From the NCBI RefSeq assembly GCF_018599245.1, contig NZ_JAHEVJ010000004.1:248001-312000 (forward strand): a stretch of DNA of 64,000 nt, in the 5' to 3' direction. Shown here piece after piece: positions 1 through 64,000 of this stretch. The stretch is from Aliiroseovarius lamellibrachiae. Lineage in GTDB: Bacteria; Pseudomonadota; Alphaproteobacteria; Rhodobacterales; Rhodobacteraceae. The position numbers and the translations under genes are program-made. The notes below the pieces were generated by a model. That model worked only from the letters and a program-made list of their open reading frames with translations, did not search any database and had not been told where the DNA came from. Within the stretch, counting starts at the first letter, position 1. Every line of letters starts with the position of its first letter.

Positions 1-767
1 GCATGCCCGCCTTGACCGCTTGGCTGGAAGACACCCAACCTGACGTGGTGATCTTGCAAGAAGTGAAATCCGTGGATGAGAACTTCCCCCGAGAACACTT
101 TGAAAACATGGGATATAACATCGCGGCCCATGGGCAGAAAAGTTTTAACGGCGTGGCGATCCTGTCTAAATTCCCGCTCGAAGATGTGATGTGTGGCCTG
201 CCGGGGGATGAGACCGATGAACAAGCGCGTTACATTGAGGCCACCATTGTCAATGAACAGGCCATTCGTATTTGCGGGCTGTATCTGCCCAACGGAAATC
301 CCGTTGACTTTGACGCAGACGGCGCGCCGATCCATGAGGGGAAATACGGCTATAAACTCGGCTGGATGGCCCGGTTATATGCGCGCGCGCAGGTGTTGAT
401 GGCCAAAGAGGAACCGTTCCTCATGGCGGGCGATTACAACATCATCCCCCAACCAGAAGACGCGGCCCGCCCTGAGGCTTGGACCAAAGATGCATTGTTC
501 CTACCCGACAGCCGAAATGCCTTTCGCAAGCTGGTTAATCTTGGCCTGACCGAAGCCTTCCGCGCACGCAACCCAGCCCCCGAACAATACACGTTCTGGG
601 ATTTTCAACGCGGCGCGTGGCAACGCAATGACGGCATCCGCATTGACCACTTCTTGCTGTCGCCAGAATGCGCAGATTTGTTGACGGATTGCCAGATCGA
701 CAAAGAGATCCGAGGCCGTGAAAAACCCTCTGATCATGTGCCGATCTGGGTTCAGATTGCAGCGTAA
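1..767 (+). CDS. xth: Exodeoxyribonuclease III, 5' end cut by window edge
   Basis: Exonuclease III of the endonuclease/exonuclease/phosphatase (EEP) superfamily: AP endonuclease and 3'-5' exonuclease of base excision repair in the cytoplasm. Visible motifs in order are VVILQEVK (Mg-binding Glu), the AGDYNI block, RIDHFLLS and the C-terminal SDHVPIW with the catalytic Asp-His pair. The frame is open to base 1. The first in-window ATG (position 3) is not the start: the family begins about 15 residues earlier with a K-I-x-x-x-N-x-N strand, so the gene continues off the window. TAA is at 765-767. A nucleoside hydrolase follows 22 bases later on the same strand. Confidence 0.93.
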   Translation, partial: MPALTAWLEDTQPDVVILQEVKSVDENFPREHFENMGYNIAAHGQKSFNGVAILSKFPLEDVMCGLPGDETDEQARYIEATIVNEQAIRICGLYLPNGNPVDFDADGAPIHEGKYGYKLGWMARLYARAQVLMAKEEPFLMAGDYNIIPQPEDAARPEAWTKDALFLPDSRNAFRKLVNLGLTEAFRARNPAPEQYTFWDFQRGAWQRNDGIRIDHFLLSPECADLLTDCQIDKEIRGREKPSDHVPIWVQIAA

Positions 768-789
768 CATCCCCCGATAAGGATCTAAT

Positions 790-1728
790 ATGGCTAGAAA
801 AATCATCATTGACACGGACCCCGGACAAGATGATGCCGTGGCGATCCTTTTGGCGTTGTCCAGCCCAGAGGCGCTTGAGGTTTTGGGTATTACCGCGGTT
901 GCTGGAAACGTGCCTCTGGCCCTGACATTGAAAAACGCACGGATCATCTGCGAATTGGCGGGAAAGCCGGACACCAAGGTTTTTTCCGGTTGTGATTGCC
1001 CGATGGCGCGCAGCCTTGTCACCGCCGAATACGTGCATGGTAAAACCGGATTGGACGGGCCAGTCCTACCTGATCCCGTGATGCCCGTGCAGGATCAACA
1101 CGCCGTTGATTTCATTATTGAAACCCTACGAACTGAGCCTTCGGGAACGGTCACGCTGTGCCCGCTTGGGCCGCTGACCAACATTGCAACCGCTTTTGAT
1201 CGTGCCCCAGATATCGCCGAACGCGTGCAAGAAATTGTGCTGATGGGGGGGGCTTATTTTGAAGTTGGCAATGTCACCCCCACGGCGGAATTCAACATCT
1301 ACGTTGACCCGCAAGCCGCTGATATTGTGTTTAAATCAGGCGCGCCCATTGCTGTGATGCCCCTCGATGTCACCCACAAAGCACTGGTCACCAAACCCCG
1401 CAACGATGCCTTTCGTGCGCTTCCCGGTCCGGTTGGACATGCGGTTGCCGAAATGACCGATTTCTTTGAACGGTTTGATCGAGAAAAATATGGCTCAGAA
1501 GGCGCGCCGCTACACGACCCCACCGTGATCGCCTATTTGTTGCAGCCAGAGCTTTTCAAGGGCCGCCACATCAATGTCGAGATCGAAACCACGTCCGAGC
1601 TGACCATGGGCATGACCGTGGCCGATTGGTGGGGCGTCACAGATCGCACGCCCAACGCAACCTTTATGCGCGACCTCGATGCGGACGGTTTTTTCACCCT
1701 TTTGACAGATCGGATCGCCAGATTATGA
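790..1728 (+). CDS. Inosine-uridine preferring nucleoside hydrolase
   Basis: IUNH-family hydrolase of 312 residues that cleaves the N-glycosidic bond of ribonucleosides for base salvage. The calcium- and ribose-binding signature DTDPGQDDA is at residues 8-16 (Asp10, Asp14, Asp15), with a further conserved block FNIYVDPQAA and the HDPTV motif near residue 240 that supplies the last Ca-binding Asp. Length is typical for RihA/RihB/RihC-type enzymes. No signal peptide, so cytosolic. Base preference (purine or pyrimidine) cannot be decided from sequence. The stop overlaps the start of the following GNAT gene (ATGA), which implies co-translation. It lies 22 bases after the xth stop and may share its transcript. 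Confidence 0.92.
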   Translation: MARKIIIDTDPGQDDAVAILLALSSPEALEVLGITAVAGNVPLALTLKNARIICELAGKPDTKVFSGCDCPMARSLVTAEYVHGKTGLDGPVLPDPVMPVQDQHAVDFIIETLRTEPSGTVTLCPLGPLTNIATAFDRAPDIAERVQEIVLMGGAYFEVGNVTPTAEFNIYVDPQAADIVFKSGAPIAVMPLDVTHKALVTKPRNDAFRALPGPVGHAVAEMTDFFERFDREKYGSEGAPLHDPTVIAYLLQPELFKGRHINVEIETTSELTMGMTVADWWGVTDRTPNATFMRDLDADGFFTLLTDRIARL

Positions 1729-2171
1729 GCGCCCTACGACTTGCCACATCCGATGACCTAGAGCGGTTGATGACGCTGGTTGGCAGCCTGCATGACACCC
1801 AAGGCATCACCCAGGATGAAGACACCAGACGCGGGGCGCTTATCCCGCTTCTTGAGGGCTCACCTCATGGGGCGATTTGGATGATTGGGCCGCGCTCTGC
1901 CCCGGTTGGCTATATCGCCATCAGCTTTGGCTGGTCGATCGAATTTGGCGGGTTGGAAGCCGCGGTGGATGAGTTTTTTGTCCGTGAACGTGTGCGCCGG
2001 CGTGGTATGGGGTCCGAGGCGATGATGGCCTTGGCCCGCGCGCTTTCCAGTGAAGGGATCAAAGCGATGAACCTTGAGGTCGACACCGACAATACCCGTG
2101 CGCGCACGCTTTATGAACGCATCGGATTTCGGTCTCGGGATCGTTACCACCAAATGGTTCGACTTTTGTAA
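1725..2171 (+). CDS. GNAT family N-acetyltransferase
   Basis: GCN5-related acetyltransferase of 148 residues. The acetyl-CoA-binding segment RVRRRGMGSEAM (R-x-x-G-x-G type) follows the central FFVRE strand, and the C-terminal NTRARTLYERIGF block is typical of the fold. The reading frame is open upstream to 1626, but that part overlaps the nucleoside hydrolase. The ATG at 1725 overlaps its TGA (ATGA) and starts the first strand (MSALRLATSDDL), so it is chosen. Substrate unknown. selO follows 9 bases after the stop. Confidence 0.88.
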   Translation: MSALRLATSDDLERLMTLVGSLHDTQGITQDEDTRRGALIPLLEGSPHGAIWMIGPRSAPVGYIAISFGWSIEFGGLEAAVDEFFVRERVRRRGMGSEAMMALARALSSEGIKAMNLEVDTDNTRARTLYERIGFRSRDRYHQMVRLL

Positions 2172-2180
2172 GATAGCGAT

Positions 2181-3596
2181 ATGACCGTGACATTTGACAA
2201 CAGCTATGCCCGCCTGCCTGACCGTTTTTATGCGCGTCAAACGCCAACACCCGTCGCCGCCCCATCGACTTTGATTGTGAACAAGGATCTGGCACGCGAA
2301 CTGGGGTTTGACCCCGACGATCTGTCCGCTGAGGTTCTGACGGGCGACACGCTTTTGCCTGGCACCGATCCGATTGCTCAGGTCTATGCGGGGCATCAAT
2401 TTGGCGGCTGGGTGCCGCGGTTGGGCGACGGGCGGGCCTGTTTGCTGGGCGAGGTCACTGGAGAGTTCGGCCCCAATGACACGCGGCGTGATGTCCAGCT
2501 AAAAGGCTCGGGCGTGACCCCGTTTTCACGGCGCGGCGATGGGCGCGCCTGGCTGGGCCCGGTGATGCGTGAATATCTGGTGTCAGAGGCAATGCACGCC
2601 CTTGGCATTCCAACAACGCGTGCGCTTGGGGCGGCGCTGACGGGCGAACGGGTGCAACGTGAACGTGGCTATCCCGGTGCGATTTTAACCCGTGTTGCCG
2701 CCAGTCATATCCGCGTTGGCACGTTTCAGTATTTTGCCGGACAAAACGACATTGAGGGGCTGCGTTTGCTGACTGATTACGCCGCCTCGCGTCACTACCC
2801 GAATGCTAAAAATCCAATGGAATTTCTCGATCATGTTGTCCGCGCGCAGGCTAAACTGATCGCTGGATGGATGTCGGTCGGTTTTCTTCATGGCGTGATG
2901 AACACCGACAATATGGCGATCTCGGGCGAGACCATCGACTATGGCCCCTGCGCCTTTCTGGATGCGTATCATCCCCGCACGGTGTTTTCCTCGATTGACC
3001 AAACGGGGCGGTACGCCTTTGCAGCGCAACCCGATATGGGGATGTGGAATTTGGCGCAATTGGCCACGGCTCTTTTACCATTGCACCCTGATGAAGACGC
3101 GGCCGTAGAAGAGGCCAGCGCGGTTCTGAACCAGTTCCCGGACCTGTTTCACAAGGCGTGGACCGCAAAATTTCGCGCCAAACTTGGCCTTACGCGGTCA
3201 GAAGACGGGGATGGAAAACTCATCTCAGGCCTGCTCTCACGCATGGCCTCCAGCCAAGCGGATTTCACCCTGACGTTTTCCGCCTTGAACACCCGCGATG
3301 CGTCACATGAGGTCAGTGACGAAGGCGCGTGGGACAGCTGGGCCCCCGACTGGCAGGCACGTCTGGCCCGCGAACAGGACCCCGACACCACGATGGCCCG
3401 CGCCAACCCGGTGGTCATCCCGCGCAATCACCAAATTGAAGCCGCCATTCAAGCCGGGATCGACGGAAATTACGCCCCGTTCCATCGTCTCGCCGCGGCC
3501 TTCACGCGCCCCTTTGCGCCCGAGCAGGAGGATATGGATTTGACACGCGCACCGACCCCAGATCAGCGGGTCTTGCGGACATTTTGCGGAACCTAA
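2181..3596 (+). CDS. selO: SelO (YdiU/UPF0061) protein AMPylase
   Basis: Pseudokinase-fold protein adenylyltransferase, 471 residues, of the SelO family. In characterised members it transfers AMP to Ser/Thr/Tyr of client proteins and is linked to redox stress. Recognisable blocks are YAGHQFGGWVPRLGDGRA near residue 70, VQLKGSGVTPFSRRGDGRA (ATP-binding Lys), GVMNTDNM and the metal-binding IDYGPCAF. The C-terminus ends in Cys-Gly-Thr: the antepenultimate Cys is the position held by selenocysteine in some homologues. There is no in-frame UGA, so this is the cysteine form. The closely spaced GNAT and following EEP genes suggest one transcription unit. Confidence 0.95.
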   Translation: MTVTFDNSYARLPDRFYARQTPTPVAAPSTLIVNKDLARELGFDPDDLSAEVLTGDTLLPGTDPIAQVYAGHQFGGWVPRLGDGRACLLGEVTGEFGPNDTRRDVQLKGSGVTPFSRRGDGRAWLGPVMREYLVSEAMHALGIPTTRALGAALTGERVQRERGYPGAILTRVAASHIRVGTFQYFAGQNDIEGLRLLTDYAASRHYPNAKNPMEFLDHVVRAQAKLIAGWMSVGFLHGVMNTDNMAISGETIDYGPCAFLDAYHPRTVFSSIDQTGRYAFAAQPDMGMWNLAQLATALLPLHPDEDAAVEEASAVLNQFPDLFHKAWTAKFRAKLGLTRSEDGDGKLISGLLSRMASSQADFTLTFSALNTRDASHEVSDEGAWDSWAPDWQARLAREQDPDTTMARANPVVIPRNHQIEAAIQAGIDGNYAPFHRLAAAFTRPFAPEQEDMDLTRAPTPDQRVLRTFCGT

Positions 3597-3611
3597 CAAA
3601 GCGACAGCCCC

Positions 3612-4295
3612 GTGGACCTGACCCTTCTGACATATAACATCCGAAAAGCGGTGGGGTTAGACCGGCGCCGCGATCCACATCGGATCCTTGACGTGATCAC
3701 CCAAGCCGACGCGGATGTGGTGGTGTTGCAAGAGGCGGATCGTCGCTTGGGGCCACGCGTTGCGGCCCTTCCCCACCAAATGATCGAACAGGAAAGCGAT
3801 TATGCCATTGTCCCTTTGGCGACAAATGGCGTGTCGCTGGGCAGTCACGGCAATGCCATTTTGGTACGGCGCGGGATCGCATTCTCGTCCCCCTTCCGCA
3901 TTGCCCTGCCGGGGTTAGAACCCCGCGGCGCGGTCAGTGTAGAGATTGCAGGCATCCTTCGTGTGTTTGGATGTCATCTGGGCCTGATGCGCCGTTATAG
4001 GCACCAGCAAATGCACCGGTTGGCCAATGAATTGCGTCCCCTGCCCTTGCCCGCTGTGATCCTTGGGGACTTTAACGAATGGTCCACACATCGTGGGTTC
4101 GAACCTTTGGACCGCGACTTTGACATCCATGCCTTTGGCAACAGCTTTCATTCCTCGCGCCCGGTTGCCGCACTGGATCGGCTGGTGATCAGCGAGGGTG
4201 TTAAAGTCCGTGAAGGTCATGTGTTGCACACGCCGCTCAGCCGTGTCGCCTCGGACCATCTTCCCGTGTGGGCGCGAGTCACGATCTCCGATTGA
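3612..4295 (+). CDS. Endonuclease/exonuclease/phosphatase family protein
   Basis: 227-residue EEP-superfamily hydrolase, distinct from xth. Motifs: LTYNIRKAVG at the N-terminus, VVLQEADRR (metal-binding Glu), GCHLGL, ILGDFNEW (Asp-x-Asn) and SDHLPVWA (catalytic Asp-His). This compact form resembles the predicted metal-dependent hydrolases of the ElsH/YbhP group, often linked to membrane lipid metabolism, but the substrate is unknown. The start is GTG at 3612, 15 bases after the selO stop; no ATG fits the N-terminal strand. Its 3' end overlaps the convergent EamA gene by 17 bases. Confidence 0.85.
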   Translation: MDLTLLTYNIRKAVGLDRRRDPHRILDVITQADADVVVLQEADRRLGPRVAALPHQMIEQESDYAIVPLATNGVSLGSHGNAILVRRGIAFSSPFRIALPGLEPRGAVSVEIAGILRVFGCHLGLMRRYRHQQMHRLANELRPLPLPAVILGDFNEWSTHRGFEPLDRDFDIHAFGNSFHSSRPVAALDRLVISEGVKVREGHVLHTPLSRVASDHLPVWARVTISD

Positions 4296-5163
4296 TCAAT
4301 ACAATCCCAATCGCCACCAATACGAGCGCCCCAATGGTCGCCGCATTAAGCGTCTCGCCCAACCACATCCACCCCATTGCCACGCCAAAAATGGGGGACA
4401 AAAACGCGAAGGATGCCACTGACGACGCCTTGTATTGCTTCAGCAACCAGAACCAAAACAGAAAGGCGCCCGATGCAATCAGCACAATTTGAAACGCGAT
4501 CCCCCAATAATGCATCGGCTGGACATCCCGAATAAAGGGGCCAAAAAACATTGCCGAAACCATTAAAATCGGTGCAGAAACAAGAACCTGCCAGAACATC
4601 TGCATCTCAGCGCTCAGTTCGCGCAGCGGGGTTAATCGCGCGGTCAGCGACACAGCCATCCAGCCCAATGCCGCCCCTAATGCGGCCAAATCGCCCCAGA
4701 TGGATGCCTGCCCGCCAGCTGATGACCGATCAAGAATTGCCCAGACCACCCCGGAAAAGGCCAGCGCCAATCCCACGGTTTTTAACCGCGTGAGCTGTTC
4801 CCCCGGCAGCGTGAAATGCGCAACCACTGCCATCCATACTGGCATAGAGTAGAATATGATCGACACGCGGGTCACGGTCGTCAGATCAAGCGCCACAAAG
4901 AGGCAAATGAATTCGAACGCGAAAATCACCCCGGCCAACAGGCCAGATGCGCGCGTGCCTTTGCGAAAGTCAAAAGAAACTCCGCGCAGGATCATCCATA
5001 ACCCCAGCACAAAGATCGCCCCAAAACTGCGCACCCCAGCGGCAAAAACCGGTTGGAACCCGTCATTTGTCAGCTTGATCACCACTTGGTTCACCGCCAA
5101 CAACAGGAAAAACCCGACCAAAGCGGCCGCGCCGAACCCATCCATATGTCGCTTACTTGTCAT
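4279..5163 (-). CDS. EamA/DMT family permease
   Basis: Inner-membrane drug/metabolite transporter family protein of 294 residues with two EamA repeats and about ten hydrophobic segments. The first TM follows a short basic N-terminus (MTSKRH), and a C-terminal GETLNAATIGALVLVAIG helix pair is typical. A longer frame opens at 5247, but the preceding 28 residues are not membrane-like, so ATG 5163 is preferred. It is divergent from the antiporter at 5261 (97-base gap holding both promoters) and converges with the EEP gene, overlapping it by 17 bases. The substrate cannot be inferred. Confidence 0.86.
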   Translation of the reverse strand: MTSKRHMDGFGAAALVGFFLLLAVNQVVIKLTNDGFQPVFAAGVRSFGAIFVLGLWMILRGVSFDFRKGTRASGLLAGVIFAFEFICLFVALDLTTVTRVSIIFYSMPVWMAVVAHFTLPGEQLTRLKTVGLALAFSGVVWAILDRSSAGGQASIWGDLAALGAALGWMAVSLTARLTPLRELSAEMQMFWQVLVSAPILMVSAMFFGPFIRDVQPMHYWGIAFQIVLIASGAFLFWFWLLKQYKASSVASFAFLSPIFGVAMGWMWLGETLNAATIGALVLVAIGIVLINRRS

Positions 5164-5260
5164 GGCGCGACTGGACCCGTTGTGGCCGCCCCCGTCAAGC
5201 GGTTTATGTTGCGCTAGCGCCGTGATATATAAGCGCAAATCGAGCATATTGGAGCAGCCA

Positions 5261-6511
5261 ATGAGTTTTCTACAAATCGCATCTCTTTTGATTGTCTTGG
5301 CTGGTGCATTTGGGGCGGTGAACTATTTGTTTTTAAAACTGCCCTCGGCCATTGGGATCCTTGTCGTGTCCCTGATGGCATCCATATCTGTGATGATCTT
5401 GGATGTGCTGATCCCTAGCCTTGGCATGGCTGACCAAGTGCGCGAGACGGTGACCCGCATCGATTTTTCCGACGCATTGCTCGAGGGGATGCTGGGGCTT
5501 TTGCTGTTTGCGGGCGCTCTTCATGTAAAAATCTCTGACTTGCGCGCCCAATGGCGGGTGGTGTTTCTGATGGCCACAATGGGGGTCGTTCTATCAACCG
5601 TCATTGTGGGGGTTGGGTTCAGCTGGTTGACCGGAATGCCGTTTTTGGTGGCTTTGGTCTTTGGGGCGCTGATTTCACCCACAGATCCCGTGGCTGTGCT
5701 GGGGGTTTTACGCGAAGCGAACCTGCAAAAGTCTTTGGAAACCAAAATCGCTGGGGAAAGCCTGTTTAATGACGGGGTTGGCTATGTGGTCTTTCTGGTG
5801 CTGGTCGGCATCGCCTTTCCGCATGGGGACAGCCACAGCGGCGGCGGCTTTGATGGCGCGGTTAAACTATTTGGGCAAGAGGCCGTGGGCGGCGCGCTTT
5901 TGGGGGTCATCCTTGGCTGGCTCACCTTCCGCGTCATGCGCTTGATCGACGACTATTCCCTTGAGGTTCTGATCACGCTGGGCCTTGCCTTTGGCGGCTA
6001 TGAATTGGCTGTGGCGCTGCATGTCTCTGCCCCCATTATGGCGGTTTGCGCCGGGTTGCTCATTGGCGATGTGGGCGCAAAACACGGTATGTCCGAGGAA
6101 ACCCGCCATTATGTCGAAGCCTTCTGGAAGCTGATCGACGAGATTCTAAACGCCGTCTTGTTCCTGATGATCGGGTTCGAGGTTTTCACCGTGGCTTTTA
6201 CGGGCGACGCGGTGCTGGCCGGGTTTGCCGCCATTGCCCTTGCGCTCTTTGCACGCTTTGCCGCCGTGGCCGTGCCTGTCATGATCCTGAAACCCTTTAG
6301 GCGCTTTTCAACAGGCGTGATCCCGATCATGACCTGGGGCGGGCTGAAGGGCGGGATCTCCGTGGCCCTTGCCCTGTCCCTGCCCGAGGGCGATTGGAAG
6401 CCATTGATCCTGACCGCCACATATATCATCGTTGTCTTCTCGATCATCATCCAGGGGCTGACCGTGGCCCCACTGGCGGGCCGTTTGGGCCGCGAACCGG
6501 AGCTTATGTAA
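5261..6511 (+). CDS. CPA1-type Na+/H+ antiporter
   Basis: Cation:proton antiporter of 416 residues in the inner membrane. The CPA1 signature SPTDPVAVLGVLRE contains the transport Asp, followed by GESLFNDGVGYVVF with the second essential Asn-Asp pair. A third conserved stretch is TWGGLKGGISVALAL near the end. Around 11-12 hydrophobic segments. The frame is open back to 4856, which would add 135 hydrophilic residues antisense to the EamA gene. ATG 5261 with an upstream GGAGCAG begins directly with the first TM. The stop overlaps the start of the PhzF gene by one base (TAATG). Confidence 0.92.
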   Translation: MSFLQIASLLIVLAGAFGAVNYLFLKLPSAIGILVVSLMASISVMILDVLIPSLGMADQVRETVTRIDFSDALLEGMLGLLLFAGALHVKISDLRAQWRVVFLMATMGVVLSTVIVGVGFSWLTGMPFLVALVFGALISPTDPVAVLGVLREANLQKSLETKIAGESLFNDGVGYVVFLVLVGIAFPHGDSHSGGGFDGAVKLFGQEAVGGALLGVILGWLTFRVMRLIDDYSLEVLITLGLAFGGYELAVALHVSAPIMAVCAGLLIGDVGAKHGMSEETRHYVEAFWKLIDEILNAVLFLMIGFEVFTVAFTGDAVLAGFAAIALALFARFAAVAVPVMILKPFRRFSTGVIPIMTWGGLKGGISVALALSLPEGDWKPLILTATYIIVVFSIIIQGLTVAPLAGRLGREPELM

Positions 6512-7341
6512 TGCAGTATTTTGTCTATGACGTCTTCACCGCCACCCCGTTTGGCGGCAACCAGTTGGCGGTGATCCCCGACGCAACAGGCCTGTCTGAC
6601 ACGGATATGCTGACCATCGCCCGCGAGTTCAACTTTTCAGAAACAAGCTTTGTGCTGCCGCCAGACGACCCAAACCATACGGCCCGTGTGCGGTATTTCA
6701 CCCCCACGCGCGAGCTGCCCTTTGCAGGGCATCCCACCATCGGCACGGCAATCATGCTGTCAGATCTTGGCAATGATGCGGACATGGTTCTGGAATTGGG
6801 CGTCGGACCATTGGTTGCAAAAGCCAAAGACGGTGCCGCCTCTTTTGTGACAGAGCATCCATTAGAGATCAAAGGCACGCCTGACATGACCTTGGTGGCC
6901 CGCGCCATAGGCTGTGCGCCAGACGATATCCTATCGCAACCCGTGTTGGCCTCGCTCGGTGGGGATTTCGTGTTTGCCCAACTGAAAGACCGCAAAACCC
7001 TGTCCGCGCTTTCGCCAAATTTGGATGCGATGCGCGAAGGCACAGCCCAATTCCCCGGCAATCACGACTTCGCCGTCTATCCTTGGGTGGACGAAGGGGA
7101 TGTTATCCACGCCCGTATGTTCGCGCCCTTAGATGGCATTCCCGAAGACCCCGCCACAGGGTCCGCCGCCGCCCCGCTTGCCGCCCTTTTGCGCAAGTGG
7201 CGCGGTGCACCGGTCGATATCACCATTCATCAAGGCGACGACATGGGCCGCCCGTCACGGATTAAGCTTATCGCCGAGCCCGGTCGCGTCACGGTAGCCG
7301 GACGCGCGGTAAAAGTGATGGAAGGCCGTCTGACGGTTTGA
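6511..7341 (+). CDS. PhzF family isomerase-like protein
   Basis: Diaminopimelate-epimerase-fold protein of 276 residues, similar to PhzF of phenazine synthesis and to yeast YHI9. Visible: FNFSETSFV with the catalytic Glu, PFAGHPTIGTA, and the second-domain DPATGSAAAPLAAL. Most bacterial members outside phenazine clusters have no known substrate, and no phenazine genes lie nearby. ATG 6511 shares its A with the antiporter stop, so the two are translationally coupled. The alternative ATG at 6394 lies inside the antiporter. Confidence 0.9.
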   Translation: MQYFVYDVFTATPFGGNQLAVIPDATGLSDTDMLTIAREFNFSETSFVLPPDDPNHTARVRYFTPTRELPFAGHPTIGTAIMLSDLGNDADMVLELGVGPLVAKAKDGAASFVTEHPLEIKGTPDMTLVARAIGCAPDDILSQPVLASLGGDFVFAQLKDRKTLSALSPNLDAMREGTAQFPGNHDFAVYPWVDEGDVIHARMFAPLDGIPEDPATGSAAAPLAALLRKWRGAPVDITIHQGDDMGRPSRIKLIAEPGRVTVAGRAVKVMEGRLTV

Positions 7342-7461
7342 TCAAGCTGGGGCACGGCCGCGTAACCGCGGATCATTCGGCGCGTGCGAAATCTGTCAAT
7401 TATCCGTTTTCCCCAAGGCATTTTCGCGCGATAAGGGAGGAAACGGAATCAGGGGCAACTG

Positions 7462-7878
7462 ATGAATAAGAACATTCTGGAACGCTGCGAAGAACGCGGA
7501 TTGCGCATGACCGAACAGCGCCGGGTCATTGCCCGCGTTTTGCAATCGGCCCATCACGATCACCCAGATGTAGAAGAGCTTTATGCGCGTGCCTCGGAAA
7601 TTGATGCGGGTATTTCATTGGCCACGGTGTACCGCACTGTGAAGCTTTTTGAAGAATCCGGGATCTTGGTGAAAAATGAATTTGGCGATGGTCGCGCGCG
7701 TTATGAAAGTGCCGACCGCGACCACCACGATCACCTGATTGATCTGACCACCGGAAAAGTCATTGAATTTGTGGATCCTGAGATTGAAGAGCTTCAGGAA
7801 AAGATCGCGCAAAAGCTTGGCTATACGCTGAAAGATCACCGGCTAGAGCTTTACGGCGTGCCAATCAAAAAAGACTGA
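7462..7878 (+). CDS. mur: Fur-family metalloregulator, Mur-like
   Basis: 138-residue Fur superfamily repressor: N-terminal winged helix (RMTEQRRVIARVL, then the SLATVYRTVKLFEESG recognition helix) and a C-terminal dimerisation/metal domain with the HHDH cluster near residues 88-91. The sequence follows the rhizobial Fur/Mur type closely (for example the ending HRLELYGVPIKKD). In alphaproteobacteria this type responds mainly to manganese, with iron control taken by Irr/RirA. The Mur rather than Fur function is inferred from that resemblance. Cysteine motifs of the structural-zinc type are absent. It stands alone between PhzF and an EamA permease. Confidence 0.85.
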   Translation: MNKNILERCEERGLRMTEQRRVIARVLQSAHHDHPDVEELYARASEIDAGISLATVYRTVKLFEESGILVKNEFGDGRARYESADRDHHDHLIDLTTGKVIEFVDPEIEELQEKIAQKLGYTLKDHRLELYGVPIKKD

Positions 7879-8014
7879 TGACATTGCGCCGCAAACTCTG
7901 TGGCGAAGATTGCCTACTCATCACAATTTGAAATGCGTTACATCACCCTTTCCCCGCTTGTTTCGGATCCGATTTTCCGATTGGGTCCTGCGGTGACATT
8001 CGGGGTTGTTTAAC

Positions 8015-8911
8015 ATGCAAAATATCAAAGGCATCATCCTTGTGACGCTCTCCATGGCGGCCTTTGCCATGGAGGATGCGTTCATTAAATCCAGTTCGGC
8101 GGGCCTGCCTGTATCCGAAGTTCTGGTGTTTCTTGGCGCAGGCGGGGCTTTGGCCTTTGCGGTCGCGACCTATGTGAACCGCGGGACATTTGCGCCTTTG
8201 GTGCACCGCGACATGCGCTCGCCCCAAATGCTGTGGCGCAACGCGGCCGAGGGTATCTCTGCGATGTTTTTCATCACCGCCCTTTCCTTGGTGCCCATTT
8301 CAACCGTTGCCGCCGTGTTTCAAGCCACCCCTTTGGCAATCACCGCCGGGGCCGCTTTGTTTCTGGGTGAAACTGTCGGTTGGCGACGTTGGAGCGCGAT
8401 TGGCGTGGGCTTTATTGGTGTGTTGATCATCATTCGTCCGGGGGCCGCTGATTTTGACATGGCCGCCCTTTTTCCCATTGCTGCGGTCTTTGGCATTGCC
8501 CTGCGCGACTTGATCACCCGTCAAATCGACCCATCAATCCCGTCGATTTCCGTCAGCTTTTATGGCTTTGCCTCGCTGATCCCGGCGGGGCTTTTGATGA
8601 TCCCGATCACCGCGCCTTTTGTCGTGCCACAGGGCATCCAATGGGCCTATTTATTTGGGGCAATGGTGTTTGGTGTTGCGGGGTATTACGCCATTGTGCT
8701 GGCCATGCGCATTGCGGAAACCTCGATCATCATGCCCTTTCGCTACGCCCGGCTGATTTTTTCGATGATTGTTGGCATGATCGTCTTTAACGAACGCCCT
8801 GATATGCTCACTTATTTGGGGGCCATGATCGTGATTTGCACCGGGATTTACATGTTTGTGCGCGAAGGTCGCGCTAACAGGCGGGCTGCCCGGTTGCCCG
8901 ATGCCGCCTGA
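8015..8911 (+). CDS. EamA/DMT family permease
   Basis: 298-residue inner-membrane transporter with two EamA repeats and about ten TM helices. It has the PxxxxxxxxALFLGE-type end of repeat one (ITAGAALFLGETVGW) and a similar end to repeat two (IVFNERPDMLTYLGA). A TTG three codons upstream (8006) is possible, but ATG 8015 has CGGGG about 9 bases before it. Not closely similar to the permease at 4279-5163, so a recent duplication is unlikely. Enolase follows after 49 bases with its own RBS. Substrate unknown. Confidence 0.87.
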   Translation: MQNIKGIILVTLSMAAFAMEDAFIKSSSAGLPVSEVLVFLGAGGALAFAVATYVNRGTFAPLVHRDMRSPQMLWRNAAEGISAMFFITALSLVPISTVAAVFQATPLAITAGAALFLGETVGWRRWSAIGVGFIGVLIIIRPGAADFDMAALFPIAAVFGIALRDLITRQIDPSIPSISVSFYGFASLIPAGLLMIPITAPFVVPQGIQWAYLFGAMVFGVAGYYAIVLAMRIAETSIIMPFRYARLIFSMIVGMIVFNERPDMLTYLGAMIVICTGIYMFVREGRANRRAARLPDAA

Positions 8912-8933
8912 CGCGTTAAAGAGCCTCAACTGA

Positions 8934-10235
<1,302 letters not shown>

Positions 10236-10261
10236 TCGAACGTGACAATGAACCATGTGGG

Positions 10262-10288
10262 AAGGCCGGGGATCTCTCCGGCCTTTTT
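10262..10288 (+). terminator. Intrinsic terminator after eno
   Basis: AAGGCCGG (10262-10269) pairs with CCGGCCTT (10278-10285) around an 8-base loop, followed by a T run. It lies between the convergent eno and DUF1330 genes, and the flanking A residues could let it act weakly on the other strand as well. Confidence 0.85.
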
Positions 10289-10302
10289 CATTGGAGACGG
10301 CT

Positions 10303-10590
10303 TTACAGCCCTTCAACCAACACCAAATCCGTCTGTGCGATTTTCTCACGCACGTCGCGTGCCGCCCGGTAAGCCGTGCTGTCGTAAAAGGCGCGAGCCA
10401 CGTCTGGGGTTTCAAATTCAATCAACACCACCTGCCCACGATTGGGCCCCTCGCGATAGTCCGGTGTTGCGCTGCGCGCCAGAACCTTGCCGCCATAGTC
10501 AGCGATCGCCGCCTGCGACAAAAGTTTGAATTCCTCGAAGGCGACCGGGTCATGCACACGGATATTGGCAATCAAATATCCTTTTTCCAT
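10303..10590 (-). CDS. DUF1330 family protein
   Basis: 95-residue single-domain protein of the dimeric alpha-beta barrel type (DUF1330): begins MEKGYLIANIRVHDP, with the family's central YGGKVLAR and VLIEFETPDVARAFYDS blocks. Function unknown; related folds bind small metabolites or act as monooxygenase-like proteins. ATG 10590 has an excellent AGGAGGGG 5-8 bases upstream; the longer frame to 10617 is rejected. Likely co-transcribed with the GYD-domain gene 47 bases upstream, which encodes a protein of the same general fold. Confidence 0.87.
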   Translation of the reverse strand: MEKGYLIANIRVHDPVAFEEFKLLSQAAIADYGGKVLARSATPDYREGPNRGQVVLIEFETPDVARAFYDSTAYRAARDVREKIAQTDLVLVEGL

Positions 10591-10637
10591 AAGTTCCCCT
10601 CCTGAAATGGCGCCCATTCAAACTGGACGCCACGGGC

Positions 10638-10970
10638 TTACCCCCCAACCGCGCGATATGCGGCGCGGCCACTTTGTGCGGCACTCATCGCCGTCATAGC
10701 CTCTTTGCTGGTCATCAATTTTGTTGTGGACCCGCCGGACATGGTGCCAGAGGCCCCAACCACCAGCGCACAAGTTGCCATGACGGCATCACTGGGGGCC
10801 TCGATCAGCGCCACAACATCATCGTCACCAAAGCAGAAAAACAGATGATGCAGCGTTCCGCCAAGCGAGGCGATCATCTCGCCCGCTGCTTTTTCGCGGT
10901 CTTCTGGATTGTCCACCAGCGCACGTAAGCTTTCGGTGCTGTAACGCCCACGGAATAGATAAAATGACAT
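10638..10970 (-). CDS. GYD domain protein
   Basis: 110-residue protein of the GYD family, whose members share a ferredoxin-like dimeric barrel. It starts with SFYLFRGRYSTESLRALV and has LGGTLHHLFFCFGDDDVVALIEAPSDA, the usual GYD core. No signal peptide or membrane segment. First gene of a two-gene minus-strand unit with the DUF1330 gene. Function unknown. Confidence 0.82.
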   Translation of the reverse strand: MSFYLFRGRYSTESLRALVDNPEDREKAAGEMIASLGGTLHHLFFCFGDDDVVALIEAPSDAVMATCALVVGASGTMSGGSTTKLMTSKEAMTAMSAAQSGRAAYRAVGG

Positions 10971-11166
10971 ATGAACCTCCCATTTGGTTGGGATAGGTCC
11001 TGCCGGTTAACCCTGCCAGTTGCTCCGCTGCTTGGCGTCTTCATAGCACGGATCCCCCGGTGGGTCAGCCCAACCGGATGATCTAACCAAGCCTGCGCAA
11101 TTTGAAGGATCGGCCGTTCACCCCAAATTTAGTTGCACCGCGGCGCGCGCGCCCTACACTCGCCCC

Positions 11167-11931
11167 ATGTTACAAATTGCGCAATATCAGCTACATCTGC
11201 TGCTGGGGTTATTTTTGATCGGAACTTTTGGCACGGCGCTGTTGTTTCGAAAACCGCCGGGGCATCGCGCATGGAAACTGGCGGATCTGGTTTGGGTGGT
11301 GCTTGGTGGCATTGGGGCCTTGGTGGCGATTATTGCCGGGCTTTACACCTCGGACAGTTCACGGTTGGATCGCCAGATTGACATTGCCTTTGCTGCCACC
11401 GCCGCCTTTGACCGGGACGCCGCACGGTTTCGGCTTAGATTTTGCGAAGGCACATCTGAACCGGCGATCACGACCCTTTGCGAAAAGGTCGAATTCCTGT
11501 CAGCCTCCACCGCCAGCAATGCCGAACTGCCGCTGTTTATTGCTGTGACCCAAGAAGTGGCCCCGCTGGCCAGCCTCAGTTTTTTGGTGGGCAAAGGCCA
11601 CCACGACGATATGAACGAGATGCAAGACATGGCCGCACAAGCGGATGCTTTTGATATTGAAAGGTTTTTGGTCTTCACCTCTCGGGATACACAGACCGAA
11701 GCCGCGATAACTCAGCTTCGCAAAAGCGCCCCAATCATCGTTGGTGACTATCAAATTATCGCCAAAAGCTATGATGGTTTGATTGGCCAAGTCGGCAAAT
11801 TGCGTGAGGAATGGCAATACCTTCAGGACAATGCGCATATCCTGCTGTTGCAACTCGCCGCGCTTTGCATGGTCGCCTTTGCCGCGCCATTCCGCCTTGG
11901 GAAATCCATCGTAGAACTGCTTAAACCCTGA
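11167..11931 (+). CDS. Hypothetical membrane protein
   Basis: 254 residues, family not recognised. Two N-terminal hydrophobic segments (about residues 7-26 and 43-62), a soluble middle of about 150 residues with CEG and LCEK cysteines (probably periplasmic), and a C-terminal hydrophobic segment (about 224-243). This gives a 3-TM topology with a large exposed loop rich in Ala, Asp and Glu. No catalytic motif visible. ATG 11167 immediately precedes the first TM. It is monocistronic between a divergent GYD gene and a convergent deacetylase-like gene. Confidence 0.7.
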   Translation: MLQIAQYQLHLLLGLFLIGTFGTALLFRKPPGHRAWKLADLVWVVLGGIGALVAIIAGLYTSDSSRLDRQIDIAFAATAAFDRDAARFRLRFCEGTSEPAITTLCEKVEFLSASTASNAELPLFIAVTQEVAPLASLSFLVGKGHHDDMNEMQDMAAQADAFDIERFLVFTSRDTQTEAAITQLRKSAPIIVGDYQIIAKSYDGLIGQVGKLREEWQYLQDNAHILLLQLAALCMVAFAAPFRLGKSIVELLKP

Positions 11932-12026
11932 TGGCGATACGGTGAACGCGTGCCCCAATGGGGCGTCGGGTTAAACCATCAGCCACCTCGGCCTGACGCG
12001 ATATTGCGAACCGCAAACCGCAGCTG

Positions 12027-13535
12027 TCATTCCCCCAGCAACACCGCGCTGACGGGCGCCACCGACACGGATTTCGCCCTCGAGCCAAGGCTCCACTCGA
12101 TCAAGGCCTGCAAGGTGTCAGGACGCGCGCGCCCAAACAGGATTACCCCGTCCATTTGGCGGGCTTTAAACGCCGCATTGTCAAGGAACCGGCGGATTGT
12201 GCGCCCATCCTGCCCCTCGCCATCAAGATCCCTAAAAACAGTACCCGCTGGCACGCCCGCTTTGATTGCCAAACGATTTCCTGTGCTTAGCCCCTTAGGA
12301 AAGCTCACCACCCCATGTCCGCTGGCCACAAGGATTTGCGCGATCTGCTTTGCAAGATCCGTATCCTCCTGAAAGCCGCTGACGTCATTCATCATCACCG
12401 CAACCCCTTGGTCGATGATTGGCGCCTGAACCTGGAAATTCACCTCGGCGTCTGCAGGGGTTGAGGCAGGTGGCAGCATCACCTCGACCACAACCTCCGC
12501 GCCCTGAGAACGATAATAGGCCACGGCCTCGACCGCATCAGCGGCCGTGCCATCCACCACAAATGTCACGGGGAAAGGAAGGTTCGTCAGATCGCCAAGA
12601 TCGGCGCGCGCGCCGCCCTCATCCTTTAACAAAACGGCCATGATCGGTAAGTCAGCAGCCCGCTCATAGGGGGACGCATTGCGGATGATCGCAAGCGGCG
12701 ACAAAGGTTGGTCTGGCGCAGCTTCCGCGGCATCTGTCTCTTCTGATGCATCCGCATCTGAGATAGAGGGGAGCCGATTTGTTTTCACATTAGGTGCAAG
12801 ATCCCCAATCGGCTTCACCGGCGCACTTTTGACACCGGGTGTGGGGGCGTCCTCGACCATTTCGGGTGATGTTTCGCGTTGAGCAATCGGTTGTTCAACG
12901 GGCTGAGAAGCCTCCGGTACAGCGGGGGCAACGTCGGGCGCATCAACCGGTGGTGCGACCGTCGGCGCGGTTGTATCCGGAACTGGGCCTGCCTCCAATG
13001 GCACCTCATCCATTGTGGGCTGTGATGGGGTATCGGCCGTCAGGGCCTGTTCGGTGCTTTCTCCCGTCGGCTGAGTGGCCGGGCTGCCTTCGGTCGGCAT
13101 GGCTGGCTGCGCTGGCAACACCTCCTGCACCATGGCGCCGGATGTGTCGCCCAATGCGTCCTCGGGCGCGGATGTGACCTCTGGCGTGTGGGCCTCGTCA
13201 GGTGAGGGCATAACCGCCGCGCTCTCTGAACGGGGGGCATCACTGTCCGGCGCGGGCGCGGCGCCGTCCGTAAGCTCGCGATCACTGGGCTGCGATATCA
13301 CGGCCGTGTCAGGATTGGGCTGTTGCGTTTTTTCACTTTCAGACATGGCGATTTCAGCGGCGCCGTCACCCGCCCCGTCAACAGACACCGTGTCGGGTAA
13401 AGGCGACATTTTCATATCCAAATCAGCGCCTGCCCCCTGACCATTTGGGGGTGCAGTCATCACTGACAGCCCCGCCAGACCGGCTGCGGACACTACGACG
13501 CCCATCGCAATACCCGAAAGAAAACCGCGTGCCAT
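12027..13535 (-). CDS. Divergent polysaccharide deacetylase-like protein
   Basis: 502 residues. An N-terminal signal anchor (MARGFLSGIAMGVVVSAAGL) is followed by a long Pro/Ala/Glu/Asp-rich low-complexity linker (about residues 40-280). A C-terminal domain of about 220 residues matches the divergent polysaccharide deacetylase (DUF610) family: PIMAVLLKDEGG, LPFPVTFVVDG, AYYRSQGAEVVVE, SGHGVVSFPKG. It is expected to sit in the periplasm anchored to the inner membrane. Related proteins are associated with envelope or murein remodelling, without a proven reaction. ATG 13535 is chosen over the open frame to 13793 because that extension lacks a signal sequence and overlaps trpG antisense. Confidence 0.82.
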   Translation of the reverse strand: MARGFLSGIAMGVVVSAAGLAGLSVMTAPPNGQGAGADLDMKMSPLPDTVSVDGAGDGAAEIAMSESEKTQQPNPDTAVISQPSDRELTDGAAPAPDSDAPRSESAAVMPSPDEAHTPEVTSAPEDALGDTSGAMVQEVLPAQPAMPTEGSPATQPTGESTEQALTADTPSQPTMDEVPLEAGPVPDTTAPTVAPPVDAPDVAPAVPEASQPVEQPIAQRETSPEMVEDAPTPGVKSAPVKPIGDLAPNVKTNRLPSISDADASEETDAAEAAPDQPLSPLAIIRNASPYERAADLPIMAVLLKDEGGARADLGDLTNLPFPVTFVVDGTAADAVEAVAYYRSQGAEVVVEVMLPPASTPADAEVNFQVQAPIIDQGVAVMMNDVSGFQEDTDLAKQIAQILVASGHGVVSFPKGLSTGNRLAIKAGVPAGTVFRDLDGEGQDGRTIRRFLDNAAFKARQMDGVILFGRARPDTLQALIEWSLGSRAKSVSVAPVSAVLLGE

Positions 13536-13658
13536 GCTTGCTCTCCTCGAAAATCTCCGCACTGCTCTTGACCCGCAGCGCTTGGTTTGAACATGTATAC
13601 CCCGACGAGAGACGCGCGTAACCCCCCGTTGCGCCACGAAATGCTGAAAGGCCGCCCA

Positions 13659-14267
13659 ATGATCCTGCTGATCGATAACTATGACAGCTTTACCTACAAC
13701 CTCGTGCATTATTTGGGCGAATTGGGCACCGAAGTGGTGGTCAAACGCAATGATGTGATCACGGTGGAGGACGCTTTGGCGTTGAAACCCCAAGCCATTT
13801 TGCTCTCACCCGGGCCATGTGACCCGGATCAGGCAGGAATTTGCCTTGAGCTGACCCATGCAGCGGCGAAAAATGGCGTGCCTTTGTTGGGGGTTTGTCT
13901 TGGGCATCAAACCATTGGTCAGGCATTTGGCGGCAAAGTCGTGCGCGCGGGCGAAATTGTGCATGGCAAAATGGGTACGATGCATCACGCCGACAAAGGC
14001 ATGTTTGCGGGGCTGCCGACACCGCTTGAGGCCACTCGGTATCACTCGTTGATCGTGGATCGCGACAGTCTGCCAGAGTGTCTTGAGATTACCGCTTGGC
14101 TTGAGGATGGCATGATCATGGGGCTGCGCCACAAAACGCTTCCGATCGAAGGGGTGCAATTCCATCCCGAAAGCATCCGGTCGGAATTTGGTCATGCGAT
14201 GCTTGCGAATTTCCTGAAATCCGCAGGTATCAATGTAAAACCTTTGAAAGATGAGGTTCCGGCATGA
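13659..14267 (+). CDS. trpG: Anthranilate synthase component II (glutamine amidotransferase)
   Basis: Class I glutamine amidotransferase subunit of anthranilate synthase, also able to serve as PabA; 202 residues. Begins [14 protein letters not shown]; catalytic Cys in [17 protein letters not shown], and His-Glu of the triad in VQFHPESI. Three upstream in-frame Met codons exist (from 13587), but the family starts at ATG 13659, with AAAGG 7 bases before. Its stop overlaps trpD by ATGA. No trpE is in the window. Confidence 0.95.
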
Positions 14268-15280
14268 GCGACCGTATCAAACCCCTGATCGGCGCCGCCG
14301 CAGATCGCCCCCTTAGCCGTGCTGAGGCTGAAGAAGCCTTTGACATCTTGTTCGAAGGCGAAGCGACCCCCAGCCAAATTGGTGGATTGCTCATGGCCCT
14401 GCGCACGCGCGGTGAAACGGTTGAGGAATATGCCGCCGCCGCCGCCGTGATGCGCGCGAAATGCCGCCCGGTGAAGGCGCCGGCGGGCGCGATAGATATT
14501 GTTGGCACCGGAGGCGATGGAAAAGGCACGCTCAACATTTCAACCGCCACGGCTTTTGTCGTTGCGGGCGCCGGTGTGACCGTCGCCAAACACGGCAATC
14601 GCAACCTGTCGTCAAAGTCAGGGGCCGCAGATGCGCTTGGTCAGATGGGTGTGAATGTGATGGTCGGCGCGGATGTGGTTGAGGCCGCTTTGGCCGAGGC
14701 GGGCATCGCCTTTATGATGGCACCGATGCACCACCCAGCCATTGCGCACGTCATGCCAACACGCGCGGAACTTGGCACCCGTACGATCTTTAACATCCTG
14801 GGACCATTGACAAACCCCGCTGGCGTGACCCGGCAACTGACCGGCGCCTTCTCGCGCGACCTGATCCGTCCGATGGCCGAGACCCTGCAGATGCTCGGCG
14901 CGGAAAAGGCGTGGCTTGTGCACGGCTCTGATGGCACGGATGAATTGTCCATTGCCGGTGTCAGCTGGGTGGCCGCATTGGAAAATGACGCTGTGCGTGA
15001 ATTTGAGATCCATCCCGAGGATGCGGGCCTTCCAGTGCACCCATTTGAGGCGATTATGGGCGGTGAACCCTCGGAAAATGCCATTGCGTTTTCGGCGCTT
15101 CTAAAAGGTGAAAAATCCGCTTACCGCGATGCGGTTCTGCTCAACTCCGCCGCCGCTTTGGTTGTCGCTGATAAGGCAAGTTCCCTGAAAGACGGGGTGG
15201 CCATGGCCATTGAAAGCATCGACAGCGGGCAAGCCCTCGCAAAAATCGAAAAACTGGCCGAAGTCACGTCGCGTGGATGA
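14264..15280 (+). CDS. trpD: Anthranilate phosphoribosyltransferase
   Basis: 338-residue enzyme joining anthranilate and PRPP, the second step of tryptophan synthesis. The PRPP loop is [18 protein letters not shown], and [18 protein letters not shown] and [10 protein letters not shown] are all in place. It starts inside the trpG stop (ATGA), so the two are coupled. The operon is then interrupted by a 118-base gap with an 8-bp tandem repeat and by ung before trpC. Confidence 0.97.
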
Positions 15281-15290
15281 CCCAAAACCG

Positions 15291-15340
15291 GAAAACTAGT
15301 TTTCTAGTTTTCTAGTTTTCTAGTTTTCTAGTTTTCTAGT
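15291..15340. repeat. 8-bp tandem repeat array with palindromic head
   Basis: Five perfect head-to-tail copies of TTTCTAGT fill 15301-15340. They are preceded by a 14-base perfect palindrome, GAAAACTAGTTTTC (15291-15304), which overlaps the first copy. The array lies 10 bases after the trpD stop and 57 bases before ung. It contains six CTAG tetranucleotides in 50 bases and is far more AT-rich than its surroundings. The unit length is not a multiple of three and it lies outside coding sequence. Role unknown. Confidence 0.95.
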
Positions 15341-15397
15341 GGAATCACTCCATCCAAGCCCAACGTCAATCACCGCCGCAAGAAAAGGCCCAACCGA

Positions 15398-16033
15398 ATG
15401 ACCCTGCCACACGCCTGGGCCGACCTTCCCTTTTTCACCGACACTTGGCCCGGCATTCGCGATCACATCATTGCTGAGCCACGCGAGATCCTGCCGCCGG
15501 ACACTTTGCGTTTCGCGGCCCTTGCCGCGTCCTCACCCGACGCCGTACGGGTCGTGATCCTCGGGCAAGACCCCTACCCCACACCGGGTCATGCCAATGG
15601 CTTGGCGTTCTCAGTGGAGCCCGATGTGCGGCCTTTGCCCCGATCTTTGCAGAACATCTATAAAGAGCTCGACGCTGACCTTGGCGTGCAGCGCCCCAAT
15701 GGCGATCTGTCGGATTGGGCTGAACAGGGCGTGCTTTTGCTCAACACATCACTTTCGGTGCCCGCAGGGGATGCAAATGGGCATAAAACCTTGGGGTGGG
15801 ACATCTTGGTTCATCAAATCTTGGGGCGCGTGTCCTCCACCCCCACAGCCTTCATTCTGTGGGGAAACAACGCCCAAAAGCTTGAGAAATACATCCAGTC
15901 CGGCGATCACCTGATCGTAAAAACCGCCCATCCCTCACCACTTTCCGCCCGACGTGGGTTTTTCGGCTCTCGCCCGTTTTCAACCGTGAACAATTGGCTT
16001 ACAGACAAGGGTGACGCTCCGATAAACTGGTGA
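15398..16033 (+). CDS. ung: Uracil-DNA glycosylase (family 1)
   Basis: Removes uracil from DNA in base excision repair; 211 residues, slightly shorter than the E. coli enzyme. Water-activating motif [18 protein letters not shown] (the usual His after Tyr is Pro here), [20 protein letters not shown], and the leucine-loop [13 protein letters not shown] followed by RPFSTVN. ATG 15398 follows the tandem repeat region. Only 4 bases separate its stop from trpC, so it has been inserted into, or retained in, the trp transcription unit. Confidence 0.95.
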
Positions 16034-16037
16034 GATA

Positions 16038-16865
16038 ATGACCCAATCTGCGACCCCAACCGTTCTTGATAAAATCAAAGCTTATAAGCTGGAGCATGTG
16101 GCCGCCTGCAAAGCCGCCCGCCCCCTGTCCGAGGTGGAAGCCGCCGCACGCGACGCAAGCCCGACGCGCGGTTTTGCCAAGGCTTTGATGGCGGATGCTG
16201 CCAATGGGTACGGTTTGATTGCTGAGGTCAAAAAAGCCAGCCCCTCAAAGGGTCTTATTCGGGCTGATTTTCACCCCGCAGAACTCGCCAAAGCCTATCA
16301 GGACGGCGGTGCAAGCTGCCTGTCTGTGCTGACCGACACACCCTCTTTTCAAGGTGCTGACGAATTTCTGGTGGCCGCGCGTGGGGCTGTCACACTTCCG
16401 GCCCTGCGCAAGGATTTCATGTATGATACCTATCAAGTCACCGAAGCCCGCGCTTTGGGCGCCGATTGCATTCTGATCATCATGGCCTCGGTCGCGGACA
16501 GCCAAGCGCAAGAGCTTGAAGAGGCTGCGTTTTCTTGGGGCATGGATGCGTTGATCGAGGTTCACGACGAGGCCGAATTGGAACGTGCCCTGTCGTTGAA
16601 ATCACCGCTTCTGGGGGTGAACAACCGCAATCTCAAGACCTTTGAAACCTCGCTCGACACCACACGACGCCTGTCGAAATTGGCCCCGGCGGATCGCCAT
16701 CTGGTCTGCGAAAGCGGCTTATCAACGCCGCGGGATCTGGCGGATATGGCCGAATATGGCGCGCGCAGCTTCTTGATTGGCGAAAGCCTGATGCGTCAGG
16801 ATGATGTGGCCCAAGTCACCCGTAATCTTCTTGCCAACCCGGCACCCGTAAAGGAGCTGTCATGA
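16038..16865 (+). CDS. trpC: Indole-3-glycerol phosphate synthase
   Basis: 275-residue TIM-barrel enzyme of tryptophan synthesis that closes the indole ring from CdRP. Catalytic and binding blocks: [69 protein letters not shown]. Monofunctional (no TrpF fusion). It starts 4 bases after ung and its TGA overlaps the moaC ATG. Confidence 0.97.
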
Positions 16866-17341
16866 CCAATTCTCCGCTCACACATTTCGACGATCAGGGC
16901 CTTGCCCATATGGTTGATGTTTCCGACAAAGAGGTCACCGACCGCGTGGCGATCGCCGAAGGCTTCGTGAAAATGACGTCCGAGACACTGGCGCTGGTCA
17001 TGGAAGGCACCGCCAAAAAAGGGGACGTTTTGGGGGTCGCGCGTCTTGCCGGCATCATGGGCGCCAAAAAAACCTCCGACCTCATTCCGCTTTGCCACCC
17101 GCTGCCGATCACCAAAGTCGCGCTGGAACTGGACCCCGTCCCCACCCTGCCCGGCGTGCGCATCACTGCAACGGTGAAAACCGGTGGGCAAACTGGCGTA
17201 GAGATGGAGGCCCTCACGGCCGTTTCTGTCGCGGCACTGACCGTCTATGACATGCTGAAAGCCGCTGAAAAAGGCATGGAAATCAAAGACATCTGCCTGT
17301 TGCGCAAAGAGGGTGGGAAATCCGGGATCTATGAACGTTAA
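16862..17341 (+). CDS. moaC: Cyclic pyranopterin monophosphate synthase
   Basis: 159-residue molybdenum cofactor enzyme that acts with MoaA to form cPMP from GTP. Shows [12 protein letters not shown], the substrate-binding [30 protein letters not shown] and the catalytic-Lys region [13 protein letters not shown]. Overlaps trpC by four bases (ATGA), and moeA follows after 110 bases. The trpC-moaC-moeA-lexA order is familiar from Rhodobacterales genomes. Confidence 0.97.
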
Positions 17342-17451
17342 TTTGCATCTTTGATCCATTTCAAGGTGTGTCCCGAATGAATATGCAAAACGGGGCAAGT
17401 TGAAGGGCCACATGACATTTGGCCAAAACGAATGAGACATGAGGCCACCAC

Positions 17452-18624
17452 ATGATCCCCGTCACCGAAGCACTTGATCACCTGTTTTCTCTCGTCGCCC
17501 CCGTGGGCACCGAGGATGTCCCATTGGCCGAAGCCGCAGGTCGCATCTTGGCCGCCCCGGTGACAGCCACGCGCCGTCAGCCCCCCTTTGCGGCCTCTGC
17601 GATGGACGGTTATGCGGTGAATGGGGTTGAGGCGGACCCGGAATCGATGTTTCAGGTCATTGGTGAAAGCGCCGCGGGACATGGTTTTGATGGTAAAATC
17701 GGCGCAGGACAATGTGTTCGCATTTTCACCGGCGCCCCGATGCCAGAAGGCGCAAACCGCGTTATTATTCAAGAGGATGTGACCCGCAAAGGGGCTCTGA
17801 TCACCCTAGCGCGCAAGCTCGACAAAGGGCCGCATGTGCGCCCGGCTGGGGCGGATTTTGACGAAGGCGATCAGGTTGCCGCCCCTTTGCTTTTGACCCC
17901 TGCCCATCTTGCACTGATCGCGGCTATGAACACCGCCAAAGTCACCGTACGACGCAAACCGATTGTCGCGTTGATGGCCACCGGGGACGAGCTGGTCATG
18001 CCCGGCGAGACACCCGGACCGGATCAAATCATTTCCTCAAATTCCTTTGGTCTGAAAGCGCTGATCGAGGCAAACGGTGGCCATGCCCGCATGTTGCCCA
18101 TCGCGCGCGACACCAAAGGCAGCCTGCGCACCGCGTTTGAGCTTTGCGAGGGGGCTGATTTGATCATCACCATTGGCGGCGCTTCGGTTGGTGATCATGA
18201 TTTGGTCGGGGATGTAACAGAAGAACTCGGCATGGCGCGCAGTTTCTATAAAGTCGCCATGCGCCCCGGCAAACCGTTGATGGCCGGAAAACTTGGGAAC
18301 ACGCCCGTCATTGGGTTGCCGGGAAATCCGGTCTCGGCGATGGTCTGTGGTCATGTTTTTCTTGTCCCGGCCTTGCGCGCAATGCTCGGCTTGGGCGCCA
18401 CCCCTGCCCCACGCAAAACCGCCCCCCTTGGCGCATCCATCGCCGCAAATGGACCGCGCGAACATTACATGCGCGCCGTTGTTCAGGATGGCAAAATCAC
18501 CGCGTGTAATCAGCAAGATAGCGCGCTTTTATCCGTGCTCGCCGGCGCAAATGCCCTGCTTGTTCGCCCGGTTGATGATCCCGAACAGGGCGCAGGGCAC
18601 GTCATGGAATATTTGCCTATCTAA
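17452..18624 (+). CDS. moeA: Molybdopterin molybdenumtransferase
   Basis: 390-residue MoeA, which inserts molybdate into adenylylated molybdopterin. Visible: AMDGYAVNG, FTGAPMPEGANRVIIQED, the MoCF-binding ATGDEL and TIGGASVGDHD, and GLPGNPVSAMVC, with the C-terminal beta domain to the end. Start ATG 17452 follows GAGGCCACC. A 165-base gap with the SOS-boxed promoter separates it from lexA. Confidence 0.96.
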   Translation: MIPVTEALDHLFSLVAPVGTEDVPLAEAAGRILAAPVTATRRQPPFAASAMDGYAVNGVEADPESMFQVIGESAAGHGFDGKIGAGQCVRIFTGAPMPEGANRVIIQEDVTRKGALITLARKLDKGPHVRPAGADFDEGDQVAAPLLLTPAHLALIAAMNTAKVTVRRKPIVALMATGDELVMPGETPGPDQIISSNSFGLKALIEANGGHARMLPIARDTKGSLRTAFELCEGADLIITIGGASVGDHDLVGDVTEELGMARSFYKVAMRPGKPLMAGKLGNTPVIGLPGNPVSAMVCGHVFLVPALRAMLGLGATPAPRKTAPLGASIAANGPREHYMRAVVQDGKITACNQQDSALLSVLAGANALLVRPVDDPEQGAGHVMEYLPI

Positions 18625-18673
18625 GAATGCCCAAACCAAGGGCGCTGTGCGTTTACCAAATATTTGCACTCGG

Positions 18674-18702
18674 TTGACACAAAAAGAGAACATGGGTAGA
18701 AC
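18674..18702 (+). promoter_or_regulatory. lexA promoter with overlapping SOS box
   Basis: The -35 hexamer TTGACA (18674-18679), a 17-base spacer and a -10-like TAGAAC (18697-18702). The alphaproteobacterial LexA box, read on the minus strand as GTTC-N7-GTTC, lies at 18688-18702 and covers the -10 region. This is the expected arrangement for LexA autorepression. The lexA start codon is 88 bases downstream. Confidence 0.85.
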
Positions 18703-18789
18703 AGACCTTGAACGCCGGGAACCACCCGGCGCGCTTGTGGGATGTATCCCATGTCAAAAAATGCCGGTGCAACTCGGAGGTAAAAGCAG

Positions 18790-19488
18790 ATGCTGACCCG
18801 TAAACAGTTAGAATTGCTAAACTTTATCCACAAACGCATTCAGCGCGACGGGGTTCCACCAAGCTTTGATGAAATGAAAGACGCTTTGGATCTGCGCAGC
18901 AAATCTGGCATCCACCGGTTGATCACCGCGCTTGAAGAACGTGGCTTTATTCGCCGCCTTGCCCATCGTGCGCGCGCCATTGAAATTGTGAAACTACCCG
19001 AAACGATGGACTCCGGTGGTCGCGGTGGGTTTGAACCCAAAGTGATCGACGGCAGTCGCCCTGAAAAAACACCCCATACCGCCATCCCGCTTGAGGGTCG
19101 CGGCATCAGTGACCTGCCTTTGCTGGGCCGCATCGCAGCAGGCGAACCGATCGAGGCGATCTCGGATGAGGCGCAACATATCTCGGTTCCGGATAATATG
19201 CTGGGGGCTGGCGGTCGCCACTATGCGCTGGAGGTCAAGGGCGACAGTATGATCGACGCGGGGATCAACAGTGGGGATGTTGTGGTGATCCGTGAAACCA
19301 GTCTCGCCGACAATGGCGATATTGTTGTCGCGCAGGTGGATGGCTATGAAGCCACCCTCAAACGCTTTCGCAAAACAGGTGGGATGATTGCCCTTGAGGC
19401 CGCCAATACTGCCTATGAAACGCGCATCCTGCCGGAAGGTTCTGTCAAAGTTCAGGGAAAATTGGTGGGGCTGATCCGCACCTATTGA
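18790..19488 (+). CDS. lexA: LexA repressor
   Basis: SOS repressor and self-cleaving S24 peptidase, 232 residues. The winged helix is at about residues 1-65 ([20 protein letters not shown]); the Ala-Gly scissile bond is in [11 protein letters not shown]; the catalytic Ser is in KGDSMIDAG and the Lys in GYEATLKRF. The linker is longer than in E. coli LexA, as in other alphaproteobacteria. Its own promoter carries a LexA box. RBS CGGAGG lies shortly upstream, and an intrinsic terminator follows the stop. Confidence 0.98.
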
Positions 19489-19509
19489 TTGGACTGGCCT
19501 GATATTACG

Positions 19510-19537
19510 AAAAGGGAGGCTTCGGCCTCCCTTTTTT
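19510..19537 (+). terminator. Intrinsic terminator after lexA
   Basis: Stem AAAGGGAGGC/GCCTCCCTTT with a TTCG tetraloop followed by a T run. It lies between lexA and the convergent phaR. Confidence 0.9.
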
Positions 19538-19569
19538 GTCGCATTTTTCCTGGGCCGAAGGCTAAAATA

Positions 19570-20133
19570 TTACCCCAGCCCCGACAATTTGGCCTGAAGG
19601 GCGGCAAGTTGCTTCTTAATCTCGTCCAGCTCTTCTTCTTTTGTGGCCGTCTCATCGCCTGAAGAGGCCTCACCTTGCGGCGACGTCCCACCTGAAAATC
19701 CGCCCATCATAGCCTTTAAAAACGCTTCTTGCTGCGCCTGCATCGCTTCCAAACCAGGAATTGCGGGCATTGAAGGGCTCATCGTGCCCAGATTTTCCAT
19801 CACTTTGGATTGCCCGTCCCGCAGCATTTCGAAACTGGCGGCCAGAAACTGTGGTACAACACTTTGAGCTTGCGTCGAATAGGACCTGACAAGATCGGTC
19901 AGGACATCAACGGGCAGCACATTTTCGCCGCGGCTTTCATGTTCTGCAATGATTTGAAGTAGATATTGCCGCGTCAGATCATCACCAGATTTCAGGTCGA
20001 TGATCTGAACCTCGCGTCCACCGCGGATGAAACCCGCAATATCATCAAGCGTCACGTAATCGGATGTTTCTGTGTTATACAATCGCCGACTTGCGTAGCG
20101 TTTGATCAGAAGTGTTTCTTCTTTTTGAGCCAT
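19570..20133 (-). CDS. phaR: Polyhydroxyalkanoate synthesis repressor PhaR
   Basis: 187-residue regulator with the PHB-accumulation DNA-binding N-terminal domain (LIKRYASRRLYNTETSDYVT near residues 8-27, then IIDLKSGDDLTR). A PHB/phasin-sensing central region is followed by a C-terminal coiled coil (EEELDEIKKQLAALQAKL). In the family it represses phaP and phaR until PHB granules titrate it. ATG 20133 has GGAGGAATA before it; the 11-residue extension to 20166 is rejected. A near-consensus PhaR site lies 28-38 bases upstream, which predicts autoregulation. Confidence 0.93.
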   Translation of the reverse strand: MAQKEETLLIKRYASRRLYNTETSDYVTLDDIAGFIRGGREVQIIDLKSGDDLTRQYLLQIIAEHESRGENVLPVDVLTDLVRSYSTQAQSVVPQFLAASFEMLRDGQSKVMENLGTMSPSMPAIPGLEAMQAQQEAFLKAMMGGFSGGTSPQGEASSGDETATKEEELDEIKKQLAALQAKLSGLG

Positions 20134-20160
20134 TATTCCTCCCCACAGCAAATTTGATTG

Positions 20161-20171
20161 CTGCACTGCAA
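20161..20171. promoter_or_regulatory. Probable PhaR operator upstream of phaR
   Basis: CTGC-ACT-GCAA: 10 of 11 positions of the CTGC-N3-GCAG inverted site that occurs exactly at the phaP and phaC/phaZ promoters in this window. It lies just upstream of the phaR start codon. Confidence 0.6.
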
Positions 20172-20213
20172 AATCCTATTCCAGCGCGCCCCTTATTGGC
20201 AAGGCATTTGATC

Positions 20214-20248
20214 AAACGAAAAAAAGGACGAGCCGATGCTCGTCCTTT
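20214..20248 (-). terminator. Intrinsic terminator after phaP
   Basis: On the minus strand, AAAGGACGAGC (20238-20248) and GCTCGTCCTTT (20223-20233) form an 11-bp stem with a 4-base loop, followed by a run of T (the A run at 20219-20225 on the plus strand). It ends phaP transcription before phaR. Confidence 0.88.
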
Positions 20249-20292
20249 CAGGGAGGACCGGTCGGGAGGAGACCGGCAGATTTGTCCCTAAC

Positions 20293-20736
20293 TTATTTTG
20301 CAGTCGCTTTTTTGGCAGCTTTGGCAACATCGTCAGTTGCTTTTTTAACAGCAGCCTGAGCTTCTTCGCCGAGATCTTTGCCAGCAGCCATCATCAGCTC
20401 AACGGTTTCAGACTGAACGCGTTTTGCAACTTCTGCAAAAGCCGCCATGTTTTCAGCAGCCAGCTCAGCTTGAGCCGAAGCGAAATCGGTCATTGCTTTG
20501 GAGTAATCAGCCGCTTCTTCTTTCGCAGCAGAGACGTCGCCCAGTTTGGCCAAAGTTTCTTTGGTCCATTTGGTCGAGATTTCAGCTGATTTATCAGCAG
20601 CTTGCAGCGCCACTTTCGAAAACTTCTCGCTCATGGCGGCTTGGTTTTTGAAAGCGTCTTGTGCGGCAGACATGTCAACTGGGAATGCGCCCATCATGTC
20701 TTGGATCATTTTTGAATAGTCTTGTGCGTTAGCCAT
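20293..20736 (-). CDS. phaP: Phasin
   Basis: 147-residue, almost wholly helical, Ala/Lys/Glu-rich protein of the phasin family that coats polyhydroxybutyrate granules. The sequence runs from MANAQDYSKMIQDMMGAFPV through heptad-like segments (SAAKEEAADYSKAM, AFAEVAKRVQSETVELM) to a Lys/Ala-rich tail (KKATDDVAKAAKKATAK), with no Cys. It lies between phaC and phaR on the same strand with its own promoter region holding two exact CTGC-N3-GCAG sites, and its own terminator. Confidence 0.92.
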   Translation of the reverse strand: MANAQDYSKMIQDMMGAFPVDMSAAQDAFKNQAAMSEKFSKVALQAADKSAEISTKWTKETLAKLGDVSAAKEEAADYSKAMTDFASAQAELAAENMAAFAEVAKRVQSETVELMMAAGKDLGEEAQAAVKKATDDVAKAAKKATAK

Positions 20737-20816
20737 TGGTCATCTCCGAATGTGGGCGGGCCTGAGTGTTCAGGTTTGGAGCGCCCTTATTTCTGCGTCT
20801 GCAAACAATATGCATG

Positions 20817-20853
20817 CTGCGGTGCAGCAAATCAAGCTTTTTCTGCACTGCAG
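20817..20853. promoter_or_regulatory. Two PhaR-type operators upstream of phaP
   Basis: Exact inverted sites CTGC-GGT-GCAG (20817-20827) and CTGC-ACT-GCAG (20843-20853), 26 bases apart centre to centre. They lie 81-117 bases before the phaP start codon, in the phaC-phaP gap. They match the TGC-rich sites reported for PhaR in Paracoccus-type bacteria. Confidence 0.75.
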
Positions 20854-20924
20854 CATGTAACATTTTTAAAACACGGAAATTTCAGTAAGTTGTGGCCACT
20901 CAACCCACGATTTTGCGGAGCTTG

Positions 20925-22715
20925 TCAGGTTTTTTTGGCCAGCACATAGGTTCCTGGTGCGGGCGCAAGCGGCGTATGGGACGAATCGCCCACCGCGCGC
21001 GCATCGACCTTTTTGCCAGACTTCCCAGACAGCCAATTATCCCATCGCCCCCACCATGACCCCTGATGGAACTCTGCGCCTTGCAACCAATCTTCTGACG
21101 CCTCTGGCCACGTCTCATTGGTATAGTGCCCATATTTCTTTTTAGAGGGCGGGTTGACGATTCCCGCAATATGGCCGCTTTCAGACAGGATAAAGGTTCG
21201 ATCTTTGGACCCCATCTTGCGCATCCCATTATACGACGACTTCCAGGCAGCAATGTGATCCGTCTCACAGGCAATCGCACAAATCGGCACCTCAACATCC
21301 GCGATCGACAGATGTTCGTTCAACAGCTCAAAGTCGCCCCGCGCAAATTGATCGCCCTGACACAACCCACGCAAATACTCGACCGTCATCTTGGCGGGTA
21401 AATTAGTGCCGTCCCCGTTCCAATACAGCAGATCAAACGCAGGAGGGGTCTTGCCCAACATATAGCTGTTGATCGCCGGGCCATAAACCAGATCATTTGA
21501 ACGCATATAAGAAAACGTCCGTGACATGAAAAAACTGCTCAGATAGCCGGTCTCTTTTACTTCTTCTTCGATGCCACTGACAAAATCATCATCCAGGAAA
21601 ACACCCACTTCGCCTTGATCAGAGAAATCCGTGAGCGTGGTGAAAAATGTGGCGGAGTTCACCGAGGTATCACCGCGCTTTTTCATCAAAGACAGCGCCA
21701 GCGACAGCGTGGTTCCCGCTATGCAATAGCCGACCACATTGACCTTTTTCTGGCCCGTTATGGCTTTGACCTCATTGATCGCCGCCAAATACCCCTCTTC
21801 GATATAATCCCCCAACCCAACCTCGGCATAACGAGCATCCGGGTTGACCCAGCTGACCACAAACAATGTGTATCCCTGATCAACAATCCATTTGATCAGG
21901 CTGTTTTGTTCTTTTAAATCAAGGATATAAAATTTGTTGATCCAAGGCGGAAAAATAATCAATGGCCGGGCATGAACCTTTTGCGTGGTGGGTTTGTATT
22001 GAATCAGCTCCAGCATTCTATTGCGATAAATGACCGACCCTTCGGTGGTCGCGATATTTTCGCCCACCTCAAACGCGCTTTCGTCCACCAGCTTGACCAC
22101 AAGTTCGCCGTCATTACTTTCCAGATCACGCACCAGGTTTTCCAACCCGTCGACCAAAGATTGCCCCTCGGTTTCTATTGCCCGTTCCATCGCATCAGGA
22201 TTGGTCGCCAGATAGTTTGTCGGGCTCATCATATCGATCATCTGACGGGTGAAAAATCCAAGCTTTTGCTTGTCGCGCTCGTCCAGCCCCTCCACATCCG
22301 ACAGCGTATTTTCCATCGCTTCAGAGGTGATCAAATATTGCTGTTTGAGATAGTTGTAATAGGGGTGCGTTTCCCAAAGCGGGTTGGAAAACCGCCGGTC
22401 TTTGGGGGTGTGATCCTCGGGGGCCACAAGTTCCCCCCCTGAGAGCGCTTGCTGAGCTTCCATCGCGTGCTGCAGGCTTTTGCCCCAAAACGCAACTTGT
22501 TGTTCGATGATTTTCGCCGGATTTGCCAGCACGTCATTCCAGCAGGCAGCAACCGCCTTGGCGTAAAATTCCTGACCCGGCCCCTGCAAGCTTTGCCTGA
22601 CGGCTTTCTTCCCGGCCACAATATTGGTTAAACGCGCAGACAACTCCTCAATCTTGGCTAGATTTTGATTTAACTCATTCAACTCATGGCCCTGATTTTT
22701 TTGGCTGGTTGTCAT
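20925..22715 (-). CDS. phaC: Class I poly(3-hydroxyalkanoate) polymerase
   Basis: 596-residue PHA synthase that polymerises 3-hydroxybutyryl-CoA at the granule surface. N-terminal PhaC_N domain (residues about 80-260), lipase-box-like GYCIAGTTLSL with the catalytic Cys, ETDHIAAW (catalytic Asp) and SGHIAGIVNPP (catalytic His). Length is that of class I enzymes that work without PhaE or PhaR-type subunits. Divergent from the depolymerase phaZ across a 125-base gap with a PhaR-type site. Confidence 0.97.
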   Translation of the reverse strand: MTTSQKNQGHELNELNQNLAKIEELSARLTNIVAGKKAVRQSLQGPGQEFYAKAVAACWNDVLANPAKIIEQQVAFWGKSLQHAMEAQQALSGGELVAPEDHTPKDRRFSNPLWETHPYYNYLKQQYLITSEAMENTLSDVEGLDERDKQKLGFFTRQMIDMMSPTNYLATNPDAMERAIETEGQSLVDGLENLVRDLESNDGELVVKLVDESAFEVGENIATTEGSVIYRNRMLELIQYKPTTQKVHARPLIIFPPWINKFYILDLKEQNSLIKWIVDQGYTLFVVSWVNPDARYAEVGLGDYIEEGYLAAINEVKAITGQKKVNVVGYCIAGTTLSLALSLMKKRGDTSVNSATFFTTLTDFSDQGEVGVFLDDDFVSGIEEEVKETGYLSSFFMSRTFSYMRSNDLVYGPAINSYMLGKTPPAFDLLYWNGDGTNLPAKMTVEYLRGLCQGDQFARGDFELLNEHLSIADVEVPICAIACETDHIAAWKSSYNGMRKMGSKDRTFILSESGHIAGIVNPPSKKKYGHYTNETWPEASEDWLQGAEFHQGSWWGRWDNWLSGKSGKKVDARAVGDSSHTPLAPAPGTYVLAKKT

Positions 22716-22762
22716 AAAGCAATTTCCCCACTATCTTATTTCGCACATGCAGCATTTTCTAT

Positions 22763-22773
22763 CTGCGATGCAG
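22763..22773. promoter_or_regulatory. PhaR-type operator between phaC and phaZ
   Basis: Exact CTGC-GAT-GCAG inverted site in the divergent promoter region, 48 bases before the phaC start and 68 bases before phaZ. A second TGCAGCA-like half-site lies at 22748-22754. It could control the polymerase and the depolymerase together. Confidence 0.65.
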
Positions 22774-22840
22774 CATCAGAAAAACAGCATATGTTTATAA
22801 CTATGCGGTAGGTTGGTTTGAAAAAGCAAAGGGTAATTGC

Positions 22841-24184
22841 ATGCGGTTTATGGCGACTTATGACTTGATGGAAACGATGCGCAACACCAACCAATGGTTG
22901 GGCGCGACGGCCGCCGCATTGGGGTCTTACCCAGCTACGGCTTTGATCCCGAACCCCTTTTTCCAAATGCTGTCCGCTTGGGGCGAAGTCACGGAACGCA
23001 GTTTTCACCGTATGCAAGAAAAACCAGATTGGGGCATCAACACCGTCGTGACCGAAGATGGCCGCGAACGATTGGTGGAAATTGAAACGCTGGTGGAACG
23101 CCCATTTGGTGACCTGATTAAATTCAACGCCGTGGGCCGCGCCCCCCGAGCGCGTCGAATCTTGTTGGTTGCCCCCATGTCCGGCCATTACGCAACCCTG
23201 CTGCGCTCAACCGTGCAAAGCCTGCTGCCCGACGCGGACGTCTATATCACCGACTGGCACAATGCGCGCGATATTCCCGTCAGTGAAGGCAAGTTTGATA
23301 TCGAGGATTATACCCTTTATCTGGTCGATTTCATGCGCCACCTCGGGCCGGATATCAACGTGGTGGCCGTATGCCAACCCGCCCCACTGACGCTGGCTGC
23401 CACTGCCTATCTCGCCGAAATCGACCCAGAGGCACAGCCCCAAACCTTGACCCTGATCGGCGGCCCGATTGACCCGGACGCCGCCGCCACTGATGTCACA
23501 GACTTTGGCCGCCGTGTCACCATGGGCCAGTTGGAAGAGTTTTCCATTCAGCGCGTGGGTTTCAAATATGGTGGCGTTGGTCGCTTGGTCTATCCGGGGC
23601 TTTTACAACTCGCGGGGTTCATCTCGATGAATTCCGAGATGCATTCAAAAGCGTTCCAAGATCAGATCAATCGCGTCGCGCGTGGCGCCGCGTCAGAGCA
23701 TGACAAGCACAATAAATTCTACGACGAATACCTCGCAGTGATGGATATGACCGCCGAGTTTTATCTGTCCACGGTCGAGCGGCTGTTCAAAGACAGTGAA
23801 GTGGCCAGCAATTCATTTGTCGTGGACGGCCATAAAGTCGACATTGGCGCAATTACCAATGTCGCGGTGAAAACCGTCGAAGGGTCCAAGGATGATATCA
23901 CAGCCCCCGGCCAATGCGTCGCAGCCCTGGATCTTTTGACCGGACTTTCCGACGACAAAAAGGCCAGTCACCTCGAAGAAGGCGCCGGGCATTACGGGAT
24001 TTTCGCAGGCAAAAGCTGGCGCAACAACATCCGCCCTCTTGTGCTAGATTTCATTGACCAAAATACTTCTGCACCTGCCGCGCAAGCGACAACCAAAAAA
24101 GCGGAAAAGCCAAAGACGGCAAAACCGAAAGCCACAAAATCCGATAAGGATGATGGGCCGCTCCCAACGCGCATTCCGGTTTAA
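22841..24184 (+). CDS. phaZ: Intracellular polyhydroxyalkanoate depolymerase
   Basis: 447-residue intracellular PHB depolymerase of the PHB_depo_C family, which mobilises granule polymer. Alpha/beta hydrolase core with a Cys nucleophile in VVAVCQPAPLTL, a conserved TLIGGPIDP block, and an acidic/His C-terminal region (EEGAGHYGIFAGKSWR). The last 40 residues are Lys/Ala/Pro-rich (AKPKATKSDK), a likely granule- or DNA-binding tail. Start: ATG 22841 is used; ATG 22850 (MATYDLMETM) is an alternative. The terminator is at 24197. Confidence 0.95.
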   Translation: MRFMATYDLMETMRNTNQWLGATAAALGSYPATALIPNPFFQMLSAWGEVTERSFHRMQEKPDWGINTVVTEDGRERLVEIETLVERPFGDLIKFNAVGRAPRARRILLVAPMSGHYATLLRSTVQSLLPDADVYITDWHNARDIPVSEGKFDIEDYTLYLVDFMRHLGPDINVVAVCQPAPLTLAATAYLAEIDPEAQPQTLTLIGGPIDPDAAATDVTDFGRRVTMGQLEEFSIQRVGFKYGGVGRLVYPGLLQLAGFISMNSEMHSKAFQDQINRVARGAASEHDKHNKFYDEYLAVMDMTAEFYLSTVERLFKDSEVASNSFVVDGHKVDIGAITNVAVKTVEGSKDDITAPGQCVAALDLLTGLSDDKKASHLEEGAGHYGIFAGKSWRNNIRPLVLDFIDQNTSAPAAQATTKKAEKPKTAKPKATKSDKDDGPLPTRIPV

Positions 24185-24196
24185 CCCGCAGATCAG

Positions 24197-24223
24197 AAAA
24201 GGCGCCTTCGGGTGCCTTTTTTG
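24197..24223 (+). terminator. Intrinsic terminator after phaZ
   Basis: AAAAGGCGCC and GGTGCCTTTT form a 10-bp stem with one G-T wobble and a TTCG loop, followed by more T. The complementary A run lets it serve the convergent alpha/beta hydrolase gene as well. Confidence 0.87.
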
Positions 24224-24239
24224 TCAAAGCTCCAGTCTG

Positions 24240-24950
24240 TCACCGAAGCTCCAACGGCATTTTCATCCACGCCTTGAGGCCAAGTGTCACCTCTTCTGGA
24301 CACTCGAGCATCGGCATGTGACCGGCATTGGGCAGGATCACCAACTCTGCCCCCGGAATAAGTTCCGCCATATTTTCATGACGCTTGGGGGGGGTCAGCT
24401 TGTCATGTGCCCCGCATAAAACCATCGTCGGAACCTTGAGCTTTTGCAGGCTGCGCTGTGCGTCTGGGCGGCGTTGCAAAGCACGCGATTGTCGCACAAA
24501 ACACGCCGCACCAAAATCTTGCGCCATGTCGTGCACAAGCTGCAAAATCTCGGCAACATTTGTCCCCGGCGCCAGAACATTTTCGTTCATGGTTTCCTGC
24601 AATGCCTCCGCCAACCGCCCCGCTTGCGCACGCACGATTTGCGGCTCGCGCCATGCAGCTTGTGCGGGGGTATCTGTCAGCGGGCTGGTCGACAATAACG
24701 CCAATCGGCTGACCCGCTCGGGTGCGCGGCGGGCCACTTCCATCGCGACAATTCCGCCCATGGAATGCCCCGCAAGGGCAAACCGCGCGGGCGCTTGCGA
24801 CAACACTTGGGCCGCCATGTCACGGATACTGTCCGACTGCGCAACTGACGCCACCTGAACGCTGACCTCACGCGACAACGCATTGACCTGCGGCGCAAAC
24901 GCACGCGCATCACACATCATCCCCGGTATCAGCACCAATGGTTCTAGCAT
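24240..24950 (-). CDS. Alpha/beta hydrolase
   Basis: 236-residue alpha/beta-fold hydrolase. Oxyanion-hole region LVLIPGMMCDARAF, nucleophile elbow GHSMGGIVAMEV, Asp in LCGAHDKLTPP and His in LPNAGHMPMLE, which completes a Ser-Asp-His triad. No signal peptide. The substrate is unknown; it resembles the esterase/MhpC-like group. ATG 24950 has GGTGAGGG directly upstream; the 10-residue extension to 24980 is rejected. It lies 33 bases after another alpha/beta hydrolase on the same strand. Confidence 0.87.
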   Translation of the reverse strand: MLEPLVLIPGMMCDARAFAPQVNALSREVSVQVASVAQSDSIRDMAAQVLSQAPARFALAGHSMGGIVAMEVARRAPERVSRLALLSTSPLTDTPAQAAWREPQIVRAQAGRLAEALQETMNENVLAPGTNVAEILQLVHDMAQDFGAACFVRQSRALQRRPDAQRSLQKLKVPTMVLCGAHDKLTPPKRHENMAELIPGAELVILPNAGHMPMLECPEEVTLGLKAWMKMPLELR

Positions 24951-24983
24951 TCCCTCACCCCTTCGATCTGCACATCCCAAACG

Positions 24984-25730
24984 TCACCCCGCACGTTTGA
25001 TCACAACAAGTGTCATTTTTTGAATGAGATCAAGGCATTCCCCATCGGAAAAGCGGTGATCCGCCCCTTTTACCAAGGTCAGTCGAATATCATCCCCCTC
25101 GGCATGTTCCAACAGCTTCACCGCTTGGGATGTGGGCACCGCTGTATCCTCGGTCCCTTGTAAAAACCGCACGGGCATTCCCAAACGAAGCGGGCTGCGC
25201 AGAACCAGATTGTTGCGCCCCTCTTCGATCAAATGCTTGGTGATCACATAATCTTCGTCATATTCTGACGGGATCGACACTTGGCCCGCACGGTGCAACT
25301 CCGCCTTTTGATCCTCTGAAAAGCTGGCCCAATAACCGTCTTCGGTGAAATCAGGCGCCGCCGCGATTGTGACCAAGCCCGCCACACGATCCGGACGTTC
25401 GCGCGCCAGCAACAGCGCCTGCCATCCCCCCATGGACGAGCCAACAACCACAATCGGCCCATCGGTCAACTGATCCACCACCGCCAAACTATCCTCGTGC
25501 CAATCGCCAATGCACCCTTCGACAAACGCGCCGGAGCTTTGCCCGTGACCTGAGTAGTCAAACCGCAAAAAGCCATAACCCTTCTGGGTCGCCCATGCCT
25601 CCAGCGCGACCGCTTTGGTGCCCTCCATGTCCGACTTTAACCCGGACAGAAATACGATCGTCGGACCAGCACCTTCGGTCTTTACATAACCAAGGCGGCG
25701 GGATTGCGGGGTGTCGAGATACTCAACCAT
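24984..25730 (-). CDS. Alpha/beta hydrolase (ABHD10-like)
   Basis: 248-residue serine hydrolase. Begins MVEYLDTPQSRRLGY; oxyanion region IVFLSGLKSDMEGTKA, FDYSGHGQSSGAF, nucleophile GSSMGGWQALLLA, Asp in QGTEDTAVPTS and His in KGADHRFSD. The SSMGGW elbow and spacing resemble mitochondrial ABHD10, a depalmitoylase/glucuronide esterase, but activity is not assignable. ATG 25730 has AAGGAG 8 bases upstream. First gene of a two-gene hydrolase unit. Confidence 0.85.
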   Translation of the reverse strand: MVEYLDTPQSRRLGYVKTEGAGPTIVFLSGLKSDMEGTKAVALEAWATQKGYGFLRFDYSGHGQSSGAFVEGCIGDWHEDSLAVVDQLTDGPIVVVGSSMGGWQALLLARERPDRVAGLVTIAAAPDFTEDGYWASFSEDQKAELHRAGQVSIPSEYDEDYVITKHLIEEGRNNLVLRSPLRLGMPVRFLQGTEDTAVPTSQAVKLLEHAEGDDIRLTLVKGADHRFSDGECLDLIQKMTLVVIKRAG

Positions 25731-25898
25731 TTGGGCGCTCCTTATTTGATGCACCAACCATAATGCGCGGAAAAACTTGGGCAATCCCCCTTATGCGTAA
25801 TTCAATATTGACAGTCCTGCGCCCGCGCGCGAAAACCCATAAACACATAACCCGCAACCGGGCGTTCCGTGGGCGCCAAAACGACGAGGAGAAGGCCA

Positions 25899-27857
25899 AT
25901 GAGCCAGATTTCCGAAAAAATCACCCTGACATTCCCCGACGGCAATTCACGCGATTATGACGCCGGCATCACCGCCGCCGAAATCGCTTCCAGCATCTCT
26001 AACTCCTTGGCAAAAAAAGCGGTTTCCGCCACCGTTGATGGCCAGCATTGGGATCTGCAATGGCCGATTAACGCAAGCGCGTCGATTGCCATTCACACCA
26101 TGAAAGACGACGTGCAAGCGCTTGAGCTGATCCGCCATGATTTTGCCCACGTCATGGCGCGCGCCGTGCAAGAGCTGTGGCCAGACGTTAAGGTCACCAT
26201 TGGCCCGGTCATCAAAGATGGCTGGTATTACGACTTTGATCGCCAAGAGCCATTTTCGCCCGAAGACCTCGGTGCGATTGAGGCCAAGATGAAAGAGATC
26301 ATCAACAAGCGTGACCCTGTCACGACTGAGATTTGGGATCGCGACCGCGCGGTGAAATTCTATGAGGCCAACAACGAGCCTTATAAAGTAGAGCTGATCG
26401 AAGCCATTCCCGGCGACGAGCCCCTGCGCATGTATTGGCACGGCCATTGGCAAGACCTCTGCCGTGGGCCGCATTTGCAGCACACCGGACAGCTGCCCGC
26501 TGATGCGTTTAAACTGATGTCGGTGGCTGGGGCCTATTGGCGCGGTGATTCAGATCGCGCCATGTTGCAACGGATTTACGGCGTGGCGTTCCAGAACAAA
26601 GAAGGGCTGAAAAAGCATCTTCACATGCTGGAAGAAGCCGCCAAACGCGATCACCGCAAGCTGGGTCGCGAGATGAACCTGTTTCACATGCAGGAAGAGG
26701 CCCCCGGCATGGTGTTCTGGCACCCGAACGGCTGGAAAATCTATACCACGCTGCAAGATTATATGCGTCGCCAGCAAACCCGTGGCGGCTATGTCGAGGT
26801 GAACACCCCGCAAGTGGTCAGCCGCAAGCTGTGGGAAGAAAGCGGGCATTGGGAAAATTACCAAGAAAACATGTTCATTGTTGAGGTCGACGAAGAGCAC
26901 GCCCGTGAAAAGGCCGTGAACGCGCTGAAACCGATGAACTGCCCCTGTCACATCCAAGTCTTTAACCAAGGTCTGAAATCCTATCGCGACCTGCCTCTGC
27001 GTATGGCCGAATTTGGATCGTGCAACCGCTACGAACCGTCCGGCGCGATGCATGGCATCATGCGCGTGCGTGGATTTACGCAAGATGACGGCCATATTTT
27101 CTGTACCGAAGATCAGGTCGAGGCGGAAACCAAGAAGTTTGTCGATTTTCTCGCCAAGATCTATGCCGACCTTGGGTTTGAGAACTGGCGCGTGAAACTG
27201 TCGACGCGTCCCGAAAAGCGTGTTGGTACCGAAGAAAGTTGGGATCAGGCCGAAGACGCGCTGGCCAATGGGATCAAAGCCGCCGGTTATGATTATGAGG
27301 TGCAAGAAGGCGAAGGCGCGTTTTACGGACCAAAGCTGGAGTTTGTTCTGACCGATGCGATTGGCCGGGATTGGCAATGTGGCACCCTGCAAATCGACCC
27401 GAACCTGCCTGAACGGTTGGGGGCAAATTACATCGCCGAAGATGGCGCCAAACACCGCCCCTTGATGTTGCACCGCGCCACACTTGGGTCGTTTGAGCGG
27501 TTCATCGGCATTATGATCGAAGAGCATTCGGGGAAATTGCCGTTCTGGCTGGCCCCGCGCCAGGTGGTTGTGGCCTCCATCGTGTCGGATGCAGATGAGT
27601 TTGTGCAAGAGGTCGTCGCCAAGCTCACCGCCCAAGGCGTGCGCGCCGAAGCAGATATCCGCAACGAGAAAATCAACTACAAGGTCCGCGAGCATTCCGT
27701 CGGCAAGGTTCCGGTGATCTTGGCCGTGGGCAAAAAAGAAGTTGAGGATGGCACTGTTTCCATGCGCCGTCTGGGCGAGAAGCATTCAAAGGTTCTGCCA
27801 TTGGATGAGGTGGCAGGCATCTTGGCGGCTGAGGCAACCCCGCCTGACCTCGTCTAA
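25899..27857 (+). CDS. thrS: Threonyl-tRNA synthetase
   Basis: 652-residue class II synthetase. TGS domain at residues 1-60 ([14 protein letters not shown]), second editing domain with HxxxH-type [12 protein letters not shown], catalytic core with motif 2 ([21 protein letters not shown]) and zinc Cys in NCPCHIQVF, then the anticodon-binding domain ([11 protein letters not shown] onward). ATG 25899 has GAGGAGAAGG upstream; the earlier in-frame start at 25869 is rejected. A strong terminator follows. Confidence 0.98.
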
Positions 27858-27877
27858 AACACACACAGAACGAAGAC

Positions 27878-27909
27878 AAAGGCCGGTGACATGCGCACCG
27901 GCCTTTTTT
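27878..27909 (+). terminator. Intrinsic terminator after thrS
   Basis: AAAGGCCGGTG (27878-27888) pairs perfectly with CACCGGCCTTT (27896-27906) across a 7-base loop, followed by T residues. Confidence 0.92.
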
Positions 27910-28340
27910 TGTCCGCGATCGGGCATGGGTATAAGAAACATGTATCTTTCCTTTGCATCACAGGGCCTTGCCCGATTTCCCGCAAAGACGTCACAATCCT
28001 CACGAAACCCGTGATCACCGCTTTGCATGGCCGCCTTGCCCCTGAAACATAGCTGCGACTGTCACATCTCACTCGCGCCAATTGTGACACATGCACCGAA
28101 TGCGCGCGCCCACCGTCCTGCCAATACCCCTAATTTTACTGTGATTTAGCCAATAGCAGCAAACCGACCCGATCACAGACCCGTGACCAGGCATCCCCAT
28201 TGCCTTCACGCCCCTGTGACTGACGCCGTCGTGAGTGGCAGGGGCCGCCGCCGCCGCCTAGGTTTTCCTCACCGCCACCGACAAACAGTTCGTCAATCGG
28301 ACCGGGGCGATACGAGTTTTAAACCTGAAAGGAAGTACAC
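27910..28340 (+). other. Non-coding leader region before the bufferin operon
   Basis: About 430 bases without a supported gene between the thrS terminator and bufA. It should hold the promoter and any metal- or stress-responsive control of the bufferin operon. A GC-rich stretch (28232-28260, with a CCG run) precedes the last 80 bases. The bufA RBS is GAAAGGAAG at 28327-28335. I could not identify a convincing sigma-70 or ECF promoter or a known operator by eye. Confidence 0.6.
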
Positions 28341-28643
28341 ATGTCGCAAGTAAAATCCATCGCCATCCTGGGTGCCATCACCGCCGCTGTTGCTGCAAAC
28401 GCTACCGCTGCTCTCGCTGACGGCGACCAAGAAAAATGCTTCGGTGTCGCACTCGCCGGCCAAAATGATTGTGCGGCTGGCCCAGGCACCACATGTGCTG
28501 GCACGTCCACGGTTGATTACCAAGGCAACGCTTGGAAACTTGTTCCCGCCGGCACCTGTGAGACCATGGAACTGACCGATGGTGGTGGGATGATGCACAA
28601 AGGTTCGCTGGAAGCCACCAAAATGAACCTGCCTGCGAGCTAA
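28341..28643 (+). CDS. bufA: Bufferin-type RiPP precursor (DUF2282, BufA1-like)
   Basis: 100-residue precursor. Sec-type signal peptide at residues 1-26 (cleavage after ATAALA), then a mature part with four cysteines at 33, 44, 52 and 73: [20 protein letters not shown] and VPAGTCET. This is the DUF2282 pattern of bufferins, exported peptides whose cysteines are oxidised by a DUF692 enzyme to copper-binding thiooxazoles and which protect from copper. The signal peptide in place of a cytosolic leader is usual for this class. It is first in the operon, followed by a hairpin and the DUF692, DUF2063 and DoxX genes. The function is inferred from family and context. Confidence 0.9.
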
Positions 28644-28650
28644 ATTGATA

Positions 28651-28674
28651 CTCCGGCCGCCCCGGTGGCCGGAG
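28651..28674 (+). promoter_or_regulatory. Stable hairpin between bufA and bufB
   Basis: Perfect 8-bp stem CTCCGGCC (28651-28658) and GGCCGGAG (28667-28674) with an 8-base loop, starting 7 bases after the bufA stop. No T run follows, so it is more likely a partial terminator or 3' stabiliser that yields more precursor mRNA than enzyme mRNA. Confidence 0.75.
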
Positions 28675-28704
28675 CCTCATACCTTCAGGATCCGGGAGCG
28701 TTCC

Positions 28705-29559
28705 ATGTTAGACATATCCCCAAAAGATACGTTACCAAAAGCTGGCGGTGTTGGTTACAAACCTCAGCATTTCAACGAGTTAATGAACGCCCCCGGGTCC
28801 GTCACCTGGCTGGAGATCCATGCCGAAAACTATATGGGGGCTGGCGGACGTCCCTTGGCGCAATTGCGTCACCTTGCCGAGAAATTTCCCATTTCCGTAC
28901 ACGGGGTCGGTTTGTCGATCGGTGGTGAGACCCGCCTTGATCCAGAACATCTGTCCCGTCTGAAGACCCTGATTGATTGGCTGAATCCCGCGATGTTTTC
29001 GGAACATCTTGCCTGGTCCACCCATGACGCGCAGTTTCTGAATGATCTGCTGCCCCTGCCCTATACCAATGACACGCTGACCCGTGTGACAGCGCATATC
29101 AACGAAGTGCAGGACCATCTGGGGCGCAAAATGCTGCTCGAGAACCCCTCCTCCTACCTCGCATTTGCCCAAAGCACCTGGTCCGAGCCTGATTTCCTGC
29201 GTGAACTTGCCCGGCGCACCGGCTGTGGGCTGCTTTTAGACGTCAACAATGTCTTTGTGTCAGCAACCAATCTGCACTTCGACCCCCGCGCCTATATTAA
29301 CGCATATCCACTTGATTTGGTGGAGGAATTCCACCTTGCTGGCCATGATGAAGATACCGACGAATTGGGCCGAAAGCTGCTTATAGACAGTCACGGAAAA
29401 CCCGTGGATGAACCGGTCTGGGCTTTGTTTGACCATGTAATTGCCAACGGCGGGGCACGCCCCGCGCTGGTAGAATGGGACAATGACGTGCCTGACTTTA
29501 ATGTGCTCGAGGCGGAAACCGCCCGTGCTGCGAGACATATGCAAGGGGTGGTCGCATGA
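28705..29559 (+). CDS. bufB: DUF692 multinuclear non-haem iron oxidase (MNIO, BufB)
   Basis: 284-residue TIM-barrel enzyme of the MbnB/DUF692 family, which uses a di- or tri-iron centre to modify cysteines of RiPP precursors. Candidate metal ligands by family pattern: His66 (SVHGVGLSIGG), Glu100/His101 (SEHLAW), Glu146-Asn147 (LLENPSS), Asp179/Asn182 (LLLDVNNVF), His210 and His214 (EFHLAGHDE), Asp228/His230 (IDSHG), Glu257 (VEWDND). Cytoplasmic; should act on BufA before export. ATG 28705 with GGGAG upstream is chosen over the frame to 28645. Its stop overlaps bufC (ATGA), as expected for a tight two-subunit complex. Confidence 0.93.
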   Translation: MLDISPKDTLPKAGGVGYKPQHFNELMNAPGSVTWLEIHAENYMGAGGRPLAQLRHLAEKFPISVHGVGLSIGGETRLDPEHLSRLKTLIDWLNPAMFSEHLAWSTHDAQFLNDLLPLPYTNDTLTRVTAHINEVQDHLGRKMLLENPSSYLAFAQSTWSEPDFLRELARRTGCGLLLDVNNVFVSATNLHFDPRAYINAYPLDLVEEFHLAGHDEDTDELGRKLLIDSHGKPVDEPVWALFDHVIANGGARPALVEWDNDVPDFNVLEAETARAARHMQGVVA

Positions 29560-30338
29560 CATTGGACCTGACAACATCTGCGCAAGACATGACCGTCAGT
29601 CAAAGCCGGTTTCGCAACGCGCTCTTGGACCCGGAAACACCTGCGCCTGATGGGTTGGTGACCCCCGAAGGCACCCATGCCGAAAAACGGTTTGGCGTCT
29701 ATCGCAACAACGTTTCCCATTCCCTGGCCAGCGCACTGGTTGACGGGTTTCCGGTGCTGACGAAATTGCTGGGCGAAGCGTTTTTCCGCCAAATGGCGCT
29801 GGTTTATCTGCGCATACATCCGCCCGCGTCTCAACTGATCATGCATTATGGTGCGGCGATGCCCACATTTCTGGTCGGGTTTCCCGGCACCGTGCATCTG
29901 AAATACCTGCCCGACGTGGCCCGATTAGAGCTGGCGTTGCGCCGCGCCTATCACGCAGGCGACGCCGAGGCGATTGCCCCCGCGGATCTGACCCAACTGG
30001 ATCAAGCCACGCTGATGGACACCCGCCTTGTGCTGGCACCAGCCGTTGAAACCCTCACCTCGGAGTTTCCGGCACTGTCGATCTGGGAATTCAACATGCA
30101 AGATGGGCCAACACCCACGATGCAAGCTGAAACCATCCTGATTTCACGCCGTGGGTACGACCCAGTGGCACAACGCCTGCCCCTTGGAGGTGCCGTTTTT
30201 GTAAACGCCTTAAAAAAAGGCCACGCCTTTGGCACGGCGTTGGGTTTGGCCACGTCCCAGGTGGCTGATTTCGACCTCACCGCAACGCTCAGCGCATTGA
30301 TTGCCGGGCATGGGATCATCAAGATCGAAAAAGGATAA
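29556..30338 (+). CDS. bufC: DUF2063 partner protein (BufC)
   Basis: 260-residue protein with an N-terminal DUF2063 domain (about residues 15-105: SQSRFRNALLDPE, RFGVYRNNVSHSLASALVDGFPVLTKLLGEAFF). Its C-terminal part parallels MbnC-type partners. Although databases call the domain putative DNA-binding, in MNIO systems it binds the DUF692 enzyme and helps recruit the precursor, so a complex with the adjacent BufB is the best inference. The start overlaps the bufB stop by four bases; bufD follows 4 bases after its stop. Confidence 0.9.
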   Translation: MTLDLTTSAQDMTVSQSRFRNALLDPETPAPDGLVTPEGTHAEKRFGVYRNNVSHSLASALVDGFPVLTKLLGEAFFRQMALVYLRIHPPASQLIMHYGAAMPTFLVGFPGTVHLKYLPDVARLELALRRAYHAGDAEAIAPADLTQLDQATLMDTRLVLAPAVETLTSEFPALSIWEFNMQDGPTPTMQAETILISRRGYDPVAQRLPLGGAVFVNALKKGHAFGTALGLATSQVADFDLTATLSALIAGHGIIKIEKG

Positions 30339-30342
30339 CAAC

Positions 30343-30891
30343 ATGAACGCTCTTGTGGCATTTCACAATACGCTGGCTGATAGGGTCGAGCGTCTCTCCC
30401 CCGCTGTCCTGCCGACATTGGCACGCTTCACCTTTGCGGCGACCCTGTTGGGGTACTTCTGGGCCTCGGGCCTGACCAAGGTTGGTGCGGGGGTGTTTGG
30501 CATCTTCTCCCCCTCGCTTGGGGCCTACGCGCAGATTTTCCCAAAAGCGATGGAGGCCGCGAGCTATGACGTCGGCCAGCTCACCGCCTTTCACACATTG
30601 GTTGTCATCGCCGGAACCTTGGCGGAGTTTATCCTGCCGCTCTTGTTGGCGGTTGGCCTCTTCACCCGGTTAAGCGCCCTTGCCATGATTGGATTTGTAA
30701 GCGTGCAATCCCTGACCGATCTGTTCGGCCACGGCGGCATTGCACATCACGAAACGCTGGGCGCCTGGTTTGATCGGATCCCAGACAGTGTCATCCTGGA
30801 TCAACGGTTGTTTTGGATGGCGGTGCTGATCACGTTGGTGATCAAGGGCGCTGGTCCGTTATCGCTGGACCGGTTGCTGAAACTGCGCTGA
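30343..30891 (+). CDS. bufD: DoxX family membrane protein (BufD)
   Basis: 182-residue inner-membrane protein of the DoxX family with four predicted TM helices. The RFTFAATLLGYFWASGLTKV helix, FHTLVVIAGTLAEFILPLLLAVGLFTR and a C-terminal VLITLVIKGAGPLSLD segment are visible. DoxX proteins close many bufferin-type operons; their role may be in redox handling or export but is not settled. ATG 30343 is preceded by AAAGGATAACAAC; upstream in-frame ATGs from 30301 overlap bufC. An intrinsic terminator follows. Confidence 0.88.
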   Translation: MNALVAFHNTLADRVERLSPAVLPTLARFTFAATLLGYFWASGLTKVGAGVFGIFSPSLGAYAQIFPKAMEAASYDVGQLTAFHTLVVIAGTLAEFILPLLLAVGLFTRLSALAMIGFVSVQSLTDLFGHGGIAHHETLGAWFDRIPDSVILDQRLFWMAVLITLVIKGAGPLSLDRLLKLR

Positions 30892-30912
30892 CCGAGGGTT
30901 ACGGTTGATCAT

Positions 30913-30942
30913 TGGCCCCGCCGCAAGGTTGGGGCCATTTTT
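30913..30942 (+). terminator. Intrinsic terminator of the buf operon
   Basis: TGGCCCC (30913-30919) and GGGGCCA (30931-30937) with an 11-base loop, followed by TTTTT. It lies just before the end of the convergent ArsC-like gene. Confidence 0.85.
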
Positions 30943-31268
30943 CATGCCCCCCATACGGCCCGTGCTTTTGCATCCCAGCCAAGGGTCATCTGATCGCCCA
31001 TTTCCACCACGGGACGCTTCATCAAGGTCGGATTGGCGGCAATCAACGCCACAGGATCCCCCGCGCGTTCCGCCTCATTTAATCCCCGCCATGTGGTCGA
31101 GCGTTTATTCACAATCGCGTCACCAAACGCGGCATAGAAGCGCGCCAGATCCGCAGGTGCCACCCCATCCGCGCGCACATCCACAACCTCAAGGGTATTG
31201 CCAGCATCGGCCAACGCCTTCTGTGCCTTTTTGCAAGTGTCACAGGTCTTTAGTCCCCAAAATCGCAT
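30942..31268 (-). CDS. ArsC/Spx family reductase-like protein
   Basis: 108-residue thioredoxin-fold protein of the ArsC/YffB/Spx group. Begins MRFWGLKTCDTCKKA with a CxxC (Cys10 and Cys13), followed by VVDVRADG, VNKRSTTWRGL and LIAANPTLMKRPVVE; the latter Arg-Pro region binds glutathione or oxyanion in ArsC. Resembles YffB more than plasmid ArsC, so a general thiol-disulfide or glutathione-dependent reductase is as likely as arsenate reductase. ATG 31268 with a GGGGGGAA RBS is preferred to the GTG at 31289. Convergent with the buf operon. Confidence 0.83.
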   Translation of the reverse strand: MRFWGLKTCDTCKKAQKALADAGNTLEVVDVRADGVAPADLARFYAAFGDAIVNKRSTTWRGLNEAERAGDPVALIAANPTLMKRPVVEMGDQMTLGWDAKARAVWGA

Positions 31269-31527
31269 TTCCCCCCCTTTTTTACTCACATTGCGTTTCC
31301 GTCAGAAATTGCCCGACGCACTTTTAAAACTCAATGAGAAAAAGGACATATAAGCACATAAAGCCGCCCCATCCCGAAATGAAACCCTTGCCTTTTGGCG
31401 CATTCTGTTGCATGTGGGAAACGTACGACAGACTATCTTCCGCCTCACTACACGCAGTCGGTAAGTTCAAGACTGCGATACCAAGGTCGCCGCATGTTGC
31501 GGGTGACATACTTTAGGAGAGACGGAA

Positions 31528-31734
31528 ATGGCTTCTGGCACCGTAAAATGGTTCAACACAACTAAAGGCTACGGCTTCATTCAACCTGACGATGGCGGCG
31601 CAGATATCTTTGTGCACATCTCAGCTGTTGAGCGTGCTGGCCTGACCGGCCTGGCCGACAACCAGAAAGTTACCTTTGAGCTGGAAACAGGTCGTAACGG
31701 TAAAACTTCAGCTGGTAACCTCGAGCTGGCCTAA
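31528..31734 (+). CDS. cspA: Cold-shock protein
   Basis: 68-residue single cold-shock domain that binds single-stranded nucleic acid. RNP1 is KGYGFIQP and RNP2 is IFVHISAVE; the N-terminal ASGTVKWFN is typical. RBS AGGAGAG lies at 31514-31520. A 259-base gap to the divergent ArsC-like gene could hold a long 5' leader as in other csp genes. Terminator at 31818. Confidence 0.97.
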
Positions 31735-31817
31735 GCATTTTCCCGCAAGCATGTTGCGTAAAAGTGGGAACCGGTTTTACGCTTCCCGAACATGCGCCAT
31801 GCTGCGAGTAATGTGAG

Positions 31818-31858
31818 ACCCCCGCTGATCTTGAGATTGGCGGGGGTTTTCTTTTTTT
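31818..31858 (+). terminator. Intrinsic terminator after cspA
   Basis: ACCCCCGC (31818-31825) and GCGGGGGT (31840-31847) form an 8-bp stem with a 14-base loop, followed by a long T-rich tract. Confidence 0.9.
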
Positions 31859-31898
31859 TGGGGTTACTCATAGCCTGTGCTTAATACTGATTATCTAT

Positions 31899-33053
31899 TT
31901 AGCAACCGACCTCTTTGCAAAGCAGTTGGACCCATCGCTCATTGTAGGAATAACTTTTGTATGTTGGGTTGTAGTAGCAATAATCCAAATTTGTTTTCTC
32001 CGGCCTTTCCACCCCACCCACTGGTCGAACTTTCTTGGACTTCCAAGCTTGCGTATGCATATGCTGGTTAAATTGACCACCAGTACGATTATTCACCTCA
32101 ATAACAACCTGCCCCGCCAAAAACGGGTGAGTTAAGGCAGAGGGTTTATGCTTCACTAAAACGTTTTTCACGTCCTCGCCTTCAGCACTATCTGGCGAAA
32201 TAAAGCGCACAAAAGAAGATGACTTCGAACCTGCAACAGTGGTGTAAACAACAGAAAATTGGAATTCTTGGTCAGATTGTTGGTCTTCTGTCAGCCCATC
32301 AAAAACTTCCGAGTTAATCGCTTTAATTGCTTGTGGCAGCTCGGACCGGAGCATTGTTTCGGACTGCTCAATAGAGATTCCAGAAAATTGAAGTGAGAAA
32401 GCTAACTCTTTTGAAAGCGAAAGCCGTTCGCCAAAAAGTTCAACAATCTTCTTTTCATAGTTGACACAACAAGCTTGGAACACCCCCAACCAGTCACCGA
32501 TACGTGGGCCGACCAGATTGTGCTCTACGCTATCCCGAATGCTAATAACAGCCTTGAGATTGTTCTTGATACCTTCGGAAAAGGGGCATCCGTTATGCTT
32601 CAAAAAATCGGAAAGTGAAATTGCACTACCATTTTGCCGTTTGGTTGGGAGGTCGTTTTCATCTGCGAATTCGATCGCAAGATAGGTCCACGCAATCACG
32701 GCGAGCACTGAAAAGGTTTCAGCTCGAAAGCTGATGGCGGGACTGTTAAATACCTGAACAGCTAACAACATAGCTTCACGCGACTTAACCAACCTTTCAT
32801 CCAAAAACGGGCTCAAACCCGTTTGAGCGTCAAACGACCGCTTAAAGGCTCGATATTCTTCCAACTCCTTTTTAGCAGCGGCCTTTTGGTTTGGATCATC
32901 GCGAACGTCGTAGATTCTCCCGACATTTACCGTGCAGGGACGAAAAGAGTTAATCTCAGTAACAATATCCTGTGCACGCCAGTGCTCATTTAAGAACCCC
33001 CTAACAATCCGTTTCTCATAGACATTTAAGCCACCAGTTTTTCCAAATTGCAT
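31899..33053 (-). CDS. DUF3644-like accessory protein
   Basis: 384 residues. The middle (about 90-190) resembles DUF3644: SREAMLLAVQVFNSPAISFRAETFSVLAVIAWTYL, then the conserved SIRDSVEHNLVG block. The N-terminus (VRGFLNEHWRAQDIVTEIN) could be a small helical or HTH module, and the C-terminus (about 320-384) is a His/Asn/Tyr-rich region (WKSKKVRPVGG, LDYCYYNPTYKSYSYNERWV) like those of other DUF3644 proteins. Base composition looks more AT-rich than neighbouring genes and it breaks a housekeeping stretch, so acquisition is likely. Biochemical role unknown; such genes often occur in defence or mobile islands. Confidence 0.75.
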   Translation of the reverse strand: MQFGKTGGLNVYEKRIVRGFLNEHWRAQDIVTEINSFRPCTVNVGRIYDVRDDPNQKAAAKKELEEYRAFKRSFDAQTGLSPFLDERLVKSREAMLLAVQVFNSPAISFRAETFSVLAVIAWTYLAIEFADENDLPTKRQNGSAISLSDFLKHNGCPFSEGIKNNLKAVISIRDSVEHNLVGPRIGDWLGVFQACCVNYEKKIVELFGERLSLSKELAFSLQFSGISIEQSETMLRSELPQAIKAINSEVFDGLTEDQQSDQEFQFSVVYTTVAGSKSSSFVRFISPDSAEGEDVKNVLVKHKPSALTHPFLAGQVVIEVNNRTGGQFNQHMHTQAWKSKKVRPVGGVERPEKTNLDYCYYNPTYKSYSYNERWVQLLCKEVGC

Positions 33054-33110
33054 TCTACCCCTCCATAATTGAGAGTTGGCCGCGCCTCACAGCGCGCCTG
33101 TTCTTCACTT

Positions 33111-33133
33111 CATTTGATCCCCCAGATCAAATG
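33111..33133. repeat. Perfect inverted repeat upstream of the DUF3644-like gene
   Basis: CATTTGATC (33111-33119) and GATCAAATG (33125-33133) separated by CCCCA. It lies 58-80 bases before the DUF3644-like start and 26-48 bases past the thyX stop. No T run, so not an obvious terminator; operator or insertion-site remnant are alternatives. Confidence 0.85.
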
Positions 33134-33158
33134 ATCAGGGCTTAGCCCCGACCGTTCA

Positions 33159-34067
33159 TCACCCCTTCAACTCACCCTCAAACTCACGCCATTCGCCCTT
33201 CGACATGCCGGAGTTTTCCTGCGTGACCTCTTCGCCCTTTAACATCCGGCGAATGCACTCCATCGCGCGGCCGGACATATTGGCCCCGCCCATGCGGTAA
33301 TCCTCAAACGCGCCGTAGGCGGCGGGCACCCAGTCGGCGACGATTTTGCACATGGCGTCGGCGTAAACGCGGATTTCATATTGTGCGTGATGGTCGGCCC
33401 GCAGGCGCAGGAAGTGGAACAGGTTGTGCAGGTCCACTTTCCAATACCACTGGGTATAAATATTCGCCGGAAGGTTCATCCGCGCAAGCTCGCGCGCCAG
33501 CCCCTGTTGCCCGTCGTCTGAAATCATCGCCTCGTAATTGTCATAGGCCCGGTTGCTGTCGGCCTTAAGGATTTCCAGAACCCGTGCGGCCTCTTCCCCC
33601 TCAAGCGTTGCCCCGCGCCCTTGGTTGTTCACCACCGATTGCGCCGCCACATGCTCGGGCGCCGGGATATAAAACTCCCGATCCAAGATCGAATACCGCG
33701 CGGAGTATTCGTTCACATTCGCCGTCCGGTGACGGATCCATTGACGCGCCACAAACACCGGCAATTTCACATGCAGCTTAATTTCGCACATCTCAAACGG
33801 GGTCGAATGCCAGTGCCGCATGAGGTAGCGGATAAGCCCCTCGTCGTTTTGCACAGATTTGGTGCCCTTGCCGTAACTCACCCGCGCCGCCTGACAAATC
33901 GCAGCATCATCCCCCATGTAATCAATGACGCGGACAAAGCCGTGGTCCAGCACCTCATGCGCGGTATAGAGATGCTTTTCCATCCCCTCACTGACGGCAC
34001 GCAAGGTCGTTTGGGGCTGGCTGCGCTGCTCTTCAATCTCGGCTTTCTGCTCAGGGGTAAGGGGCAT
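33159..34067 (-). CDS. thyX: Flavin-dependent thymidylate synthase
   Basis: 302-residue ThyX, which makes dTMP from dUMP with FAD/NADPH and methylene-tetrahydrofolate. Signature [19 protein letters not shown] (RHRT-x7-S type), plus WHSTPFEM and [27 protein letters not shown]. The usual Rhodobacterales enzyme in place of ThyA. ATG 34067 has AGAGAG upstream; the longer frame to 34100 is rejected. The conserved C-terminus ends in a Glu/Gly-rich tail. Confidence 0.97.
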
Positions 34068-34307
34068 GACGAATCTCTCTGTGGCTGTGTCTGGCGCCAC
34101 TATATCTAGGCGCAGGTGATTGCTAAACTGCTATATACCGGAAAATCCGCACAATAGATGGCCGCCCATCGAGGCAGCGCAAGCGACGCAAGCGCACAAC
34201 ACCCACCGGCAAAAATCATCTAAGGCCAAGGGAAACTTGACAAATCACCCCCACCCCGCCCTGATATGAAAAAAACTAAATCGAAATATCCCTTGAGGGG
34301 CAGGTCA

Positions 34308-35360
34308 ATGAAAAAACTACTAGTGGCAGGAGCTGTTTTAACAGCACTGGGGGCCTGTAATGGCCAATACAACCCGTTGACCAATCCAAAGCCTGCGGAA
34401 ACAGAGCTTCCCCCTGGGACAGAAGACCCCGGGTCAGGCAGCTCGGTTGAACGTTATGAAGCTGAGGATGGAAATGGCAACGGCTATGCCCAGTCCATCA
34501 CCTACGATGAGGCGAGCAACACATTCACCGTCGACAACCTCGCGTTTGATGGCGCCAATGAATACACGCAAGACGATGATGTGGCGACCTTACGCAGCTA
34601 CCGCGTGTATGAAAACGCCTCAACATTCAAAGACAGCGTAACCGGCACGCCGATCAACCAATTCAGTCATAAGGCCATCCTTGGCATCAGCAAAAACACC
34701 AATGCCGATGGCACACCCGTCAGCCAATTTGCTGTTGTGCGCACGGGCGCCTATCGGGGTTATGGTTTTGGCGGCTTTATGTATGAACGCAATGGGGGCG
34801 TGGTGTTGCCCACTTCCGGACAAGCAACATTTAGCGGCGACTATGCCGGTTTGCGCGACTTTAACGGCCAGGCCGGGCTGGAATACACCACCGGCGATAT
34901 GGTGTTGGACATTGATTTCAATGACTTCAACGCAGGCGACGCCGTGAAAGGTCGCATTACCAAGCGTCAGGTTTATAGTCTCGATGGCATCAACCTGACC
35001 AGCACCTATGTCACAGAAATCAACGCCGACAACGCCAGCTCTGATGGTTGGGTCGATCTTCCAACCACCCCAAACCAACCGACGGGTCCGAGCGAGCCAA
35101 CCAATCCGGCCAACGCGGTTTACCTACCCACCTTAACCCTCACCGTAAGCTCGGATACCTTAAATTCCGCTGGCGAATTGACCAACGGCATCAGCAGTAG
35201 CCATTCAGGTGTTGTCCTTGAAAATGGCAATTATTACGCCGTTCTTGCTGGCGAAGGTGCAGATATGGAAGTGGCAGGCATCGTTGTGATCGACGGCAAA
35301 GATCCCGGCAACGACAGCGTCACAATCCGCGAAACAGGCGGCTTTATTCTGTACCGTTGA
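34308..35360 (+). CDS. TbpB-like surface lipoprotein (probable Slam client)
   Basis: 350 residues. Lipoprotein signal peptide with lipobox LGAC (lipidated Cys17), an Asn/Pro/Glu-rich linker, then a beta-rich domain. The segment around residues 150-230 (YRGYGFGGFMYERNG, SGQATFSGDYAGLRDFNGQAG, DIDFNDFNAGDAVKG) has the GxATFxGxYxG and hydrophobic-alternating pattern of the TbpB/FHBP-type eight-stranded barrel. The ligand is unknown; no TonB receptor is adjacent. ATG 34308 with GAGGGGCAGG is used over the frame to 34266. The Slam-like barrel gene starts 4 bases after the stop, which strongly suggests it is the exporter's substrate. Confidence 0.82.
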   Translation: MKKLLVAGAVLTALGACNGQYNPLTNPKPAETELPPGTEDPGSGSSVERYEAEDGNGNGYAQSITYDEASNTFTVDNLAFDGANEYTQDDDVATLRSYRVYENASTFKDSVTGTPINQFSHKAILGISKNTNADGTPVSQFAVVRTGAYRGYGFGGFMYERNGGVVLPTSGQATFSGDYAGLRDFNGQAGLEYTTGDMVLDIDFNDFNAGDAVKGRITKRQVYSLDGINLTSTYVTEINADNASSDGWVDLPTTPNQPTGPSEPTNPANAVYLPTLTLTVSSDTLNSAGELTNGISSSHSGVVLENGNYYAVLAGEGADMEVAGIVVIDGKDPGNDSVTIRETGGFILYR

Positions 35361-35364
35361 TCCG

Positions 35365-36720
35365 ATGACACGTTTGAAACCTTGGCTTATTGCTGGCCTA
35401 TTGGCCCTGTCCCCGCTTTCGGGTCAGGCGCAATCCGTCACGCTGTCCCCGGTGCAAATGCACCAAACCGCGCGCGCGGCTTTGGCTGCACATAACCCTG
35501 CGCTTGCCTTGGCCTTGGCCGATGCACTTTTAAAGGTTTCCCCTGATCAATTTGGTATTTTGATCCTGAAATCACGGGCAGAGCGGGATTTGGGCAAGTT
35601 TTCCGCCGCTCGAAAGTCCGCGCGCCGCGCGTGGAAATTGGCCAAAACACCCAACGCGAAATTCGCAGCCTCCTTGATCACGGCGCAAGCCTTGTCTTCG
35701 GCAGGCAGCAAAACCCGCGCGCAAATCTGGTTGCGGCGCGCATCTGATCACGCCACAACACCGGCCCAAAAAGCGCAATTACGGCGAGATTTCAACTATG
35801 TTCGCGCGACGAACCCGTGGCGCGTCAATCTCGGCTTTGGCATGAACCCCAGTTCCAATGTCAACGGTGGGTCGTCTAAGGATACGATCACGCTGTTTGG
35901 GTTCCCATTTGCCTTGTCAGACGATGCAAAGGCGCTGTCCGGGTTTCAGGCCTTTGCAACCGCCGATATCTCCTATCGCCTGAAGGAAACGCAACGCTCC
36001 CGGACATCTTTGGGATTTCAGGCCTATCATCGGGAAACATGGTTAAGTGATGACGCAAAAGAGGCCGCCCCAACCGCCAAAGGTGGGGATTTTCGCTATA
36101 CCTCTGCGGCCCTGACCTTCAAGCACCAACATATCATTTCGAACAAAGGCACACGGCTTGATCTGTCCGCCCGCCTGGGGCGCAATTGGTACGGCAACGC
36201 GCCCCTATCCAATTTCGCAGGCCTTGGCGCGGACGTGCATTGGCGTCTTTCAGCCGGCAAAAGGCTAAGCCTGCGCACGCGTTTTGATCTTCAAGATCAT
36301 CAGGACGACGAAACCCCAAACACCTACATCGGATCTTTTGGAGTACGTTATAGCTTGCCCGCACTGGGGCATCGCTGGACGCTTTCCGGCGATTACCAAC
36401 AAAGCTTTTCAGAAAGTTTATCCCGCGAATACAAAGAGTTTCGCGCAGGAGTGGATGTTGCTTTGGGAAAACCAATTGCAGGTATGGATGTCTCAATGGG
36501 CGTACAAGCCAGCACGCGTTCTTATGACGTTTCACGCTATGCAGCCGATGGACGGCATGACACCAGCATTGAGGCAAACGCGGCCATCACCCTTAACACA
36601 CTTGGCCATCTGGGCTTCTCTCCTGTCGTGACACTGCGCCACCGCCACACAAACTCGAATGTCTCACTCTACAGCACCAACGAAACGGCGCTCGGGCTTT
36701 CGCTGACCTCGAATTTCTAA
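35365..36720 (+). CDS. Slam-like outer-membrane protein (surface lipoprotein assembly modifier)
   Basis: 451 residues. Signal peptide 1-23 (LLALSPLSGQAQ), an Ala/Arg-rich helical TPR-like region at about 30-150 (ARAALAAHNPALALALADALLK, ARKSARRAWKLAKTPNAKFAASL), and a beta-barrel domain from about 153 to the end (NPWRVNLGFGMNPSSNVNGGS, then alternating strands). It finishes in LSLTSNF with the terminal Phe of outer-membrane barrels. This is the Slam/DUF560 architecture that moves TbpB-like lipoproteins to the cell surface in Neisseria. Pairing with the upstream lipoprotein (4-base gap) supports that role here; the assignment is by architecture, not by identity. Confidence 0.82.
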   Translation: MTRLKPWLIAGLLALSPLSGQAQSVTLSPVQMHQTARAALAAHNPALALALADALLKVSPDQFGILILKSRAERDLGKFSAARKSARRAWKLAKTPNAKFAASLITAQALSSAGSKTRAQIWLRRASDHATTPAQKAQLRRDFNYVRATNPWRVNLGFGMNPSSNVNGGSSKDTITLFGFPFALSDDAKALSGFQAFATADISYRLKETQRSRTSLGFQAYHRETWLSDDAKEAAPTAKGGDFRYTSAALTFKHQHIISNKGTRLDLSARLGRNWYGNAPLSNFAGLGADVHWRLSAGKRLSLRTRFDLQDHQDDETPNTYIGSFGVRYSLPALGHRWTLSGDYQQSFSESLSREYKEFRAGVDVALGKPIAGMDVSMGVQASTRSYDVSRYAADGRHDTSIEANAAITLNTLGHLGFSPVVTLRHRHTNSNVSLYSTNETALGLSLTSNF

Positions 36721-36775
36721 CCTTTCCCTCGGTTTAAGTTCTGCTAGGCTTGTGCCAGTCAAAGGAGAGATTGAG

Positions 36776-37204
36776 ATGGATATCCGCTATCTGCACACCA
36801 TGGTTCGGGTCAAGGATCTGGACAAAACCATCGCATTTTTTGAATTGCTGGGGTTGGAAGTGATCAGCCGTCGTGATTTTGAACAAGGGCGGTTTTCATT
36901 GATTTTCATGGCGCCTCCCGGTCAGCCTGAATGCCCCGTTGAGCTCACCCATAATTGGGATGGCGATGAAGGCCTGCCCACAGACAGCCGCCATTTCGGC
37001 CATCTCGCCTATGAAGTAGAGAATATTTACGAGATGTGCCAACACCTTGCCGACAACGGTGTGGTGATCAATCGCCCGCCGCATGATGGGCGCATGGCTT
37101 TTGTGAGATCACCTGACAATATTTCTATCGAGTTTTTGCAAAGGGGCGAGGCCCTGCCAAAACAGGAACCATGGGCAAGCATGGAAAGCATCGGAAGCTG
37201 GTAA
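36776..37204 (+). CDS. gloA: Lactoylglutathione lyase (glyoxalase I)
   Basis: 142-residue vicinal-oxygen-chelate protein with two beta-alpha-beta-beta-beta modules. Metal ligands by pattern: His in RYLHTMVRV, Glu in VELTHNWD, His in FGHLAYEV, Glu in ISIEFLQRG. It detoxifies the methylglyoxal-glutathione hemithioacetal. ATG 36776 has AAAGGAGAG upstream; the reading frame to 36752 is rejected. A DUF1194 gene follows after 1 base. Confidence 0.93.
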   Translation: MDIRYLHTMVRVKDLDKTIAFFELLGLEVISRRDFEQGRFSLIFMAPPGQPECPVELTHNWDGDEGLPTDSRHFGHLAYEVENIYEMCQHLADNGVVINRPPHDGRMAFVRSPDNISIEFLQRGEALPKQEPWASMESIGSW

Positions 37205-37205
37205 C

Positions 37206-37973
37206 ATGCGCAATTGGGTTGTTGGGTTTGTCATCCTGGCATCAACCGCCTCCCCTGGCACGGCCGAGACCTGTCGTCAGGCCTTAGCGTTGGGGTTGGA
37301 TGTCTCGGGGTCTGTTGATGCCAAGGAATACCGGCTGCAACTCGATGGGTTGGCGGTCGCGTTGCGACAAAAGGATGTCCAAACTGCTTTTTTGGCCCAG
37401 CCCAACGCCCCCGTAGCCTTAGCGATTTATGAATGGAGCGGGCCCAGCGACCAACGGATGTTAACCGGGTGGCGCAGCATTCAAACCGCAAATGATTTGG
37501 GAATTGTGGCGGAACAATTGGCACAGACCCAACGCCTTCCAATGGATCCCTCAACTGGGCTGGGCACCTCTATTTCATATGGGGCCGCTCTTTTGGCGCA
37601 ACGCCCAAATTGTTGGCAACACACGCTCGATATTTCCGGGGATGGGATGTCTAACGCCGGGCCGCGACCGCAGGACGTTCGCCATTTCCCAGATGTAAGC
37701 GCGATTACGATCAACGCCTTGGTCATCGCCCCGTCGCCAACCGAGCGCGAGGCTGGCGCCAGCGAGTTGGTGCGCTATTTTGAAGAGCTTGTAACGCAAG
37801 GCCTGTTCAGTTTTGTAGAGCAGGCAAACGGGTTTGATGCCTATGCTGATGCGATGGCGAAAAAACTGCTACGCGAACTATCTGGCATGGTCCTCTCTTG
37901 GCAGGAACCAAAAGCATTGCAAAAGCGGCAAGCCGCGCCCACGCCAGGCCACTTTGCAGATCACCCTCAATAG
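37206..37973 (+). CDS. DUF1194 von Willebrand factor A-like secreted protein
   Basis: 255 residues: signal peptide 1-20 (ILASTASPGTA), then a VWA-like domain with a MIDAS motif DVSGS at residues 32-36, STGLGTSISYGAALL (MIDAS Thr region) and LDISGDGMSN. DUF1194 is widespread in Rhodobacterales and has no assigned function; a metal-dependent adhesion or complex-assembly role in the periplasm is plausible. Starts one base after gloA and ends with a 7-base overlap with the convergent MarR gene. Confidence 0.9.
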   Translation: MRNWVVGFVILASTASPGTAETCRQALALGLDVSGSVDAKEYRLQLDGLAVALRQKDVQTAFLAQPNAPVALAIYEWSGPSDQRMLTGWRSIQTANDLGIVAEQLAQTQRLPMDPSTGLGTSISYGAALLAQRPNCWQHTLDISGDGMSNAGPRPQDVRHFPDVSAITINALVIAPSPTEREAGASELVRYFEELVTQGLFSFVEQANGFDAYADAMAKKLLRELSGMVLSWQEPKALQKRQAAPTPGHFADHPQ

Positions 37974-38464
37974 ATATACCGAATTTGATCCATCCAGTAC
38001 CGTTCCACACGCTTCAGTGCCGAATTGATCTCTTCAACCCCTTCAGGTCCTAAAACACCGCGGGATTGCAACCCTTCGGCATGTCGTTCAAACAGCCCAC
38101 CGACCACATCGCGAATGGCCCGGCCTCGTTCCGTCAAACGCACGCGCACGGAACGGCGGTCAACTTCGCATCGTTGATGATGCATGAACCCCATTTCGAC
38201 GAGCTTCTTCAGGTTATACGAGACATTGGACCCTTGGTAATACCCTCGGGACTTTAACTCGCCAGCGGTGACTTCATTGTCTCCGATGTTAAACAACAAC
38301 AGGGCCTGGACGGCGTTCACCTCCAGAACACCGACACGTTCAAACTCGTCCTTGATCACATCAAGAAGCAGTCGATGCAGACGTTCGACCAGCGCGAGTG
38401 AGTCCAAATACTGGCTCACAAAAGTCTGGTTGACGGTCTGCGCAATTGGGGAATGCATGCTCAT
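37967..38464 (-). CDS. MarR-family regulator, LdtR-like
   Basis: 165-residue winged-helix regulator. The core YLDSLALVERLHRLLLDVIK, INxxQALLLFNIG-type helix, ELKSRGYYQGSNVSYNLKKLVEMGF recognition region and RSVRVRLTERG wing correspond to the LdtR group of alphaproteobacteria, known in Liberibacter and Sinorhizobium as an activator of L,D-transpeptidase and stress genes. That name is by resemblance. ATG 38464 has CGGAG 6 bases upstream. No target gene is adjacent. Confidence 0.85.
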   Translation of the reverse strand: MSMHSPIAQTVNQTFVSQYLDSLALVERLHRLLLDVIKDEFERVGVLEVNAVQALLLFNIGDNEVTAGELKSRGYYQGSNVSYNLKKLVEMGFMHHQRCEVDRRSVRVRLTERGRAIRDVVGGLFERHAEGLQSRGVLGPEGVEEINSALKRVERYWMDQIRYIY

Positions 38465-38574
38465 TCGTTACTCCGACATTTTACTTGTCGACCAGTTTTC
38501 AGAGCAAAATCAGAATATTCAGTTAAATACCTAAGGTAGTTAGGGAAAATTTTCGATAAATCAAAGGGCGCGCG

Positions 38575-38919
38575 TCACCGCGCCCCAGCATAGGCTGCAA
38601 TCTCTTCGATCAACACCGAAAATCGTTTCGGGGCAGCGACTTGACCACTGACCCATTGGTACAAATCCTGATCATTTTCCGCCAATAGGCGTTCGTAGTG
38701 GTCAAGATCGTCCGCCGACATTTTGTTCAGATGGCCGTCTGAATATTTTTTCAGGATGATATCCATCTCTTTGATTCCCCGCCGCATCGACCGCATTGAC
38801 AGTCGTTTTAGCCGATGTTCAGGGGTTTCATTTTCGGCCCCGGTCGGAAGCTCGCTCAGAAGAGCATTCAGCGCATCATTCTGGGCCCGTTTTTGTTCAT
38901 CGTCTTGTGGGGTATTCAC
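38575..38919 (-). CDS. sdhE: SdhE succinate dehydrogenase assembly factor
   Basis: 114-residue SdhE/Sdh5 family protein that promotes covalent FAD attachment to SdhA. Conserved RGxxE at residues 47-51 within RSMRRGIKEMDIIL, followed by ADDLDHYERLLAENDQDLYQW. An N-terminal extension of about 30 acidic residues precedes the core. The start is GTG at 38919 with GGAGG upstream, and it overlaps the stop of the XRE regulator gene by four bases (GTGA), so the two are coupled. Confidence 0.92.
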   Translation of the reverse strand: MNTPQDDEQKRAQNDALNALLSELPTGAENETPEHRLKRLSMRSMRRGIKEMDIILKKYSDGHLNKMSADDLDHYERLLAENDQDLYQWVSGQVAAPKRFSVLIEEIAAYAGAR

Positions 38920-39320
38920 AATTCACCTCCGTCCATCCGTTTGCGTAGTTTCTTTTCAAGACGTCCCAAACGATCAGCCGAGGCGGTCATCTGCGTTTTA
39001 ATATCCCGAATTTCGATCAGAATGTCGCGAATTTCTGGAATTCCATTGTCGTCAAGTTCGGGCTGATCGACCCCTTCTCCCTCGCCGGTCAGCAACCATT
39101 TCAGCGAGACGTTCAAGACGCCCGACACCATCTGCAGCTTATTGGCACGCGGCTCTGACAGATCCTCTTCCCAGCTGCGCAGCGTTTTGATCTTAACCCC
39201 CAAACGGCGCGACAGGTCAGATTGTGTCATTCCGACAGCTTCACGCGCCCCCGCCATACGATCGCCGAATGTAGCTTCGTGTTCCGAGTACCACCCGCCT
39301 GTGTTGTCAGTCTCACTCAT
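38916..39320 (-). CDS. XRE-family helix-turn-helix protein
   Basis: 134 residues with a Cro/CI HTH at about 18-75 (RMAGAREAVGMTQSDLSRRLGVKIKTLRSWE) followed by LKWLLTGEGEG, then a C-terminal coiled coil (EIRDILIEIRDIKTQMTASADRLGRLEKKL). Likely a dimeric transcriptional regulator. It is coupled to sdhE by GTGA overlap and divergent from the aminotransferase gene at 39409 across 88 bases, so it may control either. Target unknown. Confidence 0.87.
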   Translation of the reverse strand: MSETDNTGGWYSEHEATFGDRMAGAREAVGMTQSDLSRRLGVKIKTLRSWEEDLSEPRANKLQMVSGVLNVSLKWLLTGEGEGVDQPELDDNGIPEIRDILIEIRDIKTQMTASADRLGRLEKKLRKRMDGGEL

Positions 39321-39405
39321 CGAAATGCCCCTTTTTGGTCAACATGCTTGAACGCAATTCCTGCGCAGCCTAGAAGCTTCGGGAACAAGATACAAACAGA
39401 GGTGA

Positions 39406-40611
<1,206 letters not shown>

Positions 40612-40618
40612 CAAAACC

Positions 40619-40648
40619 GCTGCCCCCCCCCGTGTCGTTGGGGGCAGC
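40619..40648 (+). terminator. Hairpin after the aminotransferase gene
   Basis: GCTGCCCCC (40619-40627) pairs with GGGGGCAGC (40640-40648) across a 12-base loop, starting 8 bases past the stop. There is no clear T run, so Rho-independent termination is uncertain. Confidence 0.5.
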
Positions 40649-40731
40649 AAATTCCCCCCTGTGACGCAGAATGCAACATTTCAACACGCCACCGTCTCTG
40701 ATATATGTTGAATGTGATCAAGGAGCGACCG

Positions 40732-41133
40732 ATGGCCACTGAACTGCCAGAATATTATTTCCGTGTGCGTGACAACGGGGCCTTTGTTTTTCGTGTGGAT
40801 ACCGAGAACCGCCAGCGCCGTATCGACATGGACCAAATCGCCGTCGTCAACATCCGCAATGGCGAGATCCGACCGCAGGGCGACCGCCAATTGTCTGATG
40901 ACGACGCTGCGGCCATTCAAAACTGGATGGAAGAACGGCGCGCGATTTTGGCAAAACGTGATATCGACGATATTCTGCGTGCGGTGGATTATCTGAACAC
41001 CACAACCCACTGGGCGCAATCCAAAGCGGCCGATGAGGATCTGGAAGAGGTCACTGATGCGCTGTTGTTGGCGATGCATGATCTAAGATCCGTGCTGGTG
41101 CGCAAAAAAGCCGACCGTATGTTAAAAGGGTGA
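40732..41133 (+). CDS. Conserved hypothetical protein
   Basis: 133 residues, no recognised domain. The N-terminal half is beta-like with short hydrophobic stretches (YYFRVRDNGAFVFRVDTENRQRRIDMDQIAVVNI). The C-terminal half is helical (AAIQNWMEERRAILAKRDIDDILRAVDYLNTTTHWAQSKA). No signal peptide, TM or Cys. ATG 40732 with AGGAG is chosen over ATG 40705. It precedes a DUF1992 gene by 4 bases, so it probably forms an operon with it. Confidence 0.75.
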   Translation: MATELPEYYFRVRDNGAFVFRVDTENRQRRIDMDQIAVVNIRNGEIRPQGDRQLSDDDAAAIQNWMEERRAILAKRDIDDILRAVDYLNTTTHWAQSKAADEDLEEVTDALLLAMHDLRSVLVRKKADRMLKG

Positions 41134-41137
41134 TCCC

Positions 41138-41452
41138 ATGCCCCATCCTCTTGACGCGTTGATCAATGAAAAGCTGCAACAAGCGAAAGAAGAGGGCGCC
41201 TTTGACAATTTGCCCGGTGAAGGCAAACCCATTGATCACGGCCACAGCCCCAAAGACGCGCTTTTTAACCGCTTGATGGTGGAAGCCAAAGCAAAGCCGC
41301 CAGTGGTCACGCTGACCGAGGAGATTGCGGCCTCACGGGCACGATTGGCATCGCTGACAGATGACGCCCCCCGCAAGGCTGAAATGAAGATCTTGGCAGA
41401 TCTTCAGACCCGGTTGGCGATCGAGAAAGAACTCCATCAACGGTATGGGTAA
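41138..41452 (+). CDS. DUF1992 (DnaJC28-like) protein
   Basis: 104-residue protein with the DUF1992 domain found in bacterial YhdN-like proteins and eukaryotic DNAJC28: LINEKLQQAKEEGAFDNLPGEGKPI is the family hallmark. No J domain is present. Cytosolic, function unknown. Second gene after the conserved hypothetical at 40732. Confidence 0.88.
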   Translation: MPHPLDALINEKLQQAKEEGAFDNLPGEGKPIDHGHSPKDALFNRLMVEAKAKPPVVTLTEEIAASRARLASLTDDAPRKAEMKILADLQTRLAIEKELHQRYG

Positions 41453-41610
41453 GGATGTATTCGGCTCAATCACAGCTCCGCTGACAAAGCGCCAATTCGC
41501 TGCGGCTACGCAAATGGCTGCTTTTTGAGCGGACAGATGATTTTTCTTCGAAAGCACAAGCTTTTCGTCTGCTTAAGCTGTGTTGTGACTGAGGCGGACC
41601 AGTTTCGACT

Positions 41611-42357
41611 TTATATGAGCTGTTCCTGAATCTCTCGTGCTATCTGACCCATTGGGTCGCGCGCCTGATCGCCCACCAATGAATACTGCCAAGGCCCATC
41701 TTGCCAGTAAACCGTCAAGAAGCTGTCTTCCTCATGATATCTGAACGACCGACGCTGTGTTGTAGCGCCATGCGTGGCCATAAGGCTGAGCCGGTCGCCA
41801 TCGCGGTTCTCATACATAAAAAGAGCCGAGGCATGATCGCCCGCAGGCAGAAGACGCCCGCCAATAAGAGTATATCCGGTTTTGCCCAGTTGCGGCGCAA
41901 TAATCGTTGCGCCAAGTCGGTTCGACAGCCAAGTTTGCAAATGATCTTTTTCGTGGGCGGCGACTTCGACAGGGTGCAAGACCTCACCGACGTAGAGGGC
42001 ATGCGCGGCTGTTGCCTGTTCTGCAAACACCGCAAGATCTGTGCCCACCTCGCCGTTGCGAAGCGATACCGCATAGCCAACCCCAAGACCAACGGCAAAA
42101 ATGGCGATAGATGCGGCAATGTTCCAAACGGGGCTTGGCGTGCTGTGAACCTGACCTCGCAAGCTGCGAAGCCGCGCCGCTGAAGGCACAGGGACCGCCT
42201 TGTCAATCAACGACGATTGACGGCGAAGCGCATCGTGCAATGATCGGTGTTCGGGGTGCGTGGCCAGATGGGCCTCTAGGCGGTCTTGTTCTTCGGCGGA
42301 AAGCTCTGCGTCAATGCTGCGCGCAATCAACTCTTCCACGGATGTCTTCAGGGTCAT
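41611..42357 (-). CDS. Anti-sigma factor, membrane-anchored
   Basis: 248 residues. The N-terminal cytoplasmic part has an acidic zinc-less anti-sigma-like helix set (ELIARSIDAELSAEEQDRLEAHLATHPEH). One TM follows at about 78-98 (NIAASIAIFAVGLGVGYAVSL), then a periplasmic sensor domain (VAAHEKDHLQTWLSNRLGATIIAPQLGKTGYTLIGGRLLP). The start overlaps the stop of the ECF sigma gene (ATGA), the usual sigma/anti-sigma arrangement. The signal is unknown. Related proteins are annotated as transmembrane transcriptional regulators or anti-sigma factors. Confidence 0.86.
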   Translation of the reverse strand: MTLKTSVEELIARSIDAELSAEEQDRLEAHLATHPEHRSLHDALRRQSSLIDKAVPVPSAARLRSLRGQVHSTPSPVWNIAASIAIFAVGLGVGYAVSLRNGEVGTDLAVFAEQATAAHALYVGEVLHPVEVAAHEKDHLQTWLSNRLGATIIAPQLGKTGYTLIGGRLLPAGDHASALFMYENRDGDRLSLMATHGATTQRRSFRYHEEDSFLTVYWQDGPWQYSLVGDQARDPMGQIAREIQEQLI

Positions 42358-42863
42358 TTCACGCTCCTGATTTGTGTGATGGCTGATGCGCCAACATCAG
42401 TCTTGATCTTAGCGCGTGCACGCGAAATGCGCGACATCAGCGTTCCCTTGGGAATGCCGAGCGCCTTTGCCGCCTCGTCATAGCTCAACCCAGCAATTAC
42501 AACCGCCAGCAAAGCCTCGCGCTGGTCTCGCGGAACTTTTTCTATGCTGCGCCAGACCTCTTTGATTTCAAGCCGCTCTTCCGCCGTACTGGTGATTGCG
42601 GCCAGATCTCCGACCTGATCAAGATCAACGGTGGGAAAGCGCGTTTCGCTTCGCCAACGGTCGCGAAAAATGTTGAGTAGCATCTTGGTCAACCAAGGTT
42701 TCAGAGGTCGCCCGGGCAACCATAACAAACGCTTTCGTAGCGCGCGTTCGATGCAGTCTTGCACCAGATCATCTGCGGCGTCCTGATCGCGCGTCAGCGA
42801 CCAAGCATAGCGCCAGAGATCTGGCAGACAGGTTTCAAGCTGGGTTTCAAATGATTGGATCAT
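42354..42863 (-). CDS. ECF sigma factor
   Basis: 169-residue group IV sigma factor. Region 2 is LPDLWRYAWSLTRDQDAADDLVQDCIERAL with FRDRWRS; region 4 is VPRDQREALLAVVIAGLSYDEAAKALGIPKGTLMSRISRARAKI. ATG 42863 (MIQSFETQLE) is chosen; the frame to 42929 extends into the upstream gene. It is coupled to the anti-sigma gene downstream and lies 44 bases after the secreted-repeat gene, which is probably part of its own regulon. Confidence 0.92.
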   Translation of the reverse strand: MIQSFETQLETCLPDLWRYAWSLTRDQDAADDLVQDCIERALRKRLLWLPGRPLKPWLTKMLLNIFRDRWRSETRFPTVDLDQVGDLAAITSTAEERLEIKEVWRSIEKVPRDQREALLAVVIAGLSYDEAAKALGIPKGTLMSRISRARAKIKTDVGASAITQIRSVK

Positions 42864-42907
42864 AAGGGGTAATGGGGATGGACAAGGCCCATCCCCAATT
42901 CCTGAAA

Positions 42908-43300
42908 TTAGGGGCGCGCCGTATGCCAAACACCTTTAACACCGTCACCGGTCATGTCACCTGGCTTTTGGTCTTTGAACCACAGATAGAGCGGCTGATC
43001 TTCATAAGCGACCTGCAGGCCACCATCCTTGCGTTCGATCAAGCTGTAACCCTTCTCCAACGCCATTTCTGCGTTCCCCATCAGCGGCGGCCATTTAGCG
43101 GCGCAACCATCATAGCAGTTGGATGTGCCTTTCTGGTCCTTGTCAAAGGTGTAGAGCGTCATCTTCTGCGCATCCATCAGGTAGATCTCTCCGTTGAATT
43201 TTCCTGTAGCTGCGGGCGCGGCCCCGTGGCCATCGGCGAATGCAAAAACAGTGGTTGCGACCAGCGCAGCGCTGGCCAGAGCAAGGGATTTGAACGACAT
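42908..43300 (-). CDS. Secreted-repeat (PF03640-type) periplasmic protein
   Basis: 130 residues: signal peptide about 1-22 (LALASAALVATTVFAFA), then the COG4315/PF03640 repeat pattern (KMTLYTFDKDQKGTSNCYDGCAAKWPPLMG and DQPLYLWFKDQKPGDMTGDGVKGVWH). Cys pair CYDGC in the mature part. Members occur with ECF sigma factors and are of unknown function, perhaps redox- or stress-related. ATG 43300 with GGAGAAG upstream is preferred to the frame to 43498. First gene of the unit followed by ECF sigma and anti-sigma. Confidence 0.87.
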   Translation of the reverse strand: MSFKSLALASAALVATTVFAFADGHGAAPAATGKFNGEIYLMDAQKMTLYTFDKDQKGTSNCYDGCAAKWPPLMGNAEMALEKGYSLIERKDGGLQVAYEDQPLYLWFKDQKPGDMTGDGVKGVWHTARP

Positions 43301-43346
43301 AGTCTTCTCCAGTTTTTTCAAGCCTGCCAAGCCGCAGACAAAACAA

Positions 43347-43372
43347 ATACGGATGGGCGGCGAAAATATTCC
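43347..43372 (-). promoter_or_regulatory. Candidate ECF-type promoter of the secreted-repeat/sigma operon
   Basis: On the minus strand GGAAT (43368-43372), a 16-base spacer and CGTAT (43347-43351). This resembles the GGAA-N16/17-CGT layout of ECF promoters and lies about 47-72 bases before the first gene's ATG. Autoregulation is inferred; the match is short. Confidence 0.4.
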
Positions 43373-43570
43373 CGCTTGCGAAATTTTTTTTACGAACCAG
43401 CCATTCGTTGCTCTTGCAGCATCCGCCTTTGTGGGCTCAAAGCAGACCTTGGACGCGCCCCAGCATGAGGGTGTACTCAGGTCGGTCAACACCATCACTT
43501 ACGGATCAAACCAGCTGTTTCGCAAGATGGCTCAGGTTGTGGCGCAGAACACGCCGATCACCACCACAGC

Positions 43571-44935
43571 CTACCCCACCGGCACCCCAATACGAGAGGA
43601 CTTTGTCCAGAACCGCCAGCTCATGAACACACCGGCAATCGCAAGGCCAATGACCAGACCCATCCAGACCCCTTCACCACCATACCCCCAGCTTATGCCC
43701 AGAAAATACGACATCGGCATCCCGATGATCCAATAGCTGATGGTGGCGATGATCATTGGCACTTTGGTGTCATGCACCCCGCGCAATAGCCCCAGGGCCA
43801 TGACCTGAGCCGCATCCGCAAATTGAAACAGCGCCGCCACCGCCAAAAGCGATGTGCCAACCCGCAGGATATCATCGCGCAGCACTTCGTTCGGATCCAG
43901 GAACAAGCCAATCATCTGATGCGGCAGCCCAAGGAAAATCACCACCGAGATCACCCCAAACAAAACCGAAATGGACGTGATGACCAAAGCCCCTTTGCGT
44001 AAGCCCGCTTCGTCCTTACGGCCCAGCGCGCGCCCTGCCCGCACAGTGGCCGCATTGGACAGGCCAATATGCACCATGAAAAATGCCGACACGATCTGAA
44101 GCGCAATACCGTGCGCGGCCAACTCCAAGGTGCCGATCCAGCCCATGACCACGGTTGAGGCTGAAAACAGCCCCGCTTCGGCCAGCGATGTCAGGCCAAT
44201 TTGACTGCCCATCCGGCTGACTTCCCGCAAAGCTTCCCAATCCGGGCGCCACATACGGTGAAACAACGTATGCTCCGGCAAGGCTTTCGCGGCGTAAATC
44301 GCCAAGGCCAGAAAGGCCGCCAGCTGCACCGTCAAAGACGCAATCGCCGCCCCGCGTACACCCAATTCTGGCGCGCCAAAATTCCCGAAAATCAGCACAT
44401 AATTCAAAAACCCGTTCAACACGGCGGCAAACAAAGTGCCCCAAAGCACAACGCGTGTCAGTTCCAGCGCAGACAGATAGCTTTTCAGCACCATAATGCC
44501 CAGCGCCGGGAAAAGCCCCCAGCCCGCGATGCGCAGGTAATCTTGCGCCACAGCGGACAGGTCAGGGTCTTGCCCCATCGCCAGCAGCAAAGGTTCCGAC
44601 CACCACAATAGCGGCATGACAACGATGCCGACAATTCCAGACGCCCAGAACGCCATACGCGTCACCCGGCGCACTTTGGTGTCATCACCCGCCTCTGACG
44701 CGGACGCCACCATCGGCATCACCGCCCACGCACAGCCTGATCCCATGATCAGCAGCACAAAAAAGAACGTGCCCGCCAGGACCACAGCCGCCAGCGCTTC
44801 AACGCCGTACCAGCCAAGCATAACCGTATCGACAATCTGGATCGCAAATTGCGCCAGATGTGACCCGATCAGCGGCAACCCAAGGGTCAGGGCCGCACGC
44901 GCGTGATAGGAATATGTTTGCTCTGAATATGTCAT
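43571..44935 (-). CDS. MATE family efflux transporter
   Basis: 454-residue multidrug and toxin extrusion antiporter (NorM-like) with about 12 TM helices. Two homologous halves begin at LGLPLIGSHLAQFAIQIVDTVMLG and GSQIGLTSLAEAGLFSASTVVMG. Couples Na+ or H+ influx to drug export in the inner membrane. ATG 44935 is chosen over the frame to 44971. Substrate unknown. The lytic transglycosylase gene ends 44 bases upstream on the same strand. Confidence 0.93.
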   Translation of the reverse strand: MTYSEQTYSYHARAALTLGLPLIGSHLAQFAIQIVDTVMLGWYGVEALAAVVLAGTFFFVLLIMGSGCAWAVMPMVASASEAGDDTKVRRVTRMAFWASGIVGIVVMPLLWWSEPLLLAMGQDPDLSAVAQDYLRIAGWGLFPALGIMVLKSYLSALELTRVVLWGTLFAAVLNGFLNYVLIFGNFGAPELGVRGAAIASLTVQLAAFLALAIYAAKALPEHTLFHRMWRPDWEALREVSRMGSQIGLTSLAEAGLFSASTVVMGWIGTLELAAHGIALQIVSAFFMVHIGLSNAATVRAGRALGRKDEAGLRKGALVITSISVLFGVISVVIFLGLPHQMIGLFLDPNEVLRDDILRVGTSLLAVAALFQFADAAQVMALGLLRGVHDTKVPMIIATISYWIIGMPMSYFLGISWGYGGEGVWMGLVIGLAIAGVFMSWRFWTKSSRIGVPVG

Positions 44936-44979
44936 CCGAACATGCGTAGGGGCAATTTCGCCCCCCGGCAAGCGCGAAG

Positions 44980-46107
44980 TCAGAGTTTGGCCAACAGCCC
45001 TATCGATGGCTTGCCGGTCACGGCCAGCCCCCGACTTTGCTCAAAGCTTCGAACAGCGGCAATTGTCTTTGGACCGATGACACCATCCGGTTCCCCCACA
45101 TCATAACCCGCGCGCGCCAAAGCCTTTTGCAAGCGGATCCGGTCGGCCAAGCGCATGCCATTGGCATCCGGCCCAAACCGGTGCCGAAGCCCCCCACGCC
45201 CGGCCAACAGATCAGACAAGATGCCAACCCCGATGATGTATTTCTGCGCGTTATTATACCGCCCCAGAACCTTATAGTTCGGACCAGCAGAGAACCGCGG
45301 CCCCTCAGCACCCGCCGGGGCAATATCCCCCCCCGCACTTTCGCGTCCCCAGCGCGCGCCCGTCACCCAGCCATTGCGCGACAGATAGGCCGCAGCCGAG
45401 GCCAAAGCGTCGGTCGGGTCATCGTCCCAGATATCCCGGCGACCATCGCCGTCAAAATCCACCGCAAACGCCTGATAGCTGGTGGGGATGAACTGCGTAT
45501 GCCCCATTGCACCTGCCCAGCTGCCGTTCATGCGCGCGGGCGAGATATCCCCGCGCTGGATAATCTGCAGTGCTGCAATCAGTTGCTTTTCAAAAAATGC
45601 GCCGCGCCGTCCGTCATAGGCGAGCGTTGCCAGGGCCGATAGTGTGGGGATATCGCCGCGGCGGGAACCATAGCGGCTCTCAAGCCCCCACACCGCGGCG
45701 ACAACCTCCTTTTCGACACCATATTTGGCTTCGATCTTCGAAAAGAGGGCTGCGTGTTTGGATAACATCGCCCGCCCCGTTGCCACGCGGCTTTCTGATG
45801 TGGCAATCGCCATGTAATCCTCAAAACTGCGCTTAAACTCGCTTTGGTTGCGATCCGTTTTGATCACGTCGGGCAAATAGCCAATGGTCGGAAAGCTGCG
45901 CGACAGGGTTTTATCAGAAATGCCGCGTGCCTTGGCACGTCCGCGCGCGCCCGCCAGCCAGCGGTCAAAATCCGGGTTGGCCACAACCGCAACACGCGAC
46001 CGGCCCACAGGTTTCGCACTGGACTGCGGCCCCCCTCCCCCTGTTGATCCCATACAGCCCGAAAGCACCAATGCCGCCACGCTGGCAGAGAAGAAACGTC
46101 GATCCAT
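44980..46107 (-). CDS. Lytic murein transglycosylase (MltB type) lipoprotein
   Basis: 375 residues. Lipoprotein signal with LSGC (Cys about residue 18), a Gly/Ser linker, a GH103/SLT_2 catalytic domain with the catalytic Glu in AVWGLESRYGS and the AGAMGHTQFIPTSY and DFDGDGRRDIW blocks, and a C-terminal peptidoglycan-binding domain (LQKALARAGYDVGEPDGVIGPKTIAAVRSFE). Cleaves glycan strands to anhydro-muropeptides. The start lies among GTG 46116, ATG 46110 and ATG 46107; 46107 has the best spacing from AGGTG. Confidence 0.92.
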   Translation of the reverse strand: MDRRFFSASVAALVLSGCMGSTGGGGPQSSAKPVGRSRVAVVANPDFDRWLAGARGRAKARGISDKTLSRSFPTIGYLPDVIKTDRNQSEFKRSFEDYMAIATSESRVATGRAMLSKHAALFSKIEAKYGVEKEVVAAVWGLESRYGSRRGDIPTLSALATLAYDGRRGAFFEKQLIAALQIIQRGDISPARMNGSWAGAMGHTQFIPTSYQAFAVDFDGDGRRDIWDDDPTDALASAAAYLSRNGWVTGARWGRESAGGDIAPAGAEGPRFSAGPNYKVLGRYNNAQKYIIGVGILSDLLAGRGGLRHRFGPDANGMRLADRIRLQKALARAGYDVGEPDGVIGPKTIAAVRSFEQSRGLAVTGKPSIGLLAKL

Positions 46108-46242
46108 CATAATCACCTGTTATCAATATGGTGATCAGTCTAGCGGTCACAGGCCCAGACACAAGATGCCGTTGCCCCATACGGAAAAGGGCGGCAGGTT
46201 TCCCCACTGCCCTTCAGTGTTACTGGCCGCCAGTCCGACGAC

Positions 46243-47271
46243 TTAGCTGCTGTGGCGTTGATCCGGATGCAGGCTGGCCCCGAGAATATGGCTCGCGTTG
46301 TGGATCACCTGACTGGCGTGTCCGACAATGAGCGGATCGGGATTGTTCACCAGCTCGTGGTCTTTGTCGGGATATTCCACGGTGGACAGGAAGTGGCGCA
46401 TACATTCCAGGCGCGCACGCTTCTTGTCGTTCGACTTGATGATGGTCCAAGGTGCATCTGCGGTGTCGGTGTAAAAGAACATCGCCTCTTTCGCCTCGGT
46501 ATAATCATCCCATTTCGACAAGGACGCCACGTCGACCGGGCTCAGCTTCCAACGCTTCAACGGATCATCTTTACGGCTGTCAAAACGGCGCTTTTGCTCT
46601 TCTCGTGTGACCGAGAACCAGTATTTGTAAAGGCGAATGCCAGAACGCGTCAGCATGCGTTCATATTCCGGGGTCTGACGCATGTATTCGAGATATTCGT
46701 TGGGCGTACAGAAGCCCATGACCCGTTCCACACCGGCGCGGTTGTACCAAGAGCGGTCATAAAAGACCATTTCCCCTTTGGTTGGCAGGTGCGAGACATA
46801 GCGTTGATAGAACCACTGGCCACGTTCCGCATCGGTTGGTTTATTCAGCGCAACAACACGAGCTTCGCGAGGGTTCAAATGCTCCATAAAGCGTTTGATC
46901 GTTCCGCCCTTACCTGCCGCATCCCGGCCTTCAAACAGCAATACAAATTTCTGACCGGTCTCACCAACCCAACGCTGAACTTTCAAAAGCTCCGCCTGAA
47001 GCTTGGCTTTCTGACGTTCGTAATCCTTTTTGCCCATTTTGACATCATAGGGGTATTTGCCATTTTCAAAGGTCGGCTTGCCCGCGTCGGAGGCAACATT
47101 TGGAAACCCAGCAGCATTGGCCCGTGTCGCGGTCACATCCACGCTTTCAGACGAGGGGGGTGTTGCCGATTTTTCGATCGGTTTTCCCGCAGGTTTCGCC
47201 GCCACTTTCACGGTGGTTTTGTCCGCTGGGTTGCTGTTTGCACTGTTCGCGCGCGCCGTGGATTGAGCCAT
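46243..47271 (-). CDS. ppk2: Polyphosphate kinase 2
   Basis: 342-residue PPK2 that uses polyphosphate to phosphorylate nucleotides (class I length and motifs suggest NDP to NTP). Walker A GRDAAGKGGTIKR, lid region and Walker B YDRSWYNRAGVERVMG; FSVTREEQKRRFDSRKDDPLKRWKLSP is the family signature. An N-terminal Ala/Lys/Ser-rich tail of about 60 residues precedes the core. Cytosolic. Confidence 0.95.
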   Translation of the reverse strand: MAQSTARANSANSNPADKTTVKVAAKPAGKPIEKSATPPSSESVDVTATRANAAGFPNVASDAGKPTFENGKYPYDVKMGKKDYERQKAKLQAELLKVQRWVGETGQKFVLLFEGRDAAGKGGTIKRFMEHLNPREARVVALNKPTDAERGQWFYQRYVSHLPTKGEMVFYDRSWYNRAGVERVMGFCTPNEYLEYMRQTPEYERMLTRSGIRLYKYWFSVTREEQKRRFDSRKDDPLKRWKLSPVDVASLSKWDDYTEAKEAMFFYTDTADAPWTIIKSNDKKRARLECMRHFLSTVEYPDKDHELVNNPDPLIVGHASQVIHNASHILGASLHPDQRHSS

Positions 47272-47662
47272 ATGCTACTCTCCTAATCTGACCTTTGTTG
47301 AATTCGTCTTCAGCTACCCTATCCAGATCAAACCTGCCTTGATCCGGGTCAAAAAATTGTAACGAATTCACCTTCTAAATGGTCAGTTTCGGACAATGTC
47401 GTAAAAAAGAAAATCTCTTGTTAACACCTGTCTGTTCAAAAGGTATCTGTAAACCAGAGCAGTGCTGGAGGCCCCGACGTGACCATCTTTTCTATTCTGA
47501 GCTTTGATCAGATCGCCGCGAGTGTGATTGTCATGGCGTTGTTGTTTGAACTGCGATGGGCCGTGGCAACCCCGCCCCCGCGCAGGGACCACTAACAGCG
47601 GCCAATAGAAGTCGCCCCAGCACAGCAAAAGCCGAGCCAGGGCGAACTTGTTTTCTTGACCC
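47272..47662 (+). other. Intergenic region between ppk2 and the spike-like gene
   Basis: 391 bases holding the ppk2 promoter (minus strand) and a possible 38-codon small ORF listed separately. No further gene, repeat or RNA was recognised. Confidence 0.6.
47479..47595 (+). CDS. Possible small membrane protein
   Basis: GTG-initiated 38-codon ORF with GGAGG seven bases upstream. The product is MTIFSILSFDQIAASVIVMA and continues with a hydrophobic stretch, ending in an Arg/Pro-rich basic tail (PPPRRDH): one plausible TM helix with a cytoplasmic basic end. Too short to judge by composition, and alone between two minus-strand genes. Could be chance. Confidence 0.3.
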   Translation: MTIFSILSFDQIAASVIVMALLFELRWAVATPPPRRDH

Positions 47663-49954
47663 TTAGACCGGGTTATCGGTTCGGATCGTCGCATAGACCT
47701 TGCCACGACAGGCCCGCGGCCATTTCAGCTGTACCAGTTCATTTGAACTGCCCTGTGCAAGCTTGACCAATGGCATCTCGTGCATCGCCGCATTGGCACC
47801 GTCTTTCAGACCATCTTCAAACACCAGCCCAGAACAGCGGCGCGCTTTGCCACCAAAGGGCATGTATTCGCCCGCATCCAAACTCCAGGTCGACGCATTG
47901 CTGTTTTGGCTATACTCCAGCAACACCGGCGAAATTGTTCGCTGATTAACCCCGAAATACGCGTTATTTTCAAAGGTCATATTCCGGTAATTCCAACCAT
48001 TTAACGTCGCATGCGTGGTCGAAACCCCCTCGACGCGGTTAATATTGCCCAAATAGGTGCGGAATGTGTTGTTCGTCACATGGAACCCCGACACATAATG
48101 ACCGGTGCCATAGGGCTTGATGATGATGAAGTTAAACCAAGCCGCCGCATCAATGGTGACAAAGATATTGCCGGTGATGGTCATGCCACCAAAGGAATAC
48201 TCCGAACTGAAGTTGGGCTTCGGGTCATGTTCATTGTTCAACTCCACCGAGCAATTGTCGATGTAATTGCCGGTCAGAACCGTGTTGTTGTTTTCATAGG
48301 TGAAAATCAAACCCGACGTGCGCGGCCCCTTGTCAACTTCGTCCCCCTGGAACATGTGGTTGCCTTGGATGATGTGGTTTGACCCATGCATCACCGCCGT
48401 GCCCCCCATCCGCTGGAATCGGTTGTCACGGATTTTGGCATCATTTGCGTTCATGTTGAATGCAAGGGACTGGCGCGCGGTGGCCGCAAGCCCTTGTTCA
48501 TTCGAAATGAACTGACACCGTTCGATGTGCAAATCCTGACAGCCGCGCCCGATAGAGGTGATGCCACGGTTTTTCGGCTTGATGAAAAAGCAATCCTGGA
48601 AAATCGCATTTTCCCCATCACGCGCCAAACGCACCCCGGACGCTTCGCCGTTACATTGAAACTCAACCTCAGACAGGGTCATCCGATTCACTTTGGTAAA
48701 CCCTGCAAAATCAAGCACATACTTGAAGCGCGTAAACGTATAACTTTGCGAAGAGCTCGCCCCCCATAACCCTTGTGAAAGCGTAATGGAGTTGCTCGCG
48801 ACATCCACATCGCGCACATATACCTCGCGTCCGACACCATTGCCGGTGATCAAATCCCCGCGTTTGATCGAAGCGATATTCGAGACACTGGTCAGTTTGA
48901 ACGGATTGTTGGAATTATAGCTGCCGTTGGCGGTCACACTGCTGGTGTCCCACGCAGGCCCATCAATCACATAGAACTGGCCGTTTTTGATCACCCGGCG
49001 GATTTCGAACTTGGTCATTGTATTGACCGCATCCTGCATATCAATCGGTGCGGTCACATCCAACCGCCGCCCGCACATGTCCAGAACCTCATGGTCCGCA
49101 TAATTCAACAGCGCCTGAAACGCCTTTTTGAACCCCAGCATCTCGTCGCCAAACGCGTCAATATAAGTGGGCAGATCAAAGCTTCGGGTCAGCGACAGAT
49201 AGACGTTGTCAGGCATCGAAATCGTGCCTTCAAAACGCACATCCGAATGTAAGGTCAAGTTCGATGTAATGCGATACACCCCCTCGGGGATCAACACCGT
49301 ACGCCCGTTGGCCGCAGCATCCGCCGCCAAAAACGCATCGCGGTCATTGGTGACACCATCCCCGGCGGCCCCAAAATCGCGCACATCCACCCAGTCCATC
49401 ATATCGCGCAGATACGCACCGGTGATATCCTGAATGACGATCTCATCAATACGGACAATCCCGCCATTGGATCCGGTCATTTCCAACCCAAGATGCGCAT
49501 AGGCCACATCCGCGCCCCAGATCATATCGACCCCATTGCGCGACCCCGATCCGATAATGGCTGAAACTTCAACCACTTCGCCGTATGCTGTTAGCGGAAC
49601 ACTGGGTCCCTGTTCGACATAGCCGGTGGCGTGGCTGCCACCTGACTTCGCCGCCCAGGCCACCGCGCGCACGTTTGGTAACGGGCCGCTCACCGCCTTT
49701 ACCTTGGCTGAAATGCGCAGATAACAGCCCTGTTCAAAGGGGGTCTGGCCCATATAGGTCAGTTTGACATTATCGTCGTTTTTAAAGATTTCCAGACAGC
49801 TGTCAAAATCCTGATCAGCGGGCACCAAAGCGGCATTAAACGCGCCGTCATAGGTGTTGGATCCGGGGGTGCCATCCTCGCTTGACCATACGTTCAGACC
49901 ATCGGCGAAGGGGGGCGGCATGAAAACCACCCCGTCGGTAAGTGCCTTGTTCAT
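47663..49954 (-). CDS. Right-handed beta-helix (pectate-lyase/GH28-related) spike-like protein
   Basis: 763 residues without a signal peptide. Residues about 1-185 form a beta-sandwich or carbohydrate-binding-like region (TPGSNTYDGAFNAALVP, IVRIDEIVIQDI). From about 188 comes a Pectate_lyase_3/GH28-related start (DFGAAGDGVTNDRDAF, VLIPEGVYRI) and then many beta-helix coils rich in Asn (IRDNRFQRMGGTAVMHGSNHIIQGNHMF, VLTGNYIDNCSVELNN). The C-terminal about 60 residues form a separate small domain. Lack of a secretion signal and this architecture suggest a phage or gene-transfer-agent receptor-binding spike rather than a secreted lyase. No other phage gene is adjacent. Confidence 0.78.
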   Translation of the reverse strand: MNKALTDGVVFMPPPFADGLNVWSSEDGTPGSNTYDGAFNAALVPADQDFDSCLEIFKNDDNVKLTYMGQTPFEQGCYLRISAKVKAVSGPLPNVRAVAWAAKSGGSHATGYVEQGPSVPLTAYGEVVEVSAIIGSGSRNGVDMIWGADVAYAHLGLEMTGSNGGIVRIDEIVIQDITGAYLRDMMDWVDVRDFGAAGDGVTNDRDAFLAADAAANGRTVLIPEGVYRITSNLTLHSDVRFEGTISMPDNVYLSLTRSFDLPTYIDAFGDEMLGFKKAFQALLNYADHEVLDMCGRRLDVTAPIDMQDAVNTMTKFEIRRVIKNGQFYVIDGPAWDTSSVTANGSYNSNNPFKLTSVSNIASIKRGDLITGNGVGREVYVRDVDVASNSITLSQGLWGASSSQSYTFTRFKYVLDFAGFTKVNRMTLSEVEFQCNGEASGVRLARDGENAIFQDCFFIKPKNRGITSIGRGCQDLHIERCQFISNEQGLAATARQSLAFNMNANDAKIRDNRFQRMGGTAVMHGSNHIIQGNHMFQGDEVDKGPRTSGLIFTYENNNTVLTGNYIDNCSVELNNEHDPKPNFSSEYSFGGMTITGNIFVTIDAAAWFNFIIIKPYGTGHYVSGFHVTNNTFRTYLGNINRVEGVSTTHATLNGWNYRNMTFENNAYFGVNQRTISPVLLEYSQNSNASTWSLDAGEYMPFGGKARRCSGLVFEDGLKDGANAAMHEMPLVKLAQGSSNELVQLKWPRACRGKVYATIRTDNPV

Positions 49955-50160
49955 TCAATTCCCTTTCAGGTCAATAAATCTGCCAGCCCGGCGGGCCTGC
50001 GATGCGGCAAGGACAAAGCGATGCCCCAACGCGGTCTCATGCGCGGGATGTCGGACACAGCGGTCCGCAACGGGGAAAGAGGTAACAAATGTGGTTTAAC
50101 GCCCGTTAACAGCACCGTGCGCTGCGCGGTGGTACGCAACAGATGGGTGTTTTCAAAAAA

Positions 50161-50213
50161 AGGGGCGCTGCCCCTCGGGCTGCGCCCTCACCCCGAGATA
50201 TTTGAGGCAAGAA
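50161..50213. repeat. Putative interspersed intergenic repeat element
   Basis: The 342-base gap 49955-50296 has no gene. It contains the palindrome AGGGGC-GCT-GCCCCT (50161-50175), then CGGGCTGCGCCC and CCCCGAGATATTTGAGGCAAG. GC-rich hairpin sequence followed by GAGATATTT resembles dispersed intergenic repeats I recall from Rhodobacterales genomes; only this copy is in the window, so the repeat nature is inference. The gap also holds the promoter of the spike-like gene. Confidence 0.45.
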
Positions 50214-50296
50214 AAAAGCAGGATTATTGAAACCGGCGAGCCCCTGACATGGGGTCAGAAGGGGTGGGGGGCGACAATCGTCGGCCCCCACATATC

Positions 50297-51958
50297 TTAT
50301 TTCAAAAGGTCGCCCGCCAGACCGCGTTTGATCAGCGCCACAGTTTCATCCACGCCATAAAGGGCGGCAAAGCTACCGAACCGCGGGCCTTGGCTGGCGC
50401 CCAGAAGCACTTCGTAAAGCGCCTTGAACCAATCGCGCAGGTTTTCAAACCCGTGCAGTTTGCCCACAGCAAAGACGATGGACTGAAGGAATTCATCGGA
50501 TGTGAAATCCACTTCTGGCAAAGGATCGTCATTGCCCATTTGCGCATTTTTGCGGGCGATCACGTCGCGTGCGGTGGCGCTGTCGCCAAAGGCGGCGGCC
50601 AGCTCTTGCAAGGCGGCGCGTTCTTGATCGGAAGGCATGCGGAACACTTTCTCAGGCTCAACAAAGTCCTGATAATATTTCACCGCATAGCCCGCGGCTG
50701 CATCCAGATCCGGGTGCGTGTCGGCCGATGCTTCCGGGGCATAGCGTTTGATAAAGCCCCACAGCTGGTCCTTATCATCAGCAGCGGCCACAGACGCGAG
50801 GTTCAGCAGCATTGAGAACGATACAACCATGTTTGATTGTGGCACATCGCCGCCATGAATATGCCAGACCGGGTTGTTCAACTGCGCCTTAAGGTCTTGT
50901 TTGTGATAGGCTTTCAGCTGTTGATGATATTCATCCATCGCCTTGGGGATCACATCAAAGTGCATCCGTTTTGCCGTTTTGGGCTTAAGATACATAAAGT
51001 AGGACAGGCTTTCGGTGGAGGCATAGGTCAGCCATTCATCAATCGAAATCCCATTACCAGAGGTCTTGGAGATCTTTTGACCATTGGCATCAAGGAACAA
51101 TTCATAGGTGAAATGCTCTGGCGCACGCCAGCCCAGCACACGGCAGATCTTGTCATAGATCGGCGTGTTGGTGGAATGGTCTTTCCCATACATCTCAAAG
51201 TCGACCTCAAGTGCTGCCCAACGGGCGCCGAAATCGGGCTTCCACTGTAGTTTCACATTGCCGCCGGTGACCGGAAGCGTCCATTCTTTGCCGTCTTCGT
51301 CGTCAAAGGTGATGGTGTGGTTCTCTGGGTTCACCTCTTTCATCGGCACGTAAAGCACACGGCCGGTTTCGGGGTGGATCGGCAGGAAAATCGAATAAGT
51401 CTGACGACGCTCTTCCCGAAGGGATTTCAGCATCACCTCCATCACATCATCATATCTCTCAACCGCGCGCTTCAGAACCTCGTCAAACTGACCAGATTTG
51501 TAAAACTCGCGTGCCGAGTAAAATTCGTATTTGAACCCAAAAGTGTCCAAGAACCGGCGCAGCATGGCGTTGTTGTGATGGCCAAAGCTTTCGTGCGTGC
51601 CAAAGGGATCGGGCACCGAGGTCAGCGGCTTTTGCAAATGTTCCTGCAGGCTTTCGGAATTCGGCACATTTCCCGGCACCTTACGCATGCCGTCCAAATC
51701 GTCCGAGAAACAAATCAGCTTGGTCGGAATATCCGAGATCACCTCAAACGCGGTCTGGATCATCGTGGTACGCGCCACCTCGCCAAAGGTGCCGATATGT
51801 GGCAAGCCCGACGGGCCGTACCCGGTTTCAAACAGCACATATCCCTTCTCAGGCGCGCCCTTTTGATAGCGTTTAAGCACCCGGCGCGCTTCTTCAAAGG
51901 GCCAGGCTTTGGACGCCATCGCGGCGTCACGCATCTCAGGACTGATCTGATCCGTCAT
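50297..51958 (-). CDS. lysK: Lysyl-tRNA synthetase, class I
   Basis: 553-residue class I LysRS, the archaeal-type enzyme used by many alphaproteobacteria in place of class II LysS. HIGH-like motif [16 protein letters not shown] and KMSKS-like [23 protein letters not shown] and the C-terminal helical anticodon domain are present. ATG 51958 ([14 protein letters not shown]) is chosen over the frame to 52024. Confidence 0.97.
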
Positions 51959-52086
51959 CTGCTGTTTCCTTACATATCCATCGGCGCACATCCGCCCCAA
52001 TCGGGGCCCAATGCCCCCAAACATCTCTCCCTATTGCGATGACGGCGTTAGGTCAATATTCTGCACCGCAACAAAAGGAGCCACCT

Positions 52087-52509
52087 GTGCAAGATATCCC
52101 CCATTCGCTGACCGCCCAAGACAGCCTGATCGCCGTTATGATGGCTGTTTCAGCCTCGGACGAAGAGATTACCTCCGCCGAGCTTTTGACCATTGAGCGC
52201 GTCGTGAATCACCTGCCTGTGTTTGCAGGCTATGACCCCGACCGGGTCAAAAACGTGTCCCAAACCGTGTTTGACCTTTTTGCGGTTGAGGACGGGCTGG
52301 ATGCGCTTTTCGGCCTCGTGCGCGACAACCTTCCCGAAGCCCTCTTTGAAACCGCCTATGCGCTGGCCTGTGATGTGGCGGCCTCGGACGGTGTTCTACA
52401 AGGGCCAGAGCTGCGGATCCTGGAAGAAATCCGCTATGAACTGAGCATCGACCGCCTGCACGCCGCCGCCATTGAACGCGGTGCGCGCGCGCGACATATG
52501 ACACTGTAA
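52087..52509 (+). CDS. TerB-family protein
   Basis: 140-residue all-helical protein of the tellurite-resistance TerB/TerB-like superfamily: AVMMAVSASDEEITSAELLTIERVV and ALACDVAASDGVLQGPELRILEEIRYEL are its two pseudo-repeats with acidic metal-binding-type positions. GTG 52087 with AAAGGAG 7 bases before is preferred to ATG 52039. No other ter genes are near, so a role in tellurite resistance should not be assumed. Confidence 0.85.
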   Translation: MQDIPHSLTAQDSLIAVMMAVSASDEEITSAELLTIERVVNHLPVFAGYDPDRVKNVSQTVFDLFAVEDGLDALFGLVRDNLPEALFETAYALACDVAASDGVLQGPELRILEEIRYELSIDRLHAAAIERGARARHMTL

Positions 52510-52555
52510 GCGCCGCGCCCCCAAGCGAAGTTCAGGACAGACAAAGACGGTTTCG

Positions 52556-52583
52556 AAAGGCCTCGCATTGCGGGGCCTTTTGT
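52556..52583 (+). terminator. Intrinsic terminator after the TerB-like gene
   Basis: AAAGGCCTCGCA (52556-52567) against TGCGGGGCCTTT (52569-52580) with one G-T wobble, followed by TTGTTT. The central pairs must open to form a loop. Confidence 0.75.
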
Positions 52584-52753
52584 TTGCCTTTCACCTCAGA
52601 ACCCCCTTCGTAAATTTCTGCACCAAATCGCCCCTGTTTCCGCTCGCGGTGCTGGCATAACCCTCTGCAATGTTTCAAAAGTGACCAATCGAGTCGCTTG
52701 GGCCGGTTTACGCCCCCATGCCCCCCTCATCTTGTCTGCAGAGGAAAAATGAG

Positions 52754-54049
52754 ATGACCACCTCCCCCAATATTGATGACACCCCCCCATCAGATATGAC
52801 CACAACCGAGTATAGATTCGGGGTGGGCCAGGCGCTGATTGGCGCGCAAATGCTGTTTGTGGCCTTTGGGGCGCTGGTTCTGGTGCCGCTGCTTACAGGG
52901 CTTGATCCCTCGGTGGCTTTGTTCACGGCGGGCCTTGGCACGTTGATCTTCCAAATCACCACCCGTGGGCAGGTCCCCGTCTTTCTCGCCTCATCTTTCG
53001 CTTTCATCGCGCCGATCATCTACGGCGTGCAAACATGGGGGCTGGCGGCCACAACCGGGGGCTTGGCGGCCGCCGGTCTTTTATATGTCGCGCTCAGCTT
53101 TGCCATCCGCATCTTTGGCGCGGGTTTTTTGCATAAAATCCTGCCACCCGTTGTGGTTGGCCCGGTCATCATGGTCATCGGCCTGTCACTGGCACCAGTG
53201 GCGGTGAACATGGCCACGGGTGTTGCAGGGGACGCGCAGATCGTTCCCAAAGGTATCGCGCTGACGCTGGCGCTGATCGCGCTTGGCGCCACCATGATCA
53301 CCGCCATTCTTGGCCGTGGCATCATGCGTGTGGTGCCAATTATCGTAGGCGTGATAGCGGGTTACGTGGCGGCCCTTGTCATTGGCATGATGACCGGCGA
53401 AAGCCTGATCAACACCGCCCCCATGGCGGATGCCGCTTGGTTTGCCCTGCCGAATTTTGTTCGGCCCGAGTTTAACCTCGCCGCGATCCTCTTTATCCTT
53501 CCTGTCGCCATCGCCCCCGCCATTGAGCATTTCGGCGACATCATGGCCATCAGCAGCGTGACCAAACGCGACTATATGGAAAAGCCCGGCATTCAAAACA
53601 CCATGCTCGGGGACGGTCTTGCCACCACGGCGGCGGGGCTTTTGGGCGGCCCCCCCAACACCACCTATTCCGAAGTGACCGGTGCCGTGACGCTGACCCG
53701 CGCCTTTAACCCAGCGATCATGACATGGGCGGCGATCTTCGCCATCGCCCTGTCGTTTGTCGGCAAACTCAGCGGCGCGCTTGCCTCAATCCCGATGCCG
53801 GTGATGGGCGGTATTATGATCCTGCTGTTTGGCATGGTGACGGTTGTTGGTCTGTCGGTCGTGGCAAAGCTTGGCGACAGATTGGTCGAGGCGCGCAATA
53901 TGGTGATTGTGTCAACGGTGTTGATCATCGGGCTTGGCGGCCTGACGCTCAGCTTTGGTGAGGGCTTCACCCTCGCGGGGATCGGCCTGTCGGGTGTCAC
54001 GGGTTTGGTTCTGAACCTGATCTTGCCCCGCGCAAAAGAAGAGGCCTAA
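52754..54049 (+). CDS. uraA: Uracil-xanthine permease (UraA-type)
   Basis: 431-residue nucleobase-cation symporter-2 protein with about 14 TM segments: VLVPLLTGLDPSVALFTAGLGT, FLASSFAFIAPI, the substrate-binding APAIEHFGDIMAIS (conserved Glu and His), NTTYSEVTGAVTLTRAF and GGIMILLFGM. Closest in pattern to uracil permeases. ATG 52754 (GAGGAAAAATGAG upstream) is used; ATG 52796 is an alternative. Confidence 0.92.
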   Translation: MTTSPNIDDTPPSDMTTTEYRFGVGQALIGAQMLFVAFGALVLVPLLTGLDPSVALFTAGLGTLIFQITTRGQVPVFLASSFAFIAPIIYGVQTWGLAATTGGLAAAGLLYVALSFAIRIFGAGFLHKILPPVVVGPVIMVIGLSLAPVAVNMATGVAGDAQIVPKGIALTLALIALGATMITAILGRGIMRVVPIIVGVIAGYVAALVIGMMTGESLINTAPMADAAWFALPNFVRPEFNLAAILFILPVAIAPAIEHFGDIMAISSVTKRDYMEKPGIQNTMLGDGLATTAAGLLGGPPNTTYSEVTGAVTLTRAFNPAIMTWAAIFAIALSFVGKLSGALASIPMPVMGGIMILLFGMVTVVGLSVVAKLGDRLVEARNMVIVSTVLIIGLGGLTLSFGEGFTLAGIGLSGVTGLVLNLILPRAKEEA

Positions 54050-54190
54050 TCGCCCCACGCCCATCTGCAATACTCAGAACGTCGCGCAGCCATCCCGGAG
54101 GCGCGGCGTTTTACGTTTGAGACACAAAGGCGTGATCCCCCCGATCTTGAAGGGCGGTGGGAAAGCCCCATATTCTGCTGACCAAAACCT

Positions 54191-54235
54191 TAAAGAGTTT
54201 AAACTTTCGCTGTTTTAACCTTTAAAGAGTTTAAA
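54191..54235. repeat. Two direct copies of a palindromic 13-mer upstream of the GST gene
   Basis: TAAAGAGTTTAAA occurs at 54191-54203 and 54223-54235, 32 bases apart (about three helical turns). Each is near-palindromic (TTTAAA-GAG-TTTAAA in the second copy). They end 15 bases before the GST start codon, so a dimeric regulator could bind both on one DNA face. A related CTTTAAAGTTA recurs inside the first codons. Confidence 0.8.
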
Positions 54236-54249
54236 GTTAGGGGATCAAA

Positions 54250-54948
54250 ATGTTGCAAGACTTTAAAGTTACCAAGCGCTGGCCCGCCGCCAACCCGGAT
54301 GTCATTCAGCTCTATTCACTGCCCACACCAAACGGCGTGAAAGTGTCCGCGATGCTCGAAGAAACCGGTCTGGCGTATGAGCCGCATCTGGTCAGCTTCG
54401 CCAGTGATGATCAACTCACACCTGAGTTTCTGTCGCTTAATCCCAACAATAAAATCCCCGCAATCATTGACCCAAATGGTCCAGACGGCGCGCCGCTCCC
54501 ATTATGGGAAAGTGGCGCCATCTTAATTTATCTCGCTGAAAAATCGGGGAAATTCCTGCCAGAAGATCCCGCAAAGAAAGCAGAAACCTTGCAATGGTTG
54601 ATGTGGCAAATGGGCGGTTTGGGTCCAATGCTTGGCCAATTTGGGTTCTTCCACGCCTTTGCCGGTAAAGAGATCGAAGACAAACGTCCGCGTGATCGTT
54701 ACCTGACCGAAGGCAAACGCCTGTTGGGTGTTTTGGACGCGCGCCTTGAGGGTCGCGACTTTATTATGGGCGAAGATTACACCATCGCCGACATCGCCGC
54801 CTGGCCGTGGATCCGCGCCATCTTGACCGCGTATAACGCAGCGGAAGAGATGGAATTATCAAGCTTTTCCAATGTGATGCGCTGGTATGAGACCTGTTCT
54901 TCACGTCCCGCGTCACACGCGGCGGTGAACATTCCGCCACGGCCTTGA
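54250..54948 (+). CDS. Glutathione S-transferase family protein (YghU/YfcG-like)
   Basis: 232 residues. Thioredoxin-fold N-terminal half (VIQLYSLPTPNGVKVSAMLEETGL, with the Thr/Asn catalytic-type TPNG and WESGAILIYLAEKSGKF that binds glutathione gamma-Glu). Helical C-terminal half with MGEDYTIADIAAWPW. The TPNGxK pattern is that of the Nu-class YghU/YfcG enzymes with disulfide-bond reductase activity. ATG 54250 lies 15 bases after an unusual pair of direct repeats. Confidence 0.92.
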   Translation: MLQDFKVTKRWPAANPDVIQLYSLPTPNGVKVSAMLEETGLAYEPHLVSFASDDQLTPEFLSLNPNNKIPAIIDPNGPDGAPLPLWESGAILIYLAEKSGKFLPEDPAKKAETLQWLMWQMGGLGPMLGQFGFFHAFAGKEIEDKRPRDRYLTEGKRLLGVLDARLEGRDFIMGEDYTIADIAAWPWIRAILTAYNAAEEMELSSFSNVMRWYETCSSRPASHAAVNIPPRP

Positions 54949-54962
54949 CACCAAAAGCGAGG

Positions 54963-56453
54963 TCATGTGCCGTACAGCGTGGCCCAGCGATTGATCAGTT
55001 TATATTGGAGCAGGCGTGATCGTCTGCTCCACCCTTTTGCGCCCTGCGGACGTTCACGATCCGCCCGTTTAATCCCCCGGCGTTGCTTGAGATCCGCGGT
55101 GAAAATCGCAAACACCATGGGCGTTCCATCCGCACCAACAATATATCCGGCCAACGCGCTTACAAAATTGAGTGTGCCGGTTTTTGCGCGTACCTTATAG
55201 GCTGCAGATTTGATCGTTTTCCCGTCTTGCCCGCGCGCAGGGATTTCCTTCATCAACCCATGCAACGGGCCGTTTGCGCCCAATGAAACAAGGGCATTCA
55301 CCATATCTTGCGCCGAAATTCGCGACGCATCGGACAGGCCGGAATGATCCACAAACTTTGCAGACTTCGCCCCCAAATTGCTTTGCACCCAAGCTGACAT
55401 TTCGCGGGCCGAGGCCGACAGGGAACTGGGCGCCCCCCCCCGTTTTTGCGTGGCCGACAAGCCAATCACTTCCGCTGTCAGGTTGGTAGAATACTTCAAC
55501 ATGCTACGCGCTATATCGCTAAGGGGCGCGCTGGAATGCGACGCCACCACCGTCCCTTTCGGCATCTTTCGTGCCGCCTTCGGTTTTGACAACCGGATCC
55601 CCTGAGATCGCGCCAGAACCTGAAACACCTCTGCGGCATAAAGATCCGGTCGCCGCACAGGCAGCCAGCGTGATCCCCCTTTGCCCAAAGCCCCCTTGGC
55701 CACGGTCCAATTGTCCACACCAGAGGACGCCTTGTAGGTGTAAACCGGCAAGCTTCTGTTCACGATTTTCATTCGGGACATAGACACCGCTGGGCGAAAA
55801 TGATCCGACCGCGCATCCATCGCCACCGAATAACCTTCCCCGGAGCGTTTCCACTCGAAATGGACACGGTTATGGTTCAGGTTAAGCCCCGAGATTGCAG
55901 GATTATATCCCAGATGATCTGGTTGATCCGGGTCGATTGCGGCCACATATGGAAGCGCCGCAGAATAGACTTTAAAGCCCCCCGACAGGCCGGTAATACC
56001 TTTTGCTTTCAACGACTTCACAAGTTGAGCCAACCCATCGGTATCCAGCACAGGATCCGCCCCCCCGACCAAGACCAGATCCCCCTGTATCTTGCCAGAT
56101 TTGATCGGCCCTGTGGCAACCACCTGTGTGGAAAATCGATGCCCCGCTCCCAGATGAGCCAACCCATAGGCCGTCGTGATCGACTTGGCCACCGATGCGG
56201 GCGGCAAACCAGTGTTCGGGTTGCGGGCCTCAAGCACCAGTCCGGTACGTGCATCCGCAACCACATAACCGATCTCACCGCTCAAGTTTGCCTGCGCAAT
56301 GAGTGCGTCAACGGGGGACACTGTCCGCTTGATGAAATCCGTGGGCCGTGACGGTGGAACCAAACTGGTAATGGGGGCATCTGCGAGGGCCGCCCAGCCC
56401 AGCCCGCTGCCCAATCCCGCCAAAAGAGCGCGTCTTGTAATTGTCTTTATCAT
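54963..56453 (-). CDS. dacB: D-alanyl-D-alanine carboxypeptidase/endopeptidase (PBP4, S13)
   Basis: 496-residue penicillin-binding protein 4 family enzyme that trims and cleaves peptide cross-links in the periplasm. TAT-like or signal N-terminus (TITRRALLAGLGSGLG), nucleophile motif SVAK near residue 87, SxN as YSTNLTAEV, and KTG in RAKTGTLNFVSALAGY, with the S13-specific insert domain between. ATG 56453 is chosen. It converges with the GST gene (14-base gap). Confidence 0.93.
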   Translation of the reverse strand: MIKTITRRALLAGLGSGLGWAALADAPITSLVPPSRPTDFIKRTVSPVDALIAQANLSGEIGYVVADARTGLVLEARNPNTGLPPASVAKSITTAYGLAHLGAGHRFSTQVVATGPIKSGKIQGDLVLVGGADPVLDTDGLAQLVKSLKAKGITGLSGGFKVYSAALPYVAAIDPDQPDHLGYNPAISGLNLNHNRVHFEWKRSGEGYSVAMDARSDHFRPAVSMSRMKIVNRSLPVYTYKASSGVDNWTVAKGALGKGGSRWLPVRRPDLYAAEVFQVLARSQGIRLSKPKAARKMPKGTVVASHSSAPLSDIARSMLKYSTNLTAEVIGLSATQKRGGAPSSLSASAREMSAWVQSNLGAKSAKFVDHSGLSDASRISAQDMVNALVSLGANGPLHGLMKEIPARGQDGKTIKSAAYKVRAKTGTLNFVSALAGYIVGADGTPMVFAIFTADLKQRRGIKRADRERPQGAKGWSRRSRLLQYKLINRWATLYGT

Positions 56454-56549
56454 GTGGCGAGTTAACCCGCTCGGCACAACCAATTCAAGACAAGATCAAT
56501 GGGCAAATGGTCACAATATCAGGCCGGATATCACAAACATTACGATGTC

Positions 56550-57158
56550 TCACCACTTCCCATCCGCACGAATTTGGGTCGAGGACACGTTAACCATCGG
56601 GACGTTCACCAGGCACCAGCACGGAGCAGGCATTTGCGCCAATGCCCGCGCATCTCGCCCCCGCAATCGTGACGTGCGATAGATCGACGCCGCAGGCGAC
56701 ATACGCGCCGCCACCCGGTCGCCCGGACGGGCGATAACGCCAATCGGGACATTGTCCATAATCCACTGCCACCGATCCCAATGGTGAAAATCGGTCAGAT
56801 TGTCCGCCCCCATGAGCCAGACAAACCTGACATTGGGATAGAGCTTCTTCAAGGCTGCTAGGGTTTCAGCGGTGTACCGCGTGCCGGTTTTGGCCTCGAT
56901 ATCTGTGACTTTCACCCGTGGATGTAGCATTTTCTGACGCGCATGTGCCAAGCGTTGCACCATCGGCGCAGGGCCTTGTGATTTCAAGGGGTTGCCCGGT
57001 GTGACCAGCCACCACACTTGATCCAAGCCAAACCGCTTTAACGCCTCACGCGTCAAATGCACATGTCCCTCATGGGCTGGATCAAAAGACCCGCCCAACA
57101 GGCCAATGACCTGGCCGGGATGTGCATATGGCAAATTATATCGCAAATTATCCGTCAT
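56550..57158 (-). CDS. nadD: Nicotinate-nucleotide adenylyltransferase
   Basis: 202-residue NaMN adenylyltransferase of NAD synthesis. Nucleotidyl-transferase [14 protein letters not shown] (T/HxGH), [20 protein letters not shown], and C-terminal [12 protein letters not shown] (ISSTxIR-type). ATG 57158. Divergent from ettA (89-base gap). dacB follows downstream on the same strand. Confidence 0.95.
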
Positions 57159-57247
57159 AATTGCATTGCCCTAACGCGAGCCAATTGCCCTCGTCCAGCG
57201 AAATCGCTATTCCCTACCAAAACCGCGACTTTCAACGGAGCATCCCA

Positions 57248-58903
57248 ATGGCCGCTTATCAATATGTCTACCACATGGACGGCGTTTCCAAGACCTATCC
57301 GGGTGGCAAGAAATGCTTTGAAAACATCCGCCTCAGCTTTCTGCCCGGCGTGAAAATCGGTGTTGTCGGCGTGAATGGCACCGGTAAATCAACCTTGATG
57401 CGCATTATGGCCGGCATCGACAAGGATTTCCAAGGCGAGGCTTGGGCCGCAGAAGGGGCCAAAGTCGGTTACCTGCCGCAGGAACCCACGCTGGATGAAA
57501 CCCTTGATGTGCGTGGCAATGTCATGCTGGGCGTGGCCGAGAAGAAGGCTATCCTCGATCGTTACAATGATCTGGCGATGAATTATTCCGAAGAAACCGC
57601 CGAAGAAATGGCCAAGCTGCAGGACGAGATTGACGCGCAGAACCTTTGGGATCTGGACGCACAGATTGACGTCAGCATGGAAGCCCTGCGTTGCCCGCCC
57701 GACGACGCGAATGTGGCCACGCTTTCGGGCGGTGAAAAACGCCGCGTTGCGCTGTGTAAACTGCTGCTTGAAGCACCTGATATGTTGCTTTTGGATGAAC
57801 CGACCAACCACTTGGACGCGGAAACCATCGCCTGGCTGCAACAGCATTTGATCGATTACAAAGGCACCATCCTGATCGTCACCCACGACCGCTATTTCCT
57901 GGATGACATCACCAGCTGGATCCTTGAGCTCGACCGTGGTCGCGGCATGCCTTACGAAGGCAACTACACCGCGTGGCTTGAGCAAAAGGCCAAACGCCTA
58001 GCGCAGGAAGCCCGCGAAGATAAGTCCAAGCAAAAGACCTTGGAGCGCGAGTTGGAGTGGATGCAGCAAGGTCAAAAAGCCCGCCAAGCCAAGCAAAAAG
58101 CCCGGATCAACGCCTATAATGAACTCGCCGATCAGTCCGAACGCGAAAAGGTTGGCCGCGCCCAGATCGTTATTCCCAACGGTCCGCGCCTTGGGTCAAA
58201 GGTGATCGAGGTTGAGGGCTTGAAAAAGCACATGGGCGACAAGCTCTTGGTCGAAGGTCTCGATTTTTCATTGCCGCCCGGTGGCATTGTCGGCGTGATC
58301 GGCCCCAACGGCGCGGGTAAATCCACGCTCTTTAAAATGCTCACCGGTGAAGAGACACCGGATGAGGGTACGATTGAGCTGGGCGACACGGTTCAGCTGT
58401 CTTATGTCGATCAATCGCGCGATGATTTGAACGCGGATGAAACCGTTTGGGAAGCAATTTCCGGCGGAGCTGAACTGATTGAACTGGGCGACGCGCAGGT
58501 CAATTCCCGCGCCTATTGTTCAAGCTTCAACTTCAAAGGCGGAGATCAGCAGAAAAAACTGTCGCTGTTGTCCGGCGGGGAGCGCAACCGCGTGCATATG
58601 GCGCGGCTGTTGAAAGAGGGCGGCAACGTGCTGCTGCTCGACGAACCGACCAACGACCTCGACGTGGAAACCCTGCGCGCGCTCGAAGATGCGCTGGTGG
58701 ATTTCGCCGGCTGCGCCGTGGTCATTTCACACGATCGCTTTTTCCTAGACCGGATCTGCACCCACATCCTTGCCTTTGAAGGTGAGGCGCATGTGGAGTG
58801 GTTTGAGGGCAACTTTGAAGATTACGAAGAGGATAAAAAGCGACGGCTTGGGGCTGACGCTTTGGAGCCGAAGCGCATGAAGCATAAGAAGTTTTCGAGA
58901 TAA
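57248..58903 (+). CDS. ettA: Energy-dependent translational throttle protein EttA (ABC-F)
   Basis: 551-residue tandem ABC-F ATPase that binds the ribosomal E site and gates elongation by ATP level. Walker A motifs GVNGTGKST and GPNGAGKST; signatures LSGGEKRRVAL and LSGGERNRVHM; Walker B LLLDEPTNHLDAET and LLLDEPTNDLDVET; the EttA-type arm and linker region lies around EWMQQGQKARQAKQKARI. Length matches EttA (about 555). ATG 57248 (GGAGCATCCCA upstream) is chosen over the open frame to 57161. No TM domain. Confidence 0.96.
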   Translation: MAAYQYVYHMDGVSKTYPGGKKCFENIRLSFLPGVKIGVVGVNGTGKSTLMRIMAGIDKDFQGEAWAAEGAKVGYLPQEPTLDETLDVRGNVMLGVAEKKAILDRYNDLAMNYSEETAEEMAKLQDEIDAQNLWDLDAQIDVSMEALRCPPDDANVATLSGGEKRRVALCKLLLEAPDMLLLDEPTNHLDAETIAWLQQHLIDYKGTILIVTHDRYFLDDITSWILELDRGRGMPYEGNYTAWLEQKAKRLAQEAREDKSKQKTLERELEWMQQGQKARQAKQKARINAYNELADQSEREKVGRAQIVIPNGPRLGSKVIEVEGLKKHMGDKLLVEGLDFSLPPGGIVGVIGPNGAGKSTLFKMLTGEETPDEGTIELGDTVQLSYVDQSRDDLNADETVWEAISGGAELIELGDAQVNSRAYCSSFNFKGGDQQKKLSLLSGGERNRVHMARLLKEGGNVLLLDEPTNDLDVETLRALEDALVDFAGCAVVISHDRFFLDRICTHILAFEGEAHVEWFEGNFEDYEEDKKRRLGADALEPKRMKHKKFSR

Positions 58904-58907
58904 ATAA

Positions 58908-58934
58908 ATGGCCCCCTTTCGGGGCCATTTTTTA
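58908..58934 (+). terminator. Intrinsic terminator after ettA
   Basis: ATGGCCCC (58908-58915) and GGGGCCAT (58921-58928) with a 5-base loop followed by TTTTTT, starting 5 bases after the ettA stop. Confidence 0.93.
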
Positions 58935-58947
58935 TCGGCGCGAGGCA

Positions 58948-58969
58948 GCGGATTTGACATCAAATCCGC
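58948..58969. repeat. Perfect 22-base palindrome upstream of the GIY-YIG gene
   Basis: GCGGATTTGA (58948-58957) and TCAAATCCGC (58960-58969) with a CA centre, 49-70 bases before the start codon and after the ettA terminator. Operator or insertion-site remnant. Half-site ATTTGA/TCAAAT is shared with the palindrome at 33111-33133. Confidence 0.88.
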
Positions 58970-59017
58970 GTTCGCGCATAGGTTTAACACCTCGGCGCTG
59001 CAACTAAGTAGGAAACC

Positions 59018-59908
59018 ATGATGATAAAAGGCAGATCGGTTCGGCTGTTCTTAGCGGAAGGAACCCCTACGGGGGTACTGACTGCAGAGATCGTGAATTG
59101 GACAGGCCATGTTCTAGCAGCGCCTAGAACAAAATTAGATATTGCCCTAAAAAGGGACGAGCTGCGCAGGACCGGAATTTATATACTCTTTGGCTCCCCA
59201 TTAAACTCTAGTTTGCCGAGTGTTTACGTCGGAGAGGGGGATGACATTTCCAGGCGACTCTATTCGCACTCAAAAGACGAAAACAAAGATTTCTGGGATC
59301 GTTTTATTGCAGTCACGAACAAAGATATGAACCTTACAAAAGCGCATGTTAAATATCTGGAGGGGCGTATGATTTCTTTGCTGAAGGAAGCAAAGAAAAG
59401 CTGCGTAGTGAATAAAACGGAGCCAGAATTTGACCGCTTACCCGAGGCGGACATTTCCGATATGGAAACTTTTTTAGAAGAGATCCAACTCGTATTACCT
59501 GTAATTGGTGTTGATTTTTTTAGAAAAGTTGGCGGCGTATTTGCAGCGGCCTCTGACGATCCGTCCGATAAGAACCCCGAGTTTTTCCTACGTCATACCA
59601 AAAAGGGAATTAATGCGTTTGCCACCGAAATTGATGGCGAATTTGTTCTAAGGGCTGGTTCCATTGGTGACTTAAATGAATCTGCGTCTTTTAACGAACG
59701 CGTGGCGGCGATTAGGCAGCAGATCCTATCATCGGGGAGAGCAAAAAGCATCGAAAACGGTTGTTTTAAGCTGGTTGATGACGTCGCCTTCTCAAGCCCA
59801 TCTGCAGCCGCCGTATTTCTCTTTGGAACCTCACGAAATGGCCGATCAGATTGGCTTATGAAGGAAACTAAACAAACTTATGGCGACTGGAAAGCCAGCC
59901 AGCTTTAG
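59018..59908 (+). CDS. GIY-YIG nuclease domain protein with C-terminal DUF4357
   Basis: 296 residues. GIY-YIG core at about residues 50-135: GIYILFG, VYVGEGDDISRRLYSH (YxG and catalytic Arg) and YLEGRMISLLKEA with the metal-binding Glu. The C-terminal DUF4357 (about 225-290) contains AAAVFLFGTSRNGRSDW. This combination is common in bacterial accessory regions, sometimes with restriction or methyltransferase genes, none of which is adjacent here. Composition looks AT-richer than neighbours. ATG 59018 or 59021 can start. Nuclease target unknown. Confidence 0.87.
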   Translation: MMIKGRSVRLFLAEGTPTGVLTAEIVNWTGHVLAAPRTKLDIALKRDELRRTGIYILFGSPLNSSLPSVYVGEGDDISRRLYSHSKDENKDFWDRFIAVTNKDMNLTKAHVKYLEGRMISLLKEAKKSCVVNKTEPEFDRLPEADISDMETFLEEIQLVLPVIGVDFFRKVGGVFAAASDDPSDKNPEFFLRHTKKGINAFATEIDGEFVLRAGSIGDLNESASFNERVAAIRQQILSSGRAKSIENGCFKLVDDVAFSSPSAAAVFLFGTSRNGRSDWLMKETKQTYGDWKASQL

Positions 59909-59918
59909 ACAGGTGACT

Positions 59919-60296
59919 TCACCCCTCCACCCGCACCTTATTCCCCTCATCATCCAGATGCACAAAAACAAACACGCCCTCGGTGACTTTGGTTTTTGAC
60001 CGGCCTCGATCGCGTTCTGACCAAGCTTCGATATGAATAGCGAGGGAGGTGGTGCCGATCCGGCCGACCTCACCATAGATGCACAACACATCCCCCACCT
60101 TCACCGGAGAGATGAATTTCATCGCATCCACTGCCACGGTGGCCACCCGGCCCCCGGCACGTTCTGCGGCCAACACACCGCCCGCAATATCCATTTGTGA
60201 CAGCACCCAACCGCCAAAGATATCCCCCGCGACATTGGTGTCCGCGGGCATGGCCAAAGTGCGTAGGATGATGTTGCCTTCTGGTGTCTCACTCAT
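59919..60296 (-). CDS. Acyl-CoA thioesterase (YciA-type hotdog)
   Basis: 125-residue single hotdog domain. FGGWVLSQMDIAGGVLAAERAGGRVATVAVD carries the catalytic Asp and the BFIT/BACH-like pattern; VGDVLCIYGEVGRIGTTSLAIHIEAW and TEGVFVFVHLDDEG complete it. Hydrolyses acyl-CoA esters; YciA-type enzymes have broad chain-length range. Ends 10 bases past the GIY-YIG stop, convergent with it. Confidence 0.9.
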   Translation of the reverse strand: MSETPEGNIILRTLAMPADTNVAGDIFGGWVLSQMDIAGGVLAAERAGGRVATVAVDAMKFISPVKVGDVLCIYGEVGRIGTTSLAIHIEAWSERDRGRSKTKVTEGVFVFVHLDDEGNKVRVEG

Positions 60297-60424
60297 GGGC
60301 TGTCCTCTCGCGCGTGTTTTCCCTTAGCTACCGGCAAGCGCCCGCAGGCTCAAGTAAAGCGCTGCGTCACAGACCGACATGCGCGCCGGATGACATGATC
60401 TTCGCAGGTTCTAGCACAGAAATT

Positions 60425-60856
60425 TCAGAGCTTCTCGCCCTCTGCAACCTCACGAAGCTCGGTCAGAAGATCAAGCAGCGTCTCCATCTTTTCTTCGCCA
60501 AAATGGGCTTCAAGATTTGCATAAATCCGCGCGGCTTTGCCCGACATTTCGTCGTATTTCTTGACCCCAGCCGGGGCGATTTTCACGCGGCGGCGGCGAC
60601 CATCGCTGTCATCCACCCGTTCAATCAACGCGCGTTCCGACAGGTTTTTCAAAATCCGACTTAAGCTGGGCGGCATCAACACGCAGCGCTCTGCAAGTTC
60701 GGTTGCACAACAGGCTTTCCCTTCCGCGAGAACCCGGATCACCCGCCATTGTTGTACGGTCAGGTCGATCTGGTCCAACTCGTGACGAAATGGTTTCAAC
60801 GTCGCCTCGCGGGCGTGCAAAAGTGCAATCGGAAGGGCGCGGTCTAGGCTTTTCAT
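60425..60856 (-). CDS. hpaR: MarR-family regulator, HpaR-like
   Basis: 143-residue MarR regulator of the homoprotocatechuate-degradation HpaR type: SLDRALPIALLHAREATLKPFRHEL at the N-terminus, LTVQQWRVIRVLAEG, TELAERCVLMPPSLSRILKNLSERALI (recognition helix) and the DSDGRRRRVKI wing. ATG 60856 overlaps the stop of an hpaF-like remnant (ATGA). No other hpa catabolic gene is visible, so the regulator looks orphaned or acts elsewhere. Confidence 0.85.
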   Translation of the reverse strand: MKSLDRALPIALLHAREATLKPFRHELDQIDLTVQQWRVIRVLAEGKACCATELAERCVLMPPSLSRILKNLSERALIERVDDSDGRRRRVKIAPAGVKKYDEMSGKAARIYANLEAHFGEEKMETLLDLLTELREVAEGEKL

Positions 60857-61146
60857 CGGTGTGTCCTTTTTCCGATTGCCGCGTGGAGAGGGCCCCATGA
60901 GCTGCGGCGGAACCGGGTTACAATTTCCTGAACTTCGAGGCTGGGGAGAACCGGCAGATCATCCGACTGACGGCCATTTGCGCCACAAGAAATGGCATCA
61001 ACCGGCATCTCGGCCCTATGCACGCAGAGCCGTCCAAAGGAACGATACCCCTTAATCTGAAGGGTCGCATGCTTGCACTGGGCCGGCTCACCCATATCTA
61101 CGCACGCGTCCAATCCGCGGCTGAATTCAAACGAAAGATGCGGCAT
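60853..61146 (-). pseudogene. Internally deleted hpaF-like (5-carboxymethyl-2-hydroxymuconate isomerase) remnant
   Basis: 97-codon open frame. The N-terminus MPHLSFEFSRGLDACVDM matches the start of CHM isomerases (tautomerase fold, catalytic Pro after Met), and the end SLEVQEIVTRFRRSSWGPLHAAIGK matches their C-terminal strand and tail. The middle (GEPAQCKHATLQ to SDDLPVL) is poorly conserved and about 30 residues too short. RBS AGAGGG precedes two ATGs; the stop overlaps the hpaR start. Probably a decayed gene still translated in coupling with hpaR. Identification is by eye. Confidence 0.5.
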
Positions 61147-61251
61147 CAAGCCCTCTTTTTTGTTGATCCTTCACCGTATTTTTTGACAGGAAAGCACCAG
61201 ATCATTGCAGGCGCAATAATTTTCCCACCGCAAATTCGGCCCAGACAAACA

Positions 61252-62499
61252 TTAAGGGGAAACGACACCTGCACCTTGCCATAGATCAAATTGGGACAAA
61301 ACGGCGTCGGAAAATTCTGCATCGTTGATGTGGCAATCCAGCTCTATCAACCGCACATTTTCGGGACAATAAGTGCGAAATTCATCAAGAAATGCGGACA
61401 GGCCTTCTGCATCATGCAGTGGGCCACCGGGGCGATCCCATTCATTTCCACCCTGCGTGGGAAGGATCGCAAGCGTTGGGCCTTTTGCACCGGCAAGCTG
61501 GGCACACATCGCGCGCGCCATTTCGCGGCGTTGATCTGGCGTCATCATGACCGAGGACAACAGACGGTTGTGGGCGTGCACCTCTTGGCCCGCCAGCTTT
61601 TCGGGCGTTGCCTGCCAGCCCACAATATCCACCAAATCATAACAGCCAATGGACACCATTTGGGGGGTTGCGGACGCCCCTGCATGGGTCATTCGGTCGG
61701 GGCCAGCCGAGATGGCGGACCCCATGATGTGATTGCCCAGCTCTTGTGGCGCAAAGTCCATCACAGCGGCAAACGCGCCTTCCGCCGCGAGGCTTTCAAA
61801 CGCGCGCCCGCCCATGCCCGTGGCGTGGAAAACGGCGACTTCGAAACCGCGTGCTTCAAGGGCGGGTTTCAAGTCGACCATATAGCGCAGAACCGTTTTC
61901 CCAAAGCTGGTCATCCCGATGAGAGGCTTAGAAAAGCTGGGCTTTTCCACGGCGCGCGCCGCGCCTAACACTGCCCCTGCGGCCTGCGACAGCGACGCCT
62001 TGCAAATGGAGTTAAGCCCGTATAGCCCCCCGGCCCAAAGGATCATCTGAACATCCGCCGGCAAGCGTTCTGGCGGGATCAGCGGTGAAAAGCTGACCGT
62101 TGAGACAACATATTTAGGCACTCCAATCGGCAGCGCCTGACACAGATCCAACGCCAGATCGGTTCCCATTGTACCACCTAAAACGATAAGCCCATCGAAC
62201 GCCCCTTCGCGGTAGAGTTTCAACGCCAGCATCGCTGATCCGGTAGCCATAATTTGCATCGCGGTGTTCTCATCGCCGCTGTCGATGGCCGCTTTAATCG
62301 ATGATCCGCCCGCTTCGGCCACGTCATGTTTTGAGTAGTCACAAGGCGCACTTGGATCCCCAAGAACAGACACATCCATGGTTTTGACCGCGCCGCCCTG
62401 CCCTCGGATGACGTCAGAAAGATAATTCAGCTCGTCATCTTTGGTGTCATAGGTGCCGACCACCAAAATGGTTTTTCCGTTCATGCTGATCTCTGTCAT
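61252..62499 (-). CDS. Tm-1-like ATP-binding (UPF0261) protein
   Basis: 415-residue protein of the UPF0261/Tm-1-like family, related to the tomato Tm-1 virus-resistance N-terminal domain that binds ATP. TILVVGTYDTKDDELNYLSDVI at the start, GGTMGTDLALDLCQALPIGVPKYVVST, MTSFGKTVLRYMVDLKPALEARG, FHATGMGGRAFESLA, then PTQGGNEWDRPGGPLHDAEG in the second domain. Biochemical role unknown. ATG 62499 overlaps the stop of the upstream aldehyde dehydrogenase gene (ATGA); a TTG at 62511 is less likely. The TIM-barrel partner often found beside such genes is not downstream. Confidence 0.9.
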   Translation of the reverse strand: MTEISMNGKTILVVGTYDTKDDELNYLSDVIRGQGGAVKTMDVSVLGDPSAPCDYSKHDVAEAGGSSIKAAIDSGDENTAMQIMATGSAMLALKLYREGAFDGLIVLGGTMGTDLALDLCQALPIGVPKYVVSTVSFSPLIPPERLPADVQMILWAGGLYGLNSICKASLSQAAGAVLGAARAVEKPSFSKPLIGMTSFGKTVLRYMVDLKPALEARGFEVAVFHATGMGGRAFESLAAEGAFAAVMDFAPQELGNHIMGSAISAGPDRMTHAGASATPQMVSIGCYDLVDIVGWQATPEKLAGQEVHAHNRLLSSVMMTPDQRREMARAMCAQLAGAKGPTLAILPTQGGNEWDRPGGPLHDAEGLSAFLDEFRTYCPENVRLIELDCHINDAEFSDAVLSQFDLWQGAGVVSP

Positions 62500-63980
62500 A
62501 GGCTTATCCAAGCGGTTTTCAGGTCGAAGTATTTGTCAAAGGCATGCATGGATTTGTCATGGCCGTTTCCAGATTGCTTCACCCCCCCAAGAGGCACCGA
62601 ATTATCCGCCCCTCCATAAGTATTTACGTGCACAACGCCCGCTTGAACCGAGCGCACCATCTTATGTGCGCGCGACAGGTTCGACGTCCAAACTCCTGCG
62701 GATAAACCATAATTTGTTGAATTGGCGATGCGAACGGCTTCCTCATCTGATGAAAATCGCGTCACCGCCAGTACCGGGCCAAACACTTCGTTTTGGGCCA
62801 CATTATGCGCGGGTTGCACGCCAGTCAGAACCGTTGGTTCCATATACCAGCCACCAGTATCCTGCATCACGCGCGCCCCCCCCAAGGCAAGATCCGCGCC
62901 CTCCTCCAAGGCTTTGGTCACGAACCCAAGATTGCCTTCTAGCTGCGGAAGGTTGTTCACCGCGCCTATGTTGGTGGACAGCTCCAGCGGGTTTCCCACT
63001 TGCATGGCGGCGGCGTGGCGGGTCAGCGCCTCCACAAATTCATCATGTACGCTGTCTTCGACCAAAAGGCGTGATCCTGCGATGCACACCTGCCCCGCAT
63101 TGCGAAAAATTCCCGCGGCGGACACTTTTGCCGCGGCTTCAAGATCAGGAGCATCGGCGAACACAATGTTAGGGGACTTCCCGCCAAGCTCCAGATAACA
63201 TCGTTTGAGGTTTGAACGCGCTGAATATTCCAGCAAACGCCGCCCCACGCCGCCGGATCCGGTGAACACCAATACATCCACATCCATCGACATGGCCAAG
63301 GCTTCGCCCGTCACAGCGCCCTCGCCGGTCACCACGTTCAGCACGCCATCAGGCAGGCCCGCCTCGGACGCCAACTCCGCAATCCGCAACAAGGTGAGCG
63401 AAGCGGTTTCCGCTGGTTTCAAAACAACGGAATTCCCAGCGGCCAATGCTGGCGCCAGTTTCCACGCCCCAATCATCAGCGGAAAGTTCCACGGCACAAT
63501 TGCGCCAACAACGCCGACGGGTTCTTTGTGGACAAGGCCCAGAACATTCTCTGCCGTGGGGGCCACCTCGCCATAAACTTTATCCAAAGCCTCGGCATAA
63601 TACCGAAATGTGCCCGCAGCGGATCCCGGTTCCGCCTTTATCGCCATGCCGATTTCGGTGCCATTGTCCCGCACCCCAAGAACCGCCAACTCCAGCGCAT
63701 GTTCCTCAATCAAATCCGCCAGCTTATGCAGCACTTTTTTCCGCACAGCAGGGGCTGCGCGCGACCACCGGCCATCCTCAAAGGCGCGGCGCGCGGCGGC
63801 CACCGCCCGATCCACATCCGCCTTTGACGCCCGAATGGTGGTGGTTAGCGTTTGTCCGTTGATCGGCGAGAGAACGTCTTGCGTTTCCCCCGCACCTTCT
63901 TCCCACGCTCCGTCAATATAAAGTTTCTGCGGCGCGACAGGATGGCGGGAAAGCTCGTTGATGCGTGACTGGTCGACCAT
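62496..63980 (-). CDS. Aldehyde dehydrogenase family protein (PuuC-like)
   Basis: 494-residue NAD(P)-dependent aldehyde dehydrogenase. VVGAIVPWNFPLMIGAWKLAPALAAGN, GGxGxG-type FTGSGGVGRRL, catalytic Glu in LELGGKSPNIVF and catalytic Cys in NAGQVCIAGSRLLVED; NEVFGPVLAV near the end. Resembles gamma-glutamyl-gamma-aminobutyraldehyde dehydrogenase-type enzymes, but the substrate is not certain. ATG 63980 with AAAGG upstream, 20 bases from the window end; more operon genes may precede it. It is coupled to the Tm-1-like gene. Confidence 0.92.
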   Translation of the reverse strand: MVDQSRINELSRHPVAPQKLYIDGAWEEGAGETQDVLSPINGQTLTTTIRASKADVDRAVAAARRAFEDGRWSRAAPAVRKKVLHKLADLIEEHALELAVLGVRDNGTEIGMAIKAEPGSAAGTFRYYAEALDKVYGEVAPTAENVLGLVHKEPVGVVGAIVPWNFPLMIGAWKLAPALAAGNSVVLKPAETASLTLLRIAELASEAGLPDGVLNVVTGEGAVTGEALAMSMDVDVLVFTGSGGVGRRLLEYSARSNLKRCYLELGGKSPNIVFADAPDLEAAAKVSAAGIFRNAGQVCIAGSRLLVEDSVHDEFVEALTRHAAAMQVGNPLELSTNIGAVNNLPQLEGNLGFVTKALEEGADLALGGARVMQDTGGWYMEPTVLTGVQPAHNVAQNEVFGPVLAVTRFSSDEEAVRIANSTNYGLSAGVWTSNLSRAHKMVRSVQAGVVHVNTYGGADNSVPLGGVKQSGNGHDKSMHAFDKYFDLKTAWISL

Positions 63981-64000
63981 TCGTTGGCCTTTCTTTTCGA

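Follow-up and report, generated by a model that had tools for sequence, protein, structure and literature searches.

A standard Buf1-type bufferin operon of Aliiroseovarius lamellibrachiae and the candidate regulatory elements of its control region

The window analyzed here, a stretch of 64,000 nucleotides of A. lamellibrachiae DNA, carries a four-gene operon of the standard Buf1 bufferin type, a member of a published family; the operon as such is not new. The part for which we found no published description appears to be its control region, in which an operator-like candidate site precedes bufA and a putative RNA hairpin lies in the bufA-bufB spacer. We regard the operon as ordinary and the control region as moderately interesting. 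The genes are as follows.

bufA, 28341–28643, + strand: Buf1 (DUF2282) bufferin precursor, 100 amino acids (PF10048, 4.7e-26)
bufB, 28705–29559, + strand: MNIO (DUF692) bufferin maturase, 284 amino acids (NF050167, 375.8 bits, cut-off 310)
bufC, 29556–30338, + strand: DUF2063 (PME type 1) partner, 260 amino acids (PF09836, 3.4e-23)
doxX, 30343–30891, + strand: DoxX-family membrane protein, 182 amino acids (PF07681, 3.7e-06)

An initial annotation made from the sequence had called this a complete bufferin operon, and the family models, the gene order, the invariant cysteines and MNIO ligand positions and the MNIO partner-like fold of BufC (below) all agree with that call. The sequence and ORF positions place the four frames where they had been reported, with bufB and bufC overlapping by ATGA (the bufC ATG is at 29556 and the bufB stop ends at 29559) and the doxX ATG at 30343 following the end of bufC at 30338 by 4 bases. 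All four proteins score above their Pfam cut-offs (DUF2282, MbnB_TglH_ChrH with 1.5e-103, DUF2063 and DoxX), and profile searches of the organism's own genome find one MNIO gene and one DUF2282 gene, both within this operon.

The BufA precursor is exactly as first described, 100 residues with cysteines at positions 33, 44, 52 and 73, and it has no further cysteine; all four are invariant in 42 of 42 sequences (from 41 loci, the window included). Its N-terminus is hydrophobic, a putative export signal, with an AxA end at residue 26 that, read by eye, is the probable cleavage point. No NCBIfam model matches BufA, and inspection of its sequence finds no EGKCG motif.

The bufB frame opens at a TTG at 28645, and we take the ATG at 28705, which is preceded by GGGAG, as the better start. 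BufB exceeds the cut-off of the NCBIfam MNIO_BufB model (NF050167), and the HvfB, ApyH, MbnB and ChrH models fall below theirs (MbnB, for example, gives 69 bits vs. a cut-off of 325). It aligns with 3bww (E 6.6e-44) and also with TglH and MbnB. The His/Glu/Asp/Asn ligand pattern attributed to it is indeed retained: of the 18 positions inspected, 16 show no variation across all 41 BufB sequences (a count that includes the window's own), and H66, E100, H101, E146, D179, N181, H210, D228, H230, E257 and D259 are invariant in all of them; E100 lies opposite an Asp in the 3bww alignment. By our reading of that alignment N181, D228 and H230 would correspond to HvfB N175, D242 and H244, three residues at which substitutions are reported to eliminate activity (PMC13419390), and D259 to the residue proposed as catalytic base in FonB, D249 (PMC13097082). 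The position after D259, a Phe in FonB, is N in 25, T in 15 and A in 1 of the 41 sequences, which fits the reported lack of conservation there in DUF2282-associated enzymes (PMC13097082).

The AlphaFold model of BufC (pLDDT 93.7) matches only three PDB entries at an E of 0.001 or better in a fold search, TglHI chain A in two of them (8hci, 1.1e-5; 8hi7, 3.8e-5) and 3dee (4.4e-4), which has been named a PME1 partner (PMC13097082); the fourth match, 7fc0_C, a chain of the MbnABC complex, is weak at 0.23, and searching the PDB with the BufC sequence turned up no real match. The HvfC model scores 33 bits on BufC (cut-off 142) and the HvfX model 27.9 bits on DoxX (cut-off 80), as expected if the operon is Buf1 rather than Hvf; with these scores and the absence of EGKCG from BufA, assignment as an HvfABCX (oxazolin) operon was rejected. 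DoxX would be a membrane accessory, perhaps with a redox role.

Buf1 (DUF2282) bufferins accompanied by MNIO, DUF2063 and DoxX proteins have already been described, and in the Caulobacter vibrioides member the central cysteines are modified to thiooxazoles that chelate Cu(I)/Cu(II), with the outer cysteines in a disulfide (PMC12452194). The initial annotation's statement that the exact product is undescribed therefore stands for this organism, but not for the Buf1 product class, which is already in print (PMC12452194). C. vibrioides CCNA_03363-03366 (CC3254-CC3257) has the same gene order, DUF2282 (93 amino acids there), DUF692, DUF2063 and DoxX, and in Caulobacter these genes make up the regulon that SigF controls and copper induces (PMC8224329, PMC3511200), with GTAACC-N16-CGAA as its published promoter motif (PMC3511200). 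That operon has the ECF gene sigF ahead of it and is under SigF/NrsF control, whereas the genome studied here has no NrsF match and a different conserved upstream site; SigF/NrsF regulation occurs in Buf1 biosynthetic gene clusters but lies outside the definition of the family. The gigPABT operon of Cupriavidus metallidurans likewise joins a precursor, an MNIO-position gene, a DUF2063 gene and a DoxX-like gene, is induced by copper and gold, and encodes a GigP of 94 amino acids with four cysteines in its mature part; unlike the window operon it is divergent from rpoQ, an ECF gene, and from a gene for a putative anti-sigma factor, and control by RpoQ is assumed (PMC10304878). Captophorins (fontiphorin, oxazolin HvfABC and gonophorin) similarly use an MNIO and a DUF2063-type partner to place 5-thiooxazoles on a cysteine-containing precursor, but their precursors are EGKCG repeats and the window's BufA is a four-cysteine DUF2282 domain (PMC13097082). 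MbnBC and TglHI belong to the same enzyme superfamily, and the BufC model resembles the TglHI chain and, weakly, the MbnABC chain; they differ from the window operon in precursor, product and role.

The region ahead of bufA contains two features.

Operator-like candidate site, 28205–28239, + strand: two adjacent palindromic ACG-N5-GTGA units, 15 bp apart
Possible -10 element TAGGTT, 28259–28264, + strand: 28–29 bp past the start of the second GTGA, read from the sequence

No -35 element was recognized by eye upstream of the possible -10; several of the aligned sites visibly have a TAGG or TAGC at a similar distance. When 41 upstream regions of up to 450 bp were searched by EM, a strong motif emerged about 90–140 bp before bufA, aligned in 32 loci, and the dyad GTGA-N11-GTGA occurs within 200 bp upstream in 21 of the 41 loci, mononucleotide shuffles averaging 0.065. 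TGTAACA copies lie further upstream in many relatives.

The distribution of the site contrasts with that of NrsF. NrsF (PF06532) has a match in 22 of 148 same-family genomes, 21 of them above the cut-off, and no match in the genome studied here; nor is there a SigF-type promoter (GTAAC-N16-18-CGA[AC]) in the 250 bp upstream of the operon in the window, and on these two grounds NrsF control of the window operon was rejected. The discovery set comprised the window and 40 of the 105 other genomes with DUF2282, mostly the better-scoring ones. In it the upstream site is present at 32 of 34 NrsF-lacking loci (the window included) vs. none of seven NrsF-bearing loci, and a relaxed SigF-type promoter shows the reverse distribution, five of seven vs. 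none of 34. The two misses are L049, where the site falls outside the 15-bp register and is seemingly present with a 1-base insertion, and L062; G129 (L047), whose NrsF match falls below the cut-off and contains stops, was counted as lacking NrsF. In six of the seven discovery genomes with NrsF its gene adjoins bufA, and in G135 it is on another contig.

Since the motif had been found on the discovery loci themselves, it was applied to a held-out set of 64 of the remaining 65 genomes (G098 was dropped, as it has no upstream DNA), with the maximum of 320 shuffles as the threshold. There the site is present at 43 of 55 NrsF-lacking loci and at none of nine NrsF-bearing loci; G148 was counted among the former although by its numbering it lies outside the 148-genome NrsF search, and leaving it out gives 42 of 54. 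The SigF-type promoter, in a weak test that used a tighter spacing and another length of upstream DNA than in the discovery set, was found at three of nine NrsF-bearing vs. one of 55 NrsF-lacking loci. Twelve of the 55 NrsF-lacking loci have neither the site nor a SigF-type promoter, so that they represent either a third arrangement or divergence of the site.

The contrast between NrsF and the site rests on few evolutionary changes, and the loci are not phylogenetically independent. The BufB tree, in which support is missing for many inner branches, requires three changes between NrsF-bearing and NrsF-lacking. Of the seven NrsF loci, five form one clade (100/100), and the NrsF-bearing L040 has a locus with the site as its sister (93/84, not starred). 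Fisher p-values for the contrast thus overstate independence.

We think it unlikely, at something like one chance in a few, that the upstream motif is instead a conserved promoter, a leader or another unrelated element, such as the promoter of a different sigma factor. In favor of this is the lack of a second convincing target in the genome: the motif model gives 25.2 bits on the window site (E 6.7e-5, with the site itself in the training data), and the next different place reaches 13.7 bits among the 150 scored of 1353 first-look candidates. The dyad pattern likewise has one exact match in the genome, the window site, and two with one mismatch, one of these at 32153–32179 of the window inside a DUF3644 gene; a reversed-pattern control has none. 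Against it are the tandem palindromic units with their 15-bp period, the placement of the motif upstream of the -10-like element and without overlap with it, and the distribution just described, in which the motif marks 43 of the 55 held-out loci that lack NrsF and is absent where NrsF is present.

Within the genus, a model match lies just ahead of bufA in 12 of 15 relatives, at about 16–23 bits and so weaker than in the window (in one of the 12, G156, the match lies next to thrS where the contig ends, with bufA out of view). In four of the 15 (G150, G152, G155 and G161) a match in coding sequence outranks the upstream site or stands alone. The second matches in these four and in G151 share one orthologous stretch inside coding sequence, which points to chance, and a wider regulon was rejected. 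A MerR protein was considered as the regulator and set aside, as none of the ten MerR_1 matches in the genome is linked to the site; inspection by eye of the first 50 residues of 148 ORFs that flank the operon in 40 relatives showed no recurring regulator gene beside it. We found no published description of the site in the accessible literature on DUF692 and MNIO enzymes, DUF2282, NrsF and Rhodobacterales.

The second element of the control region lies between bufA and bufB.

Spacer hairpin, 28651–28674, + strand: perfect 8-bp stem CTCCGGCC/GGCCGGAG, GC-rich, with no U tract

Perfect stems of at least 8 bp occur in 26 of 41 bufA-bufB spacers vs. 2.8% of mononucleotide shuffles, and seven, none and none of 41 for three sets of control windows of the same length, the first set lying upstream of bufA. 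Compared with dinucleotide shuffles, whole-spacer folding energies have a median z of -2.3, with 23 of 41 below -2. The window's own hairpin, taken alone, is mildly stronger than its shuffles (z -1.84, 10 of 200 being as good) and has -2.5 in the spacer comparison. The hairpin is kept in position and not in sequence, the stems differing between loci, and Rfam gives no match at gathering scores anywhere in the window. As just nine of 41 loci have at least four T within the 8 bases past the stem, most of these hairpins look like stability or pausing elements and not like intrinsic terminators.

Taken together, the whole is very probably explained as a Buf1 operon that makes a modified, exported, copper-buffering peptide, is controlled by a regulator at the upstream site, and yields an excess of precursor through the spacer hairpin. 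By homology to the Caulobacter operon (PMC12452194, PMC8224329), an exported copper buffer is the most likely product, and related operons are induced by copper in Caulobacter, Cupriavidus and, at 37 C, Legionella. BufC would hold the unexported BufA, and BufB, as an iron-dependent MNIO oxidase, would turn the central Cys44 and Cys52 into thiooxazoles; after Sec export the outer Cys33 and Cys73 would form a disulfide, and the mature peptide would bind periplasmic copper ions and so buffer excess copper, again by homology. A trans-acting regulator other than SigF/NrsF, given the genome without an NrsF match, would bind the double palindrome at 28205–28239 and activate a promoter whose -10 would lie near 28259 and which lacks a clear -35. 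To judge from its position, the hairpin after bufA may keep the precursor transcript above the enzyme transcripts. The sequence comparison itself establishes the genes present and their order, the ligand positions, and the conservation of both the hairpin and the upstream site; the remainder of this reading, from the modification chemistry, metal and export to the regulator, its activating role and the transcript ratio, is inferred.

It is rather improbable that the same operon and chemistry serve mainly another ligand or stress (gold, chromate, cadmium, or an envelope or oxidative stress), with copper secondary, though several observations lean that way. Gig-type operons are reported to respond to gold (PMC5413113, PMC10304878) and the Caulobacter operon to chromate and cadmium (PMC8224329, PMC3511200); the upstream site is unlike that of the copper-responsive SigF promoters, and no copper gene is adjacent to the window operon. 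Points that weigh against a copper role are the gene context, in which the neighbors, thrS and an ArsC-like gene, do not single out copper; the rank of Gig as the smallest contributor among the five copper systems of Cupriavidus (PMC10304878); and the behavior of the Legionella homologue, which at 37 C responds to both gold and copper but at 26 C shows lower activity of its GIG promoter with copper (PMC5413113). On the other side, the Buf1 member studied chemically binds Cu and improves growth under copper excess (PMC12452194), and with the four BufA cysteines and the BufB ligand positions invariant there is no sign of changed chemistry. A decayed or unmodified remnant whose precursor is made but left unoxidized, considered since stand-alone precursors exist (PMC12452194), is highly improbable, with no positive evidence found for it and with four open frames and the ligand positions and cysteines retained.

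The operon alone is a further member of an already large published family and changes little; the useful part is the regulatory contrast, in which the Buf1 operon of Caulobacter, the best-studied case, is under an ECF sigma factor and the operon here has a sequence-defined alternative site that was tested on held-out genomes. A defined site ahead of bufA is a handle for finding the regulator and hence the signal to which bufferins respond here. Tentatively, and at somewhat less than even odds in our judgment, in most of the family the bufferin may have moved from SigF/NrsF to a dedicated regulator that acts mainly or solely at the bufA palindrome, with the hairpin setting the precursor:enzyme ratio; if this is true, that regulator would be a new sensor of copper or another stress.

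The operon itself is widely kept. PF10048 is present in 106 of the 149 same-family genomes searched (G000 included), and bufA, bufB and bufC were all seen at 29 of 30 loci taken from these results (the locus of the window plus 29 relatives), the short L015 having bufA and bufB. In longer stretches (7.5–9 kb) from 40 relatives, 23 of them from genomes already among the 30 loci, the A-B-C order holds in all 40 and a DoxX is detectable in 39, well above what chance would give; thrS is often upstream and the ArsC-like gene often downstream, as in the window (the relatives were judged by eye). From this retention of gene order and neighbors, the operon looks old and largely vertically kept. One relative, L049, has two bufA genes in tandem.

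The hairpin in the spacer between bufA and bufB is conserved in place, and not in sequence, in most of the relatives tested. It is listed here with the other features around the bufferin operon.

20928-24181, PhaC synthase (minus strand) and PHB depolymerase-like protein (plus strand), a divergent pair
28205-28239, putative regulatory double palindrome 5' of bufA
28651-28674, hairpin in the bufA-bufB spacer
31902-33053, DUF3644 protein of 384 aa (PF12358, 2.5e-38)
34266-36717, 364-aa protein and SlipAM surface lipoprotein assembly modifier (PF04575)

Among the relatives tested, none with the anti-sigma factor NrsF was found to have the double palindrome. In many of the same-family loci L032-L071, TGTAACA or TGTTACA occurs one to three times about 80-390 bp ahead of bufA; the 450 bp preceding bufA in the window contain neither motif. 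As to copy number, one relative (L049) has two bufA genes in tandem ahead of a single bufBC-doxX set, and a same-family genome (G100) has two closely spaced matches to the precursor family PF10048.

Downstream of the operon, the DUF3644 gene is the third, following ArsC-like and cold-shock genes. Farther on, the 364-aa protein gave no match in a Pfam search; it has a lipoprotein-like signal close to its N-terminus, and the SlipAM gene starts 4 bases past its gene. The two look like a surface lipoprotein and the exporter for it.
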